From NCBI GenBank assembly GCA_009392195.1, contig VFGY01000029.1, forward strand, positions 1-64,000: a stretch of 64,000 nucleotides of DNA, written 5' to 3'. The notes beneath the pieces were generated by a model. It was not told the origin of the DNA and made no database searches. It was given only the letters and a program-made list of their open reading frames with translations. Origin of the DNA: SAR202 cluster bacterium (lineage in GTDB: Bacteria; Chloroflexota; Dehalococcoidia; Lucifugimonadales; OSU-TB39). Shown in pieces: positions 1 to 64,000 of this stretch. A program made the position numbers and the translations under genes. The stretch's first letter is position 1, and the number at the start of each line of letters is the position of its first letter.

Positions 1-1
1 T

Positions 2-73
2 ACAGGACCATTCCCATATCCTCACTGGGGACTTCATATATTATTTCAAAATCCTACTGGTGCTTGCGAGTAA
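2..73 (+). CDS. C-terminal fragment of a CDS cut by the window edge; function unclear (ends ...GPFPYPHWGLHILFQNPTGACE)
   Basis: Open frame from base 2 to TAA at 71-73; VOC-like tail is only a guess. Confidence 0.4.
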   Translation, partial: TGPFPYPHWGLHILFQNPTGACE

Positions 74-164
74 ATCCAAAAATCAAACACTCTCAACTAC
101 AGAATAATTTTCAAGTAAAAGAGTGAACACCTTATACACCTATAAGGATCCAAGGGGTTAAATA

Positions 165-1619
165 ATGAAAAACAGAACTATCTATTTCAATGATGCCCGT
201 CATTACTATTTATTTGTGTTTGAACCGCCAATGGACCTACAAGATGCTTGGGTTCCTATAGATGAATGTGCAGGAACTGGTGTTAATACATTCGTTTATG
301 GAGTATCCAGGGCTGATGGATTATTCTATCCAACCAAAACTAGTATGCGGTTTGGAGAAGATATACAGCCTTTCCAACAAAACGCCTATTACAGAGTATG
401 GCATAATATGCAAAGTCTAATCGACAAAGGATTGGATCCACTACAAGTATTGATTGACAGGGCACATGATAAAAAAATGGATTTTTTTGCAAGTTTAAGA
501 TTAGGTGGTTATGGTGGGATGAACCCTTCTAACAGTGTTTTAAATGGAGGCAGAGGCTGGGTAAATCCAGAAATTAGAAACAAAATATTTGATATACTTG
601 CAGAATTAACTCTTGATTACAATACAGATGGGGTAGAATTGGATTTCGCTGCTGCTCCCTCAGGTGGACCACCATGTTTACAAAAAGAAGATGTTCCAGA
701 ATACACTAAAGTAATTACCGAATGGGTCGCCTCCGTTTCACAAATGGCTAAAACCAGAAGTCCTAATAAAGCAGAAATCGGTGCTAGAATTTATCCTACA
801 AAAGAATTAAATATAAAGTATGGGTATGATATCGATACATGGTTAACTAATGGGTATATCGATTATGTAACTCCTATGCTTTATGGACACAACCTTATTG
901 ACACAAATAAACCTATAGAATGGCTTGTTGATATAGCACATAATAATGATGTTTCCGTATACCCTATGCTTGAACCTTACTACAACAGAGAACAAAGACC
1001 TCAGCATACCAGAGAATGGGCAACGCCTGAAATGTTACGAGCTACTGTCAGTAATTATTGGGATATGAATGTAGACGGTATCTACACTTATTTTTTTAAA
1101 TGGCCTCTTGGAAACGAAGAACGTCAAATTCTCACAGAGTTATCCGACCCAGACTTAATTTTGGAAAAGGATAAACATTACATAATTGATAGAGCTACTG
1201 AAACTTCTGAGTCCGTTGGATACAAAACTAAATTACCTATAAAAATACCAAGAATTCATGAGTCAATCACAAAATCCATAACCTTCAACCTATCTGACGA
1301 TTTTGAGAATAGAATCCAACGCATTTCAAGTATTACTTTAAAAATCCACATTGGCGAACTTGTAAGCGACGACAAATTACAAATATTACTTAATGGTAAT
1401 TCTTTAGAATCCGAACACTGCAAGAGATATTCATCCAATGAAATATCAGCCTATCATGGGCAATGGTTGGAATTTAATTTAACAAACGTACGACCAGTCA
1501 AAGGTTCTAATAAATTGGATATCACTCTAATTTCTCACCCTGTGGATCTGGTAAGCACCTTGGTGATAGAAGACATTGAGATGTTAATAAAATACAATTA
1601 TTATTCATCTAAACTATAA
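165..1619 (+). CDS. Putative glycoside-hydrolase-like TIM-barrel protein
   Basis: 484 aa ORF; barrel-like motifs DGVELDFAAAP and IDYVTPMLYGHN resemble hypothetical glycosyl hydrolase families. Confidence 0.6.
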   Translation: MKNRTIYFNDARHYYLFVFEPPMDLQDAWVPIDECAGTGVNTFVYGVSRADGLFYPTKTSMRFGEDIQPFQQNAYYRVWHNMQSLIDKGLDPLQVLIDRAHDKKMDFFASLRLGGYGGMNPSNSVLNGGRGWVNPEIRNKIFDILAELTLDYNTDGVELDFAAAPSGGPPCLQKEDVPEYTKVITEWVASVSQMAKTRSPNKAEIGARIYPTKELNIKYGYDIDTWLTNGYIDYVTPMLYGHNLIDTNKPIEWLVDIAHNNDVSVYPMLEPYYNREQRPQHTREWATPEMLRATVSNYWDMNVDGIYTYFFKWPLGNEERQILTELSDPDLILEKDKHYIIDRATETSESVGYKTKLPIKIPRIHESITKSITFNLSDDFENRIQRISSITLKIHIGELVSDDKLQILLNGNSLESEHCKRYSSNEISAYHGQWLEFNLTNVRPVKGSNKLDITLISHPVDLVSTLVIEDIEMLIKYNYYSSKL

Positions 1620-1673
1620 CTAGATAAAATATATAAAACATTTCAAACAAGCAGGATAAGCAAAAAAATAATT

Positions 1674-2666
1674 CTACTGACTAAAAATTTCGTCTTTCCA
1701 ATCTACCCATTCAGCAATACCACTGTCTTTGACTGTCTGCTTATAAGCTTCAATATATTCATCTGAAAATGAAACTTGTGCAGGAAAATGGGGGCCAGAA
1801 TTCATGCCAAGGGATTCCAGCCGCAATCTAGCTCCTGGTCCCTCACCCATTCCACCTACAATTAAATCTCCTGTTTTTGCATACCTGAGAGGAGGATCAA
1901 TATTCATTTTCAACTCTAATTCGTCAAATTCCTCATACCTCTTTTCCTTGATTAGTTGAAATTTATGTAGTGATAACCTTGGTGCAACATTTACCAAAAA
2001 ATCGGTAAATCCAGTAGCTCCCAACTTATACCCAATAGACATAATGCTGCCATTACTTACAAAGTTAATGTCTTTTGAAAATAAACGTATCATGTTCATA
2101 TAGTGCTGAACGTTTGTACTAGACCACTTTAATCCAACAAAATTTTCTATATTTAAAAACCGTTCTATCAATCCCGCAGAAAAATTATAACCCCCAGGCA
2201 TTCTCCAAGGCGTATTATATGCCATTATTCCAACACCAGAATTATCGCTTATATATTTATAATGCTCAAAAATCTCGTCTTCAGTGGGCTGCATATAACG
2301 TGGTGGCGCACATTGTATAAAATCCATACCCAAATTGGTTGCATATGCAGCTTTTTTTGCTGCGGTTCTAGCACTTAATTCAAAAACACCTATACCAGTA
2401 GGGATTCTTCCATCAACAGCTTCTACTAAAGCATTAGCCATGGCTTCCCATTCATAGTCGTCCAAAAAATATCCTTCTCCTAATCCGCCTGCTATAAACA
2501 ATACTGAGTTTTCTGAATTTAATCCTTGCTGTATAAGCCACGAAACATGTTTTATAGTCTTGTTAAGATCCAATTCATAAGAGTTATTATTAAATGTCGG
2601 AAGTGATACTGATATCCCAGTTAATTTTTTTCTCCATTCAGGCTTAGGCATTATTACTCCTTTCAA
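1674..2666 (-). CDS. Dihydrodipicolinate synthase/KDG-dehydratase family aldolase
   Basis: 330 aa; DapA-like barrel with candidate Schiff-base Lys in FVGLKWSS. Confidence 0.8.
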   Translation of the reverse strand: MKGVIMPKPEWRKKLTGISVSLPTFNNNSYELDLNKTIKHVSWLIQQGLNSENSVLFIAGGLGEGYFLDDYEWEAMANALVEAVDGRIPTGIGVFELSARTAAKKAAYATNLGMDFIQCAPPRYMQPTEDEIFEHYKYISDNSGVGIMAYNTPWRMPGGYNFSAGLIERFLNIENFVGLKWSSTNVQHYMNMIRLFSKDINFVSNGSIMSIGYKLGATGFTDFLVNVAPRLSLHKFQLIKEKRYEEFDELELKMNIDPPLRYAKTGDLIVGGMGEGPGARLRLESLGMNSGPHFPAQVSFSDEYIEAYKQTVKDSGIAEWVDWKDEIFSQ

Positions 2667-2694
2667 TAAAATAGATAAACAAAAAGCACCCTCA

Positions 2695-3486
2695 CTAAAT
2701 CATCAAATCCCCACCATTTATGTCAATTGAAGCTCCCGTAATATAGGCAGCTTTATCAGAAACCAAAAAACCTACCAAATCAGCTACTTCTCGTACTTGA
2801 CCTAATCTTTTGATAGGAAAACTGTTCGCATATTCCTGTTTTTTTTCTTCGCTTATCGTTGAGTTAACCATCTCCGTATCTATTAATCCAGGACAAACAG
2901 AATTCACAGTTATCCCATAACCTGCTGACTCTTTGGCCAAATGCCTTGTAAAACCTAATATACCCGCCTTCGCAGAGGTATAATGAGCGCCTCCAACCGT
3001 ACTTACATTTTTGCCTGCAGTAGAAGAAAAATTCACTATCCTACCCCATTTTTGAGTCTGCATATATGGTAATACCGCTTTTGAACATAAAAAAGTACCT
3101 TTAAGATTTACCCCAACTACAAAATCCCACTCGCTCTCTTCTATGTCAATTACCTTAGTTGGCCTTAAAACCCCAGCATTGTTAACAAGTATATTTACAC
3201 TACCAAATTCTGCAATCGTTTCATTGACTAACCTGTCAACATCTTTTGATGAAGTCACATCACCTGCTACAGGTTTCACATTAAGTCCTAACTCTTCTAA
3301 TTCAGCTGCGACAGTTTCAACAGCTGATTTATTAACATCATTAATTACAACACTTACACCATTTCTTGCAAGAAGTTCCGAAACTGCTCTACCCATCCCT
3401 TGAGCTCCTCCGGTTACGATTGCAATCCTAGTATTTTCACTCCCAAATTGATAGTTTGATTGATTCATTTTTTTTCCTGACACCAA
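2695..3486 (-). CDS. SDR family NAD(P)-dependent oxidoreductase
   Basis: TGGAQGMG, NNAG and YTSAK motifs; likely start is the internal Met of MNQSN. Confidence 0.9.
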   Translation of the reverse strand: MVSGKKMNQSNYQFGSENTRIAIVTGGAQGMGRAVSELLARNGVSVVINDVNKSAVETVAAELEELGLNVKPVAGDVTSSKDVDRLVNETIAEFGSVNILVNNAGVLRPTKVIDIEESEWDFVVGVNLKGTFLCSKAVLPYMQTQKWGRIVNFSSTAGKNVSTVGGAHYTSAKAGILGFTRHLAKESAGYGITVNSVCPGLIDTEMVNSTISEEKKQEYANSFPIKRLGQVREVADLVGFLVSDKAAYITGASIDINGGDLMI

Positions 3487-3507
3487 AAATCCCCCCTTTT
3501 AATTCCT

Positions 3508-4695
3508 TTATATTATGCCTAGGGCTTTCCCTTTTTGTTCAAACACCGATAGGGCTTTATCAAGATGTTGTTGGGTATGAGCCGCTGAAATTTGAACCCT
3601 AATACGCGCTTCACCTCTCGGTACTACAGGAAAGCTGAATCCAACAACAAATATTCCTTCTTTATTGATTTCATCCGCTAATTTTACGGTCTTAATTTCA
3701 TCCCTTATCATTACAGGAACTATAGGATGAATACCATCTATGACATCAAAACCTAAACTATTGATTGAACTCCTAAAATATTCGGTGTTTGACCACAAAG
3801 TCTGTCTCAATAAAGGATTATTCGTCAATATTTCAAATGCTTTTATAGCACCTAACACTATAGGTGGAGCTATCGTGTTTGAAAACAAATATGGTCGGGA
3901 CCTCTGTCTAAGATATTCAATTATTTCACTTTTACCAGTAGTAAACCCACCAGAGGCACCTCCTAAAGTTTTACCTAAAGTGCTTGTAACAATATCTACT
4001 TTATCTACAACTCCGAACACTTCAGCTGTACCTCGACCAGATTCTCCTAAAAACCCTGTCGCATGAGAATCGTCAACCATAACTAAAGCATCATACTTTT
4101 CAGCTAAATCACATATCTGATCTAATTTAGCTAAGTCTCCTTGCATACTGAAAACTCCATCAGTGGCAATCAATCTGAATCGATTTGATTGGGTATCTTT
4201 AAGTTGCTGCTCAAGTTGATTCATGTCGCTGTGAGCGTATACTTTTCTCTGAGCTTTACAAAGACGAATCCCATCTATAATGCTGGCATGGTTTAAGGAA
4301 TCACTAATGACCGCGTCTTCTGGACCAAGGATTGTTTCAAACAATCCTGCATTAGCATCAAAGCATGAAGTATATAAAATCGTATCTTGTGTTCCCATAA
4401 AAACACTAATTACATCTTCTAAGTCTTTATGTATGTCTTGAGTTCCACATATAAACCGAACTGAAGCCATACCAAACCCATATTCTTCCATTCCTTTGAT
4501 CACAGATTCTTTTATTTCTTCATTATCGGCTAATCCAAGGTAATTGTTCGCACAAAAATTAATCATTTCACCTTGAGATGTTTGTACATCAGACCCTTGA
4601 GAGCCATTGATCAATTTTTCATTTTTCCATAAACCACTCTCTTGAATGGTTTTTAATTCTTCTGACAGCCAATCTTGAATACCACTATATGCCAT
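3508..4695 (-). CDS. kbl: Glycine C-acetyltransferase (2-amino-3-ketobutyrate CoA ligase)
   Basis: 395 aa; NNYLGLA, VDDSHATGF and TLGKTLGGASGG motifs of the alpha-oxoamine synthase family. Confidence 0.88.
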   Translation of the reverse strand: MAYSGIQDWLSEELKTIQESGLWKNEKLINGSQGSDVQTSQGEMINFCANNYLGLADNEEIKESVIKGMEEYGFGMASVRFICGTQDIHKDLEDVISVFMGTQDTILYTSCFDANAGLFETILGPEDAVISDSLNHASIIDGIRLCKAQRKVYAHSDMNQLEQQLKDTQSNRFRLIATDGVFSMQGDLAKLDQICDLAEKYDALVMVDDSHATGFLGESGRGTAEVFGVVDKVDIVTSTLGKTLGGASGGFTTGKSEIIEYLRQRSRPYLFSNTIAPPIVLGAIKAFEILTNNPLLRQTLWSNTEYFRSSINSLGFDVIDGIHPIVPVMIRDEIKTVKLADEINKEGIFVVGFSFPVVPRGEARIRVQISAAHTQQHLDKALSVFEQKGKALGII

Positions 4696-4733
4696 TTTAT
4701 ATACCTCTAAAAAAAATCAAATATTACTACTCT

Positions 4734-5696
4734 TCAATGTCGCAAATACTTTTTTGGAATCTCAGCTCCAACAGTATATTCTAAATTTCCTAATCTAACC
4801 ATTTGATAAACGTTAACTCTAAAATCTGGATTCAAGCACATATGCATATATGCATCCTTTTCGTCGATTTCGTATTCTGTTACCATCCACTCCATCAAAT
4901 TAACGATAGCAGATTCTACGGCATCTTCCAAAGGTCTGTACGAATATAAAGAAATAATCGACTCTTCTTTTTCTAGACGAACAAAAGGAATTCGCTTATT
5001 CTTTATTATCTTACAGCTTAAAGTAACTTCAGATCTGGTCTCATCTGCAGTACCGTAAAATTCCGTATCGCCTTGACTGGCATGCACATCACCTACATAT
5101 AGTAATCCTCCTTTATGGTAACAATTCAAATAACATTTAGTTTTTTCTTTCATATCTCTTACATCTAGGTTGCCACCCCATGGACCTTGTCCAATTGCAC
5201 TTGTTTCTACTTCCCTCTCGGGTGCCGTCGCTATTGTGCCAATCATTGGTTTTAAATCCCAAGAAATTTTGTCGTTCAAAAATCCTTTTCCATCTCTTGT
5301 AGTGCCACTAGGTCCAATTTCGTGTTTTATAATCTTAACGAAAGGACCTCTCACAGATTGCCATTTATATGAATCTCCTAATGGACCAACACCTGGTCTT
5401 ATATTTGTAAATCCTTGATCATCTACAACGATCTTTTCTATATTAACCTCCAACAAATCCCCAGGCTCCACTCCATCTATAAAAACAGGTCCACCAACAG
5501 GATTACCTTTCGGAGGAGTAAATTTCCTGGTCGGAAAATCATCTATTTTTGGAGCAACATCAGCCGACCTTATATATCCAGACCCAGCATCTTCAGTTTC
5601 TATGACAAATGATTCCCCTTCAGATACATGCAGTTTAGGCTTGTGCCTAAAGTCAAATTCGTATTCAAGTGCATTTGCACGAACTATCCTTTTCAT
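4734..5696 (-). CDS. Acetamidase/formamidase family protein
   Basis: 320 aa; GNPVGGPVFIDGVEPGDLLEV and YVGDVHASQGDTEFYGTADE are typical of FmdA/AmdA proteins. Confidence 0.85.
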   Translation of the reverse strand: MKRIVRANALEYEFDFRHKPKLHVSEGESFVIETEDAGSGYIRSADVAPKIDDFPTRKFTPPKGNPVGGPVFIDGVEPGDLLEVNIEKIVVDDQGFTNIRPGVGPLGDSYKWQSVRGPFVKIIKHEIGPSGTTRDGKGFLNDKISWDLKPMIGTIATAPEREVETSAIGQGPWGGNLDVRDMKEKTKCYLNCYHKGGLLYVGDVHASQGDTEFYGTADETRSEVTLSCKIIKNKRIPFVRLEKEESIISLYSYRPLEDAVESAIVNLMEWMVTEYEIDEKDAYMHMCLNPDFRVNVYQMVRLGNLEYTVGAEIPKKYLRH

Positions 5697-5719
5697 AAAT
5701 CATTACCCTCATAAACATA

Positions 5720-6940
5720 TTAGTGTAAAGCTGCAGCAGTGGCTGAAGCTTTTTCGTTAACTAATTCCCCATCTTCAAATCTAGATAGACTAAATGGTTT
5801 TATTAAATCTGGTACTTTGTGGTTCATTATTAATTCAGCAGTAGTTTTACCCGATATTGGTGCAGCTTTAAAGCCCCAAGTCCCCCATCCACAATTCAAA
5901 ATCAACCCTTTCGCCCCCTCAACAAAGCCCATTACCGGCGCATAATCAGGCGTCATATCACATAAACCAGTCCATTGCCTTAATATATTTGCATCACGTA
6001 AACAAGGCAACAATTCAAGAACAAACGTCGACAATTCTTCTAACATAAAAAGAGTTGATTTTTGGCTGAAAGTCGAATATGGGTCTACCGGCCCTCCTAT
6101 TACTATCTCGCCTCTATCGGTTTGATAAGCATATGCATGTAGTTTAGGCGAAGAGATAGTCGCACTTAAAATAGGCTTAAGTGGTTCAGTTACCATTGCC
6201 TGCAAAGGATAAGTGCTAATTGGTAAAGTAATGTCCATCAATGACATTACAGAGGAACTCCAGGCAGCTGTGGCGCTTACTATATTATCAGCTAAAATTT
6301 GTCCTTTGGTTGTCTTAACTCCTTGCACACGTTGTCCGGATAAAACAAACCCATTTACTTCAGTAAAAGGAAATATTTTTACTCCAAGTTTGCTAGCTTC
6401 ACGAGCATAGCCCCAAACAACTGCATCGTGTCTTGCTGTACCTGCAGGGGGGTGATACAAAGCAGCTATGACTGGGTGCGGCTTTCCAATCCGCAAATCC
6501 AATTTAGGTTCTATTTCTAATATTTCTTCTGGGCTTATAATCTTACTCTCAACTCCTAAAGCTTGGTTAAATTCAGAACGGAGGTTTAAATTGAAAATAT
6601 CTGATTCCGAATGCCCTAAATCAAGCCTTCCCATTTGGTTAAACAAAATATTAAAACTCAACTCTTTCGAAAGATCTTCGTATAATTTTAAACTTTCTCG
6701 AAAAAAGGGAATTCCTTCAGCAGTTAGGTAATTCGCTCTTATTATCGCTGTGCTACGAGCGCTAGCTCCTCCTCCCACATACCCTTTATCGAAAACAGCT
6801 ACATTGTTAATACCGTTTCTAGCTAAATAGTAAGCGGTGGATAGTCCATGGACACCTGCTCCAATAATGATCACATCATACTTATCATTTGGTTGAGAGG
6901 AAGACCACATATTTTTAATTTCGGGGGATATGAATCTCAA
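5720..6940 (-). CDS. FAD-dependent oxidoreductase, sarcosine oxidase beta / N-methylglutamate dehydrogenase subunit A-like
   Basis: 406 aa; IIGAGVHGLSTAYYLA, CGWGTWGFKAAP; clustered with SoxD/A/G homologues. Confidence 0.88.
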   Translation of the reverse strand: MRFISPEIKNMWSSSQPNDKYDVIIIGAGVHGLSTAYYLARNGINNVAVFDKGYVGGGASARSTAIIRANYLTAEGIPFFRESLKLYEDLSKELSFNILFNQMGRLDLGHSESDIFNLNLRSEFNQALGVESKIISPEEILEIEPKLDLRIGKPHPVIAALYHPPAGTARHDAVVWGYAREASKLGVKIFPFTEVNGFVLSGQRVQGVKTTKGQILADNIVSATAAWSSSVMSLMDITLPISTYPLQAMVTEPLKPILSATISSPKLHAYAYQTDRGEIVIGGPVDPYSTFSQKSTLFMLEELSTFVLELLPCLRDANILRQWTGLCDMTPDYAPVMGFVEGAKGLILNCGWGTWGFKAAPISGKTTAELIMNHKVPDLIKPFSLSRFEDGELVNEKASATAAALH

Positions 6941-7632
6941 GCTTTAGCTCCATCGGTTATTATTTGTTTGATTATTTGATTTCCTATAGGAGCAATGCCC
7001 ATAGAATTGCCTAAAGCAATAATTTGATTCCAAATATATAACCCAATTTCACGCCCTACATATATTTCGTAACATACCTTACCTACAATATCTAATCTGA
7101 GTAAATAAGCATGTTGGTGCATTACAGAAATTTGCGCTACTGACATATTTGGAAACATTTTATCTCTAATATCAAATGAACTTATTGCAGAAATAATATC
7201 CTTAGCTTTTGGACCGACCAACCTTATCCCAGTCAATCCCGAAGTTATGTTTACAAAAGGGATTCCTTTTTTTTCAATTTGGATTAAAATCTTTTTTAAA
7301 TGTTGATCTCCTAAAATCAACCATTGATTACTTGTTAGTTTATTTAATATAAATTCAAATCCATAGTCGGATGATTTCATAATCATAACTTTACAATTAT
7401 TACCAGATACAATTTCACAGTATTCGGATAAAACTCCAACAGCATCTTCATCGTGAATAATCAGTTTAACTTTTGAACTTACGTCGTTAATCCCAACAAA
7501 TCTTTCAACAATTTCAAGTTCATCTTTAATTTCTGCATATCGGTTCGGTACCATCCATCCGTCAATTTCGCTAAATATTGCTTTATTAGTTTCGTGAAAT
7601 TGATGGACTGCACTTATGGCTATAGGTTTCAT
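6937..7632 (-). CDS. Sarcosine oxidase gamma / N-methylglutamate dehydrogenase subunit D-like
   Basis: 231 aa GcvT-like small protein between SoxA- and SoxB-like genes with 4 nt overlaps. Confidence 0.75.
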   Translation of the reverse strand: MKPIAISAVHQFHETNKAIFSEIDGWMVPNRYAEIKDELEIVERFVGINDVSSKVKLIIHDEDAVGVLSEYCEIVSGNNCKVMIMKSSDYGFEFILNKLTSNQWLILGDQHLKKILIQIEKKGIPFVNITSGLTGIRLVGPKAKDIISAISSFDIRDKMFPNMSVAQISVMHQHAYLLRLDIVGKVCYEIYVGREIGLYIWNQIIALGNSMGIAPIGNQIIKQIITDGAKA

Positions 7633-10580
7633 ATTTTCAATCTCTCACCAGTTGGATCATAAATTGGACTCATAACAATTCTAGCGGGATAATCTACATT
7701 ACCAACTCTTATGTTTATCACCGAATTTTCAACTGCAAATTGATTTGGAACCCAAACTAAACCAAAACCCTTTCCTATAACTGGGCTTAATCTTGAGCTA
7801 GTTACCTTACCAAGAGGTTGTCCATCTATTATAACTGGATCTCCATCGTCAGGAATAACATCAGCCTCCATCACAAAACCTGCAAGTAAATTTTTGAACC
7901 CCTTTGATTTTTCAAAAGCTAAAGCTTGTTTCCCTATAAAGTCTTCCTTATCAAATTTCACAGCCCATGAAGCACCTATGTTCAAAGGGTTACTAAGGAT
8001 ATCGGTATCTTGATTAGGTATTATATGTTGCTTTTCAAGTCGCAAAATCCTTTGCGCTTCAACTCCGAAGGGATTTATCCCGAATTCTTTTCCTGCCTCA
8101 ATCAATCTTTTCCACATATATTCACCATATTCAGACGGGAAATGAATCTCCCATCCTAGTTCACCTACAAATCCTACACGCAGCAATCTGCTTTTAACCC
8201 CAGCCACTTCTGCATTTTTAAAATTCATATATGGAAATTGTTCAGTATTCAAATCTGTATCAGTTAATTTTGATAAAACATCCCTTGCAAATGGTCCAGC
8301 TATGTTGATCGCTGCGTAAGATGATGTCACATTAACAATATGAACTTTTTTATTCATGCCTACCAACCACCACTTAAACCATTGTTCAATAGATTCCACT
8401 CCAGCCGTGGAAGTTGTTACAAAATAATGGTTATCATCCAACTTAGTCACAGTACCATCGTCCATAATCGTTCCATTATCAGCACACAATATGCCATAAC
8501 GGATTTTGCCTATTTTTAAATTAGAAAAACGATGGGTATATAAGCGATCTAATAATTCACCTGCTCCATCACCTTGCACATCTAACTTGCCTAAAGTACT
8601 TACATCTATAACACCAACTTTATTCCTTACTGTTAAAGCCTCAGTAGAAGGGGAACCATAATCCAAAGGTCTCTGCCAACCCCCTATATCAACCATTTGA
8701 CCGCCATTTTTCCTGTGCAGCCTATCAATCGATGTTAAATGTTGTACGATTGACTCTGGGCGCGCCAAAGAAGCAATTGGGATGGGGGATAATGGAGGCC
8801 TTCTAGTTGTTAACCCTCCACCTTCAAAATCTAAATTAGAAGTACTCCCACAAATTCGAGCGAAAGAATTTTGGCACATTTCACCCTGACAAGGCCCCAT
8901 TGTCACGGTGGTATATCTTTTTAAAGTCTGAATGTCAGTATAACCTTCATCAATAGCTTTTTTCACATCCCCTGCCAAAACATCTTCGCAATAACAAATA
9001 AATGTTTTACCAGATGATTGCACCCTATTATCTTTCGTGGTTAATTTTTCCGAATTTTTAATTCCATCAGTTATAGAGTCGTCAATATTTTTTATCTCAC
9101 CAACTAAATCACCAGAATAAAACCCTGCGTAACACGCTGCTTGTAACCCTGCCTTCTTACCTGACAATAAATCAAATTCCAAATTGAGTTCACCGGAAAC
9201 TCTACCTGCATAAAATACACTTTCAACCTCATTTTTTGGCAAAAACTGATTCATTTCAGGATCAAATTCAACGTTAAAACCGGATTGCTGTAGCAAGCCA
9301 AAATTAGTTTGCATACCGTCACTCACTGCCAAAATATCACAGCTAACATCAATGGAATCCCGACCAGTCGAAATGGGACTGATAACACAGCCCTCAATAT
9401 GGTTGCCACCTTTTGATTTTACTATTGTGTATCCTAAATAAGTTTGTATTCGGTGTTTATTCGTTTGGGCCAATAAATCTAAATCGTCTAATTCCTTTCT
9501 CTCATCTACTATCGCCACAACCTCAATATAAGCGTCTACCATGTCTAATGCAGTCTGATAAATCAAATCCGATGAACCAAAAACCACTGCCTTTCCCCCA
9601 GGTTTTAAACCATATAAACGTATCAATTTATCAACTGCTGAACACAACATAACCCCTGGCAGATCATTATTTACAAAAGCAGGAGGTATTTCATGTGCAC
9701 CGGTAGCAATTACCAATGATTTCGAACGTAACTTGATGAAACTTTCATTTTTTCTAATTCCCAAAAGATTATCTTCATATGCTCCAAAAACCGAACTATC
9801 ATTCAATAATGTTATTGATTTGTTTGAGATAATTTCTGATACAAGGCTTGAGTTTAATTCAGTTATAGATGATAAAGTTTCTTGACCCGATATTTTTATT
9901 CCATATGGCCTGGACCACCGCAAATGTCCACCTAATTCACTATGCTTATCAACCAAAGTCACATCACAACCATGTTTTGCAGCCTCTATAGCAGCTGACA
10001 TACCCGATGGACCTCCTCCAACTACAACAACATCACTATGCATATCTCTACTTTCATAATTAGTAACACCATCGGATGTTGTAGAGATAGAACCTAAACC
10101 GGCTACCTTTCGTATTATTTTTGCAGCTATACTCCAAAAAGATTTTGGAGTATGAAAAAATTTATAATAAAATCCTACAGGCATTAACCAACCAAATTTA
10201 TTTGTAATACTCATAAAATCTATAGACAAAGATGGCCAAGCATTTTGGGATTTAACTATCATTCCTTCCCGTATTGATTTTTGACAACATCTTACGTTAG
10301 GAACTCCATCTACTGTGACTAAACAATTGGGGCAATTACCTTCAACACACAATAACCCTCTAGGTCTATGGTATTTAAAACTTCTACTGAATATTCTTAC
10401 ACCCGCCCCATACAATGCGGATGCAATAGTATCACCTTTATATCCTTTAATTTTGTTCCCATCAAATTCAAATGTTCTAGTAGAGGATAAATCAATATCC
10501 AACCCTTTACTTCTTGAGTTTAAAGGAATAATTGATTTATCGGCTTCAGATTTCGACATTTTTTTTGAATTAATCCTCAA
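7629..10580 (-). CDS. Sarcosine oxidase alpha / N-methylglutamate dehydrogenase subunit C-like
   Basis: 983 aa; ferredoxin-like CVEGNCPNC, FAD site VVGGGPSGMSAAIEAA, CYCEDV...CQGEMC, C-terminal GcvT-like folate domain. Confidence 0.92.
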   Translation of the reverse strand: MRINSKKMSKSEADKSIIPLNSRSKGLDIDLSSTRTFEFDGNKIKGYKGDTIASALYGAGVRIFSRSFKYHRPRGLLCVEGNCPNCLVTVDGVPNVRCCQKSIREGMIVKSQNAWPSLSIDFMSITNKFGWLMPVGFYYKFFHTPKSFWSIAAKIIRKVAGLGSISTTSDGVTNYESRDMHSDVVVVGGGPSGMSAAIEAAKHGCDVTLVDKHSELGGHLRWSRPYGIKISGQETLSSITELNSSLVSEIISNKSITLLNDSSVFGAYEDNLLGIRKNESFIKLRSKSLVIATGAHEIPPAFVNNDLPGVMLCSAVDKLIRLYGLKPGGKAVVFGSSDLIYQTALDMVDAYIEVVAIVDERKELDDLDLLAQTNKHRIQTYLGYTIVKSKGGNHIEGCVISPISTGRDSIDVSCDILAVSDGMQTNFGLLQQSGFNVEFDPEMNQFLPKNEVESVFYAGRVSGELNLEFDLLSGKKAGLQAACYAGFYSGDLVGEIKNIDDSITDGIKNSEKLTTKDNRVQSSGKTFICYCEDVLAGDVKKAIDEGYTDIQTLKRYTTVTMGPCQGEMCQNSFARICGSTSNLDFEGGGLTTRRPPLSPIPIASLARPESIVQHLTSIDRLHRKNGGQMVDIGGWQRPLDYGSPSTEALTVRNKVGVIDVSTLGKLDVQGDGAGELLDRLYTHRFSNLKIGKIRYGILCADNGTIMDDGTVTKLDDNHYFVTTSTAGVESIEQWFKWWLVGMNKKVHIVNVTSSYAAINIAGPFARDVLSKLTDTDLNTEQFPYMNFKNAEVAGVKSRLLRVGFVGELGWEIHFPSEYGEYMWKRLIEAGKEFGINPFGVEAQRILRLEKQHIIPNQDTDILSNPLNIGASWAVKFDKEDFIGKQALAFEKSKGFKNLLAGFVMEADVIPDDGDPVIIDGQPLGKVTSSRLSPVIGKGFGLVWVPNQFAVENSVINIRVGNVDYPARIVMSPIYDPTGERLKI

Positions 10581-10824
10581 CTAATCTCGTATTAGATACT
10601 TTGTTCGTCAGAGTATCTCTAGTTGCAATCAACCAATTCCTACACCCGGTAGCATGATACCACCACTCATCCTGTTTCCCAGCAACATTATTTTTAAAGT
10701 AATAATATTTAGCCCATAAACCTCTATCATCTGATTTTTCAGGCCTTGACGTAACTTCGCCACCTGACCTAAATTCATATGCATCACGAACCCCACAATT
10801 AGGGCAATCTATCAAAAAAGACAT
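10570..10824 (-). CDS. Sarcosine oxidase delta / N-methylglutamate dehydrogenase subunit B-like
   Basis: 84 aa; CPNCG..., YYYFKNNVAGKQDEWWYHATGCRNWLIATRDT. Confidence 0.9.
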   Translation of the reverse strand: MSFLIDCPNCGVRDAYEFRSGGEVTSRPEKSDDRGLWAKYYYFKNNVAGKQDEWWYHATGCRNWLIATRDTLTNKVSNTRLVED

Positions 10825-10885
10825 GTTTCAATCCATTAACAATATTGTTTAAAAATGAAATTCAACTTATATCCAATATGCGACT

Positions 10886-11269
10886 TCAGATTATTATTTT
10901 CCGAAAAGAATTTTTTACCGATATTTTACCGTGTTCAAAAGTAAAGATGTCGCATCCTCTTACTTTGCTCTCGATTCCTTGATTATCTGTAGAGGCAAAA
11001 GTCCATTCAGAAACCCCTCTATCTCCTGCAACAAAATGACTCGCTTCCACCCATTTCCCATTGGGAAATTTGTCTAGCACAGCTTTAAAACCTTGTTTCA
11101 CGTCCTCATACCCAGAATATTTCATCCCGTCTATATTAGGACCTGAAGACAATTGAAATACAGGGTTATCAGACATAAATGTCATCAATAGATCGATGTC
11201 ATGATCAGTCCATGCGTCAGCAAACCTCTGCAAAAATCCTATTGTTACCTCATTAGACGTAGATCCCAT
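10886..11269 (-). CDS. SnoaL/NTF2-like protein
   Basis: 127 aa; FADAWTDHDIDLLMTFMSD...F, typical NTF2-like pattern. Confidence 0.75.
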   Translation of the reverse strand: MGSTSNEVTIGFLQRFADAWTDHDIDLLMTFMSDNPVFQLSSGPNIDGMKYSGYEDVKQGFKAVLDKFPNGKWVEASHFVAGDRGVSEWTFASTDNQGIESKVRGCDIFTFEHGKISVKNSFRKIII

Positions 11270-11304
11270 ATTAATCTCCTAAATCAAATTCTTCATTTTC
11301 TCAA

Positions 11305-12672
11305 CTAAAACATAGTTAAATATCGATCAACTTCCCACTTAGAAACAGTTTTATGATAATCAGCCCATTCTGCTTTTTTTAATGAAATGAATTCGTCATA
11401 AATTGAACCCAATGAACTCGCTACAACGGAATCATTTTCTAAATTTTCAATCGCTTCGTTAAGATTTTGAGGCAAAATTCCAATACCTTTTGACCGTATC
11501 TCTTCCAAGCTTAAATCATAAAGATTCCCTTTAAAAGGATCTCCTGGGTCAAGACCTCTCTTTACCCCATCCATTCCAGCAGTCACATATGACGCAAATA
11601 CTAAATAAGGATTACTAGCAGCTGATACAGTTCTATCTTCTAAATGCCCAGGACCAGCAGTTCTTATCATTTGGGTCCTATTGTTATCGCCATAGGAAAC
11701 AAATGCAGGGGTCCATGTGAATCCAGAAGTTGTGCTCACAAGCCCAGTGCCTATTTGAAGCCTTTTGTAACAGTTAACGGTTGGTGAATTAATTGCACAT
11801 AGCGCTTTTGCGTGGTCCAATATACCGGCTATAAAACTATATCCCATGGATGATAAACCTAACCCTCGTTTATCATTTCTATCCAAAAACAAGTTTTCTC
11901 CAGTTTTTACATCCTCTAAATGAAAATGTATATGTCCACCACTCCCTGTTTTATCGGAAAAAGGCTTAGCCATGTGAGTAGCAATAGCCCCATGTTGTTT
12001 TGCATACTGGCTGGTCATCATCTTAAAAAACGTGTACCTATCTGCAGTAGTCAAAGCATCGCTGTAGGTAAAATTCACTTCATATTGCCCATTGGCATCT
12101 TCATGATCTGATTGATAAGGATCCCAACCCAAGCTATCCATTCCATTCATAAGTTGACGCAAATAACTGCTAACATTTGCAATCCCTTTAAAGTCATAGC
12201 AAGGTTTATCTAGAGTATCTAAATTATCCGGATCCCATACTTTTATTTCACCACCAGATGTTTTTTCAACCAAAAAATGTTCTGGTTCTATACCTACATA
12301 AAATGCAAATCCATCATCTTTCAATTGATTCAAAGTATTTTTCAAATGTTGTCTTGGGTCGAACATATATGGCTCTTCATCTACAAATAAATCACCTGCG
12401 AATCTTGCTAATCCTTTTTCCCATGGCACTAGTGTATAAGTATCCAAATCAACTTTAGCTAGCATGTCATGTGAGTGTGGACCTTGGCCAAGTCCCATGA
12501 CAGCGGCTCCTGCAAATCCCGCTCCATCGTCTATTACATCATCAAGGTTCTTGGCTGGAACCATTTTAACTTTAGGGGATCCATTTATATCAATGAACTG
12601 TACTAAAATATATTCAATACCATCTTCTTCAATTCTTTTTTTTATTTTTTCTCTTTGGTCCATAGGTAACAC
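11305..12672 (-). CDS. Glutamine synthetase-like ligase, GlnT/gamma-glutamylmethylamide synthetase type
   Basis: 455 aa; GS motifs (GSGGHIHFHL, NNRTQMIR, EDRTVSAASNPYLVFA); adjacent to mgs/mgd-like genes. Confidence 0.85.
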   Translation of the reverse strand: MLPMDQREKIKKRIEEDGIEYILVQFIDINGSPKVKMVPAKNLDDVIDDGAGFAGAAVMGLGQGPHSHDMLAKVDLDTYTLVPWEKGLARFAGDLFVDEEPYMFDPRQHLKNTLNQLKDDGFAFYVGIEPEHFLVEKTSGGEIKVWDPDNLDTLDKPCYDFKGIANVSSYLRQLMNGMDSLGWDPYQSDHEDANGQYEVNFTYSDALTTADRYTFFKMMTSQYAKQHGAIATHMAKPFSDKTGSGGHIHFHLEDVKTGENLFLDRNDKRGLGLSSMGYSFIAGILDHAKALCAINSPTVNCYKRLQIGTGLVSTTSGFTWTPAFVSYGDNNRTQMIRTAGPGHLEDRTVSAASNPYLVFASYVTAGMDGVKRGLDPGDPFKGNLYDLSLEEIRSKGIGILPQNLNEAIENLENDSVVASSLGSIYDEFISLKKAEWADYHKTVSKWEVDRYLTMF

Positions 12673-12704
12673 ACCTTTATATATTTATTGCATATTTAGA
12701 ACGT

Positions 12705-14009
12705 TTAGTTATCTCCAAAAATTTTGTTGGTACCAACTAATGGAACTCTCGCCATAGCAGATGCTTCTATGGTTAAGGCTGCTAAATCTTCCGGTTCAAG
12801 ACTATGAACATCGCTTTTTCCAATAGACCTCGCTAACAAAGTCATTTCCATAGTCATTGCATTAATAAAATTTGCAACTCTTTCAGCTCCTTCATCAGGA
12901 TCTAGTCTGTTTGTCAATTTTTCATCTTGTGTTGCAATTCCAACTGGACACTTACCTGTGTGACATCTATTACATTCTCCAGCCGGAACTCCTATTTCTT
13001 CTAGGAAATTTGAACCTGGTATTTCTCTATTACAATTCAAGGCAATTAATGCCGAAATCCCAATTGCTACAGCATCAGCTCCCAAGGCTAAAGCTTTCGC
13101 TACATCTGCTCCACTCCTTATTCCACCAGAAGCAATCAAACTAACCTTGCCATCCAACTTGATTTCTCTCAAAGCTTCTCTCGCTAATACTATTGCAGGT
13201 ACTGTTGGTATACCGGAATGGTCTAAGAGAACCTCAGAAGATGCTCCAGTTCCTGCAATCATACTGTCAACTACAACAGCATCTGCTCCAGCTTTGGCCG
13301 CTAATTTAACATCATCTGAAACCCTACATGCTCCCAATTTTACATGAACAGGAACCTTCCAATCAGTTGCCTCCCTCAACTGTTCAATTTTCATTGCCAA
13401 ATCATCAGGACCAAGCCAGTCAGGATGCCTTGCAGGACTTCTTTGGTCAATACCAGTAGGTAAATCTCTCATATCAGCAATGTGATCCAAAACTTTAATG
13501 CCCATTAACATCCCACCAGTTCCAGGTTTAGCTCCTTGTCCCACAACTATTTCAATTGCTTGAGCCTGCTTAAGATGATGTGGGTTGAAGCCATATCGAC
13601 TAGGTAATACTTGATAAATCAATTTATCTGATGACTTTCTTTCAGATAGCAACATTCCACCATCGCCAGTACAACTGGCGGTACCAACCATGTTTGCCCC
13701 TTTACCTAAAGCTGTTTTTGCATTCGCAGATAAAGCTCCATAACTCATTCCTGTGATATAAATTGGTGTATCAAGAACAAGGGGGTTTTCCGCATTTAAT
13801 CCCCCTATAACAGTCCTGGTATTACATTTCTCTTTATATCCTTCTAATGGAAAGCGCGTTAAACCAGTGGATAGGAACGTTAAATCATCAAAATGGGTTA
13901 CTTTTTGAAAACTACTAAATCCACGAATTCTATATCGTCCCAAATCTGATTTTGCATGTATATCTTCTATAACCCAAGGCGAAAAAATTTGACTTGTTCT
14001 GTTAACCAT
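12705..14009 (-). CDS. FMN-binding glutamate synthase large-domain protein (MgsC/GlxD-like)
   Basis: 434 aa; GMSYGALSANAKTALGKGA, GQGAKPGTGG, ASGGIRSGADVAKALALGADAVAIG, CNRCHTGKCPVGIATQ. Confidence 0.92.
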   Translation of the reverse strand: MVNRTSQIFSPWVIEDIHAKSDLGRYRIRGFSSFQKVTHFDDLTFLSTGLTRFPLEGYKEKCNTRTVIGGLNAENPLVLDTPIYITGMSYGALSANAKTALGKGANMVGTASCTGDGGMLLSERKSSDKLIYQVLPSRYGFNPHHLKQAQAIEIVVGQGAKPGTGGMLMGIKVLDHIADMRDLPTGIDQRSPARHPDWLGPDDLAMKIEQLREATDWKVPVHVKLGACRVSDDVKLAAKAGADAVVVDSMIAGTGASSEVLLDHSGIPTVPAIVLAREALREIKLDGKVSLIASGGIRSGADVAKALALGADAVAIGISALIALNCNREIPGSNFLEEIGVPAGECNRCHTGKCPVGIATQDEKLTNRLDPDEGAERVANFINAMTMEMTLLARSIGKSDVHSLEPEDLAALTIEASAMARVPLVGTNKIFGDN

Positions 14010-14021
14010 AATTACCCCAAC

Positions 14022-14714
14022 CTAAACTGATGATTTCTCTAATCTTTCTAATTTATCAAAATGGTAAAGTTTTTTCCCCGAAACTATCTTTTTAAATTCA
14101 GGCTGTTTGTCTATACCATTTTTTCCCAACTTGTCCCAAATTGAAACCAATTCCTTTTTCTCCACATCAACAACAACTGCGTCATTCCCTAAAGATGCTA
14201 TGTCTCCACCGACATAAATTTCTCCTTCATACATTGAATCCCCAACGGCATCTCCAACATCACCACAAACGATAATCTGCCCTTTTTGCATCATAAATCC
14301 TGTCAAAAACCCAGAATCCCCACCAATAACTAAAGAACCACCTTTCATAGATATGCCTGCCCTAGCTCCAGCGTTCCGCCCAACACATATAATCCCTCCT
14401 CTCATACTTGCTCCAACTGAAGCACCAGCATCTTTACTTATTGTTATAGTACCGCTCATAAGGTTTTCACCTAACGCCCAACCCGAATTTCCTTCAACTA
14501 ATACAGATGGACCGTCCAATAAACTAGCACAATAATAACCTAAACTTCCTCTTACTGTAATATTGCATTCCTTTAAAACACCTACTATTATATTGTGCCT
14601 AGCTTTGGGGTTTATTATTTCAATATCTTCTTTTGCTGCAACCAATTCATTTAATCGAACATTAATTTGCCTAGTCGAAAGTTTTGAAGCATCTATACTA
14701 ACCAAGTCATGCAC
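14022..14714 (-). CDS. Glutamate synthase GXGXG-domain protein (MgsB-like)
   Basis: 230 aa with repeated G-x-x-x-G beta-helix pattern. Confidence 0.88.
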   Translation of the reverse strand: MHDLVSIDASKLSTRQINVRLNELVAAKEDIEIINPKARHNIIVGVLKECNITVRGSLGYYCASLLDGPSVLVEGNSGWALGENLMSGTITISKDAGASVGASMRGGIICVGRNAGARAGISMKGGSLVIGGDSGFLTGFMMQKGQIIVCGDVGDAVGDSMYEGEIYVGGDIASLGNDAVVVDVEKKELVSIWDKLGKNGIDKQPEFKKIVSGKKLYHFDKLERLEKSSV

Positions 14715-15601
14715 TCCTTTTCCTGCGGCTCAAATCTATCAATTTCATCTTGAAAAACGCTTAACAAGGCTGTTTCTTCTGAAGCTACCGCAACTCTATC
14801 TTCAGTTTCCATTATGACTAAAGGTTTTGCTGACCAACTATCTTTTGCATAACCAATACCATCATTGGTAGAAACCAGATAGGTAAATGTTCCATCTAAA
14901 ACTTCTATTGATTCACGAATGGCTTCATCTAAGCTTAAACCTGACTTAATTCTTTCTGCCAAAAATACTGATATGATTTCTGAATCATTTCCAGTTTGAA
15001 ATTTGTGTCCCATATCCTGATATTTTCTTCTTAAGGAATGATAATTAGTCAGTTGACCGTTATGCACAACTGAGATGTCAGGGAAAGGATATGCCCAAAA
15101 TGGGTGTGAATGACTAACGTCAATCTTGCTTTCGGTAGCCATCCTTACATGTCCAATTCCGTGAGTACCTTTAATCTCACCTATTGAATGACGATCATTT
15201 AGCTCAACTGCATCTCCTACATCTTTCACTATCTCTGAATTTGTTCCAATTGAATCTAAGTCTACTCCTTCAATATCTGCAATAGTATTAGCTAACTTAC
15301 TCAAATCTCCTTCATAATTAGCACATATTTTACCGAATCCATTTGAAAACTCAGAAAATTCAATTACTCCCCCAATACTTGAAACTTCTTTTGACAATAT
15401 TTCTAATGCATTTGAGTTTTTGTCTTCTATCCTATACCTGACAATATAATCTGCTTTGTTTTCAACTCCTCCTACAGTAATACCTGTAGAGTCTCGACCT
15501 CTATGTTCTAGAGATTCCAACATCTTAATCAAATCTGATCCAACCGAAGCTAATCCAGCTGATTCAGTATTCTTATATATTACTCCGATAATTCCACACA
15601 A
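14693..15601 (-). CDS. Class II glutamine amidotransferase, glutamate synthase N-terminal-domain protein (MgsA-like)
   Basis: 302 aa; N-terminal MCGIIGV (Cys2 nucleophile), LEHRGRDSTG, VVHNGQLTNY, TGNDSEII. Confidence 0.92.
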   Translation of the reverse strand: MCGIIGVIYKNTESAGLASVGSDLIKMLESLEHRGRDSTGITVGGVENKADYIVRYRIEDKNSNALEILSKEVSSIGGVIEFSEFSNGFGKICANYEGDLSKLANTIADIEGVDLDSIGTNSEIVKDVGDAVELNDRHSIGEIKGTHGIGHVRMATESKIDVSHSHPFWAYPFPDISVVHNGQLTNYHSLRRKYQDMGHKFQTGNDSEIISVFLAERIKSGLSLDEAIRESIEVLDGTFTYLVSTNDGIGYAKDSWSAKPLVIMETEDRVAVASEETALLSVFQDEIDRFEPQEKECMTWLV

Positions 15602-15646
15602 AGTAACTCCCTCCCTATATTATTTAATCTGTCAAATATTATTTTG

Positions 15647-17086
15647 TCATTCGGCCATAAACCATCTTGTATCTTTTTCACAAATTTGCCTTTCTAAATA
15701 AATCGATTCAAGATAATGCGCTACATCAAATAATGTACTTTCATTATAATGGTTTGTAACAATTTGAATCCCTATTGGCAAACCATTATCACTCATCCCG
15801 AAAGGAATTGAAATCGCTGGAGAACCAGTTATTCCAAATGTACATGTAATTGCAGCAGCATGACTAGCTGGCATTTGTTCTCCATCAATGGTAATAATTT
15901 GCGAATCATGTTTGGGAGCCAAATTAGGCGCTGTTGGGCAGATTAAAACATCATATTTGGCAAAATAGTCAGTAAACCAATACTTATAACTATCACAAAC
16001 ACTACTTGCTTTCAAAAATGTGTCCAAATCTGGTCTATCTACTGATAACAGTCCTCTTATTGGGTCTGACAAATCTGATTCGTTTCCGCGCACATACTCA
16101 TTCAAATATTCAACTCCTTCTCCAGCTAGTAATACGTAAGTAGCATCTATCGGAGAAAGGCCATCGATGATTGGAATCGAAATTTTGTCTACAGTACAAT
16201 CGTTACGTTCCAAAGCTTCTACGGCAGAATGAACAACATTTCTTATCTGTGGATCCACTGGATCATATGGTTCATTATCTATCCATCCAACTTTCATCCC
16301 TTTAAAATCCGATGAAGATTTACTTTTTGCAGGGATTGGTAACGCATATTGATCTAAACCATTATATCCGCTCAATATATAATATGAACTAACTATATCT
16401 CTTACACTTCTTGCAATCGGACCAGCATGAAAATATCTTGTAAGCATTTCAGGCCAATGTCCTGTCAAAGGTATACGGCCTTGCGTAGGCTTAAATCCAA
16501 TTACGCCACAATAATGTGACGGTAGTCTATTGGAACCTCCTAAATCACTTCCAACACCCAATGGAGAGAGTCCTGCCGATATACTTATAGCTTCCCCTCC
16601 AGAAGATCCACCACATGTATACCCTTTCATCCAAGGATTTTCACCTTTACCAAAAATAGCACCAGATGTTTCGGCTGCCAGGGCAAATTCAGGTAAATTA
16701 GTCTTACCTATCAAAATCCCTCCAGCATTCTTTAATCTCTTTACAACTTCAGAATCACTTTCAGGAATTCGATCTGCAAATAATTTAGAACCTCTTGTAG
16801 TTCTGATACCCTCAGAATCAAACACATCCTTAATCGTAAATGGAATTCCATGCAGAGGACCTCTAATTAAACCAGTGTTCAACTCTTTGTCTGCTCGCAT
16901 AGCTTCTTCAAACACATTTTCAGCAAAAGTCACAATACCATTTAGTTTCGAATTAAACTCACGAAACCTTTCAACATGAAGAGAAATCAACTCACTGGAA
17001 CTAGTATGGCCATTCCGTATACTATCTGCCATAAAAGTAGCATCCTGATGTATTAAATCTTTACACATAAAACCAAACCAAACCAA
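15647..17086 (-). CDS. Amidase-signature family protein
   Basis: GKTNLPEFALAAET...CGGSSGGEAISISAGLSPLGVGSDLGGSNRLPS. Confidence 0.92.
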   Translation of the reverse strand: MVWFGFMCKDLIHQDATFMADSIRNGHTSSSELISLHVERFREFNSKLNGIVTFAENVFEEAMRADKELNTGLIRGPLHGIPFTIKDVFDSEGIRTTRGSKLFADRIPESDSEVVKRLKNAGGILIGKTNLPEFALAAETSGAIFGKGENPWMKGYTCGGSSGGEAISISAGLSPLGVGSDLGGSNRLPSHYCGVIGFKPTQGRIPLTGHWPEMLTRYFHAGPIARSVRDIVSSYYILSGYNGLDQYALPIPAKSKSSSDFKGMKVGWIDNEPYDPVDPQIRNVVHSAVEALERNDCTVDKISIPIIDGLSPIDATYVLLAGEGVEYLNEYVRGNESDLSDPIRGLLSVDRPDLDTFLKASSVCDSYKYWFTDYFAKYDVLICPTAPNLAPKHDSQIITIDGEQMPASHAAAITCTFGITGSPAISIPFGMSDNGLPIGIQIVTNHYNESTLFDVAHYLESIYLERQICEKDTRWFMAE

Positions 17087-17239
17087 TTATTTGAATGGGA
17101 AGAACATCGTATCACTAATCGCTGCATATTTGAACATAATACCTAGCTTTGGTTTTATATCTACCTAGAGTTGTACTTCTAAAATTATTTATTTGAAGTA
17201 ATCCAAATAAAATAGCAGTCAGTTATAAACTAAATGAAT

Positions 17240-17905
17240 TTAAAATATTAGTTCTCTTATATTTTTGATACTCTGTGCAACGGTATTTTTGTGATTATAT
17301 ACAGCTGAACCCGCTACAATAATATCAGCTCCAGCATCTGCTACTAATTTCACCGTATCAACATTGATCCCACCGTCTACTTCAAGTTCAACTTCAGATG
17401 AAGAATCATCCAACATTTTTCTGACATTTTTGATTTTTGGCACCATTGATTTAATAAATTCTTGGCCCGAATACCCAGGATTGACAGTCATGACTAAAAC
17501 AACATCTATTTGATCCAACAATTCTTTTATTACGTCAGAAGATGTCCCTGGATTTATTGCTATTCCTGCTTTAGCTCCTAAACTTTTGACATCCAAAATA
17601 GTTCTGTGTATATGCTTAGCAGACTCATAATGAACAGTTAACAGGTCCGCCCCTACATCAACTAATTCACTTACAAATCTACTTGGCTCTAATACCATCA
17701 TGTGCACATCTAAAGGTAAATTTGTTGATTTTCTTACAGCATCTACAATTAAAGGACCCATGGTTAGATTAGACACAAATTGACCATCCATTAAATCAAT
17801 ATGTATATAATCAGCTCCACCTTCCTGAGCTTCAATAACTTGATCTCTCAAAATACCAAAATCTGCAGATAAAATTGACGGTGCTATTTTAATCCTTGAT
17901 TCCAT
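17240..17905 (-). CDS. rpe: Ribulose-phosphate 3-epimerase
   Basis: IAPSILSADFG, HIDLMDGQF, HMMV, VNPGYSGQEFI, VDGGIN. Confidence 0.95.
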   Translation of the reverse strand: MESRIKIAPSILSADFGILRDQVIEAQEGGADYIHIDLMDGQFVSNLTMGPLIVDAVRKSTNLPLDVHMMVLEPSRFVSELVDVGADLLTVHYESAKHIHRTILDVKSLGAKAGIAINPGTSSDVIKELLDQIDVVLVMTVNPGYSGQEFIKSMVPKIKNVRKMLDDSSSEVELEVDGGINVDTVKLVADAGADIIVAGSAVYNHKNTVAQSIKNIRELIF

Positions 17906-19253
17906 TTCGTGCTTCTTTCTTTAAGTTTTGTTTAGCTGTTTTTATAGAAGATTTGACGTTTTTCAAAGCAGTTCCACCAAAAACATTTCGTGAATTGATT
18001 GAATTTTCAATTGTAATATTAGTTACGTCAGACTCAAATAGTTGCGAAAATAGCTTATATTTTTCTAACGATAATTCATGAATATTTTGTTTTGTCTCAA
18101 TAACATAATCCGTCAAATTACTCACGACTCGATGAGCTTCTCTAAAAGGCATACCTTTTCTAACTAAATAATCAGCAATATCTGTTGCTAGAGAATTGCT
18201 ATTATCTATTGCTGATCTCATTTTATCTTCATTAAAAGAAATCGACTTTAACATAGAACTCATAACTGCAAGTGTTGAAGATATAGTATCAACGGTATCG
18301 AATAATGGTTCTTTATCTTCTTGTAAATCTCTGTTGTATGTGAGCGGCAATCCTTTTAATATAGTAAGCATTGCTACAAGATTACCAAACACTCTTCCTG
18401 ACTTACCTCTACCTATTTCAGCAAAATCTGGGTTCCTTTTCTGAGGCATCATACTACTACCGGTTGTAAAATCAGAATCTAATTGTGTAAAACCAAACTC
18501 TTCTGATGACCAAATTACAATCTCTTCACATAACCTAGAGATATGAACAGCACAAATAGCTGATGCTGAGTGAAAATCCATTAAAAAATCCCTATCAGAA
18601 ACTGCATCCATGCTATTTACTGAAAGACTCTTAAATCCTAATTCATTGGCTACCCATTTCCTATCCAATTCATAAGAGGTACCAGATAAGGCTCCACTAC
18701 CTAACGGCATAACATCAGCAGACTCATATACTCTAGTGAATCGAATACAATCTCTTTTGAACATTTCATAATATGCCATAAGATGGTGCCCTAATGAAAC
18801 GGGTTGCCCACGTTGCAAATGAGTATATCCAGGAAGATATATTTCTATATTCTCTTCAGCTTTATTCAAAATCGATGTCCTAAGACCTAATAATCCTTCC
18901 CAAATTTCATGCACAGATTCTTTAACAAAAATCCTTAAATCCAACGCTATTTGATCATTACGAGATCTACCCGTATGCAATTTTCCCGCTAGCGGACCGA
19001 TTTTTTCGAACAATGCGTTCTCTATATTCATATGGATATCTTCAAATTTTTCAGAAAATTCAAACATACCCTTATTTATTTCCAATCTTATCTGCTCAAG
19101 TCCATCACATATCAGTCCAGATTCTTCTATAGTCAATATTCCTTGATTACCAAGCATCTCTGCATGAACTTTCGAACCTTTTATATCTTGGACATATAAA
19201 CGCTTATCAAATTTAATTGAAGACGTATATGATTTATCTAATTTTCGTTCCAT
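17889..19253 (-). CDS. argH: Argininosuccinate lyase
   Basis: HTGRSRNDQIALDLR, GSSMMPQKRNPD. Confidence 0.95.
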   Translation of the reverse strand: MERKLDKSYTSSIKFDKRLYVQDIKGSKVHAEMLGNQGILTIEESGLICDGLEQIRLEINKGMFEFSEKFEDIHMNIENALFEKIGPLAGKLHTGRSRNDQIALDLRIFVKESVHEIWEGLLGLRTSILNKAEENIEIYLPGYTHLQRGQPVSLGHHLMAYYEMFKRDCIRFTRVYESADVMPLGSGALSGTSYELDRKWVANELGFKSLSVNSMDAVSDRDFLMDFHSASAICAVHISRLCEEIVIWSSEEFGFTQLDSDFTTGSSMMPQKRNPDFAEIGRGKSGRVFGNLVAMLTILKGLPLTYNRDLQEDKEPLFDTVDTISSTLAVMSSMLKSISFNEDKMRSAIDNSNSLATDIADYLVRKGMPFREAHRVVSNLTDYVIETKQNIHELSLEKYKLFSQLFESDVTNITIENSINSRNVFGGTALKNVKSSIKTAKQNLKKEARNGIKD

Positions 19254-19265
19254 GGATTACATTCC

Positions 19266-19748
19266 TCAACTATCATTTTTTGGAGCCAAAAATTTTCTTC
19301 TTAATGTTAAAACTTTTTGTTTGTTTTGATTAAAAGCCCGAGTTTCAATATAAACTATCCCTCTATCAGATTTGGATTTAGAATCTCTCAAATCAAGAAT
19401 TTCACTTTCCGCGTATATTGTATCTCCTTGGAAAACTGGAGCGTCATGTTTAATCGATTCATATTCCAAATTAGCGATAGCTTTACCTGAAGTATCCTTT
19501 ACGCTCATCCCAACAACTAAACTAAAAACCAATGTACCTACCACCAATATTTTACCGTGCTGATGACTTTGCATATAGTTTTCATCAGTATGCAGAGGGT
19601 TGTCATTCATTGTTAAAAGACAAAAAGTATGATTATCAGATTCCGTTACAGTTTTGCCTGGCCAATGCCTATATATGTCTCCAACATTAAATTCATCTAA
19701 GTATTTCCCAAACCCATCTCTAGATTCTATTATCATGGCGTGTAACAC
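19266..19748 (-). CDS. MaoC-like (R)-hydratase family protein
   Basis: 160 aa; ESDNHTFCLLTMNDNPLHTDENYMQS hot-dog hydratase motif. Confidence 0.85.
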   Translation of the reverse strand: MLHAMIIESRDGFGKYLDEFNVGDIYRHWPGKTVTESDNHTFCLLTMNDNPLHTDENYMQSHQHGKILVVGTLVFSLVVGMSVKDTSGKAIANLEYESIKHDAPVFQGDTIYAESEILDLRDSKSKSDRGIVYIETRAFNQNKQKVLTLRRKFLAPKNDS

Positions 19749-19801
19749 CCTTTAACTTTATATATTTCGAAGTAATTGTTCGATTATAGGACTCCACAAT
19801 T

Positions 19802-20980
19802 CTAAATTGAATATTTCTCCAACAACCTCCTAGCAATTATCAATTTTTGAATTTCATTAGTTCCTTCTCCTATAATCATAAGCGGAGCATCTCTATAATG
19901 TCTTTCAACATCAAAATCTTTTATATATCCATATCCACCATGAATTCGCATAGCTTCCATTGCGACTTCACCACAAACTTCTGAAGCAAATAATTTGGCC
20001 ATTCCAGCTTCTAAATCCACCCTATCACCAGAATCCATTTTCGAAGCAACATCATATGTTAAAAGTCTAGCTGCCTGTATTTTCGTCGCCATATCAGCTA
20101 ATTTGATTTGAATTGATTGGTGTTTTGATATTGGCACACCGAAAGACTCCCTTTTTTGAGAATATTCTATAGCCGATTCAAAGGCAGCAGTTGCTACTCC
20201 AACAGCTCTTGCTGCTATATTTACCCTTCCAGCTTCCAAAGCACCTAAAATTTGACTAAATCCTTTCCCTTCTACTCCGCCAATTAAATTATCAACCGGC
20301 ACTTCACAGTTATCAAAAACTAATTCACAGGTATCTACACCTCTATATCCAAGTTTGTCCAATTTTTGAGCAACTGAAAATCCCGAAGAGCTTTTTTCAA
20401 CAACTAAGCAACTAATCCCTTTGTAACTTGGACTTGCGTTCAAATCAGTCTTAACTGCTACGGCAAATGCATTTCCATACAACCCGTTCGTTATAAACAT
20501 TTTTGAACCATTCACTAAATATTTATCTCCATTTTTTGATGCCACAGTGGATATACTTTGAACATCACTTCCAGCTCCAGGCTCAGTTAATGCTAATCCT
20601 CCTCTTATGTCTCCGACAACCATTTTAGGTAGAAATCGCTGTTTCTGTTCTTCGTCACCATGAATGGCTATAATATTTGCTAATATGTGATGTGTACCTA
20701 GCATGCCGGTCAGACTCATCCAACCTTTACTTAGCTCTTCAAATATGGTCGCAAAGGTAGTATGGTCTAAACCAAGCCCTCCATATTTCTCAGGGATAGT
20801 GATACCGAATAGACCTAAGTCTTTCATCATATCTACAAGTCCATGCGGGTATTCATCATCATTATCGAATTTAGATGCAACTGGTTTAACTTCGTTTTTC
20901 ACAAAATCACGAACTAACGAAACAATTTGCTTTCTTACATCACCAGATGTGTTCAAATCGTCACCTCTTTTATTACACAT
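19802..20980 (-). CDS. Acyl-CoA dehydrogenase
   Basis: IPEKYGGLGLD, ALTEPGAGSDVQS, MRIHGGYGYIKDFDVERHYRDA. Confidence 0.95.
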   Translation of the reverse strand: MCNKRGDDLNTSGDVRKQIVSLVRDFVKNEVKPVASKFDNDDEYPHGLVDMMKDLGLFGITIPEKYGGLGLDHTTFATIFEELSKGWMSLTGMLGTHHILANIIAIHGDEEQKQRFLPKMVVGDIRGGLALTEPGAGSDVQSISTVASKNGDKYLVNGSKMFITNGLYGNAFAVAVKTDLNASPSYKGISCLVVEKSSSGFSVAQKLDKLGYRGVDTCELVFDNCEVPVDNLIGGVEGKGFSQILGALEAGRVNIAARAVGVATAAFESAIEYSQKRESFGVPISKHQSIQIKLADMATKIQAARLLTYDVASKMDSGDRVDLEAGMAKLFASEVCGEVAMEAMRIHGGYGYIKDFDVERHYRDAPLMIIGEGTNEIQKLIIARRLLEKYSI

Positions 20981-21020
20981 TCTCTAAAACGATTATTTGA
21001 ATATTTATTTGACCTAATGC

Positions 21021-22274
21021 TCAGTTTCTTGGGTGCTTTTTACCATAATTTTTTGCAGATACCCCTAATATTTTCAAAAAACCCTCAGCATCAGCATGAT
21101 CATAATCACCAAGATTTTCCATAGAAGAATCGTCAGTGTAAAGAGAATATGGTATCGAAGTTGACTGGTCTTCTACTTCGCTAAATAAAATTGACCCCTT
21201 ATGAAGCTTGAGTGTCACTGAACCTGTCACGTGTTGGCTTATATTATTTATTGCTTTCATAGCTGAAATTGAACCTAAATCAAACCAAAATCCTTGGTAT
21301 ATTTGCTCACTCAAGTACCTAGACAAAGATTCGAAAAGATTCCTAGCTCGTCTATCCAATATAAATTGCAATAAATATTCGTATGCTTTTCCAATAAGCT
21401 CTATACCAGGTGACTCATAAATACCTCTTGATTTAATTCCAACGAAACGATTTTCTATAACATGGGTACCAATTCCTATCCCATGTCTACCAGCTATCTC
21501 ATTTGATTGAGTAAAAGCTTCAACTAATCCAACTTTCATCCCATTAATTTCTATAGGAATTCCTTTATCCCATTTTATTGTGACAAACTCAGACACATCT
21601 GGAGCGTCCCAAGGCCATACACCCATAATCGGTTCAACAAAAAATGGACGTATACTCACATCTTCCAAATCACCAGCCTCATGAGTCAATCCCAGAAAAT
21701 TAGCATCGGTCGAATACCGTGCTTCAGATGACGCTTTGAGTGGCAAATCATTTTTATTACAATATTCGATCATTTCTTTTCTGCCGGGAAATTGTTTTAT
21801 AAAATCTGCATCTCTCCACGGCGCGTAAATCTCAACCTCAGGTTCTATCATGTTACTTGCTAATTGAAATCTCACCTGATCATTACCTCTACCAGTACAA
21901 CCATGAAACAACACTGGAATCCCTTCTTTTTTCAAATGGGGCAAAATACTTTCAACAGTTACTGGTCTTGCTATTGCAGTGGTATTCCAATATCCCCCTT
22001 CATATCTCGCCTGAGCCTGAACAACTTTTAATCCCGCTTCAGCCAATGCCTCGGTTCCTGAAACCAGAACTGCATCAACAGCTTTACATCCCATCATTCT
22101 TTTTTTTATATCAGTTAATTCAGTTTCATCCGGTTGGGCCAGATCTACAGTGTAGCAAGTTACTGAAAATCCTTTATCATTAAGCCAATGGGTTACTGTA
22201 CAAGAATCAAGACCACCCGAAACCGCCCCACCAATAGACTTTATTCCTTTCTCGCGAAGGTCGTTCCATTTCAT
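21021..22274 (-). CDS. argG: Argininosuccinate synthase
   Basis: AVSGGLDSCTVTHWL, HGCTGRGNDQVRFQ. Confidence 0.95.
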   Translation of the reverse strand: MKWNDLREKGIKSIGGAVSGGLDSCTVTHWLNDKGFSVTCYTVDLAQPDETELTDIKKRMMGCKAVDAVLVSGTEALAEAGLKVVQAQARYEGGYWNTTAIARPVTVESILPHLKKEGIPVLFHGCTGRGNDQVRFQLASNMIEPEVEIYAPWRDADFIKQFPGRKEMIEYCNKNDLPLKASSEARYSTDANFLGLTHEAGDLEDVSIRPFFVEPIMGVWPWDAPDVSEFVTIKWDKGIPIEINGMKVGLVEAFTQSNEIAGRHGIGIGTHVIENRFVGIKSRGIYESPGIELIGKAYEYLLQFILDRRARNLFESLSRYLSEQIYQGFWFDLGSISAMKAINNISQHVTGSVTLKLHKGSILFSEVEDQSTSIPYSLYTDDSSMENLGDYDHADAEGFLKILGVSAKNYGKKHPRN

Positions 22275-22307
22275 ATTAAATCCTCAATAAGAAACCATTA
22301 TTCAAAA

Positions 22308-23531
22308 TCAATCATTTGCCTTTGAAATTTGCACAATACCACTTTGCAATTTTTCTATGGCCTCATCTATTTCATCTAAAGAAACATTTAATGGCGGCAT
22401 CAATCTTATAGCGTCGGGCCTAACTGCATTTAGTAGTAAGCCCAAGTCATTGCAGGAATTAATTACATCCGCCGAAATATCGGATGCAAATTGAATAGCG
22501 AATAAAAGCCCCATACCTCTTATTTCAATAATATCATCATTATTTTCTTGTAATTCACCTAATTTGGAAAGTAGATACTGACTAGACTCATTCACCAATT
22601 CAACAACATTATTTTCTATTAAATAATTAGTTGAAGCGAATGCTGCAGCACATGCTAATGCATTGCCTCCAAATGTCGACCCATGGTCTCCAGGTTCTAA
22701 GACAGACGCAAAATTTTTCGCTAACAGAGCACCGATTGGAACTCCTCCACCTAATCCTTTTGCTAACGTCATAACATCTGGTTCCACTCCAAACCTTTGG
22801 TAGCCAAAGAGAGCTCCTAATCTACCCATACCAGTTTGTACTTCATCAAAAATCAAAAGTATCCCTTTTTGGTCACACCATTCTCTAACTGCTTTCAAAT
22901 ATGATTCATCTGGGATATTCACCCCGCCTTCACCTTGGACAGGCTCTATCATTATGGCTGCAGTGTTACTCGAAGTAACTTTTTTTATAGCTTCGATATT
23001 ATTATATTCAACATGAACAAATCCTGAAGGCAAAGGCTGAAATGGGTCTTCATCATGAGGCTTACCTGTTGCAGCCCAAGTGGTTAAAGTTCTCCCATGA
23101 AACGAATTCAGGGCAGTAATTATTTCAAATGCTCCACCTAAATTCTTTTTACCATACTTTCTAGCTAACTTTATTGCACCCTCATTTGCTTCAGCCCCAC
23201 TATTAGCAAAAAATATTTTATCCATACAACAATTATCAATTAAGACCTGGGCCAACTTAAGCTGAGGCACCGTATAAAACTGGTTGGACGTTTGTAGCAA
23301 AGTATTCGCTTGGTTAGAAATTTCTTTTGCAACATCTTCGTTAGAATGACCAACATTGTTAACAGCCCATCCTGCTACAAAATCTAAATATTCTTTTCCG
23401 TTTTGATCCCAAACTCTACTACCCTTACCTCGAACTATTACCATAGGCTGTCTCCGCACACAAAACATATAGTAATCTTCTTCAATTTTTTTCCAATTAA
23501 CTTCATTACTTATTGAAGACATTCTATTCAT
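22308..23531 (-). CDS. argD: Acetylornithine aminotransferase
   Basis: FANSGAEANEGAIKLARK, FDEVQTGMGR, TLAKGLGGGVPIGA. Confidence 0.92.
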   Translation of the reverse strand: MNRMSSISNEVNWKKIEEDYYMFCVRRQPMVIVRGKGSRVWDQNGKEYLDFVAGWAVNNVGHSNEDVAKEISNQANTLLQTSNQFYTVPQLKLAQVLIDNCCMDKIFFANSGAEANEGAIKLARKYGKKNLGGAFEIITALNSFHGRTLTTWAATGKPHDEDPFQPLPSGFVHVEYNNIEAIKKVTSSNTAAIMIEPVQGEGGVNIPDESYLKAVREWCDQKGILLIFDEVQTGMGRLGALFGYQRFGVEPDVMTLAKGLGGGVPIGALLAKNFASVLEPGDHGSTFGGNALACAAAFASTNYLIENNVVELVNESSQYLLSKLGELQENNDDIIEIRGMGLLFAIQFASDISADVINSCNDLGLLLNAVRPDAIRLMPPLNVSLDEIDEAIEKLQSGIVQISKAND

Positions 23532-26325
23532 TGCCTCCTTTTATAGATTTCAATTCTTCTATTTTTTCTTCCAAATCAATAATAAACGATTCCAAAGAAT
23601 CAATCAGCGAGTCTATCAAAGGCTCATCAGTTGATTCTATTTTAACTGCATTTTCGCCATCAGCACCTTTCTCATCCAATTCATATCCAGACAAAGAATA
23701 AATAGATTCTTTAATTGAAGTTCCCATAACTACTTTTTCTTGAGTAGCTAATATCACGGTTTTTAATTCTGGGAATTCTACTCCTTCGGCCTTCAAATAA
23801 ATTGGTTCAGCATATATTAAGCTGAAAATCTGGTCACCACTAACACTATCGACAGCAGCTACAGGAATCACAAGTAAATTACCTCTAATGCATTCTGAAC
23901 CTTCTTGACATCTCAATGTAAACCATTCTGATATTGTAGGATCATTATCAATCTTTGCTTCGATTTGCTCAGGGCTATCAATTTGCCTACCTTTGGGGAA
24001 AGTAAAAGCTATCAAAGATCCATAATTATCTCCATCATTTCTGGCTGCTAACCAACCCGCCATTATAGGGGGATCATTACGTGTAAATGGTAACAAGAGA
24101 ACAAATTCCTCTCTACTTTCTCCCGGTATCTTCATAATCACATAATATGGTTTAACTGTTTGTAAATCTCCTTCTTGTCCAAATTTCTCTTCAGGTACAT
24201 TCCAAACATCCTCAAGATTGTAAAAATCTCTTGGGCTTTCCATATGATATTTTAAATATTTATCCGATTGAAACTGAAACAAATCTTGAGGATACCTAAT
24301 GTGTGATGCAATATCATTTGGTAAATTTACCCTATCAAACAAATCAGGAAAAATAGATTTGTAAGTTTTTATCAGTGGATCACTGTTATCCACTGCAAAA
24401 AAATCAACTTCTCCATTGTAGGCATCTACTACTATTTTAACGCTATTACGAACATAGTTAAAACCATACCCATCGTTATCAGTCAAATCCGAATAAGGAT
24501 ACTTATCCGATACAGTATATGCGTCTTGTATCCAAACCAATCCTTCTTCTGTGGCAACTAGATATGGATCATTATCCAATAGTAAAAATGGGGCAATGGA
24601 AAGTATGCGATTTTGTATATCTCTTCTGTACTGTAACCGACTATTTTCATTAATTTGATTAGTTATTAAGATATTTAAATCGCCAAACTGCCAAGCATAC
24701 GCTAGCTTCCTGATAAAAGAACCAATACCCACTCCTCCAGTCCCATCGTAATTAAATTCATTAATTAATCCATCTTCGCCAATATAATCCAACTCTTTAG
24801 TGTTAGAATTAACTATCACGTAATCATCGGTTATTTCCCCATAATATATCCTAGGATTAGAAACAATTTTATCAGGTTCACCTTGGCTTTCAGCAGATGC
24901 TATTTTAATCACACCATCATTTGGCAGGTCTTTAGCAAAAAACTCAGGCCTACCTTCCTCAGTAAATTCTGTCACTGGCGACATAGCAAACCCGAAGCCA
25001 TGAGTATATATTAATTTTCGATTAATCCATGTCTGTGCTTGAGGTTCTAACTTGGACTGATCAACTTCTCTAGCTGCTAACATAACCTGTCGATAATCAT
25101 TATTTATTACATATCTGTCAACATCTGCATCTTTAAATCCGTAATATGGTCGTATTAACTGTATTTGCCTGTACACATCAGACAATGGATCATCATCCCA
25201 TAACCTTATGTTATCCAAAGTCTTTATATTTTGCTCAATAAGGTCTGAAGATATCTGCGGGCTAACAGGATATGACTGCCGCACCAAATTTGGTTCTGAG
25301 AGTCCATATGCAGCGCGGGTGAATTCTATATTAGTGTTCAAAGACGCTTCTTCTTTCCCAAATTCGTTAGGATTAACACTAAACCTTTGCATTGCGTTTG
25401 GCCATGCCACCGTAAGAAATAGAAGTGAAATAACCCATAAAGCAAATCCTGCGATGATTATTTTCACATCTTTTTTGTATATATTTGCAATCATTAAAAG
25501 TGCACTAGCTAAGGAAATGAATGTTAAAATAGCCAACCCAGGTTTGCGAGCATTAATATCGGTATAAGTTGCGCCATAATATAACCCTGATTCAGAAAGG
25601 ACTAAACCCCACCTGTCAATCCAATGGCCTAACCCTATAATCAACATTATTATTGAAGCAATTATTGATAAATGAACGAGTAAATTGCCAGAAAATTTCA
25701 CACCTATTCCTCTAGCACTATAATTTAGAAAATACATTGCGCCTGTAACAATTGTAATAGCTATAGCAGCAGTTAGAGCCCAGCCACTAATAAAGTCGTA
25801 CACAGGCAAACTAAATATATAAAATGAAATATCTTTGTTAAATACAGGATCGGATTTTTGAAATGAAACAGAATTTGCTGCTTTCAAAAACAATTCCCAT
25901 TTAGATGCAAATGAAGAACCGAATAATAATCCAAGTAAAATAATTACCCCTAAACTTCCAAAAACAAAAGCTTTATTCAAAAAATTTTTTATTTGCAAAG
26001 GAACAGCTACAACGTATTCACCTGTAGACCATTTAAAAGCGATATATAAACTTAATCCGCATATAGCTGCAAATATAGAAAATCCTATAATGAAAAGTGT
26101 TATTTTAGTAGTCAATATTTTCATATACACAGAAGTGTAAGATAATTGACCAAACCACACCAAATCTGTATATAGGCCTCGTAATACTGAAAGAATTACG
26201 AATGCCGAAATTAATCCTACCGCAAGTAACAACCATTTATACCGATTACCTGAAAACAGATTAAGAATATTACCAAAATCAATCTTAATTCCATCCAATC
26301 CATTGTTTTGTGTATATTGGCTCAT
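23524..26325 (-). CDS. UPF0182 family membrane protein
   Basis: 933 aa; seven N-terminal hydrophobic segments then long soluble domain (NPNEFGKEEASLNTNIEFTRAAYGL). Confidence 0.88.
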   Translation of the reverse strand: MSQYTQNNGLDGIKIDFGNILNLFSGNRYKWLLLAVGLISAFVILSVLRGLYTDLVWFGQLSYTSVYMKILTTKITLFIIGFSIFAAICGLSLYIAFKWSTGEYVVAVPLQIKNFLNKAFVFGSLGVIILLGLLFGSSFASKWELFLKAANSVSFQKSDPVFNKDISFYIFSLPVYDFISGWALTAAIAITIVTGAMYFLNYSARGIGVKFSGNLLVHLSIIASIIMLIIGLGHWIDRWGLVLSESGLYYGATYTDINARKPGLAILTFISLASALLMIANIYKKDVKIIIAGFALWVISLLFLTVAWPNAMQRFSVNPNEFGKEEASLNTNIEFTRAAYGLSEPNLVRQSYPVSPQISSDLIEQNIKTLDNIRLWDDDPLSDVYRQIQLIRPYYGFKDADVDRYVINNDYRQVMLAAREVDQSKLEPQAQTWINRKLIYTHGFGFAMSPVTEFTEEGRPEFFAKDLPNDGVIKIASAESQGEPDKIVSNPRIYYGEITDDYVIVNSNTKELDYIGEDGLINEFNYDGTGGVGIGSFIRKLAYAWQFGDLNILITNQINENSRLQYRRDIQNRILSIAPFLLLDNDPYLVATEEGLVWIQDAYTVSDKYPYSDLTDNDGYGFNYVRNSVKIVVDAYNGEVDFFAVDNSDPLIKTYKSIFPDLFDRVNLPNDIASHIRYPQDLFQFQSDKYLKYHMESPRDFYNLEDVWNVPEEKFGQEGDLQTVKPYYVIMKIPGESREEFVLLLPFTRNDPPIMAGWLAARNDGDNYGSLIAFTFPKGRQIDSPEQIEAKIDNDPTISEWFTLRCQEGSECIRGNLLVIPVAAVDSVSGDQIFSLIYAEPIYLKAEGVEFPELKTVILATQEKVVMGTSIKESIYSLSGYELDEKGADGENAVKIESTDEPLIDSLIDSLESFIIDLEEKIEELKSIKGGNE

Positions 26326-26354
26326 AATAAATAAATCATATCCTCCGATAGCAC

Positions 26355-27212
26355 CTATTTTTTCACAATACTAGTGCCTATTAATGTTTTAGCAAGACAA
26401 TCCTTCAAAGCATTAGAACCCCGTCCATCAATAATATGGGCTGCACATAAATTATCTACTACTTTCAAGCAGGCATTTAACTTAGGAATCATTCCACCAT
26501 GAATAACATTCGATTCAATCAATTTATTGAGCTGATTATATGTTATTTTCTTAATCAATCTCCTTGAAGAATCATATACCCCTTCAACATCTGTCATAAA
26601 TATCAATTTCTTTGACTGCATCGCAATCGCTACAGCTCCAGCTACTGTATCAGCATTAGCATTAAGACACGGCTGTTCTTTATCATTTAAATTGGTAGCA
26701 ATCGGAGCAATAACGGGAATAATCCCAGAATCAATTAAAGTTTTTAACATCTCAGCGTTAACATTCACTTCCCCAGCGACCAAACCTAATTCAGGCCTGT
26801 CAATTTTCCCAACTATAATATTACCGTCAACTCCCGAAACACCAACTGCTTTCCCTCCCAATTGGTTAATAGCTGAAACAATAGAAGTGTTAACTACCCC
26901 AGTCAATATAGCAATAACTACCTCGAGAGTGTCGGAATCCGTAACTCTTAGTCCGTCAACAAATTTGGGCCTAACTCCAAGTTGGCCTAACCACTTATCT
27001 ATCAATTTACCGCCACCATGTACGACAATTGGATTCACGCCTTCATCTTGAAGAGCAACTAAATCATGAAATGTTGTATCCCCAGAACCTAAAGTGCTTC
27101 CTCCTATTTTAACAACCAGATTATTGAATCGGATATCCATATCCTTATTCAAAAAAAACTCTTCTTGTTTTGGATTTGGATTTTCTTCAATCAAACTAAC
27201 CACCTCAAACAT
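26355..27212 (-). CDS. argB: Acetylglutamate kinase
   Basis: VVKIGGS, VVHGGGKLID, NANADTVAGAVA, GGMIPKLNACLK. Confidence 0.93.
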   Translation of the reverse strand: MFEVVSLIEENPNPKQEEFFLNKDMDIRFNNLVVKIGGSTLGSGDTTFHDLVALQDEGVNPIVVHGGGKLIDKWLGQLGVRPKFVDGLRVTDSDTLEVVIAILTGVVNTSIVSAINQLGGKAVGVSGVDGNIIVGKIDRPELGLVAGEVNVNAEMLKTLIDSGIIPVIAPIATNLNDKEQPCLNANADTVAGAVAIAMQSKKLIFMTDVEGVYDSSRRLIKKITYNQLNKLIESNVIHGGMIPKLNACLKVVDNLCAAHIIDGRGSNALKDCLAKTLIGTSIVKK

Positions 27213-27249
27213 GGAACTAGATTATTTAAAACAATAGAGTATTCAGCCA

Positions 27250-28473
27250 TTAAGTACTATAGGCTGAATTAAAAGTGACATATTCTTCTGTCAAATCACA
27301 GCCCCATGCAGTTGCTTCATTCATTCCTGAATTTAAACCGACTTCAAATTTCACTTCCGAAGAGTTCATAGAACTAACTACAGCATCAGATAAATATGGT
27401 ATAGAACAACCACCATGAACTACTTGTATACCACTTATAAACACATCAACTTTACTCTCTTGAAAATCAACTCCACTTTTACCAAGGGCCATCATTATGC
27501 GCCCCCAATTCGGATCCAATCCATGAACCATTGCCTTTACTAGGGTGGATGAGGCGATTTCTCTAGCAGCAATTTTCGCATCTTCTTTTGAAGTAGCTCC
27601 ATTGACTAACACTTCAATCAGCCTGTTTGACCCTTCTCCATCTCTCACTATAGCTTTTGCTAACTCTATACACACATAAGTTAAAGCTTCTTGAAACACT
27701 TGTGCGTCAGGAGATTCAACTTCTTCGAATGAAATTCCTGACATTCCATTAGCGAAAAGTAACACTGTATCATTTGTACTTTGATCACCATCAATATCTA
27801 TCATGTTAAATGACTCTCTTACAGATCGCTTTATAAAGGTTGTCAAAATATCCGGTTCTATCTTTGCATCAGTTGATATAAAAGCCAACATTGTAGCCAT
27901 ATTGGGATGAATCATACCCGCACCTTTAGCTGCTCCGCCAATAACCACTTCTTTCCCACCAATTTTGATAGAAACTGCAATTTCTTTTGGCATGGTATCA
28001 GTAGTCATTATAGCTTTCGAAAATGATTGCCCTGAGGCTGAATCTAAATGAATGTTACCCATGTGCTGCCTGACTAAAGCCATTGGTAATTCAACACCGA
28101 TTAATCCGGTACTACACACAAGCATTTGGTCTTCTGGAACATTTATCTGTTTAGAGGCTAGCGACGCCATTTCCTCAGCATCTTTTAATCCTTGAACACC
28201 TACGCAAGCATTTGCACATCCGCTATTGGCAACAACTCCTATAGATTTCCCACTCCTAACTCTAGATTTCGTTAAGGTAACTGATGGAGAAACGACCTTG
28301 TTAGTCGTAAAGGTACCAGCAACTGACGCCAAATTTTCAGAAGCCAAAATTGCGATATCTAAAGCATCTTCTGCAAATGATTTAATTCCTGCATAAGTAG
28401 CACCAGCAATAAATCCTTTAGCCGAAGTAACATTGCCATTTTTTACAATTTCAAACATTTTACAAAACTCCAT
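27250..28473 (-). CDS. argJ: Glutamate N-acetyltransferase / ArgJ
   Basis: GAAKGAGMIHPNMATMLAFI autocleavage region; NSGCANAC; IDGDQSTNDT. Confidence 0.95.
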   Translation of the reverse strand: MEFCKMFEIVKNGNVTSAKGFIAGATYAGIKSFAEDALDIAILASENLASVAGTFTTNKVVSPSVTLTKSRVRSGKSIGVVANSGCANACVGVQGLKDAEEMASLASKQINVPEDQMLVCSTGLIGVELPMALVRQHMGNIHLDSASGQSFSKAIMTTDTMPKEIAVSIKIGGKEVVIGGAAKGAGMIHPNMATMLAFISTDAKIEPDILTTFIKRSVRESFNMIDIDGDQSTNDTVLLFANGMSGISFEEVESPDAQVFQEALTYVCIELAKAIVRDGEGSNRLIEVLVNGATSKEDAKIAAREIASSTLVKAMVHGLDPNWGRIMMALGKSGVDFQESKVDVFISGIQVVHGGCSIPYLSDAVVSSMNSSEVKFEVGLNSGMNEATAWGCDLTEEYVTFNSAYST

Positions 28474-28699
28474 CTAGTATATATGGATTATATCTAAATT
28501 AGGATGCCGAAAGTATATCACAGCGGTATATGACGGTGAAGCTAAAAATATTACTCAGCTCACATTGACAAAACAAAATCTATCATATATCAAATAGTAT
28601 CAATGTAAGTGACTTTAATTCCATCATAATTCGGTCGATATACAAAAAACCAAGTTATTTTAATCCAACAAATTCTATGCAAGGAAATCTAATTTAAAG

Positions 28700-30226
28700 A
28701 TGAGAAATTTTAACATTATTCATAAATTGAAAGTCGCATTTCAAATATTGACAGAGCTTAGGAGTAGAGATTTTAAGTCAGCAGCAAATTTCATGGTGTA
28801 TTTTTATCCCTCACATAATTACTTATCCAGATTGTTGAAGTTCACACTGTGGTCACTTAATCAAATATTCAACGTAATACCAAAAGCTATGGAATCTACT
28901 ACTTTTGCAAACAACATTTCACCGACCTCAATTTGGTTAGCCGATACAAACCCAATTGAAGATTTTCCTTGGAAACAAAATCCAGCTATTCAACTACCTG
29001 AAGAGGTTGAGGTAGCAGTAATAGGAGCAGGATTTACGGGCGCAGGATGCGCGTACCATTGGTCCAAACTTGGAAAAGGCAAAATGGCAGTTATAGAAAT
29101 GAACCAAGCTGCTTCTGGCGCTAGCGGTCGTAATGAAGGGGTTGTTGTTATGGGAAGATATTTCAGTTTTGTAAAAACCATGATGGAAACCAATCTAATT
29201 AAAACACGCCCAGATTTAAACACTAAACAAATCGAACAATTATCATCTCAATTTGCTAACAAATACGTAAAATCCTCGTATACAAATGCCAAAATGATAG
29301 AAAAAACTATAATCGAAGAAGGATTTGATTGCGATTATTCCAAAAACGGTTGGATCCAACCATATTCTGAAAAAGACCAACAAAATCTTCAAAATTCAAT
29401 CACTGAAGGATTAGACGCCGGATTTGACGATTGGACTAGAATCACACCAGAGGATGCCCTTTCATTAAGCGGAATTAGAATCAGCACGGACTCTGGATTT
29501 TCTAAAGGTGCAGCTACGTGGCAACCAGCTAAATGGGTCTGGTCACTTTTGGAAACGGCTATAAAATCAGATAACGTAGATTTATTTACAAATACTAAAG
29601 CAGAATCTATTGTAGATACTGGAGAATATTACCTCATAAACACTAACAGGGGTAAAATCAAATCTAGGCACGTGATTAACGCCACAGAATCTTACACAGC
29701 TCTCCTCCACCCAGACTTTAGGGATAAATTATACCCAAAGCAAACCCAAGGATTTTTTGCTAAAGACGGACCTCCAAATATGAAAGAAAAAGTTGCTATG
29801 GGTGGCACGCACGGATGGTTTGGCAAAGTTCCTGGTACTGGAGGGTATATTGCTGGATCAGATGGGAAAAGAGTTCCGCACGATAAAGCAGGGGTTATCG
29901 ACCCGTCTAGATTCATAACCAAGTTTTTAGTAGGCCATGTGCATGAATATTTTGGAGTCGCACCTTCTACTGTTGAAAGAGAATGGACTTGCACAGCTGG
30001 ATTCACAGACGACGAATTCCCAATAGTTGGTACCATAGATAACAAAAGACAATATATTATTGGAGGAATGTGCGGGTCTGGATCAGGAGTACATTTCAAT
30101 GCCAGCAAAAATATTGTCTGTAAAATCGCTGATGTAAAAAACACGGATTACTACCCAGCACAATATTTTAGTCCAAATAGAATTCTTGACCCCAATTCAC
30201 ATTCTTGGCCAGAATTGGAAATTTAG
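28700..30226 (+). CDS. FAD-dependent oxidoreductase (DAO family)
   Basis: VAVIGAGFTGAGCAYHWSKLGKGKMAVIE, AASGASGRNEG, C-terminal IGGMCGSGSGVHF. Confidence 0.85.
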   Translation: MRNFNIIHKLKVAFQILTELRSRDFKSAANFMVYFYPSHNYLSRLLKFTLWSLNQIFNVIPKAMESTTFANNISPTSIWLADTNPIEDFPWKQNPAIQLPEEVEVAVIGAGFTGAGCAYHWSKLGKGKMAVIEMNQAASGASGRNEGVVVMGRYFSFVKTMMETNLIKTRPDLNTKQIEQLSSQFANKYVKSSYTNAKMIEKTIIEEGFDCDYSKNGWIQPYSEKDQQNLQNSITEGLDAGFDDWTRITPEDALSLSGIRISTDSGFSKGAATWQPAKWVWSLLETAIKSDNVDLFTNTKAESIVDTGEYYLINTNRGKIKSRHVINATESYTALLHPDFRDKLYPKQTQGFFAKDGPPNMKEKVAMGGTHGWFGKVPGTGGYIAGSDGKRVPHDKAGVIDPSRFITKFLVGHVHEYFGVAPSTVEREWTCTAGFTDDEFPIVGTIDNKRQYIIGGMCGSGSGVHFNASKNIVCKIADVKNTDYYPAQYFSPNRILDPNSHSWPELEI

Positions 30227-30302
30227 AAAATTTCAAACATGGACAATGATTTTCGCAAATATGAAGTAAGCATAATATCAACTTTACTCTTTTCGATTCC
30301 AT

Positions 30303-31823
30303 ATGTTAATGAAACAGAAACAAAAGGCAAGTAAAATGGAAAAACCTGGAAAATATCCATACACTAGAGGAATCCACGAAAATGGATTTAAAAGTAAGAT
30401 ATGGACGATGCGTATGTTTGCAGGATTTGGTTCGGCTGAAGAAACAAATTCTCGCTTCAAGTATTTGCTCGAACAAGGACAAACTGGATTAAGCGTTGCA
30501 TTCGATTTACCTACACTTTACGGCTATGATTCAGATGACCCTTTAGCCCAAGGTGAATTTGGGAAAGGTGGAGTAGCGATATCTTCTTTGGCAGATATGG
30601 AAATTTTATTTGACGGCATCCCTTTAGATTCAGTTAGTACCTCTATGACAATAAATGCACCAGCTGCAATTATATGGGCAATGTATTTGGCAATATCAGA
30701 CAAAAGGAAAATACCATTTTCTCAATTAAGAGGCACGATACAAAATGATATTTTGAAAGAATATACTGCTCAAAATGAATTTATTTTCCCTATTAAACCA
30801 TCGATAAGATTAGTAATCGACACAATTGAATTCGCATCAGAAAATGTACCCAAATGGAATCCTGTCAGCATAAGCGGATACCATATTCGAGAAGCAGGGG
30901 CAACGGCGACACAAGAAGCCGCCTTCACCCTAGCTAATGGTTTTGAATATATTGAATCCGCTTTAAATAGAGGACTTAAAATAGATGAATTCGCTCCACA
31001 GTTAAGTTTTTTCTTTAATGTGCATGACAATTTTTTTGAAGAAATTGCTAAATTCAGGGCTGCGAGAAGAGTATGGGCCACTCTACTTAAAACCAAGTAC
31101 AAAGCGAAAGTTGACAGATCATACTGGCTACGCACTCATGCTCAAACTTCTGGTGCTACACTTACCAAACAACAGCCAGAAAACAACGTTGTAAGAGTCT
31201 CATTACAAGCATTGGCTGCCACTCTTGGAGGCATTCAATCTTTACATACGAATGCAATGGATGAAGCTATAAGTCTGCCAAGTGAAAAATCAGCTCAATT
31301 GGCATTAAGAACACAACAGATAATCGCCCATGAAATAGGGATATCGGATACTGTAGACCCCCTTGGAGGAAGTTACTATTTAGAAAAACTAACCAACCAA
31401 ATAGAAAAAGAATGTTACGATTATTTTGAACTTATAAAAAATCAGGGTGGGGTACGTAATTGTATAAACAACGGTTTTTTCGTTAGAGAAATTGCGGATT
31501 CAGCCAGGAAATACCAACAAGATATTGAAGATATTAACATAACTAAAATAGGCGTGAATAAATTCGTTCAAACCGACGATGTCCTGCAAGACGTTTTTTT
31601 CAACAATAGCTTACATCAACAACTACATATGGATAGATTAAACTACACAAGGTCCACCAGAAATAACAACAAGATAAATAGTTTACTTTTAGATTTGCGT
31701 TCAGCATCAAAAACCGATCGGAATTTAATGCCGTTGTTAATAGATTTGGTTAAATGTTATGCAACAGTAGGAGAAATAACATCAGCTCTAAAAGATGTGT
31801 GGGGTGAATACGAAGGCAACTGA
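30303..31823 (+). CDS. Acyl-CoA mutase large subunit (methylmalonyl-CoA mutase superfamily; isobutyryl-CoA mutase-like residues)
   Basis: AGFGSAEETNSRFKYLLEQGQTGLSVAFDLPTLYGYDSDDP, TIQNDILKEYTAQN, ISGYHIREAGATATQE; no B12-binding domain. Start probably Met of MEKPGKYP. Confidence 0.92.
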   Translation: MLMKQKQKASKMEKPGKYPYTRGIHENGFKSKIWTMRMFAGFGSAEETNSRFKYLLEQGQTGLSVAFDLPTLYGYDSDDPLAQGEFGKGGVAISSLADMEILFDGIPLDSVSTSMTINAPAAIIWAMYLAISDKRKIPFSQLRGTIQNDILKEYTAQNEFIFPIKPSIRLVIDTIEFASENVPKWNPVSISGYHIREAGATATQEAAFTLANGFEYIESALNRGLKIDEFAPQLSFFFNVHDNFFEEIAKFRAARRVWATLLKTKYKAKVDRSYWLRTHAQTSGATLTKQQPENNVVRVSLQALAATLGGIQSLHTNAMDEAISLPSEKSAQLALRTQQIIAHEIGISDTVDPLGGSYYLEKLTNQIEKECYDYFELIKNQGGVRNCINNGFFVREIADSARKYQQDIEDINITKIGVNKFVQTDDVLQDVFFNNSLHQQLHMDRLNYTRSTRNNNKINSLLLDLRSASKTDRNLMPLLIDLVKCYATVGEITSALKDVWGEYEGN

Positions 31824-31897
31824 TTATATTCAATTAGTTTTAAACCTTAATCACATTAATTGCCATCACCCTCCTAGCTTTAATGACCAGATTAATA

Positions 31898-32911
31898 TCA
31901 CCTAAGCCTTATTCGCGGATCTATTAAGCTCAACAAAACGTCCGATAAAAACGTGCCGATTACTGTCATTGCTCCAAGTACTAAAACTATGGAAGCCGAT
32001 ATAAACATATCCTCCACCAATAAAGCCCGTAGTAGTAATGGCCCTTCTGTTGGCAAGTTCAATACCACTGATACAATAATACTTCCTGATATAAGAAAAG
32101 GAAGAAGATACCCAAGCGTACTTACTAAAGGGTTCAAGGCTAAACGCACGGGGTACTTCAATATTACCTTCCACTCAGGAAGACCCTTTGCTCTCGCTGT
32201 AATAACATAAGGCCTATTTAATTCATCAAGTAAATTCGCTCTCATTACCCTTATTAAAGCCGCAGTCCCTGCAGTCCCGACTACAAACGCGGCTATCCAT
32301 AAATGTGAAATTAAATTTTGAACCCTTGCCCAACTCCAAGGAGCATTTAAATATTCTGGGTCAAGTAACCCGCCAATACTTTGTCCAAAATACGCAAATG
32401 ACACCCACAATAGCCAAAGAGCTAGCAAGAAGTCTGGAACGGCTAAACCTAAAAACCCAATAAAAGTGAACACATAGTCTTCAGGACTATTTTGCCTAAC
32501 AGCAGTATAAATACCAATTGGAATAGCAAGACCCCATGCCAGTACTGCTGTAGTCGTCGCTAATATAACCGTTAAAAGTAATCTTTCTCCAACCACTTCA
32601 GTAACAGGTTTTACAAATTCCAAAGAATTACCAAGATCACCATGGAACATCCTCCAAACCCACTTAGCATATCTAACATATATTGGTTTATTTAATCCAT
32701 ATTGATCACGCAGTACCCTTTCCATCTCCTCGGTATTCATAAGACCCATGGATTGACTACTACCTGCTTTGCCACTAGCTCCGACTAATTCCAATATATA
32801 AACATCTATAAAGTCTCCAGGTGGTAACTCTATGATAACCCACGAAATCATCGATAAAATCCATAAGGTCAAAACACTTAAAAGAAACCTTTGCAATATA
32901 AATGATTTCAC
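31898..32911 (-). CDS. ABC transporter permease, DppB/OppB type
   Basis: 337 aa; RDQYGLNKPIYVRYAKWVWRMFHGDLGNSL, RVMRANLLDELNRPYVITARAKGLPEWKVI. Confidence 0.93.
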   Translation of the reverse strand: MKSFILQRFLLSVLTLWILSMISWVIIELPPGDFIDVYILELVGASGKAGSSQSMGLMNTEEMERVLRDQYGLNKPIYVRYAKWVWRMFHGDLGNSLEFVKPVTEVVGERLLLTVILATTTAVLAWGLAIPIGIYTAVRQNSPEDYVFTFIGFLGLAVPDFLLALWLLWVSFAYFGQSIGGLLDPEYLNAPWSWARVQNLISHLWIAAFVVGTAGTAALIRVMRANLLDELNRPYVITARAKGLPEWKVILKYPVRLALNPLVSTLGYLLPFLISGSIIVSVVLNLPTEGPLLLRALLVEDMFISASIVLVLGAMTVIGTFLSDVLLSLIDPRIRLR

Positions 32912-33089
32912 TATTTCACCAATGATTCCTATGGGAGTTTAGCATTAATAAATATTAGCCTAGTACATCTTGGCTTAGATTTGCCAATACTTTACTACAG
33001 AACCACACAAGGTGACAATATTCGGATTCGATCGACTATTTTGAATAGCCATAGCTCAGTAGACCTGATTGTTTTTTAGTATAAATCGA

Positions 33090-33929
33090 TCACTTAAGCC
33101 CCAATTCAACCAGGCGTTCAGCTACCGTTTTGATTCGCGGATTGTCATTATCCATCAACACATCTCCATACAACCTATCACCTTCGATATTTTTTCTTTC
33201 ACGTGCGCCAGACAGATTGGCATTGTACATTTGCCTTACTTGAACCATTTGTTCTTTCGTCTTTGGATTTGCACCGTAACTTAAAGCAAGTTGCCTACGA
33301 CCAGCATGTCCTCCGAAAGAGGCGTGAAATAGGTTTTGGTGAAAAAAAATCAAATCACCCGGAGTGGTCTCCAAAGGAACACAAGGAACATCTTTCCCTT
33401 CTAAACCAAAGCTAACGTCATTTGAATTATTTGAATTGGATAGCATTTCTTCAGCATTGTTATTTTTTTCGGTACGCCATTTTTCAAGAGGCATTAAATC
33501 AGAGTGAAAAGGCATCTTGTGAGAACCCGGTATAACCCTTAAACATCCCGTGTCTTTGGTGACCGGATCCAAATACATTGCTACTTTGATTAATGGCCAT
33601 ATTCGGTCATGTCTATCAGGGTGCCATTGTGTATCTCCTACCCAAAAATTGCCATCTGAAGCCGTCCAAATAAATCCTGGGCCAAGAATCTGGGCAATGG
33701 AATCATATATTCTAGTATCAACCACCAAATCAACCAATTCAGGATTACGCTCAACCATACCGAAAATCGATTGCCGTTCCTCCCCATCAAATGACCTTCC
33801 ATTTCGATCTTCCAACATATTTTTTTCAAAAATTGATGTGATTCTATCCATTTCATTACTGGAGAATAGGTTTTCAACAACAAGAAATCCAAAAATTTCA
33901 AAATGCATAATCTGTTCTGACGTTAACAA
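33090..33929 (-). CDS. Phytanoyl-CoA dioxygenase (PhyH) family protein
   Basis: Motifs WHPDRHD, CLRVIPGSHK, FFHQNLFHAS; start re-assigned to TTG at 33929 with AGGAG upstream, since the longer ORF runs through the tRNA. Confidence 0.85.
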   Translation of the reverse strand: MLTSEQIMHFEIFGFLVVENLFSSNEMDRITSIFEKNMLEDRNGRSFDGEERQSIFGMVERNPELVDLVVDTRIYDSIAQILGPGFIWTASDGNFWVGDTQWHPDRHDRIWPLIKVAMYLDPVTKDTGCLRVIPGSHKMPFHSDLMPLEKWRTEKNNNAEEMLSNSNNSNDVSFGLEGKDVPCVPLETTPGDLIFFHQNLFHASFGGHAGRRQLALSYGANPKTKEQMVQVRQMYNANLSGARERKNIEGDRLYGDVLMDNDNPRIKTVAERLVELGLK

Positions 33930-33983
33930 GTTGGTTATTCTCCTACTTATCAAACTACAATTAATGTATTGACAATTAGTTTT

Positions 33984-34058
33984 TGGTAGCGGGGGCCGGA
34001 CTCGAACCGGCGACCTTTGGGTTATGAGCCCAACGAGCTGCCGCTGCTCCACCCCGCG
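33984..34058 (-). tRNA. Initiator tRNA-Met (anticodon CAT), CCA encoded
   Basis: Minus strand CGCGGGGTGGAGCAGC...GGGCTCATAACCC...GGTTCGAGTCCGGCCCCCGCTACCA; three G:C pairs in anticodon stem, A11:U24, unpaired 1-72. Confidence 0.95.
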
Positions 34059-34124
34059 CCGTTTCAAATAACGTCGGCTAAAATTTAATCTTGTAATGAA
34101 TAGGCAATAACTTGGCCTTAATGT

Positions 34125-37224
<3,100 letters not shown>

Positions 37225-37371
37225 ACATTGTGGATCGGTTACTAATTAAAAGTCATAACATACAACGACTCGTATGATATAACTGTATCTCATGCTTAAT
37301 TGCAAAAAACATGAGACAAAAATCCAAATTCGCATAGGTAATACGAATTTGAAAATTACGCAGGATTAAAT

Positions 37372-37399
37372 TGTTAAAGTACAAATCGGAAAATTCCGA
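37372..37399 (-). promoter_or_regulatory. boxB-like hairpin plus boxA-like antitermination element in 23S leader
   Basis: Minus strand TCGGAATTTTCCGA (37386-37399) followed by TGTACTTTAACA (37372-37383), close to boxA TGYTCTTTAACA. Confidence 0.6.
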
Positions 37400-37479
37400 C
37401 TATTGGCTCGAATTACGCAAACAGAAAAGACCCATGAAAAGAAACTCTTTACAAAGCGTAATAAAAAGGCCAGACAAGA

Positions 37480-37509
37480 ATTATATGAATGATTACATCG
37501 TAGAGTCAA
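37480..37509 (-). promoter_or_regulatory. Sigma70-type promoter for 23S rRNA
   Basis: Minus strand TTGACT - 18 nt - TATAAT. Confidence 0.65.
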
Positions 37510-37598
37510 GGTTTATTGAGCAAAAGGTTTAATCAATAAACCAAAAATCATCAAAAAGTTGTTCTATGAACATAAACCTGCAAATCATAATGAACAGT

Positions 37599-38498
37599 TT
37601 ATTGTGAGTTTTCATTATATCCAAAAATTAAATCAACAATATCTTTTGCAAAATCTTCAGTACAAGACGCAATGAACCATGGTATGCTCTCAGAAGACTT
37701 GTTAGGATCAAAAACATATTCCTCCAAGTTGCCGGACTTAGAGACTGAATATACTTTCAAACCTGAAGCCCACACAAACCCCAACCCAGGATCAATCTCA
37801 GTCCTAGGTTCATCAAACATTACATATGCATTGGTCATGCCTCTAGAAAGCCACGGATAACTACAAGCTCCTCCATCAGGCCAAAAACGCATTTTGGGAA
37901 ATTGACTTTCCATGATTTTTGTAAAATTATTTAATTTGTTTCCTAGCAATCTTAAATACTTAGGACTCATAATATAGCACGCAATTATTGAGTCATTAGA
38001 AACTTTAGTATCTTTAGACGATTGCAGATTAATAATTTCACCGGTAGAATATATTTCTAATTTTACTCCATTTGAGTCTGCAAAATATATCTCTTTCCTA
38101 ATAAAATCAGCCGCACAAGCCCAAACAGGAACTAATGATTTTGGATCCCACACAGTTAAAACAGTCCACCATTCAGCAGGTAATCCTCGCATATAATGAC
38201 CAGACCCATCAAAAGGATCACAAGTAATAAAATAATTTATCTCAGATGAATCACCAATATTAAGTTGAGTGTGCTCAGAAAACAACCTCAGTGAGCAGTT
38301 TGATGCGCGTAATTTTTCTATCAATAAATTTTCACAAAATTCATCCAAACCGATTTGAACATCTTCAGTTTCTAATCTGCCCGGAACTAAGCCAATAGAA
38401 TTCTTACCAAAACCATCAACGTAAAATTGAGGAATTAATTCCATTAACTCTCTAAAAAATTGATCAATTTGACTCGTTACATTTAAAAAATTAGACAT
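37599..38498 (-). CDS. Inositol monophosphatase-like family protein
   Basis: DPFDGSGHYMRG, WPDGGACSYPWLSRG; modified DPxDGT-type motif. Confidence 0.7.
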   Translation of the reverse strand: MSNFLNVTSQIDQFFRELMELIPQFYVDGFGKNSIGLVPGRLETEDVQIGLDEFCENLLIEKLRASNCSLRLFSEHTQLNIGDSSEINYFITCDPFDGSGHYMRGLPAEWWTVLTVWDPKSLVPVWACAADFIRKEIYFADSNGVKLEIYSTGEIINLQSSKDTKVSNDSIIACYIMSPKYLRLLGNKLNNFTKIMESQFPKMRFWPDGGACSYPWLSRGMTNAYVMFDEPRTEIDPGLGFVWASGLKVYSVSKSGNLEEYVFDPNKSSESIPWFIASCTEDFAKDIVDLIFGYNENSQ

Positions 38499-38712
38499 TC
38501 AAATACTTTTACGAATAATTAAATACTACAAAAATTAACAATACCTAATGTTGCATATAAACAAATTTATAATATTTTGACAACAAAAAGCAACAAAATC
38601 ATACTGGATATCTGGAGGACAAATTATTTTCTCTAAAAATTTTTATTGTTTAAAAATATGTTAAAATAAATATTTAAAATATTCCCAAAAACAAAAAACT
38701 AATCAATCAAAA

Positions 38713-39324
38713 ATGTATCTAATTTCTCTATCAGTTATATTCACCACATTATTACTTACCGCAAATATTTCAGCTGTAAAAATTATTGCTATAGGCACAG
38801 AAGGAATTGATGCTGGTATCATTGCATACCCCTTAACATTCTTAATATCTGATGTCTTATCCGAAATATATGGTAGAAAAATTACAACAAAAATAATTTG
38901 GCTTGGATTTATATCTAATTTACTAATGATAAGTATTTTATTTTTAGTTGGCATAATTCCAGAAGCATCTTACTGGAATGACCAAGAATCATATAACAAA
39001 ATACTGGGCTCCGTTCCGAGAATCATTTTTGCTTCCATGATTGCATATTTAATAAGCCAACATCACGATGTTTTTGCTTTCGAAATGTGGAAAAATATTA
39101 CAAAACAAAGATTCTTGTGGATAAGAAATAATGCTTCTACAATAGTTTCTCAAGGAATTGACACTACCATATTTGTGCTACTAGCGTTTATAGGTACATA
39201 TTCAACAAATGAAATCTGGAATATGATTTGGATAACTTATTTAATTAAAGTAGCTATAGCTATTATTGACACTCCACTTGTTTATATTCTTGTAAACTTC
39301 ATTAAATCAAAAAATAATTCCTAA
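38713..39324 (+). CDS. Queuosine precursor transporter / VUT family membrane protein
   Basis: TANISAVKII, YPLTFLISDVLSEIYGRK, SQGIDTTIFVLLAF. Confidence 0.88.
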   Translation: MYLISLSVIFTTLLLTANISAVKIIAIGTEGIDAGIIAYPLTFLISDVLSEIYGRKITTKIIWLGFISNLLMISILFLVGIIPEASYWNDQESYNKILGSVPRIIFASMIAYLISQHHDVFAFEMWKNITKQRFLWIRNNASTIVSQGIDTTIFVLLAFIGTYSTNEIWNMIWITYLIKVAIAIIDTPLVYILVNFIKSKNNS

Positions 39325-39326
39325 TT

Positions 39327-39887
39327 TCAATCCAAAACCGCTCGAAGATCTTTCATAACTTTCGCAATGTCACGCATATACATTCCTGGGTCTCTAGAAT
39401 CATTAAAAACCTTCAAATTAAGAAATACGGGACCTTTCATTTGCAAAACTAAAGGTAATTTTGCCACAAATTCTTCAATTTCTTCAAATTGAAAACATTT
39501 TTCGTATCCACATGATTTCGCTAATCCGGGGAAATCAATGATTTTTGAACCTGGAATTGGTTGCCCTCCAGTTGTCGAATAAATACCATCATTAAAAACA
39601 AAATGGAAAAAATTCTTTGGTTTTTGAGCAGCAATAGTAACTAACGAACCAGCATTCATTAGCAAAGAACCATCTCCATCTAAAACAAAAACTTTTTTAT
39701 CTGGCCGAGCGATTGAAAGCCCCAATGCTATATCGGAAGCTTTACCCATTGCACCAAAAACCGGAAGATCTAAATCTTTGTTTTTTGACAATTTTTCGAA
39801 ATATCTATTTGGAGTCATAATACTTACCACAATTGCATCTGCACGAACTTCGTTAATAGCTTCAACTGCGTCATATGAATTAATCAT
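39327..39887 (-). CDS. TPP-binding half-enzyme, sulfopyruvate/phosphonopyruvate decarboxylase beta-like
   Basis: 186 aa; GAMGKASDIALGLSIARPDKKVFVLDGDGSLLMNAGSLVTIA..FVFNDGIY. Confidence 0.82.
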   Translation of the reverse strand: MINSYDAVEAINEVRADAIVVSIMTPNRYFEKLSKNKDLDLPVFGAMGKASDIALGLSIARPDKKVFVLDGDGSLLMNAGSLVTIAAQKPKNFFHFVFNDGIYSTTGGQPIPGSKIIDFPGLAKSCGYEKCFQFEEIEEFVAKLPLVLQMKGPVFLNLKVFNDSRDPGMYMRDIAKVMKDLRAVLD

Positions 39888-40501
39888 TTATCACCAAACA
39901 AATCTTTTTTATATTGCATTCCTTCTGGCAATTCGGATACAACTCCAAATAAAACCATGACCCGTTCAACTATAAAGTCCACAACATCATTTACAGATTT
40001 TTGAAAAAGATAAAAAGCAGGATTAGGAGGAAGAATTGTAGCCCCCATAAATGCCAAATCAGATAAGTTCCTTAGATGAACCGCATGCAATGGAGTTTCT
40101 CTGGGAACTACCACAACAGTCCTTTTTTCTTTAAAACTGACATCAGCTGCCCTTCGCAAAAGATTATCAGATAAACCTTGTGCTAAAGCGCCAACTGTTG
40201 ACATGCTAGCTGGTATAATAACCATACCTCTAGTTGGAAAAGTCCCACTAGCAATCGGAGCTGTTAGCTCTCCTATTTGATGAAATTTAAAATTTTGACT
40301 AGAAGACCATTTCTCTAATTCTTCACCAAACGATGTTTCCATCTCTTTTTCCCAAACAATTCTAGAAGCGGAAGATGCCGTCAGAATAACTGGAACATCC
40401 AATTCCAAAAAGCGATCTATAGTGGATTTAGCCAAAACGACACCACTTGCACCGGTAATTCCTACAACAACAGGTTTTTTATTATCCAATTGTTCCTCCA
40501 T
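39884..40501 (-). CDS. UbiX-family flavin prenyltransferase
   Basis: GITGASGVVLA, PASMSTVGALAQGLSDNLLRRAADV, VVVPRETPLHAVHLRNL. Confidence 0.93.
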   Translation of the reverse strand: MEEQLDNKKPVVVGITGASGVVLAKSTIDRFLELDVPVILTASSASRIVWEKEMETSFGEELEKWSSSQNFKFHQIGELTAPIASGTFPTRGMVIIPASMSTVGALAQGLSDNLLRRAADVSFKEKRTVVVVPRETPLHAVHLRNLSDLAFMGATILPPNPAFYLFQKSVNDVVDFIVERVMVLFGVVSELPEGMQYKKDLFGDK

Positions 40502-40542
40502 AATCGATAGTTTAATAATAGATATTTTACTCGATGAAATAT

Positions 40543-41430
40543 TTAAGTAACAGTCAAAATTGTAAAAATAAAAAATACAAAAGAAAAATATCCATTTGTA
40601 AACATAAAAACTTTTGGAATTTTTGATAAATCTAATGGAGTCACAAAATAATATCTTAATAAAATACCCAAGCTAGATATAAAACATCCCAAAAAATAAA
40701 CATACGATAATTCAAGTACGAATCCTAAGCTAATAAATGACAAAATTGCTATTAAATCGAAAAATTTAGCAATTGTAAAAGAACGAGCCAAACCAAATTT
40801 TTGAGCAAAAGAATACAAACCATGTTTAATGTAAAATTCTCTATCTTGAGTATGATAAATTATGTCGAAAGCTGTTGCCCAAAAAACTACTCCTGTAGAC
40901 AAAATCACAGTAGCATAAGAAAAAGTCCCTGCGGCACCAATCCATCCTCCAGCAGGCGCTAAAGCTAAAGCTCCACCTAAGATTAAACTCGACAGCCATG
41001 TGAATCTTTTACTAAAAGGATATATCGCCAAATAAAAACCCGCAATTGGCGACAAAATAAATGACAAAAAATTTAATTTCCATGAAGCAAAAAATAAACA
41101 TGCCAAACCAATTAATCCAACAACTACCAACTCACTAGGATGAATTAATCCAGCTGGCAAATGTCTAGAAGATGTTCTAGGATTTAAAGAATCAATTTTT
41201 AAATCAATCACTCTGTTTGCGGACATGCCAAAAGTTCGTGCACCAATCATAGCTAAAATTATCAATGTAATTGTTTCAAATTGTAAAAAAGAGCTACGTG
41301 AAAGAATTGCTCCGACAAAAGCAAAAGGCAAAGAAAATATAGTCTCTTCAAACCTGATAGATTTTAAATAATCGATAAATTTATTAAACACTTTAATTAG
41401 AAATATTGTATTTAGACCACTTACTATCAA
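40543..41430 (-). CDS. UbiA-family prenyltransferase
   Basis: RTFGMSANRVIDLKIDSLNPRTSSRHLPAG, ATAFDIIYHTQDREFYIKHGLYS. Confidence 0.92.
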   Translation of the reverse strand: MIVSGLNTIFLIKVFNKFIDYLKSIRFEETIFSLPFAFVGAILSRSSFLQFETITLIILAMIGARTFGMSANRVIDLKIDSLNPRTSSRHLPAGLIHPSELVVVGLIGLACLFFASWKLNFLSFILSPIAGFYLAIYPFSKRFTWLSSLILGGALALAPAGGWIGAAGTFSYATVILSTGVVFWATAFDIIYHTQDREFYIKHGLYSFAQKFGLARSFTIAKFFDLIAILSFISLGFVLELSYVYFLGCFISSLGILLRYYFVTPLDLSKIPKVFMFTNGYFSFVFFIFTILTVT

Positions 41431-42862
41431 CTAAATCTTTAATTGATTTTGACATCAATATATCAGAAGGCCAAGGCCTTGATCTACCATCAATTTTACT
41501 TTTAGCAGTAGCATCAATTCCTATTTTACTTCCATATCTTGGTGTATTTGAAGCATGGTCCAAATCATCAAGTGGCCCCTGAGATATCAAGATATCTTTT
41601 TCGGGATCCAAATTCGATAAAACTCTCCATGCAACCTGAGAATAATCCTTTAAATCTACGTCATGATCAACAACAACAATTGTCTTAGTTAACATTAACA
41701 GACCTAAACCCCAAATAGCATTCATCACTTTTTGAGCATGCCCTAGATAAGATTTTTTAATAGATATAATTAATAAATTATGAAAAATTCCTTCCGCTGG
41801 CATACTAATATCCACAATTTCAGGCAAAACCATTCTTAATGCTGGCAACATTAATCTGGTACTAGCCAATCCCATAAAATAATCTTCTGTAGGGGGTATT
41901 CCTACCATTGTAGAAAGATAAATAGGATCTTTTCGATGAGTAATAGCAGTAACATGAAAAACAGGATACTCATCTTCCTCAGAATAATATCCAGTGTGAT
42001 CCCCAAAAGGTCCTTCTTTACGTAATTCACCTAAATTTAAATAGCCTTCTAAAACAATTTCTGAATTTGCAGGCACTTCAATATCTATTGTTTTACATTT
42101 TACTAACTCTACTGGTTTACCTCTCAAAAATCCCGCAACCATAAATTCATCTATACTAGGAGGTACAGGTAATGACCCTGACCAAGTAGTAACTGGATCA
42201 GCACCAATTACGACAGCTGCTTCTAATTTTTCATTCCCAATTTGCCCAGAATCTTGATAATGTTGAGCAGCAACTTTATGAGTTTGCCAGTGCATACCAG
42301 TAGTATTTTTATCAAAAATTTGCATTCTATAAGTACCTACATTCCTTATGCCAGTTTTAGGATCTTTAGTAATCACTAAAGGCAAAGTAATAAAACGACC
42401 AGCATCATCAGGCCAACATTTCATTGCAGGGAACATATTCAAATCAACAGACTCACCCAAAAAAACAACTTCCTGGCAAGGTGCTTTACGGTTTTTTGGA
42501 GAAATAATTTTGGGTTGAGATTTAGCAACCGAAGCAATTTTAGTTAATGCACTAACTTTATCAAATATATTAGTGGGAGGTTTAGAGACCATACCTAAAA
42601 TTTTATCTACCTTGTCACCCAATTCATCTAAATCATTCACACCTAAAGCCCAACACATTCTTTTTTGGCTTCCAAAAATATTAATAGCTAAAGGCACATC
42701 ATTATTTTTAACATTAGAGAAAAAAAGTGCTGGGCCTCCTGTTTTCACAACTCGGTCTGTGATTTCGGTAATTTCTAAATCTTGATCAACAAGTTCATCA
42801 ATAACCACTAAATCATCTTTTAATTTTAGAAATTCAATATATTCACGTAAATCTTTAAACAT
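41393..42862 (-). CDS. UbiD-family decarboxylase
   Basis: EGPFGDHTGYYSEEDEYPVFHVTAITHRKDPIYLSTMVGIPPTED. Confidence 0.95.
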   Translation of the reverse strand: MFKDLREYIEFLKLKDDLVVIDELVDQDLEITEITDRVVKTGGPALFFSNVKNNDVPLAINIFGSQKRMCWALGVNDLDELGDKVDKILGMVSKPPTNIFDKVSALTKIASVAKSQPKIISPKNRKAPCQEVVFLGESVDLNMFPAMKCWPDDAGRFITLPLVITKDPKTGIRNVGTYRMQIFDKNTTGMHWQTHKVAAQHYQDSGQIGNEKLEAAVVIGADPVTTWSGSLPVPPSIDEFMVAGFLRGKPVELVKCKTIDIEVPANSEIVLEGYLNLGELRKEGPFGDHTGYYSEEDEYPVFHVTAITHRKDPIYLSTMVGIPPTEDYFMGLASTRLMLPALRMVLPEIVDISMPAEGIFHNLLIISIKKSYLGHAQKVMNAIWGLGLLMLTKTIVVVDHDVDLKDYSQVAWRVLSNLDPEKDILISQGPLDDLDHASNTPRYGSKIGIDATAKSKIDGRSRPWPSDILMSKSIKDLVDSKWSKYNISN

Positions 42863-42873
42863 TTTAACCTGTG

Positions 42874-44019
42874 TTATCTTAAATCCTTTGAGGAGATATC
42901 AACCCTAAAGTCCTTTTCCGGAATTTCTGAAACTAATTTTTCAAATCTTTCATCTATTTCAATATTTGAAAGAGATTTAAAATCACCACTTTCATTAGAT
43001 CTACCAACAACAAAAAACTTTACACCTAATTCATTGAAATCAGAAATTGTATCTTGCAAATCTTTTTTAGATTGATAATATTTTTCATCCCATATACGTT
43101 CCATAGTATCAATACCAACAATAAACTTACAACCAGGAAAAAGCTTGGATTTTTGTAAAAACGTAGTAGACCGAGTAATTATAATTCCACTCAAACCTCT
43201 AAATTGTCTTACTCTATCGATCAATTCGTCTCTATTCAAACTGGGTTTATCCACATTCGATATAGAAAGTTCAAAAAAAACATCAAAATGCCCAAAAGCT
43301 TTCAAGCCATATTCCAATATACCAATATGACCTCGATGCAAAGGATTAAATGAACCGGGAATCAACACACCTGAAAAATCTATATCATCTGTAGCCAAGC
43401 CTGATTGATCAATAAAAACATAATCTTTCTTCGCTTGTATTAATTGATCAATTAACTTTTCCAATTTAGAATATCTAATCAATTTTTCTTTCCTAAACAA
43501 ATTAATTTTAAAATCGTTTTTTAAATCTAAAACTTCATACATCAAAGAAATTATAACTTTACTAGTAATTTGATCTTCAAGCACCCTATCCCTTGATCCT
43601 TTTTCAAAAACTAAAGAATACCCAAATAGTTTTTCATGTGATTTTGCGACCATATAAAATTTATTTTGGCTTCTTTTAAATCTGTTAGTCTCTAGAGAAG
43701 CAGTTACTCCAATACCTACTAAATTATTTTTATCAGGATTATTACATAATGCTTCTTCATAAGATTTATTAGCTAGCTTCGAAGCAGTTTCTAAACTTAC
43801 AGATTTTTGAATTGAGCTACCCAAATATTTATTTAGAGATGTCCCAGAATAAGGTAAAACAACTTCTAAGATTTTATTCGAAGCACCTGGAACACTTAGG
43901 AGCCAATCAACTACTTTAATTCCTCCACCTGTTATAGCCAAAGAATAGGAAGCATCTACCGAAGATTCATACAAATTTTTTACTATATTACGAATTTGAA
44001 GCTCTTCAGTATTTTTCAC
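42874..44019 (-). CDS. Fusion of CinA-C-like domain (N-term) and nucleotidyltransferase domain (C-term)
   Basis: N-term AITGGGIKVVDWLLSVPGASNKILEVVLPYS; C-term GSFNPLHRGHIGIL and VDISSKDLR. Confidence 0.75.
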   Translation of the reverse strand: MKNTEELQIRNIVKNLYESSVDASYSLAITGGGIKVVDWLLSVPGASNKILEVVLPYSGTSLNKYLGSSIQKSVSLETASKLANKSYEEALCNNPDKNNLVGIGVTASLETNRFKRSQNKFYMVAKSHEKLFGYSLVFEKGSRDRVLEDQITSKVIISLMYEVLDLKNDFKINLFRKEKLIRYSKLEKLIDQLIQAKKDYVFIDQSGLATDDIDFSGVLIPGSFNPLHRGHIGILEYGLKAFGHFDVFFELSISNVDKPSLNRDELIDRVRQFRGLSGIIITRSTTFLQKSKLFPGCKFIVGIDTMERIWDEKYYQSKKDLQDTISDFNELGVKFFVVGRSNESGDFKSLSNIEIDERFEKLVSEIPEKDFRVDISSKDLR

Positions 44020-44240
44020 AAAATTTCACCTCTAATAGATATATCTAAACATCTATATCTAGTAATATCATCTGAAATTTAACAATAAATTAGAATAAAT
44101 TCATCTGGTTTTATTAGATAAGTATTAATAATTTCCTTAAAGTAATGTTAACATCCTTAATATATCAATCAATCTTTAGATAAATTTATTATTTTCTCTT
44201 ATTACAATAAATCACTGAGAAAAAGTGTAGGAAAGACTAA

Positions 44241-45674
44241 TTGAGCTCAAAATGGCAACCTAAACCTGGCGACCAAGTAATCAGGCATCCCAGAAAACAA
44301 CAAATTAGTCCTGTAAAAATTGATATAGGATCAAACAGAAAAAGTAGTCCTTCAAATATTACTGCTCCGATATTAATTACTAGCACAATTTTAATTATTA
44401 TGACCATTGGAGCATTTATATTATTGATGCCATTTTCTAATACAACTGGTGAATTTACACCTATACTTGATGCTATATTCACATCCACTTCAGCAACTAC
44501 AGTAACTGGTTTAACAACTCAAAACTCTACAATTTATTGGTCCTGGATCGGAAAAGCCACTATAGTAATTTTAATCTACATAGGTGGCTTGGGTATTATG
44601 ACACTAGCAACATTTTTTTTAATTTTGATGCGCCAAAAAGTATCTCTATCACAAAGAATAGTTGTAGCAAATACACTTCAGATCAACGAAATGGGAAGTT
44701 TAGTAAACTTGACGTTAAAAATTGTAGGTGTTGTGACAACCATCCAGTTAATTGGTGCAATTATCCTTTATACAAAATTTTCTACAATTCTACCTCCAAC
44801 AGAATCTATTTTTCTTTCAATTGCACATTCAGTTTCATCATTCAACAATGCAGGATTTGTTTTCTTTAATGATTCTAATAGCCTTGAACATTTTCAACAA
44901 GATCACTTTATTTTATCAATCACATCACTCCTAATCTTTCTAGGATCAATTGGCTATTGGGTTTTCATAGACTCATTTCAATTTAAAAGAATTTCTTTAA
45001 TTTCCTTAAATTCAAAAATTGTTTTGATTGGAAGTCTATTTTTTATTCTACTTGGAGCAACAATTTTCTTTTTTTCAGAATTTAACAATTCAAAAACAAT
45101 TGGCGATTTGAATATTTATAACAAAATTTCTGTTTCTTTTTTTCAATCAATTAGTGGTAGAACTGCAGGATTTTCCGTAATTGACCACTCTCAAGCAAAC
45201 ACTTCAACAAATTTCTTCTATAGCTTCTTAATGATAATAGGTGGCGGAGCGGCGTCGGTATCCGGAGGAATAAAAATAAACACTTTCGCAATAATTGCAA
45301 TCTCAATTTATTGCAATATGAAGGGCAAATTTGAAACTTCTATTTTCGCCAGACAAATACCTATAAAACAATTATATCAAGCTCTTTCAATATCTAGCAT
45401 TTCGATTTTTACTCTAATATTACTAATATTTCTAATGACATTCGACCCTCACCAAATAAATTTCTCACAGTTACTTTTTGACACAACTTCTGCTTTCGGA
45501 ACTGTAGGTGCAACAACAAATATTGTAGATAAAATTTCAAATTATGGAAAAACTATTTTTATTATATCTATGTTTACCGGAAGAATTTTACCTTTTAGCT
45601 TAGCATCAATCACATCTAGAGAAAATTCCACATCCATTTACCACTATGCTGAAGAAAGAATTACAATTGGCTAA
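44241..45674 (+). CDS. TrkH/KtrB-type potassium uptake membrane subunit
   Basis: STSATTVTGLTTQN, FNNAGF, SGRTAGFSVID, GGGAASVSGGIK; TTG start. Confidence 0.92.
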   Translation: MSSKWQPKPGDQVIRHPRKQQISPVKIDIGSNRKSSPSNITAPILITSTILIIMTIGAFILLMPFSNTTGEFTPILDAIFTSTSATTVTGLTTQNSTIYWSWIGKATIVILIYIGGLGIMTLATFFLILMRQKVSLSQRIVVANTLQINEMGSLVNLTLKIVGVVTTIQLIGAIILYTKFSTILPPTESIFLSIAHSVSSFNNAGFVFFNDSNSLEHFQQDHFILSITSLLIFLGSIGYWVFIDSFQFKRISLISLNSKIVLIGSLFFILLGATIFFFSEFNNSKTIGDLNIYNKISVSFFQSISGRTAGFSVIDHSQANTSTNFFYSFLMIIGGGAASVSGGIKINTFAIIAISIYCNMKGKFETSIFARQIPIKQLYQALSISSISIFTLILLIFLMTFDPHQINFSQLLFDTTSAFGTVGATTNIVDKISNYGKTIFIISMFTGRILPFSLASITSRENSTSIYHYAEERITIG

Positions 45675-45752
45675 CTTTAATAATTTCAAAAAACTAATTA
45701 AAAAATAAATCATGTATAATTCATGTATTATCCAATCTAAATAGGACTGAAA

Positions 45753-46409
45753 ATGAGAAAACAAGTAATAGTAATAGGTTTAGGGAGATTTGGATCCAAA
45801 GTATCCACTTCTCTATATAATTTAGGACATGATGTATTAGCAATTGATAAAAATGTTGACCGTACTCAATTAATTACTGGGCAAGTAACTCATCCAGTCA
45901 CTGGAGACGCCACTAATGAAAATGTTCTTCGTGAATTGGGCGTACAAGATTATGATGCTGCAGTAATAGCGATTGGTACTGACATAGTTGCAAGTGTAAT
46001 GACATCTGTACTACTTAAAACTATGGGGATAAAATATATAGTAGCTAGAGCTAGAGATGAGCTCCACACAAATACTTTAACTAGATTAGGTGTTGATAAA
46101 GTAGTACAGGCTGAATCTGAAATGGGTATTAGAATTGCTCATAATTTATTTAATCCAAATGTACAAGAATATCTTGAAATCACCCCAAATTTTGGACTAA
46201 GCAAAATTAAAGTACCCAAAAGTTTCACTAATAAAACCCTTAACGAAATGGGGTTTTCAGGACCAAGAAATAAATATGGATTAGCTGTTTTAGCTCTGCA
46301 AAGAGGTAAAGATATCACTTTAAACCCCGATAGTGATGATAAATTACTAGATGGCGACACCATTATATTGGCTGGCAAAGATGAATTAATCGATGATTTA
46401 CCAGAATAA
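45753..46409 (+). CDS. TrkA/KtrA-type RCK protein
   Basis: VIVIGLGRFGSKVSTSLYNLGHDVLAID, GDATNENVLRELGV. Confidence 0.92.
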   Translation: MRKQVIVIGLGRFGSKVSTSLYNLGHDVLAIDKNVDRTQLITGQVTHPVTGDATNENVLRELGVQDYDAAVIAIGTDIVASVMTSVLLKTMGIKYIVARARDELHTNTLTRLGVDKVVQAESEMGIRIAHNLFNPNVQEYLEITPNFGLSKIKVPKSFTNKTLNEMGFSGPRNKYGLAVLALQRGKDITLNPDSDDKLLDGDTIILAGKDELIDDLPE

Positions 46410-46415
46410 ATACTT

Positions 46416-46922
46416 ATGATGATTGTTGCTAAATTTTTATTTATTAACTTACCTAAAAATATTTTCGAAATAATTAATAAATTATTCCATCAATTCTTTG
46501 ACAAAAAGGAAGCAAAATTTCAATCAATTTTAGTAGCTTTATCTGGCAAAACAAATGATATAAAATCAATTTCCATTGCAAAAAATCTTATTGAAAAAAA
46601 ATCAGGGGTTATAACGTTTGTCCATGTATTGGAAATCGACTTAGACAAACCTATAGATATTGAACTCCCTGAAAAAACAAGCTCCGGAGACAAAATATTA
46701 TCCAATATACTAAAAAAACATCAGATACAAACATACAATCATAAATCTGTATTACTTCAAGCTCGTAATGCAGGTCCTGCTATAATATCAGAAGCTTCTA
46801 ATCAATCTACTGAAGTCATAATAATTTCTAAAAAAAATGAACAGAACCGATCAAGTTTAAGCAAAACAATTAAATACGTTTTAGAAAATTCTCAATGTTC
46901 TGTATTATTGATCCAAGAGTGA
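46416..46922 (+). CDS. Universal stress protein (UspA) domain protein
   Basis: ILVALSGKTNDIKSISIAKNLI, VLENSQCSVLLIQE. Confidence 0.7.
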   Translation: MMIVAKFLFINLPKNIFEIINKLFHQFFDKKEAKFQSILVALSGKTNDIKSISIAKNLIEKKSGVITFVHVLEIDLDKPIDIELPEKTSSGDKILSNILKKHQIQTYNHKSVLLQARNAGPAIISEASNQSTEVIIISKKNEQNRSSLSKTIKYVLENSQCSVLLIQE

Positions 46923-46953
46923 ATTTTTGACAAATTATCGCTATACTTAACAG

Positions 46954-47412
46954 ATGATAGAAGAAAAACAACTAAATAGTGATAATAAAAAATTTCGAAT
47001 AATAATATTGGGATTTAACAATTTAACTACTGCAATAATTCGCAAATTCATAGAAAAAAGTTCTTCGATTTCAATAATATGTAATCTTCAAAAAATAACT
47101 GAATCAAACATGAAACACTTCCTCAAAGAAGATAAAATCAAATTCAATCAAAAAAGTGATTCTTTAATAACGGATCTTGAAAATGCTAACATACAAGATA
47201 CCGATCTATTTTTTTCTGTAACAAAAAATGATCCCGTAAATTTAATGGCTGTCCAGATTGTACAAAATATATTTCATTTGTCTAAAGACAAATCAATATG
47301 TGTTCTCAATAACGAAAATCTAGCAACAATTTACTCTTCAATGGAACTTCAATGCATTAATACTTCAAATTTAATTACTGATCAAATATTAAATACATTA
47401 GATAGGCAATAA
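46954..47412 (+). CDS. Degenerate TrkA-N-like protein
   Basis: 152 aa; FRIIILGFNNLTTAIIRKF, FSVTKNDPVNLMAVQIV. Confidence 0.65.
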   Translation: MIEEKQLNSDNKKFRIIILGFNNLTTAIIRKFIEKSSSISIICNLQKITESNMKHFLKEDKIKFNQKSDSLITDLENANIQDTDLFFSVTKNDPVNLMAVQIVQNIFHLSKDKSICVLNNENLATIYSSMELQCINTSNLITDQILNTLDRQ

Positions 47413-47413
47413 T

Positions 47414-48070
47414 TTGTATACCATAATTTTAGGCGGAGGGAAAATTGGCTATTCGATATCAAAATGGCTCCTATCTTTAAAATATGAAGTGACTATAATT
47501 GAAAAATCTGAATACAAATGCAAACAAATAGAGAATGATTTAGGCAATATTGTTATTAATGGTGACGGAACTAATCCAAAACTTTTGGAATCTTCTGGAA
47601 TATCCAGAGCAACGAATTTTATTTCAACAACAACAAATGACCCCGTAAATTTCGTTGCATGTCAAATTACTAAAGATCACTTCAATTTAAAAAATGTATT
47701 TACTACAATTAACAAAAATGAAAATATAGAATTATTCAAATCAGTAGGCATAAATAACTTTTTAACTATAGACAAAATAATTGCTGATCAAATGAAAAAT
47801 TTATTGTATGCAAATAAAATATCTCCAGCATCCACACTATTTTCCGAAATGGGCAATTTACTATTATCAGTTAATATCACAGCTGAAAATTATATATCAA
47901 ACAAAAAAATTTCTGAAATTGATCTACCAAATGAAAGTTTTATTTCACTTATTATCCCAGTATCAGGTATACCTTTTATTCCTACGCCTGAGTCAATAAT
48001 TGAACCTGGTCATAAAATAATTTTTGTAACTAAGACTAATCAAGAACAAGCCTTGCTTAATTCAATATAG
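47414..48070 (+). CDS. TrkA-type RCK protein
   Basis: IILGGGKIGYSISKWLLSLKYEVTIIEKSE, GDGTNPKLLESSGI; TTG start. Confidence 0.88.
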   Translation: MYTIILGGGKIGYSISKWLLSLKYEVTIIEKSEYKCKQIENDLGNIVINGDGTNPKLLESSGISRATNFISTTTNDPVNFVACQITKDHFNLKNVFTTINKNENIELFKSVGINNFLTIDKIIADQMKNLLYANKISPASTLFSEMGNLLLSVNITAENYISNKKISEIDLPNESFISLIIPVSGIPFIPTPESIIEPGHKIIFVTKTNQEQALLNSI

Positions 48071-48085
48071 ATAGGAGTAATCACC

Positions 48086-48916
48086 CTGAAAACAAAATAT
48101 TTAGCTTTTTTAGGCCCAACTGGAACTAATACTGAACAAGCTGCAATCAAATACAATCCAAATTCCAAGCTAGAAATGTGCTCTTCAATTAATGAAATTT
48201 TTTCAATGGTAGAAAACAAAAAAACATATGAAGGCATTGTTCCTATTGAAAACAGTATAGACGGCCCAGTTACTGATACATTGGATCTATTAATTCATGA
48301 ATCAAATCTATCAATTCAGAAAGAAATAATCCTAAATATATCACATTGCTTGATCACCAACAAAAATTCTTCAAATTCACAACATTTTTCAGAAATTTTT
48401 TCACACCCTCAAGCTTTAGGGCAATGCAAAAAATATTTACTTAAAAAATATCCAAATTCCAAACTCACAGCATCAATGAGTACCTCTGAAGCAGTAAAAT
48501 TTGTATCTCATTGTGCCGAAAATATTGCTGCAATCGGAACAGATATATCTGCTGAAATTTATGATGGTCATATTGTAGAAAAAAATATTCAAGACAACAT
48601 GAACAACTCAACTAGATTTATCGTTTTATCACACGAAAAAACTACTCCATCAGGAAATGACAAAACATCCCTATGTTTTTCTTTTTCACAAGACGCACCT
48701 GGTAGCTTATATAAAGTTCTTGGAGAATTCGCAAAAAGAGAAATAAACCTAACAAAAATCGAATCTAGGCCATCAAAAAATACTTTAGGCCAATATGTTT
48801 TTCTAATAGATCTTGAAGGCCATCAACACGAAAAATTAATCCAAGAAACAATTACTGCAATCAAAAAACTTGTGTCAGAAATTAAAATTTTTGGATCTTA
48901 TCCCACGTATATATAG
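48086..48916 (+). CDS. pheA: Prephenate dehydratase; start extended upstream of the supplied ORF to CTG 48086
   Basis: In-frame LKTKYLAFLGPTGTNTEQAA...PIENSIDGPVTDTLDLL; ACT domain ESRPSKNTLGQYVFLIDLEGH; GGAG ahead of the CTG. Confidence 0.85.
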   Translation: MKTKYLAFLGPTGTNTEQAAIKYNPNSKLEMCSSINEIFSMVENKKTYEGIVPIENSIDGPVTDTLDLLIHESNLSIQKEIILNISHCLITNKNSSNSQHFSEIFSHPQALGQCKKYLLKKYPNSKLTASMSTSEAVKFVSHCAENIAAIGTDISAEIYDGHIVEKNIQDNMNNSTRFIVLSHEKTTPSGNDKTSLCFSFSQDAPGSLYKVLGEFAKREINLTKIESRPSKNTLGQYVFLIDLEGHQHEKLIQETITAIKKLVSEIKIFGSYPTYI

Positions 48917-48928
48917 CAAGAAAAATAA

Positions 48929-49246
48929 TTAATCTTGATTTTTTCCAGTTGATGTTTCATTTTCTGATGAACCATTTTGGGATGTAGATAAATTTCTGAT
49001 ATTAGATACTAAAGATTCAGCTTTCGGAATCACTTGTTCTCGTATTACTTCTACAGAAGGTCTAATATTTTCCTCTAATCTATCAGAAAAATTATTCGCT
49101 TTATTTTTAAATTCAGTTGCTTTATTACTCATTTTTTCTCTAGTCGAAGAATCTTCAGAAGAAGCAAATAATATACCCACAGCTACACCTACAATTCCAC
49201 CAACTAGGAAACCAGTAATAAAAGAACTGCCGTTATCCTTACTCAT
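48929..49246 (-). CDS. YtxH-like membrane-anchored protein
   Basis: FITGFLVGGIVGVAVGILFASSEDSSTREKM. Confidence 0.8.
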   Translation of the reverse strand: MSKDNGSSFITGFLVGGIVGVAVGILFASSEDSSTREKMSNKATEFKNKANNFSDRLEENIRPSVEVIREQVIPKAESLVSNIRNLSTSQNGSSENETSTGKNQD

Positions 49247-49284
49247 AAAAAAACCTCCTAAAACTATTTCTAAATACTTAAATG

Positions 49285-49515
49285 CTATAACTTCACAAAT
49301 TTAGAAATTACAGACACAACTTTTGAAGATAAACCTGATTTACCTATAAATTTATCTGACACTGTAGTTGTAGTTTTTTCCAATGCCGAGATTGTGCGCC
49401 TAACTGATCTAAGAATATTAGAAATCTTAAAATAAACCACAAGCATCAATATTAATGCTGTAATCATTAATATAATCAATAACACATCTCTAATTAACTC
49501 TACGACATTTTCCAT
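49285..49515 (-). CDS. Small single-pass membrane protein
   Basis: 76 aa; hydrophobic LLIILMITALILMLVVYF; DUF948-like context next to YtxH. Confidence 0.55.
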   Translation of the reverse strand: MENVVELIRDVLLIILMITALILMLVVYFKISNILRSVRRTISALEKTTTTVSDKFIGKSGLSSKVVSVISKFVKL

Positions 49516-49619
49516 AAAAAACTCTTAAGATCTAATAATCACACATCCTATTGGCTTATCGTATCATATAAAAGTAACAATACACAAAATCCAAAGCTAA
49601 AATAGAATAGTTGCAAAAA

Positions 49620-50606
49620 TTAAGGTTTAATCAAAATTCTAATTGAATTTGTAGAATTATCTTTTCTTTGATTAATAATACTGTGTCCATTTTGTTCAGC
49701 CCAAATGACTACATCGTAAGTGTTAAGAATATCTGGGATAATAGCTTCAATCAAATTCACACCATTTTCAAGGATCCTTTGATCCAGTTCAGATAAAATA
49801 GAGGCACAATTTTTACCTGTTCCATCAACCACAATCCAATTTTCAAAATTCAAATTATCAATACTTTTATTTTGTACATTTTCAAGTACATTTATTTCCC
49901 CAGTTTGTCTCAAATTCAATTGACGTTTAAATTCTTTTACTGATTCCCAATACACACCCTTAGAACGATCTTGTTTAGCGCAAACGGCACCTCGAACCCC
50001 AACTATATCTGGATTTATTCTAGAGATTTCATCTAGATTTTGTAATTTCAAATGACCAGATAAAGCAGTACTAATACCCATTTTCTTACCCGAAAAAACT
50101 AAATCTCTCAACTGAGATTCTTCCATAAAATCAAATAAATTACGTCCATCTTTTGTTATAGTATCAATCAACCAGCCATCACAATTACCATCTACAGCCA
50201 AGTCTTGCATCAATCCAGGATCAATACCATCAGAAATTTCACTATCTGCAAATAAAGATCCTATGAGTTTTGTTTCAGACCCTTCTAAAGCTTCTTTTGA
50301 AGCTAGTAATATTTCCTTAGCTAATGAATATTCCGTATTCATAAAGCCAACTTTGACAGAAGTAGCGTTAAGTATCCCAGCTGTGTACACAGCCATAGCT
50401 ACAGTACCTACTTGCTTAGGTACAACTCCTAAAGTTACGCTAGCATGTTGCTCTAATGGAACTAAATCTCTAACTTGTTTAACCAAAACAGGATGCGCAG
50501 AACCAACCAATGCTTCTTGCAAATTCTTTACATCAACAATATCAGCCTCTCCCTTTATAGCATGTTTTGCTTCTTGTAAATCCTGAACACTAACCATTAA
50601 TAACAT
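49620..50606 (-). CDS. MfnB-like (5-formylfuran-3-yl)methyl phosphate synthase family protein with C-terminal TusA-like domain
   Basis: N-term LMVSVQDLQEAKHAIKGEADIVDVKN and LIDTITKDGRNLFDFM match DUF556/MfnB; C-term VDGTGKNCASIL...VVIWAEQNGHSII...IRILIKP matches TusA fold. Confidence 0.75.
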   Translation of the reverse strand: MLLMVSVQDLQEAKHAIKGEADIVDVKNLQEALVGSAHPVLVKQVRDLVPLEQHASVTLGVVPKQVGTVAMAVYTAGILNATSVKVGFMNTEYSLAKEILLASKEALEGSETKLIGSLFADSEISDGIDPGLMQDLAVDGNCDGWLIDTITKDGRNLFDFMEESQLRDLVFSGKKMGISTALSGHLKLQNLDEISRINPDIVGVRGAVCAKQDRSKGVYWESVKEFKRQLNLRQTGEINVLENVQNKSIDNLNFENWIVVDGTGKNCASILSELDQRILENGVNLIEAIIPDILNTYDVVIWAEQNGHSIINQRKDNSTNSIRILIKP

Positions 50607-50648
50607 AAATTCACCTATAAACTATAAATTAATATTCCACCAAAAAAA

Positions 50649-51614
50649 TTATTTATCAATAATAATCTGTAAATCTTCTTTGAGCTTTGATTTTTCTTGA
50701 TTATTCAAATCTACTAAAGGTAACCTCACACCTCCAGAAGCGAGCCCCATTAATTCTCCCCAATACTTACACATTGAAACTGGCAAAACACCATTAAATT
50801 TTTTTACAGTATATTGCCACCACTTATCAGATATTTCTTTAATATTTTTAATATGTAAATTATAAAATTTTTCATCCAAATCACCAACAACTGCACGATT
50901 TATAAATTCCACATAATTAGAATTTCCAGGACGATCAAACCTCCAATCAGAGGTATTAGCAAACATTACTTGCTGATTAAAGCCTAATTCTTTACCTTTG
51001 AAAAATATCCATTCATCCGGAGTACTAATCACATGATCTTTACCTAAAATTTGATGTGCATTTATAGACAAACTTTGATTAAAACTTGCTTCTTTAACAC
51101 CAACCACATTGGGCAACTTGCAAAGTTCTTTAAGCTTTTCAACTCCCAAAACAACTCCAAATTGTGGTGAATTATAAAACATAATTGCCATTGAAGTAGT
51201 TTTTGCAATTTCTGTAACAAACTCCACAACTTGATCTTCTGTTTTGGTAACAAAATACGGAGCCGCAATCATGATAATATCAAATCCACAATGCTCTGCA
51301 TAATCAGTGAATTTTTGTACTTCACTTAAACTAGTATGTGAAACATGAGCCCCTATAAACATTCCTTTTGCAGCATCACTAACTAGATCAAAAACCCTCA
51401 AGCGTTCCTCAAAAGAAAGACTCCAAAATTCCCCCATACCCCATGCGCAACCAACACCTTTAGTGCCTAATTTTCTAATATGATTTATATTCTTAATCAG
51501 GCCTTCTTGATTTAAAGATAAATCTTTATTGAAAGGGGTGACTAAAGTAGACCATTGGCCTTTCAAATTTTCTTTCGCCCAATCTTGAGCTTCAGCTTTA
51601 GTATATGACGCCAT
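50649..51614 (-). CDS. Dihydrodipicolinate synthase family protein
   Basis: GQWSTLVTPFNKDLSLNQEGL, YNSPQFG, VVGVKEASF (Schiff-base Lys). Confidence 0.88.
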   Translation of the reverse strand: MASYTKAEAQDWAKENLKGQWSTLVTPFNKDLSLNQEGLIKNINHIRKLGTKGVGCAWGMGEFWSLSFEERLRVFDLVSDAAKGMFIGAHVSHTSLSEVQKFTDYAEHCGFDIIMIAAPYFVTKTEDQVVEFVTEIAKTTSMAIMFYNSPQFGVVLGVEKLKELCKLPNVVGVKEASFNQSLSINAHQILGKDHVISTPDEWIFFKGKELGFNQQVMFANTSDWRFDRPGNSNYVEFINRAVVGDLDEKFYNLHIKNIKEISDKWWQYTVKKFNGVLPVSMCKYWGELMGLASGGVRLPLVDLNNQEKSKLKEDLQIIIDK

Positions 51615-51778
51615 AAGTTTGTTTTTTATCCCTATAATTTTGCCAAACTATATCATGATATCCGTCAAACAAGAAAAGTGTCAACGATATCTCTATAATA
51701 ATTACAAAACGCATTTCCGGTTAAAAAGATACCTAACTTAAATATAGAATTATGATTTGACATTTTAGTGACAAATAT

Positions 51779-52819
51779 TCATAAAAATGATTTTGCAAAT
51801 TCAAATGCTCCTTTACCATAAAATTCATGTTCGCCTTCAAAAATCTCATAAGAAAACGAATTTTTCGCACCAAAACAAGTAAATATTTGTTCAGCTTTTT
51901 CAATCGCATATTTTGTTGCATCAATTGGAAAAATAGGATCATTAGTTGCAGATTCTATAAAAAGCCCTCTTGGCGCAATCAATCCTGCTATATCATACAT
52001 TTCGGCATATTTTAATATTCCAGGAATATAATTGTCTATACAGTGATTAATATTAAATATGCTATCCTTAAAAGTACAAAAATATCCTGAAATAATTGCT
52101 AATTTGATTCTTTCGTCCAAAGCAGATGAAAAAAAAGACGTAGTTCCTCCTCCTGATAGACCCATTACAGCAATTCTATCAAAATCAATTTCTTTTCTAG
52201 TTTCTAAATAATCAATTGCAGACATAACATCTATTACACGCCATTTAATCATTGTTTCACCTAATAAAAACGCAGTCCCTGAAAGCAAATTACAAGAACT
52301 TTGAGATTCATTAGCTGAATCTAAATGATCTGTCGTTCTTCTTCTACCAAAACCAAATTGCTCGATCGCTAGCACTACATAACCTTGATTCACAGCTTGT
52401 ACTGCATAATTTTTATGAATACCATTAAAATTACCATAAGTTATGCCATTTTGTATCCCAACGACATCATTAACACCTCTTCCATGCCCATGAACGCACA
52501 TAATCACAGGCATTTTCACATTGCCAGAGAATTTGGGCACCAATAAAAAAGCAAACACTTTCATATTTTCTGCACTATCAAATAGTATTGTTTCTCTGGT
52601 ATAAGTACCAAAATCTTCAATTTTAATAACCTTTGAATTCAACTCACCTCTATACTTTGGTAAATCTCCAATCAATTCTATTAATTGAGATCTCATTATC
52701 TTTTGCCAAGACTCAGCCTGAGGAATAGTTTGAGCAGAAAAAGTTAGACTAGGCTTTAAATTTTGATATTTGGCATTTGTATAATTTAAAACTTCTAAAT
52801 TAATATCCTCTGAAAACAT
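51779..52819 (-). CDS. Alpha/beta hydrolase (acetyl-esterase / DUF1100-like)
   Basis: CVHGHGRG, VMGLSGGGTTSFFSSALDERI, ESATNDPIFPI. Confidence 0.85.
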   Translation of the reverse strand: MFSEDINLEVLNYTNAKYQNLKPSLTFSAQTIPQAESWQKIMRSQLIELIGDLPKYRGELNSKVIKIEDFGTYTRETILFDSAENMKVFAFLLVPKFSGNVKMPVIMCVHGHGRGVNDVVGIQNGITYGNFNGIHKNYAVQAVNQGYVVLAIEQFGFGRRRTTDHLDSANESQSSCNLLSGTAFLLGETMIKWRVIDVMSAIDYLETRKEIDFDRIAVMGLSGGGTTSFFSSALDERIKLAIISGYFCTFKDSIFNINHCIDNYIPGILKYAEMYDIAGLIAPRGLFIESATNDPIFPIDATKYAIEKAEQIFTCFGAKNSFSYEIFEGEHEFYGKGAFEFAKSFL

Positions 52820-52849
52820 TTTTTTCCTCTCAGAATAATTCCAACAAAA

Positions 52850-55294
52850 TCAAACTTTCAATCTGTCAATAATTAACTTTACTTCATCTCGTAGTAATCG
52901 ATGAGGGACATGAGATAAATCATGGTCTGAAGAAAGTAAATCTAGTGCTTCATTTCTAGCTAGATTAATCAATTCATGATCCATCAAATCTGCAATTTTC
53001 AAATCAGTTAAACCACTTTGACGCGTTCCAACAAAATCTCCAGGACCTCTAATCCTTAAATCATGTTCAGCTAATTCAAATCCATCATCTACAGTTTCTA
53101 AAACCTTCATTCTTTCTAAAGCATCTTCTCCAGAATTCATTGAAATCAATAAACACAAACTTTCAAATTTCCCTCTACCTACACGTCCTCTTAATTGATG
53201 TAATTGAGCTAACCCAAACCTCTCTGCACCTTCAATTAACATAACAGAAGCATTTGGAACATCTATTCCTACTTCAATAACGGTTGTAGACACCAAAATA
53301 TCTATCTCTCCTGAAGAAAATCTTTTCATGATTTTTTCTTTTTCTTTGTAGCTCAATCGCCCGTGAATTAATTCGATTTCATATTTTGAAAAAACAGAAT
53401 TTGACAATCTATTAAATACTTCGATAGCTGAAGAAGTAAACAATTTATCAGATTCCTCGATTAATGGACATACGACGAAACCTTGTCGTCCTTTTTTGAT
53501 TTCCAAATCAAGTAATTCATATCCATGATTTCTATTTCCCTCAGGAATCAAAATAGTTTTAATTGCTTGTCTGCCAATTGGCATCTCATTAATTACTGAT
53601 ATATCTAAATCTCCAAATACAGTGAACGCCAAAGATCTAGGTATAGGAGTAGCTGACATCATTAAAAAATGTGGGTTAAATTCATGCTCCACCAATAATT
53701 GCCTTTGTTCAACTCCAAATCTATGCTGTTCATCAATAATAGCAAGAGCTAATTTTGGAATTTTAACTTGATCTTGAATCAATGCATGTGTACCCACAAC
53801 CAAGTCAATTTCACCATTTGATAATAATTTTTGAATTGAAATCTTATGTTGTTGCGAAAGGCCACCAATCAACAACCCTATTTTTAACGATTTACCTAAA
53901 AACCTAACTTCTATTTGTTTATAATAATCTTCATCAACAAGTAATTTATTATTGAACAACATTTTCATAATAGTATTAAAATGTTGTTCAGCTAATAATT
54001 CTGTTGGTGCCATCAAAGCACACTGAAAACCTTTTTGAACTACACCAAACATTGCAGCTAAAGCTACTACAGTTTTCCCACTACCTACATCCCCTTGTAA
54101 CAATCTGCTCATTGAAACTCCAGATCCCATGTCATTAAAAATTTCTCTGATCGTATTTCTTTGTGAATTTGTCAAACTAAATGGTAAAATCTTTTCAAAA
54201 TCTGAAATAAAATTTAATTCTAATTCTATTTTTGGAGAAGATTGAATTAAATCTTTTTTACGTTGTAAAACAGCTAATTGAATATTAAATAATTCTCCAA
54301 AAGATAAACGTCTTTTAGATTTTGATATATCAAATACAGAATTAGGATAATGAATTCTTAATATAGAATCATTTAACGAAATTAAATCCAAACGCTCCAA
54401 TAAAGATTGTTGAATTGGATCTGGCAAATATACTGAAAATTCATTAACAGCACTAGCAATAATTCTCCTTAAAGATTTCTGGTTAACTCCATCTGTTAAT
54501 GGATAAACTGGTACTAATCTACCTGTGTGAATCAATTCTTCTGGATCTTTGAAGTTCTCATATTCTGGATTCTCAAAAACTAATTTACCGTTAAAATCGC
54601 TTGGCTTGCCACTAATAAAAAACTTAGACCCAACTTTCATAATATTTCTAATATAGGACTGATTGAACCAAATAACTTCAATAGTACCTGTGTTATCAAA
54701 TAAAACAGTTTTAATTATTGGGCGTTTAATATTTTTACCAACAGTAAAAACATCCATAACTTCTACAAAAACAGTTTGAAATTCTCCATATTTCAAATCA
54801 GCAATCTTACGTATATCGCTAAAATCATTATACCTATAAGGAAAATACGTGATGAGATCATAAATCGTCTTGATACCTAATTCAGAAAATAACCGAATAC
54901 TATCAATCTTTGATTTTCGAGGAAAATTAATTTTAGATATTTGATCAATTTTTTGATTTAAAAACTCTTTACGGAGTTTATCGCTTTCAAATAAAAACTC
55001 TAAGTGATTATAAAGTGAAAGACTTTTTAAAATTCCCTGAATCCATTTTTCTCTGTTAAATATGTCTAATCTAGAATACGCCTTAATATTTCCTAAAACA
55101 GGTTTAAAATAATAAGCATTATTTAATAAAAATTTATCCAATCCACCTACAACATTCAAGTCTCTACATTCGGTAACAATTTCTTTATTTAATATATCAA
55201 TTAAAGTTCCAATTTTGACAGAAAATAATTTATCTTGATCTAACATCAAATGCCTCAAATCGAAAACAAAAATACCAAAATTTTTGAACCTCAA
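52850..55294 (-). CDS. recG: ATP-dependent DNA helicase RecG
   Basis: LLQGDVGSGKTVVALAA, IIDEQHRFGVEQRQ, MSATPIPRSLAFTVFGDLDISVINEMP, QLHQLRGRVGRG. Confidence 0.96.
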   Translation of the reverse strand: MRFKNFGIFVFDLRHLMLDQDKLFSVKIGTLIDILNKEIVTECRDLNVVGGLDKFLLNNAYYFKPVLGNIKAYSRLDIFNREKWIQGILKSLSLYNHLEFLFESDKLRKEFLNQKIDQISKINFPRKSKIDSIRLFSELGIKTIYDLITYFPYRYNDFSDIRKIADLKYGEFQTVFVEVMDVFTVGKNIKRPIIKTVLFDNTGTIEVIWFNQSYIRNIMKVGSKFFISGKPSDFNGKLVFENPEYENFKDPEELIHTGRLVPVYPLTDGVNQKSLRRIIASAVNEFSVYLPDPIQQSLLERLDLISLNDSILRIHYPNSVFDISKSKRRLSFGELFNIQLAVLQRKKDLIQSSPKIELELNFISDFEKILPFSLTNSQRNTIREIFNDMGSGVSMSRLLQGDVGSGKTVVALAAMFGVVQKGFQCALMAPTELLAEQHFNTIMKMLFNNKLLVDEDYYKQIEVRFLGKSLKIGLLIGGLSQQHKISIQKLLSNGEIDLVVGTHALIQDQVKIPKLALAIIDEQHRFGVEQRQLLVEHEFNPHFLMMSATPIPRSLAFTVFGDLDISVINEMPIGRQAIKTILIPEGNRNHGYELLDLEIKKGRQGFVVCPLIEESDKLFTSSAIEVFNRLSNSVFSKYEIELIHGRLSYKEKEKIMKRFSSGEIDILVSTTVIEVGIDVPNASVMLIEGAERFGLAQLHQLRGRVGRGKFESLCLLISMNSGEDALERMKVLETVDDGFELAEHDLRIRGPGDFVGTRQSGLTDLKIADLMDHELINLARNEALDLLSSDHDLSHVPHRLLRDEVKLIIDRLKV

Positions 55295-55296
55295 AA

Positions 55297-56133
55297 TTAA
55301 ATATTAGAAATAAAACCCACCCCGATAGTACCAGGACCTGAATGAGTTCCTGTGACAGGACCTATCCTACTAATAATTGGCTTAGAATTGATGAGTGAAC
55401 TCAAATTGTGACTAAATTCTAAAGCTAAATCTGAATCTGTACTATATACAACTGATAAACTATGTAATTTGCCAAATTGATTACAATAATCAGTTAATTT
55501 AGCAATCCCTTTTTTGAAAGTTCTTGCCTTACCAAACTCCTTTGATTCTCCATTCTCAACTGTAATCATTGGCTTAATATTCAATAAAGAACCTAACATA
55601 GATCTTGCTTTACCGATCCTGCCTCCTTTTTCAAGGTACACTAAAGTATCAAGAAGGCCAACAAAATGAGCTCTGCTAGCAAAATCATTTGTAGCTTTAA
55701 CAATTGTGTCAAAATCAGCTCCATTTTTTGCTAACCTTGCTGCTTCTATAACACATAATCCACTAGACATACTGACATGGCCTGTATCTATCACTGAAAT
55801 TTTTGATTTCAATGATTGATCTTCTGAAGCAATAGATGCAGATTTAAAAGTGCCACTTAATTTAGCGGATAAGTGAATAGAAATTATTCCATCATTATCG
55901 CTATCAAGTTTCTGATAAATATCCAAAAAATCACCCGGAGAAGGTTGTGAAGTGAATGGATGAATCGGATCTGAAGTTAATCTTTGATAAAAATTCTCCG
56001 CATTAATATCTATGCCATCTCGTAAAGATTCTTCTCCAAAATTTACATACAAAGGGACCACATGAATATCCAATTCTTCTGCTAATTCTTTTGGTATATC
56101 ACAAGCGCTATCGCTAACAATTTTTACCGACAT
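55297..56133 (-). CDS. DegV family (fatty-acid-binding, FakB-like) protein
   Basis: VSDSACDIP, SQPSPGDFLDIYQ, HLSAKLSGTF, TGTHSGPGTIGVGF. Confidence 0.92.
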   Translation of the reverse strand: MSVKIVSDSACDIPKELAEELDIHVVPLYVNFGEESLRDGIDINAENFYQRLTSDPIHPFTSQPSPGDFLDIYQKLDSDNDGIISIHLSAKLSGTFKSASIASEDQSLKSKISVIDTGHVSMSSGLCVIEAARLAKNGADFDTIVKATNDFASRAHFVGLLDTLVYLEKGGRIGKARSMLGSLLNIKPMITVENGESKEFGKARTFKKGIAKLTDYCNQFGKLHSLSVVYSTDSDLALEFSHNLSSLINSKPIISRIGPVTGTHSGPGTIGVGFISNI

Positions 56134-56156
56134 ATTACTTCTCCTTTAATGTTTTT

Positions 56157-57782
56157 TTATTCTACTGAAAATATTATATGATAATTTGGTTGTTCACCTC
56201 TATGAACTTCAAAATCAACATCCTCCCAAGTTTGTTCTAAACAATTGACTAATTCTTCTGATTCGTAGTCTGCAAAATCGATACCGTTGTACAAAGTTAC
56301 TAATTCAATTTCTTGTGTTTCTAAATGTTTAAGTAATTTATCAAAAACAACAAATAGAGATTTATCACTAAATAATAATTGCCCATTTAAAAAGCCAATA
56401 AACTCACCCTTTTCAACTACTATATCACCAAATCTAGCAGATCGTTGAGAAATAGAAATTTCACCATATTGAATTTCCAGAATTGCACTATCAAGTAATT
56501 CAAAACTCTCATCTATATTCAAATCTTTCCGAAAAGAAAGCATTGAAGCAATCCCTTGAGTCATTGAAACTGATTCTATTACCCTAACATCTTTATCAGA
56601 AATTTTTGCTACCTGAATAGCAGCAGGAATAACATTTTTATTATTCGGTAAAATAATTATAGAATTTGATTCAGACTGATCAACAACATCACTTATTTCA
56701 GAAACACTTGGGTTCATAGTATTTTTACAATTAATAATATTATGAACACCCAGATCCCTGAAAATTCTTTCAAATCCATTTCCTTGTACAACAGATAGAA
56801 CAGATACCTCCCCAAAATTCAATTCAGTGCTAGTTTTTCTTGAATTTTTATCAAAATTTGAATGCTGTTGATCCATATTTGCAATGTCTATTTCAGATAA
56901 TTGCCCAAATTTGCCAGCTACAGTTAGTACAGAACCTGGATCTTCAGCATGAATATGAATTTTCATTAAATTTTCATCGCCAATCAATACAGCTGACTTT
57001 CCTAACGGTACAATCTGTTTTTTTATATCATCTTCAGATAAATTACTACCACTAATTAATAATTGTGTACAATATCCAAATTCTTCATGTTCAACTTTAT
57101 CCAAAAATTGTTTAGAAATAGCATTATTATTTATAGTTTTTTTCCCATAATTCTCAATATGCTCAAATTTGATTTGTAAATTTGCAGCACTTTTATACAT
57201 AGCGTTCAAAATTATTTCTAAACCATAAGCTCCTGAATCAACAACACCTGCTTCTTCTAAAATTGGTAATAAAGTTGGAGTTTTCAAAACTGAAGATCTA
57301 GCTAACTCTGAAATGTTGTACAACAAATCAACTAATTCTATTTCTTGATTTTCTTTTATATTACAAAAATCTGAAATATCATTTATCAAGGTTAACATCG
57401 TTCCTTCAACAGGATCTACTATCCCTTGATAAGCAAATTTTTTGGCTAATAAAAATGAGGCGCACAAATTATTAGAATCTAAAATTTTTACAGATTTTAA
57501 ACTTTCAGAAAAACCTCTGAAAAATTGAGAAAGAATGACTCCACTATTTCCTCTAGCTCCATAAAACACCCCTTTATAAAAATCTTGCGCTACTATACCC
57601 ACTGATTTTGTATCTAAATTAGCGATATTTTTAATTCCATCTTGCATAGTTAAACTCATATTAGTTCCTGTATCACCATCTGGCACAGGAAAAACATTCA
57701 ACGAATTAACGATATCAATATTCTGAAGTAATAACTCATTAGCAGAAATTAACTGGTTTTTAAATTTCAAACCATCAATCAT
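56157..57782 (-). CDS. DAK2-domain / fatty acid kinase FakA-like protein
   Basis: NVFPVPDGDTGTNMSLTM, GARGNSGVILSQFFRG; start moved to ATG 57782 with GGAGAGG upstream. Confidence 0.92.
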   Translation of the reverse strand: MIDGLKFKNQLISANELLLQNIDIVNSLNVFPVPDGDTGTNMSLTMQDGIKNIANLDTKSVGIVAQDFYKGVFYGARGNSGVILSQFFRGFSESLKSVKILDSNNLCASFLLAKKFAYQGIVDPVEGTMLTLINDISDFCNIKENQEIELVDLLYNISELARSSVLKTPTLLPILEEAGVVDSGAYGLEIILNAMYKSAANLQIKFEHIENYGKKTINNNAISKQFLDKVEHEEFGYCTQLLISGSNLSEDDIKKQIVPLGKSAVLIGDENLMKIHIHAEDPGSVLTVAGKFGQLSEIDIANMDQQHSNFDKNSRKTSTELNFGEVSVLSVVQGNGFERIFRDLGVHNIINCKNTMNPSVSEISDVVDQSESNSIIILPNNKNVIPAAIQVAKISDKDVRVIESVSMTQGIASMLSFRKDLNIDESFELLDSAILEIQYGEISISQRSARFGDIVVEKGEFIGFLNGQLLFSDKSLFVVFDKLLKHLETQEIELVTLYNGIDFADYESEELVNCLEQTWEDVDFEVHRGEQPNYHIIFSVE

Positions 57783-57927
57783 ATTTAAAACCTCTCCAAA
57801 AAAAAATTCATAGATCAACAAAATATAAGTTGTTTAGAAATTCTTTGTATGATATCGTGATAGTATATCAAACAATTTTTTTTAAAAGAAATTATTCTTC
57901 CAAAGACTTAGATTTAAGAGGAAAAAT

Positions 57928-58134
57928 ATGTCTAAATGTGAATTATGTGACAAAACGCCCCAATCTGGGAACAGAGTTAGCCATTCTAAAAGACATACAA
58001 AACATATGTGGAAACTAAACATTAATACATCTACTATAGATGTAAATGGTGTGCCAACAAAAATGAAAGTTTGTTCTCGTTGCCTGAGAACTCATTACAA
58101 GTTGGATAGGAAGACTAAATCAGCTTCGATTTAA
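57928..58134 (+). CDS. rpmB: 50S ribosomal protein L28, four-cysteine form
   Basis: MSKCELCDKTPQSGNRVSHSKRHTKHMWKLN...KVCSRCLRTH. Confidence 0.95.
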   Translation: MSKCELCDKTPQSGNRVSHSKRHTKHMWKLNINTSTIDVNGVPTKMKVCSRCLRTHYKLDRKTKSASI

Positions 58135-58137
58135 TCT

Positions 58138-60819
58138 CTATTTTGTAACCATTTGTCTTAATACATACGGCAGAAGTCCACCATGTATGTAATATTGGTT
58201 TTCAATTTCAGTATCTATTCTTGTTAAAACTTCAAATTTAGTTAACTTACCTGTTCCAGAAATAGATGAAATTTTAATTTTAGAACCAGGAATAACTCCC
58301 TTTTCAACTCCAGGAATATGAAATATTTCAGTACCATCTAATCCCAAGGATATTGCAGATTCACCTTCTTTGAAGACTAATGGTAATATTCCCATGCCAA
58401 TTAAATTTGACCTATGTATTCTTTCAAAACTTTCTGCAATCACAGCACGAACACCTAACAACATTGGACCTTTAGCTGCCCAATCCCTAGAGCTACCAGT
58501 ACCATATTCTTTGCCCGCAATAATAATCAAAGGCACTTCTTCAGCTCTATATCTTTCTGAAGCATCAAAAATCCTCATTACTTCATTAGATGGTAAATGT
58601 GTTGTCCAATCACCCTCCATTCCAGAAGCTAGCTTATTTCTCAAACGAATATTGGCAAAAGTTCCACGTGCCATAACATCATGATTTCCTCGTCTAGATC
58701 CAAATGAGTTAAATTCCTGTTGGGCAACATCATTTCCTAATAAAAATTGACCTGCTGGAGCACTTGGAGGAATCGAACCTGCTGGAGAAATATGATCAGT
58801 AGTTACAGAATCTTCCAAATAAACCAAAACCCTAGCATTTGAAATTTCTGATTTCACAGGTAAATCTTTAGAAAAATCATTAAAATACGGCGGTTTTTGA
58901 ATATATGTAGAACCTTTATCCCATGAAAAATTAAGTGATTCAGAAGTAGTTAATTTTTGCCATTCATCAGGGCCATCTACAACCTTATCATATTGATCTC
59001 TAAAAATTTGAGGAGTTAAAAAAGATGAAATTGCATCAGAAATATCATTTTGAGAAGGCCAAATATCTCTCAAAAAAACATCTTGTCCAAGTTGATCCTT
59101 ACCAATAGGATCTTTCTTCAAATTAATACTAACACTTCCTGCTAAAGCATATGCTACAACTAACATCGGTGAAGCTAAGTAATTTGCCTTTACTTCAGGA
59201 TGAACTCTACCTTCAAAATTTCTATTACCACTTAGTACTGCAGCTACAGTTAAATCATTTTTCAAAATAGAATCTGAAACTTGCGGAGGTAAAGGTCCAG
59301 AGTTACCTATACATGTAGTACATCCATAACCTACTGTATTAAAACCTAGATAATCAAGATCTTTATCTAATCCAGCAGCTTCAAGATATTTTGTCACTAC
59401 AGTAGACCCAGGAGCTAAGCTTGACTTGACCCATGGTTTTGTTTCTAACCCTTTATTTCTAGCATTTCTAGCAAGGAGTCCAGCACCAATCATTACGGAA
59501 GGATTTGAAGTGTTTGTACAACTTGTGATAGCAGCAATAACAACCGAAGAATCCCCTATTTCTGATTGGCTATCTGAAATATGAATCGCATTCTTATTAT
59601 CAGATAAATTTTCAAAAGATTCTTTAAAGTTATCCGAAACTTTATCCAATGCAATCTTATCTTGTGGTCTTTTAGGGCCAGCTAAAGAAGGAGTTACTCC
59701 AGAAATATCAAAAACTAAATTCATTGTATATTCTGGATCATTTTCAGAATCATAGAAAAAATTATTAGCCTTAGAATATAACTCGACTAATTCTAACTCT
59801 TTAGGATCTCTTCCGGTGTCTCTAAGATATTTCAAAGTCTGATGGTCTATAGGAAAGAATCCACATGTAGCCCCATATTCAGGAGCCATATTTGCAATAG
59901 TAGCACGATCTGCTAATGGTAAATTTCTTAAACCAGGTCCATAAAATTCAACAAATTTTTCAACAACTCCAACAGAGCGTAACATTTCAACTAATGACAA
60001 GACTAAATCTGTGGCAGTGGAACCATCTGGTAACTGACCAGTTAATTTCACTCCTACAACTTCAGGTACTAACATATAATATGGCTGTCCTAACATTACA
60101 GCTTCGGCTTCTATTCCACCAACACCCCAACCAAGTACCCCTAGTCCATTTACCATAGTGGTATGTGAGTCAGTTCCAACACAAGTATCTAAAAATGCTA
60201 TCCTCCGATCATCTTGATCGACTTCCGCCAAAATTACATCAGCCAAATATTCCAAATTTACTTGATGAACAATTCCCGTGCCAGGAGGTACAATATTAAA
60301 ATTATCAAATGCATTTTGAGCCCATTTTAACAATTGATACCTTTCGGTATTTCTATCAAATTCTTTTTTAATATTCAAATTCAATGCATTAGGAACCGAA
60401 AAATGATCTACTTGGACTGAATGATCAATAACCATGTCTGACCTTACAATAGGATTAATCATTGAAGAATCTCCACCTAAGTCAGCAACAGCATCTCTCA
60501 TAGCAGCCAAATCTACAGCAACAGGAACTCCTGTGAAATCTTGTAAAACAACCCTTCCTGGCATATAAGGAAATTCACTTCTAGGCTGTTGATTAGGCCT
60601 CCATGAAGACACTAGCTTTACATGATCTAAAGTAGCAGGTCCCACATCAGAATTTCTTAAAACATTCTCAAGTAAAACTCTAATAGAATAAGGAGTTTTA
60701 TTTATATTAATTAAACCATCATTTTCTAAAGAACTAATAGGGTAATAAAAATATTCACCAGATGAAGTTTTTAAAGTTTTTTTTGAAATATGTCTAGAAG
60801 AATTTTTAGTATTATCCAC
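58138..60819 (-). CDS. acnA: Aconitate hydratase
   Basis: TGVPAVDLAAMRDA, DTCVGTDSHTTMVNGLGVLGWGVGGIEAEA, GNRNFEGRVHP; GTG start proposed at 60819 with AAGGGAG upstream. Confidence 0.95.
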   Translation of the reverse strand: MDNTKNSSRHISKKTLKTSSGEYFYYPISSLENDGLININKTPYSIRVLLENVLRNSDVGPATLDHVKLVSSWRPNQQPRSEFPYMPGRVVLQDFTGVPVAVDLAAMRDAVADLGGDSSMINPIVRSDMVIDHSVQVDHFSVPNALNLNIKKEFDRNTERYQLLKWAQNAFDNFNIVPPGTGIVHQVNLEYLADVILAEVDQDDRRIAFLDTCVGTDSHTTMVNGLGVLGWGVGGIEAEAVMLGQPYYMLVPEVVGVKLTGQLPDGSTATDLVLSLVEMLRSVGVVEKFVEFYGPGLRNLPLADRATIANMAPEYGATCGFFPIDHQTLKYLRDTGRDPKELELVELYSKANNFFYDSENDPEYTMNLVFDISGVTPSLAGPKRPQDKIALDKVSDNFKESFENLSDNKNAIHISDSQSEIGDSSVVIAAITSCTNTSNPSVMIGAGLLARNARNKGLETKPWVKSSLAPGSTVVTKYLEAAGLDKDLDYLGFNTVGYGCTTCIGNSGPLPPQVSDSILKNDLTVAAVLSGNRNFEGRVHPEVKANYLASPMLVVAYALAGSVSINLKKDPIGKDQLGQDVFLRDIWPSQNDISDAISSFLTPQIFRDQYDKVVDGPDEWQKLTTSESLNFSWDKGSTYIQKPPYFNDFSKDLPVKSEISNARVLVYLEDSVTTDHISPAGSIPPSAPAGQFLLGNDVAQQEFNSFGSRRGNHDVMARGTFANIRLRNKLASGMEGDWTTHLPSNEVMRIFDASERYRAEEVPLIIIAGKEYGTGSSRDWAAKGPMLLGVRAVIAESFERIHRSNLIGMGILPLVFKEGESAISLGLDGTEIFHIPGVEKGVIPGSKIKISSISGTGKLTKFEVLTRIDTEIENQYYIHGGLLPYVLRQMVTK

Positions 60820-60949
60820 AGAGATAGCTCCCTTAGCTAAGCAAATAAATAATAAAATAATAAACAAATAAAAATGATTTGATATTGAAAAAACTACCCG
60901 TAATTTATCCCAAAAATCAATAATATGGATAGAAAGTTTATATTTTTAT

Positions 60950-61201
60950 TTATTCCCTTTCCATACCAAAATACTCATAGTTTAAATCTTTATAACTTTC
61001 CCATTGTTCAGGAGTATCATCTTCAGCAAATATTGCAACAACAGGACATACTGGTTCACAAGCTGCACAATCAATACATTCTTCTGGATTAATATAAAAC
61101 ATATTATCGTCATCTTCAGAATAAATACAATCTACTGGACAAACATCCACACAAGCTGCATCTTTAATCCCAACACAAGGCTCAGCTATTATATAGGTCA
61201 A
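60950..61201 (-). CDS. 4Fe-4S ferredoxin
   Basis: CVGIKDAACVDVCPVDCIY...CIDCAACEPVCPV. Confidence 0.95.
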   Translation of the reverse strand: MTYIIAEPCVGIKDAACVDVCPVDCIYSEDDDNMFYINPEECIDCAACEPVCPVVAIFAEDDTPEQWESYKDLNYEYFGMERE

Positions 61202-61482
61202 TTTCCATCTCCTTTAACGATTTATACAATATTTAATAATCACAATCCTAAATTCCTATTAAAAAATATTAAATAACAATTACAGGCAATTATAATAGAT
61301 TATACTACTATTAATTTATTAAATGAATATTAAAATTTGATAAATTCTTATCACAATATTTTAATCTTTGAAGTTCTAATTAAATACCTCATACTTACAT
61401 AAGTAAAAAATTACATATCAATAAAATATTTAGCTCAATTTATGCTAATATAATCTTAGCAAATGCTATCAAAGGAGATTAT

Positions 61483-62244
61483 ATGGATATACCAACACAA
61501 AAAGTCGCCGTCATAACAGGTGCAGGTAGCGGAATCGGGCGAGAAACTGCACTGATTTTCTTGAAAAACAATTACAAAGTCGCTCTAGCTGGACGAAACC
61601 AAATAACACTTGATGAAACAATTCATCTATCAAAGCAATATTCCTCAAATGCAATTACTGTTCAAACAGATATTACCGATCAAAAATCCATAACAGAACT
61701 ATTTGAAAAAGTAAAAAAACACTTTAAAAGATTAGACGTATTATTCAATAATGCAGGTATTGGTGCACCACCAATACCTTTTGAAGAATTACCTTTTGAA
61801 AAATGGCAAGATGTAGTCTCAACAAACCTTACTGGAACTTTCCTATGTAGCCAAGAAGCAATCAAAATCATGAAATCACAAAATCCTTCTGGCGGAAGAA
61901 TAATTAATAATGGCTCCATCTCAGCTCATTCTCCCAGACTATATTCAGCACCTTACACAGCAACAAAACATGCAATCACAGGTTTAACAAAGTCAATTTG
62001 TCTTGACGGTAGAAAACACAAAATTGTTTGTAGCCAAATAGACATAGGAAATGCCGGAACCGACATGACAGAAAGAATGAAAAATGGGGTTTTACAAGCA
62101 AATGGAAACACAGAGATTGAACCCACATTCAATGTAAAACATGTTGCTAAATCTTTGCTACATATTGCTAATCTACCGCTAGATACAAATGTTCCATTTA
62201 TTACAATTATGGCAAGTGAAATGCCTTTTATGGGCAGAGGATAA
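61483..62244 (+). CDS. SDR family oxidoreductase
   Basis: [25 protein letters not shown]. Confidence 0.93.
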
Positions 62245-62247
62245 AAT

Positions 62248-62961
62248 TTGACCTATAAAACAACTAAGTCATCTGCAAAATCTATACCAATTCAAATCGC
62301 AATCGACGGACCTGCTGCCTCTGGCAAAACAGTTGTGGGGCAAGCACTATCAAAAATTATTGGTTGCCTGTTTGTTGACACAGGAATTATGTACAGAGGA
62401 ATTACTTACAGTGCTATTGAAAACAAAATCCCTATTAACAACCAATCCACGTTATCTAAATTTGTAGAAAAACTAAAAATTGACTTCTTAACAGACCAAA
62501 AAAATCAAGAGTCTCAACTTTTAATTAATGAAATTAACGTCACTAAATTCCTAAAAAGACAAGACGTAGAATATAATGTCTCATTAGTTTCAAATTGTAA
62601 AAAAGTCAGAAAAACAATGGTGGCTAAACAAAAACAAATTGCCAAAAACAAATCAATAGTTATGGTGGGCCGAGACATAGGTACAGTTGTTTTACCAGAA
62701 GCAAAAATTAAAATATTTTTAACAGCATCCCTTGAAGTTCGTGCTGCAAGAAAATTTCATGAATTAAAAACATCAAAAATATGTACCACTGAAAATGACA
62801 TACTATTAGATCTAAAAAGAAGAGACACCATAGACTCTACCAGACAAAATTCCCCCCTCATCATAGCTAATGATGCAAAAATTATTGAAACAGATTCTTC
62901 TTCAATTTCAAATACTGTCAATAAAATAATTAACATCGCAAAACAAAATATGAATAATTAA
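62248..62961 (+). CDS. cmk: Cytidylate kinase
   Basis: IAIDGPAASGKTVVGQALSK, DTGIMYRGITY, VGRDIGTVVLPEA; TTG start. Confidence 0.93.
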   Translation: MTYKTTKSSAKSIPIQIAIDGPAASGKTVVGQALSKIIGCLFVDTGIMYRGITYSAIENKIPINNQSTLSKFVEKLKIDFLTDQKNQESQLLINEINVTKFLKRQDVEYNVSLVSNCKKVRKTMVAKQKQIAKNKSIVMVGRDIGTVVLPEAKIKIFLTASLEVRAARKFHELKTSKICTTENDILLDLKRRDTIDSTRQNSPLIIANDAKIIETDSSSISNTVNKIINIAKQNMNN

Positions 62962-62962
62962 A

Positions 62963-63613
62963 ATGAAAATAATTTATTACATATCAAATTTCATCCTAAG
63001 GCTCAATTTACGTGTACAATCAACCTGGAAGGTGGAAGGCACCCAAAATATTCCTAAGCATGGTCCTCTAATTATTGTTTGCAACCATCAAAGTAATTTT
63101 GACCCTCCACTTGTTGCTGCTAGTATTTCAAAAAGGAGAGCTTGGTTTTTAGCAAAATCAGAACTGTTTAATGGCCCCCAGATAGCAAAAATATTTTTGA
63201 GAGCATATGGAGGATTTCCTTTACATAAAGGTAAAAGTGATGTGTCAGCATATAAGTGGGCTTTAAAAAAACTTAAATCAGGTGAAGCGATAGTCATTTT
63301 CCCAGAAGGGAAAAGGAATCCAGGTGGATTAGGCAAACCCTTTCTAGGTGCTGCTAGAATTGCTCTAAAATCAAACGCACCAATCCTACCAATAGCAATA
63401 ACAGGAACAGAAAATTTAATCAGCTGGACAACAGTTTTCAAACCAAGAGGAACACTGAATGTAAAAATTGGAAAATTAATTCAATATGATGAAAATTTAA
63501 AAAATCAACAATCAATTCAAGAAAAGTCAGAAAAACTTACAGAATTTATTATGAATCAAATTGCAAACTTATTACCTTTAAAATATAGAGGGATTTATAA
63601 ATCTGACAAATGA
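62963..63613 (+). CDS. plsC: 1-acyl-sn-glycerol-3-phosphate acyltransferase family
   Basis: NHQSNFDPPL, FPEGKRNPGGLGKPFLGAARIAL. Confidence 0.93.
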   Translation: MKIIYYISNFILRLNLRVQSTWKVEGTQNIPKHGPLIIVCNHQSNFDPPLVAASISKRRAWFLAKSELFNGPQIAKIFLRAYGGFPLHKGKSDVSAYKWALKKLKSGEAIVIFPEGKRNPGGLGKPFLGAARIALKSNAPILPIAITGTENLISWTTVFKPRGTLNVKIGKLIQYDENLKNQQSIQEKSEKLTEFIMNQIANLLPLKYRGIYKSDK

Positions 63614-63629
63614 AAAATGAAAGGGAAAT

Positions 63630-63800
63630 ATGGATAAAGAAAACTTAATTAGTGAACGCATACTTAAATTATCGAATTTCTATAATTTAAGACATCCTGA
63701 AAAATGTTTGGACAACTTAACTGCATTCTATAATTCTGTTGATAATATACTTGAACATATCGCTGAAACTGAACCACTAATAGTATTTAAACTAAATTAA
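63630..63800 (+). CDS. Small hypothetical protein (56 aa)
   Basis: ATG 63630 to TAA 63800 (MDKENLISERILKLSNFYNLRHPEKC...), AAGGGAAAT upstream; below the ORF track length cut-off. Confidence 0.5.
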   Translation: MDKENLISERILKLSNFYNLRHPEKCLDNLTAFYNSVDNILEHIAETEPLIVFKLN

Positions 63801-63816
63801 TAATTTTGAGTACACA

Positions 63817-64000
63817 ATGAATTTTATCAAACAATTTTTTTTACATCCAATAGAAGTTGGATCATTGATCCCTTCTTCAAAAACACTTTCCAAATCAATA
63901 GTTAATTTACCAAATTTAAAAATTAAAAAATGTGTCGTTGAACTTGGTACTGGTAATGGAGTAGTCACTCAAGAAATTATTAAAAATCTTTCTACCAATA
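63817..64000 (+). CDS. N-terminal part of a SAM-dependent methyltransferase (phospholipid N-methyltransferase-like), cut by window end
   Basis: MNFIKQFFLHPIEVGSLIPSSKTLSKSIV...CVVELGTGNGVVTQEI. Confidence 0.65.
   Translation, partial: MNFIKQFFLHPIEVGSLIPSSKTLSKSIVNLPNLKIKKCVVELGTGNGVVTQEIIKNLSTN

Follow-up and report, generated by a model that had tools for sequence, protein, structure and literature searches.

The dark ocean harbors SAR202-type Chloroflexota in abundance, a group that has been studied in uncultured form. The locus described here raises the question of whether a single minus-strand run of genes in a probable member of this group encodes a route for the use of methylamine, or whether its parts serve another amine or belong to separate systems that merely lie side by side. 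The window, by which we mean the whole stretch of 64,000 nucleotides that was analysed, covers positions 1-64000 of contig C29 of a MAG that is 2.05 Mb in size, consists of 67 contigs, and is 97.9% complete with 9.2% contamination. The host belongs to the Chloroflexota, class Dehalococcoidia, so the proviso of the first-pass annotation that the genome might not be proteobacterial turns out to be the case. That it belongs to SAR202 is probable, given the many families of its order and marine-sounding sources. As judged from gene content, trees and residues, the run very probably encodes a complete N-methylglutamate pathway for methylamine.

A combination of ORF lists and family-model scans identified nine intact minus-strand ORFs between positions 5720 and 15601 in the order mgsA-mgsB-mgsC-gmaS-SnoaL-mgdB-mgdC-mgdD-mgdA (Table 1). 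The first-pass annotation had read the same order as MgsA/B/C, GmaS, a SnoaL-like protein and SoxD/A/G/B, and had counted all eight parts of the pathway as present. Both statements hold, with gmaS, mgsABC and mgdABCD each matched by family models. Related genomes show this set in conserved synteny, so the arrangement is not a product of chance. Individual subunits also carry recognizable motifs. For example, MgsA begins with M-C-G-I-I-G, which includes the Cys nucleophile, MgsC has the Cys motif CNRCHTGKCP, and a Zn-ligand pattern (C-x2-C...H-x3-C) is visible in MgdB. The MgdC architecture is Fer2_4, Pyr_redox, SO_alpha_A3, GCV_T and GCV_T_C, with a dinucleotide-binding fold and a C-terminal folate-binding aminomethyltransferase domain (256.9 bits). 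The SnoaL-like gene is rarely conserved beside gmaS, being found there among related loci in L036 only.

The same-strand run, with short gaps, reaches past the module on both sides. An amidase gene lies upstream across a gap of 45 bp, and an amidase is also found directly upstream of gmaS in five related loci (L045, L046, L047, L090 and L091) and upstream of mgsA in L037. This amidase could possibly supply methylamine from an N-methyl amide. Downstream, from position 5696 down to 1674, acetamidase/formamidase-like, kbl, SDR and DapA-like genes follow with gaps of 21-38 bp; the first of these also occurs near the module in loci L037 and L041. Promoter and terminator scans of the region returned sites that were no more numerous than in shuffles.

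Table 1. Features of the putative methylamine module and its immediate neighbors (positions in the window)
Feature	Position	Strand	Assignment	Evidence and context
amidase	15647-17086	-	amidase	PF01425; upstream of module
mgsA	14693-15601	-	class-II glutamine amidotransferase subunit of N-methylglutamate synthase (putative)	GATase_7/GATase_6 match; adjoins mgsB/mgsC in relatives
mgsB	14022-14714	-	GXGXG (glutamate synthase alpha-like) subunit	PF01493; synteny in relatives
mgsC	12705-14009	-	FMN/Fe-S glutamate-synthase-like catalytic subunit	PF01645, 332 bits; co-occurrence; tree
gmaS	11305-12672	-	gamma-glutamylmethylamide synthetase (putative)	glutamine-synthetase catalytic domain; TIGR03105 above cut-off; PDB 9qur; diagnostic residues; tree
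SnoaL-like	10886-11269	-	SnoaL-like small protein	PF12680 (SnoaL_2)
mgdB	10570-10824	-	SoxD-like delta subunit, 84 aa	PF04267; ORF
mgdC	7629-10580	-	SoxA-like alpha subunit	family models; tree
mgdD	6937-7632	-	SoxG-like gamma subunit	GCV_T, 82 bits; synteny
mgdA	5720-6940	-	SoxB-like flavin subunit	DAO; tree; residue test
acetamidase/formamidase-like	4734-5696	-	acetamidase/formamidase-like protein	PF03069, 87 bits; directly downstream of mgdA

In the proposed pathway, GmaS would join methylamine to glutamate at the expense of ATP to form gamma-glutamylmethylamide. MgsABC, a dedicated three-subunit relative of glutamate synthase, would then act in two stages. MgsA would free methylamine from gamma-glutamylmethylamide with recovery of the first glutamate, and the methylamine would pass to the FMN/Fe-S subunit MgsC for reductive joining with 2-oxoglutarate to give N-methylglutamate. 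MgdABCD, a relative of heterotetrameric sarcosine oxidase, would subsequently oxidize N-methylglutamate to glutamate and load its methyl carbon onto tetrahydrofolate, which yields 5,10-methylene-THF. This product could be converted by FolD and formate-THF ligase either to formate, with a gain of ATP, or to C1 units for serine and purine synthesis, a fate that would make methylamine a nitrogen source and a C1 or energy supplement rather than a sole carbon source. We infer these reactions, the substrate, the folate route, the physiological role and the electron acceptor of the module; what the sequences show directly is gene content and order, class membership in trees and at diagnostic residues, strict co-occurrence, and separate sets for GS/GOGAT and sarcosine oxidase.

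A family-by-family search of the genome found both FolD and formate-THF ligase, which would give the C1 unit a folate route. The same search did not find PurU above its cut-off or Fae in the genome, so among the C1 genes that the first-pass annotation had suggested looking for, folD and fhs are there while purU and fae were not found, the latter being a point against the pathway. In SAR202, C1 oxidation, a multimeric sarcosine oxidase and formate dehydrogenase have been described within choline breakdown (PMC5395668), and the absence of formaldehyde assimilation genes has been noted (PMC5864207). These published C1 traits fit a nitrogen and energy role and not full methylotrophy.

The identity of the ligase is central to this reading. 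GmaS scores 551.8 bits with the GmaS/GlnT model TIGR03105 (cut-off 469.6) but 323 bits with the GlnA model (cut-off 429). Its best PDB match is the glutamate--methylamine ligase 9qur at 442 bits, followed by RhGmaS (7cql), the GmaS of Rhodovulum sp. 12E13, at 320, while chains of true glutamine synthetase (GS) reach 247 bits at most. In RhGmaS the ammonium residue Asp50' is absent, with Ala48' in its place, the Glu of the Glu flap is replaced by Trp300, and a methylamine pocket has been named (PMC7948447). The sites of that study correspond to Ala54, Trp320, Lys36, Tyr159, Gln187, Asp189, Glu191, Glu198, Asn200 and catalytic Arg332 of the window protein. We compared them in an alignment of 100 proteins that included the window GmaS, 21 proteins from other members of its order and six GS from the same order. 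The window protein and the 21 others have the GmaS state at these sites, with Ala54 replaced by Gly in 3 of these 22 rows. The six GS differ at Lys36, Ala54, Tyr159, Gln187, Asp189, Asn200 and Trp320, where they have Asp at the Ala54 position and V/F/I, F, H, D and a gap at those of Lys36, Tyr159, Asp189, Asn200 and Trp320, respectively. Neither of the features that mark a GS, the Asp50 ammonium residue and the Glu flap, is found in the window GmaS. In the tree, GS are set apart with a support of 100, and the GmaS proteins of the order fall into one group (support 82) whose nearest neighbors are GmaS of Planctomycetota, Latescibacterota and Verrucomicrobiota. By these sequence features the window GmaS is not a glutamine synthetase, and the suggestion of the first-pass annotation that it be checked against that family comes out on the GmaS side by tree, PDB ranking and residues alike.

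An alternative that keeps the same three-step logic is that the module acts mainly on another small primary amine, such as ethylamine or another N-alkylamine, to form an N-alkylglutamate. Support for this comes from the relatively broad substrate range of RhGmaS (PMC7948447) and from the divergence of the order's MgdA and MgsC from their proteobacterial counterparts. For example, the window MgsC shares 53-58% identity with most of its proteobacterial counterparts, and in the MgsC tree the proteins of the order form their own long-branched clade, with a second MgsC type as its sister; the root of this tree is a very distant GltB domain on a long branch, and we used its inner groupings alone. 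However, the window GmaS retains every residue of the methylamine pocket that was mapped in RhGmaS, and MgdC keeps the full folate-binding aminomethyltransferase domain, which is sensible for a methyl group. We therefore consider another main substrate unlikely.

The sister of the order's MgsC clade (support 91) is a second MgsC type found in five genomes (G001, G022, G032, G040 and G056), and 5 of the 18 pathway genomes have MgsABC of this second type only, two observations that weigh against the pathway reading. In G001, G022 and G032 a glutamine-synthetase-like ligase is encoded close to it. For the ligase of G001, the models TIGR03105, GlnA and gamma-glutamylputrescine synthetase give much the same score and none reaches its cut-off, and the ligases of all three genomes carry neither GS nor GmaS residues (Tyr54, His159, Asn189 and Phe320). 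In G001 and G022 the second-type mgsC is followed by a gene for a DUF3830 protein, and the G001 protein also weakly matches a model of the cucumopine synthase C-terminal domain. A tentative idea, which we regard as possible rather than probable, is that the order's MgsABC belongs, as one branch, to a broader family of modules composed of an amide ligase and an N-substituted-glutamate synthase. The second-type modules would then start from amines different from methylamine to make and use N-substituted glutamates, and the second MgsABC in these genomes would have to serve GmaS as well.

A different explanation is that two unrelated systems lie side by side, namely a GS that assimilates ammonia together with a three-subunit glutamate synthase, and a sarcosine oxidase that takes part in choline or betaine breakdown. 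Standard annotation would suggest as much with the names 'type III glutamate--ammonia ligase' and 'sarcosine oxidase', as does the multimeric sarcosine oxidase already described in SAR202 choline degradation (PMC5395668). The first half of this explanation conflicts with a GmaS that is without the ammonium-site Asp and the Glu flap. Additionally, GlnA, GltB and GltD are encoded with Amt on contig C24 of the same genome, and MgsABC is therefore not needed as a glutamate synthase or for ammonia assimilation. We reject a GS plus three-subunit GOGAT on the GmaS residues together with the separate GS-GOGAT locus.

The second half conflicts with the oxidase subunits. In the SoxB/MgdA tree, 48 gmaS-type rows are split from 10 sarcosine-oxidase-type rows with a support of 100. 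The MgdA proteins of the order are among the 48 rows, beside gmaS-linked proteins from Methylophaga, Pseudomonas and other phyla, while the sarcosine-oxidase side holds PDB 1vrq/2gag, plasmid soxBDAG sets (two of which adjoin glyA or purU) and a second set that this genome encodes on contig C34. The SoxA/MgdC tree has three fully supported groups composed of the sarcosine-oxidase-type rows, the rows of the order and the other gmaS-linked rows, and in both the MgdA and MgdC trees all loci of the order form one clade. The comparison of MgdC and MgdA with true SoxA and SoxB that the first-pass annotation had called for thus separates them, with a support of 100, from sarcosine oxidase. The window SoxA, SoxB and SoxD homologues score 730.6, 403.8 and 83.1 bits against curated sarcosine-oxidase models (TIGR01372/01373/01374) with cut-offs of 1164, 529 and 116.5, whereas the alpha, beta and delta subunits of the contig C34 set pass these cut-offs (1296, 624 and 121). 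MgdA of Methylophaga is likewise under the cut-off (483).

In MgdA, His171, which we take to be the covalent-FMN site, and Arg68 and Lys358, which presumably bind the substrate carboxylate in this family, are kept in 58 of 58 rows, and the FAD motif is present. Seven alignment columns separate the two classes, including Lys277 to Arg, Gly296 to Ser and Gly355 to Trp, the last of which is three residues before active-site Lys358. The clade alone is no proof of the substrate of an oxidase, because the alphaproteobacterial sets beside gmaS in Azospirillum and Phyllobacterium group on the sarcosine-oxidase side of the SoxB tree, so N-methylglutamate dehydrogenase function extends over more than a single clade. 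For the window oxidase, we reject identity as a true sarcosine oxidase on the trees and the sub-cut-off scores.

The distribution of the three enzymes is also difficult to reconcile with two unrelated systems. Our sample of the order comprised 59 genomes from about 41 families, and GmaS (at least 63% identity), MgsC (at least 61%) and MgdA (at least 58%) occur in an identical set of 18 of these, from 14 families. The chance of such a match for one pair under random placement is about 1.5e-15, a rough guide only that ignores shared ancestry. The parts of the pathway are far apart on the chromosome in G032 (at 0.28, 1.48 and 1.63 Mb), G021 and G010, so linkage does not explain their co-occurrence. 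Sarcosine-oxidase-type SoxB is scattered independently among the genomes and is present in G026, which has no GmaS. Given this strict co-occurrence of all three sets even where they are unlinked, and given the genome's own GlnA-GltB-GltD and soxBDAG sets, we consider two unrelated systems to be very unlikely, and a single N-methylglutamate pathway remains our preferred reading. A contaminant contig, or one recently acquired from a proteobacterium, as the 9.2% contamination of the bin might suggest, is highly improbable since the nearest relatives are from the same order (GmaS, MgdA and MgsC are 80-90% identical in G015), tetranucleotide make-up correlates with that of other contigs of the bin at r 0.97-0.99, and the GmaS, MgdA, MgdC and MgsC trees place the window inside the clade of the order.

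A GmaS-like protein was found in 22 of 400 sampled Chloroflexota genomes, and we also observed the pathway in Planctomycetota, Latescibacterota, Cyanobacteria and others. Published accounts describe it from Mycobacterium, with mgdABCD homologues in Arthrobacter (PMC5023230), and from Binatota (PMC8262859). Our search of the open-access literature, with subscription papers and preprints outside its range, found no report of it in SAR202, Dehalococcoidia or Chloroflexi. The first-pass annotation was right that the lineage is not proteobacterial, but a place outside the Proteobacteria is not in itself new for this pathway. What is well supported is a known pathway in a new taxon, accompanied by a synthase branch that has diverged and by a sister module, and its presence in part of this deep-ocean SAR202-type lineage seems not to have been recognized previously. 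That roughly one in three of the order's sampled genomes has a complete methylamine route points to methylated amines as a source of nitrogen and energy, a prediction that cultivation and tracer studies can put to the test. Some of the 'multimeric sarcosine oxidase' genes reported in the SAR202-type group may be N-methylglutamate dehydrogenase. Surveys of gmaS that are based on proteobacterial sequences, which are 44-51% identical, may also miss the clade of this order.

For completeness, we compare the module with characterized systems. The N-methylglutamate pathway of methylotrophic and N-scavenging proteobacteria such as Methyloversatilis, Methylophaga and Pseudomonas shares with the window all eight genes, the gmaS-mgs-mgd neighborhood, the signature residues of GmaS and an MgdA in the gmaS-linked clade. 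However, the proteobacterial loci compared here have an mgdABC(D) block and a gmaS-mgsABC block, whereas the order in the window is mgsABC-gmaS-mgdBCDA. The window MgsC is also about 55% identical and in a clade of its own, and the window has extra SnoaL, amidase and acetamidase-like genes. With RhGmaS (7cql) and 9qur, the window GmaS shares catalytic Arg332, Asp189 and Glu198 as well as the methylamine-pocket residues, but it is distant from both, with 320 bits and 442 bits, respectively, across roughly 450 residues. It has Phe201 in place of Trp189, and some of its relatives carry Gly instead of Ala at the former Asp50 site. Finally, heterotetrameric sarcosine oxidase (1vrq, 2gag) matches the window Mgd subunits in subunit architecture, in the His that binds FMN covalently, in the Arg and Lys that bind carboxylate, and in the folate domain. 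The window Mgd subunits nevertheless form a separate clade (support 100), score below the curated cut-offs and carry class-specific changes, and the window genome holds a second set of the sarcosine-oxidase type elsewhere.

The module has recurring neighbors, among them an amidase gene that immediately precedes gmaS or mgsA across several families (the window and compared loci L037, L045, L046, L047, L090 and L091), and this upstream amidase may release methylamine from N-methyl amides. Another neighbor is the amidF-kbl-SDR-DapA block, comprising acetamidase/formamidase-like, glycine C-acetyltransferase, SDR and DapA-like genes, which adjoins the module in whole or in part in four families (the window, L037, L041 and L044). 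In the window the module is also adjoined by arginine biosynthesis genes; genes for an acyl-CoA dehydrogenase and for a conserved hypothetical protein of 933 aa are scattered among them.

Coordinates of module neighbors and compared gene sets
Feature	Location	Remark
amidF-kbl-SDR-DapA block	window:1674-5696	
Amidase	window:15647-17086	
argH, argG, argD, argB, argJ	window:17889-28473	arginine biosynthesis
Further FAD-dependent amino-acid-oxidase-like protein	window:28700-30226	family matches weak only
Second module	L083:6615-12044	glutamine-synthetase-like ligase with MgsABC
Second module	L085:5359-11999	glutamine-synthetase-like ligase with MgsABC
Second module	L084:7269-12570	glutamine-synthetase-like ligase with MgsABC
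Separate soxBDAG set	L078:5203-10292 (G000:C34)	own genome

The operon of L089 (JACZVE010000082.1; MgsC 77%, GmaS 65%) groups inside this order's clades though its contig is filed under SAR324, and is either misbinned or transferred. Related genomes carry a second module whose ligase has Tyr54, His159, Asn189 and Phe320 (window GmaS numbering) at all three loci, a combination of neither glutamine synthetase nor GmaS. In relatives G001 and G022 a DUF3830 gene directly follows the second-module mgsC, with that of G001 weakly matching the cucumopine-synthase C-terminal domain.

A soxBDAG-like set of the MgdA clade on a Mesorhizobium plasmid (L172) adjoins amidase, beta-eliminating lyase, threonine dehydratase and purU genes. 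No gmaS is among the genes listed for this stretch; the MgdA clade may take in other N-methyl amino acid oxidases. The separate soxBDAG set of the window's own genome provides a helpful internal contrast, its alpha, beta and delta subunits passing the cut-offs for sarcosine oxidase.

Follow-up and report, generated by a model that had tools for sequence, protein, structure and literature searches.

A two-gene, three-domain module of SAR202 bacteria combines an MfnB-like barrel, a TusA-like domain and a DHDPS-family aldolase

Introduction

SAR202 bacteria abound in the ocean, and understanding of them is still poor. The group now has cultured members (PMC10444878). Our starting point was a 64,000-nucleotide stretch of a SAR202 contig (hereafter, the window) and one gene within it. 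A sequence-only reading described the gene product as an MfnB-like furan phosphate synthase fused to a TusA-like domain, and suggested a methanofuran-like or sulfur-containing cofactor in a non-methanogen. What might such a protein make? The substrates of MfnB are two triose phosphates. Loss of phosphate turns one into an enzyme-bound methylglyoxal enol, and the other is converted to DHAP; enol and DHAP then condense and cyclise (PMC11365854). In bacteria that make methylofuran, homologues of MfnB, MfnE and MfnF occur together, in an archaeal-like C1 gene cluster (PMC8141765). The cysteine of TusA takes up sulfur from cysteine desulfurase (PMC11073785).

Results

The fusion gene and the source of its contig

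The fusion is encoded by a single open reading frame of 328 codons (Table 1). The host belongs to the SAR202 Chloroflexota and is, as had been supposed, a non-methanogen. The window contig and one from SAR202 cluster bacterium OSU_TB36 (L032) are 100% identical over 12,984 bases. Similarly, the fusion protein is identical to that of G008, the window's species. The window's own bin, G000, is 9.2% contaminated and has two module copies on different contigs; the second (G000:C21:61611-62585) is 67% identical to the window copy (G000:C29). Given the two copies, and the identity to OSU_TB36 and G008, the bin seems to contain two species. The window contig probably comes from the OSU_TB36 species, not from the main organism of the bin. 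An assembly artefact, as the origin of the fusion, is ruled out because full-length (328 residues) orthologues, 55-100% identical, recur in 32 of 59 genomes from the same order.

Table 1. Coordinates of the fusion gene, its parts and the adjoining aldolase gene in the window.
Feature	Coordinates	Strand	Basis
MfnB-family (PF04476) barrel + TusA-like domain, P0001, 328 aa	49620..50606	minus	Profiles, HHalign, AlphaFold model
4-HFC-P-synthase-like TIM barrel, aa 1-228	49923..50606	minus	PF04476, MJ1099 sequence and fold, residue alignment
Variable linker, aa 229-254	49845..49922	minus	Orthologue alignment, dN/dS
TusA-like domain, aa 255-328 + stop	49620..49844	minus	Orthologue alignment, profiles, HHalign, AlphaFold, Foldseek
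DHDPS/NAL-family aldolase, P0002, 321 aa	50649..51614	minus	PF00701, residue alignment

A DHDPS-like aldolase gene accompanies the fusion gene at every locus

In all 41 loci, the fusion gene adjoins a gene for a DHDPS-like protein. This lies 42 bp upstream in the window, on the same strand, and some other loci have an overlap of 1-4 bp. Searches with the DHDPS-like protein recovered exactly the same 32 genomes as searches with the fusion protein (the probability is 2e-17 for independent draws, a figure that overstates the significance because the genomes are related). Furthermore, five genomes (G006, G013, G031, G043 and G050) encode both proteins as one open reading frame of 679-710 aa. Locus L039, which may come from the species of one of these five, does likewise. 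The order of domains is DHDPS-like, MfnB-like and TusA-like, with 29-58 residues linking the first two. Because of the pairing and fusion, it is well supported that all three domains act on one pathway. The sequence-only reading missed this obligate partner, which changes the likely pathway.

Orthologues are also found in further Chloroflexota bins. Outside the window's genome, a phylum sample of 301 genomes, mostly from other orders with few from the same order, contained no PF04476 protein. Every SAR202 PF04476 protein seen has the TusA-like domain and, except for the mixed bin G000, there is one module copy per genome. We compared 21 neighbourhoods, and no other gene family was beside the module in all of them. 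Hence, the module seems to consist of these three domains. Genes for RecG, DegV, a DAK-domain protein, PheA and Trk were rejected as members, since they recur in only part of the clade and reflect shared gene order. An alpha/beta hydrolase gene (acetyl-xylan-esterase/Abhydrolase_7 type; 51779-52819, minus strand) adjoins the aldolase gene. It was also rejected, being beside the module only in the window's closest relatives.

The aldolase matches PF00701 (E=1e-33), which places it in the DHDPS/NAL superfamily, and keeps the Schiff-base Lys174 and Tyr147. The Thr-Thr pair of DHDPS is replaced by Gly59-Met60, Arg138 by Phe152, and the second Tyr is also replaced. The protein scores 100 bits against a DapA equivalog cut-off of 206. 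As judged from these residues, the partner does not have the usual Thr-Thr carboxylate-binding pair, and pyruvate may not be its substrate.

The partner additionally matches models for 5-dehydro-4-deoxyglucarate dehydratase and NAL. Members of the DHDPS/NAL/KDG-aldolase superfamily are often catabolic lyases, and enlarged families of catabolic enzymes are a known feature of SAR202; paralogue expansions in the group are the subject of PMC6946804. Hence, the two aldolases could instead be a catabolic pair that breaks down recalcitrant sugar-acid-like or sulfonated compounds, with the TusA-like domain accepting released sulfur. We consider this improbable. The module is single copy, G000 aside, and under strong purifying selection. 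Moreover, no transporter or regulator is conserved beside it, and it looks like a fixed biosynthetic module.

The barrel keeps MfnB catalytic residues in a changed pocket

The first ~235 residues had been assigned to the MfnB family, and this holds. Residues 3-226 match PF04476 with E=2e-51 (175.4 bits against a gathering threshold of 22.4, spanning positions 1-227 of the 228 in the profile). The structure of MfnB from locus MJ1099 was matched by sequence (E=6.7e-39) and, using the whole-protein model, by fold (E=3e-22, 35% identity, TM 0.91 by target length). Weak or partial matches to P3_C, QRPTase_C and APH were set aside. Note that the SAR202 barrel, at 172.5 bits, misses the NCBIfam MfnB equivalog cut-off of 341.

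The lysine-bearing motifs are DVKN, at 25-28, and DTITKDG, at 148-154. We aligned 41 SAR202 sequences with MJ1099 and six plasmid-borne bacterial homologues of MfnB. Residues D25, K27, K85, D121, D148, K152, R205, C209 and R214 are kept in all 41, so the catalytic lysines survive alignment, as had been expected. In MJ1099 numbering, Asp25, Lys27 and Lys85, which we take to be catalytic or substrate residues, have identical equivalents in every SAR202 sequence. The same is true of Lys155 and Arg217, for which catalytic or substrate roles are described (PMC11365854). Conversely, six positions that are invariant in the other seven proteins (Pro29, Gly32, Leu34, Ala36, Asp61 and Ala186) are uniformly changed in SAR202, with P29L, G32A, L34V, A36S and D61V in 41 of 41. 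Thus, the NPxxGxLGA loop which, together with Gly-Asp61, is common to MJ1099 and the six homologues, reads NLQEALVGS. With the lysines and Asp kept, and pocket residues swapped, the Schiff-base machinery is therefore intact and the pocket different. At the level of sequence, these subfamily-specific active-site changes argue against a plain MfnB. The change of Asp61 to Val may have altered or abolished 4-HFC-P formation.

An antisense open frame lies within the fusion gene (50263-50586, plus strand), with counterparts in many relatives. Rather than being a gene, it probably results from codon constraint on the conserved barrel.

Some MfnB homologues on plasmids have distinctive surroundings. 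On Streptomyces plasmids (L074, L075 and L079), the gene is followed by those for aldehyde dehydrogenase, alcohol dehydrogenase and a SAM-methyltransferase, and no C1 genes are annotated nearby. These are possible furan metabolite clusters. On a Phyllobacterium zundukense plasmid (L077:5992-7164), the homologue has 390 residues. Inspection by eye suggests that its additional C-terminal part is similar to a dihydroneopterin-aldolase (FolB) domain. The gene set there includes hydantoinase-like and HisA/HisF-like genes.

Methanofuran is not a plausible product

Membership of PF04476, and the conserved lysines, would suit a module that makes a methanofuran- or methylofuran-like C1 cofactor in SAR202. 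However, three methanofuran/H4MPT marker families, Mch, Ftr and MfnF, are each absent from all 59 genomes; methanogen controls, including M. jannaschii, were matched. The genomes compared are mostly metagenome bins, and incompleteness could explain one family's absence in one bin, not in all 59. Neither mfn nor fhc genes are among the conserved neighbours of the module and, as described above, the barrel falls short of the MfnB equivalog. Literature searches that combined SAR202 with either methanofuran or DHDPS gave no results. Since the markers are absent from the 59 genomes, methanofuran is not plausible as a product, and we advise against calling the protein MfnB. Synthesis of any such C1 cofactor is strongly disfavoured and, in our view, highly improbable. 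Hence, of the two cofactor types suggested by the sequence-only reading, the methanofuran-like one is unlikely to be made, while a sulfur-containing product is possible.

A TusA-like domain with a conserved cysteine

The sequence-only reading had also likened the last ~75 residues to TusA, and proposed searches with both Pfam profiles and an AlphaFold model. When the full-length window protein was searched alone, the TusA profile did not match. The isolated C-terminus aligned to nearly the whole of PF01206, below threshold (E=0.039, 14.2 bits against a cut-off of 28.6). Hence, of the two profiles, only PF04476 exceeds its threshold in the window protein. Orthologues gave stronger matches. Six of ten match PF01206 (best 9.8e-4), seven fused domains do so at E<=6e-4 in genome searches, and a consensus written by hand from orthologues matches at 5.7e-4. 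The fused domain of G015, at 28.8 bits, is over the cut-off. Using HHalign, comparison with TusA proteins of SAR202 from the same order gave P=3.5e-5 and a score of 29.3, where 100 column shuffles reached at most 18.2.

Modelled with AlphaFold, the domain (pLDDT 89.5) has the order beta-alpha-beta-alpha-beta-beta. It fits the SirA/TusA structures 3HZ7 (TM 0.74/0.81) and 3LVJ (TM 0.72/0.76), with an rmsd of 1.9 A. Foldseek E-values were modest, none below 0.001, and methyltransferases and Alba proteins ranked slightly better than TusA. Searching the PDB by sequence, with a profile of the domain from 10 sequences, found no TusA chain. Because of these weak PDB and Foldseek results, the TusA assignment rests on sequence profile and fold together. 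It is suggestive from the window protein alone and, with orthologues, convincing. The two outcomes that the sequence-only reading had named as refuting it, no TusA match at the C terminus and loss of the catalytic lysines on alignment, did not occur.

The features picked out beforehand, NCASIL, WAEQNGH and a terminal IRILIK strand, are all present. Asp261, Gly262, Gly264, Cys267, Glu287, Leu294, Asp298, Trp302 and His308 are invariant among aligned orthologues. Cys267, at the start of helix 1, aligns with the persulfide Cys of TusA. As had been noticed, the cysteine is kept without CPxP; nearly all orthologues have C-A-[SG]-I/V instead. Both domains are under strong purifying selection and the linker is not: for one pair, dN/dS is 0.05 in the barrel, 0.07 in the TusA-like domain and 0.52 in the linker.

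These observations bear on a reading in which the TusA-like domain serves only for docking or oligomerisation. Here, the product of the barrel would be ordinary 4-HFC-P or a closely related furan, destined for a metabolite outside C1 metabolism, and the partner would condense a keto acid with a furan aldehyde. Hydratase-aldolases of the DHDPS-like superfamily do condense keto acids with aromatic aldehydes. Retention of the MfnB catalytic residues and absence of CPxP fit this reading, and the Streptomyces plasmid homologues, having no C1 genes nearby, make furans outside C1 metabolism plausible. However, a docking domain would not need a cysteine, and Cys267 is invariant and aligned with that of TusA. 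In addition, Asp61 and the NPxxGxLGA signature are changed. We regard this reading as possible, though on the doubtful side.

Two further roles were rejected. Replacement of the thiazole synthase ThiG is unlikely, since true ThiG accompanies the module in most genomes. One of these is G008, which has an identical copy of the window's module. By our count, ThiG is missing from 10 of 32 genomes with the module, compared to 2 of 27 without (p=0.03), which is too slight a difference to carry an argument. A need for stand-alone TusA was discounted because canonical TusA shows no link to the module: by our count, roughly 7 of the 32 module-bearing genomes have it, as do 10 of the 27 others.

Elsewhere in SAR202, at L061, L062 and L064 (genomes G021, G006 and G003), a TusA-like domain is fused N-terminally to a MetE-like (Meth_synt_2) protein. 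Beside these fusion genes lie another TusA-like gene and one of the DsrE family.

Discussion

We read the module as a three-domain synthase, specific to SAR202, for condensing small phosphosugars, possibly with insertion of sulfur from Cys267. To our knowledge, it would be the first Schiff-base aldolase to contain a TusA-type domain. Lysine-imine TIM barrels served by a small sulfur-carrier protein are familiar from ThiG-ThiS and BexX. By analogy, the TusA-like domain, with its cysteine kept and its linker variable, could be a natural sulfur donor, as ThiS is for ThiG. Likewise, an enzyme-bound electrophile of the MfnB type might be a suitable acceptor for persulfide sulfur.

On this basis we tentatively propose a SAR202-specific two-gene, three-domain synthase that inserts sulfur; as a complete scheme, it could well be wrong. 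We infer the substrates, the persulfide on Cys267, the sulfur transfer, the order of steps and the product as follows. The MfnB-like barrel would form a Schiff base, at Lys27, with triose phosphate. Elimination and condensation, as in MfnB, would then give 4-HFC-P or a close C3-C6 relative. A cysteine desulfurase would load a persulfide onto Cys267 of the tethered TusA-like domain, and this sulfur would be delivered to the bound electrophilic intermediate, in the way that ThiS serves the ThiG barrel in thiazole synthesis. Through Lys174, the DHDPS-like enzyme would act on this intermediate too, adding a keto-acid-like unit or taking one off. The end product would be a small molecule other than methanofuran.

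For the sulfur-inserting scheme we count the invariance of Cys267 while the linker drifts, and the purifying selection on the TusA-like domain. The TusA-MetE fusions beside DsrE suggest, by analogy, that feeding of sulfur to barrels would not be unique to this module. Against the scheme, CPxP is missing and the persulfide chemistry of Cys267 is putative. Among the 21 neighbourhoods, the conserved neighbours include no sulfur gene, not even one for a cysteine desulfurase. The partner's replaced Thr-Thr pair and the change of Asp61 to Val in the barrel also weigh against it. The narrower claim, of a dedicated synthase in which the ring-forming aldolase includes its own persulfide carrier of the TusA type, and which makes a sulfur-containing small molecule (e.g. 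a thiofuran or thiophene phosphate), is a possibility that we rate as rather unlikely.

A conserved three-domain synthase suggests that a metabolite or cofactor of SAR202 has been missed. A TusA-type domain in an aldolase would extend the ThiG/ThiS idea to a different carrier family, and the trifunctional fusions offer a compact protein for direct testing of sulfur transfer from carrier to barrel.

Of known systems, MfnB (4-HFC-P synthase; MJ1099, PDB 4RC1/4U9P) shares the TIM-barrel fold and equivalents of the catalytic residues. The SAR202 protein differs in its added TusA-like domain, its DHDPS-like partner, the Asp61 to Val and NLQEALVGS changes, and a host in which no methanofuran marker was found. 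The Streptomyces plasmid clusters likewise have an MfnB homologue away from C1 genes, but neither TusA-like domain nor DHDPS-like partner. From the DHDPS/NAL family, the partner retains the superfamily profile, Schiff-base Lys and core Tyr, whereas the Thr-Thr pair, second Tyr and Arg138 are replaced and the DapA equivalog is missed. TusA/SirA-like carriers (PF01206; PDB 3HZ7, 3LVJ and 1DCJ) have the same fold as the fused domain, with Cys at the start of helix 1, and TusA proteins of SAR202 share with it a D-x4-W-A-x3-G-H-like pattern. Unlike these carriers, the fused domain has C-A-[SG]-I in place of CPxP, a weak profile score and a TIM barrel attached. Finally, in ThiG-ThiS and BexX the carrier is ubiquitin-like and bears a thiocarboxylate, whereas that of the SAR202 module is TusA-like.
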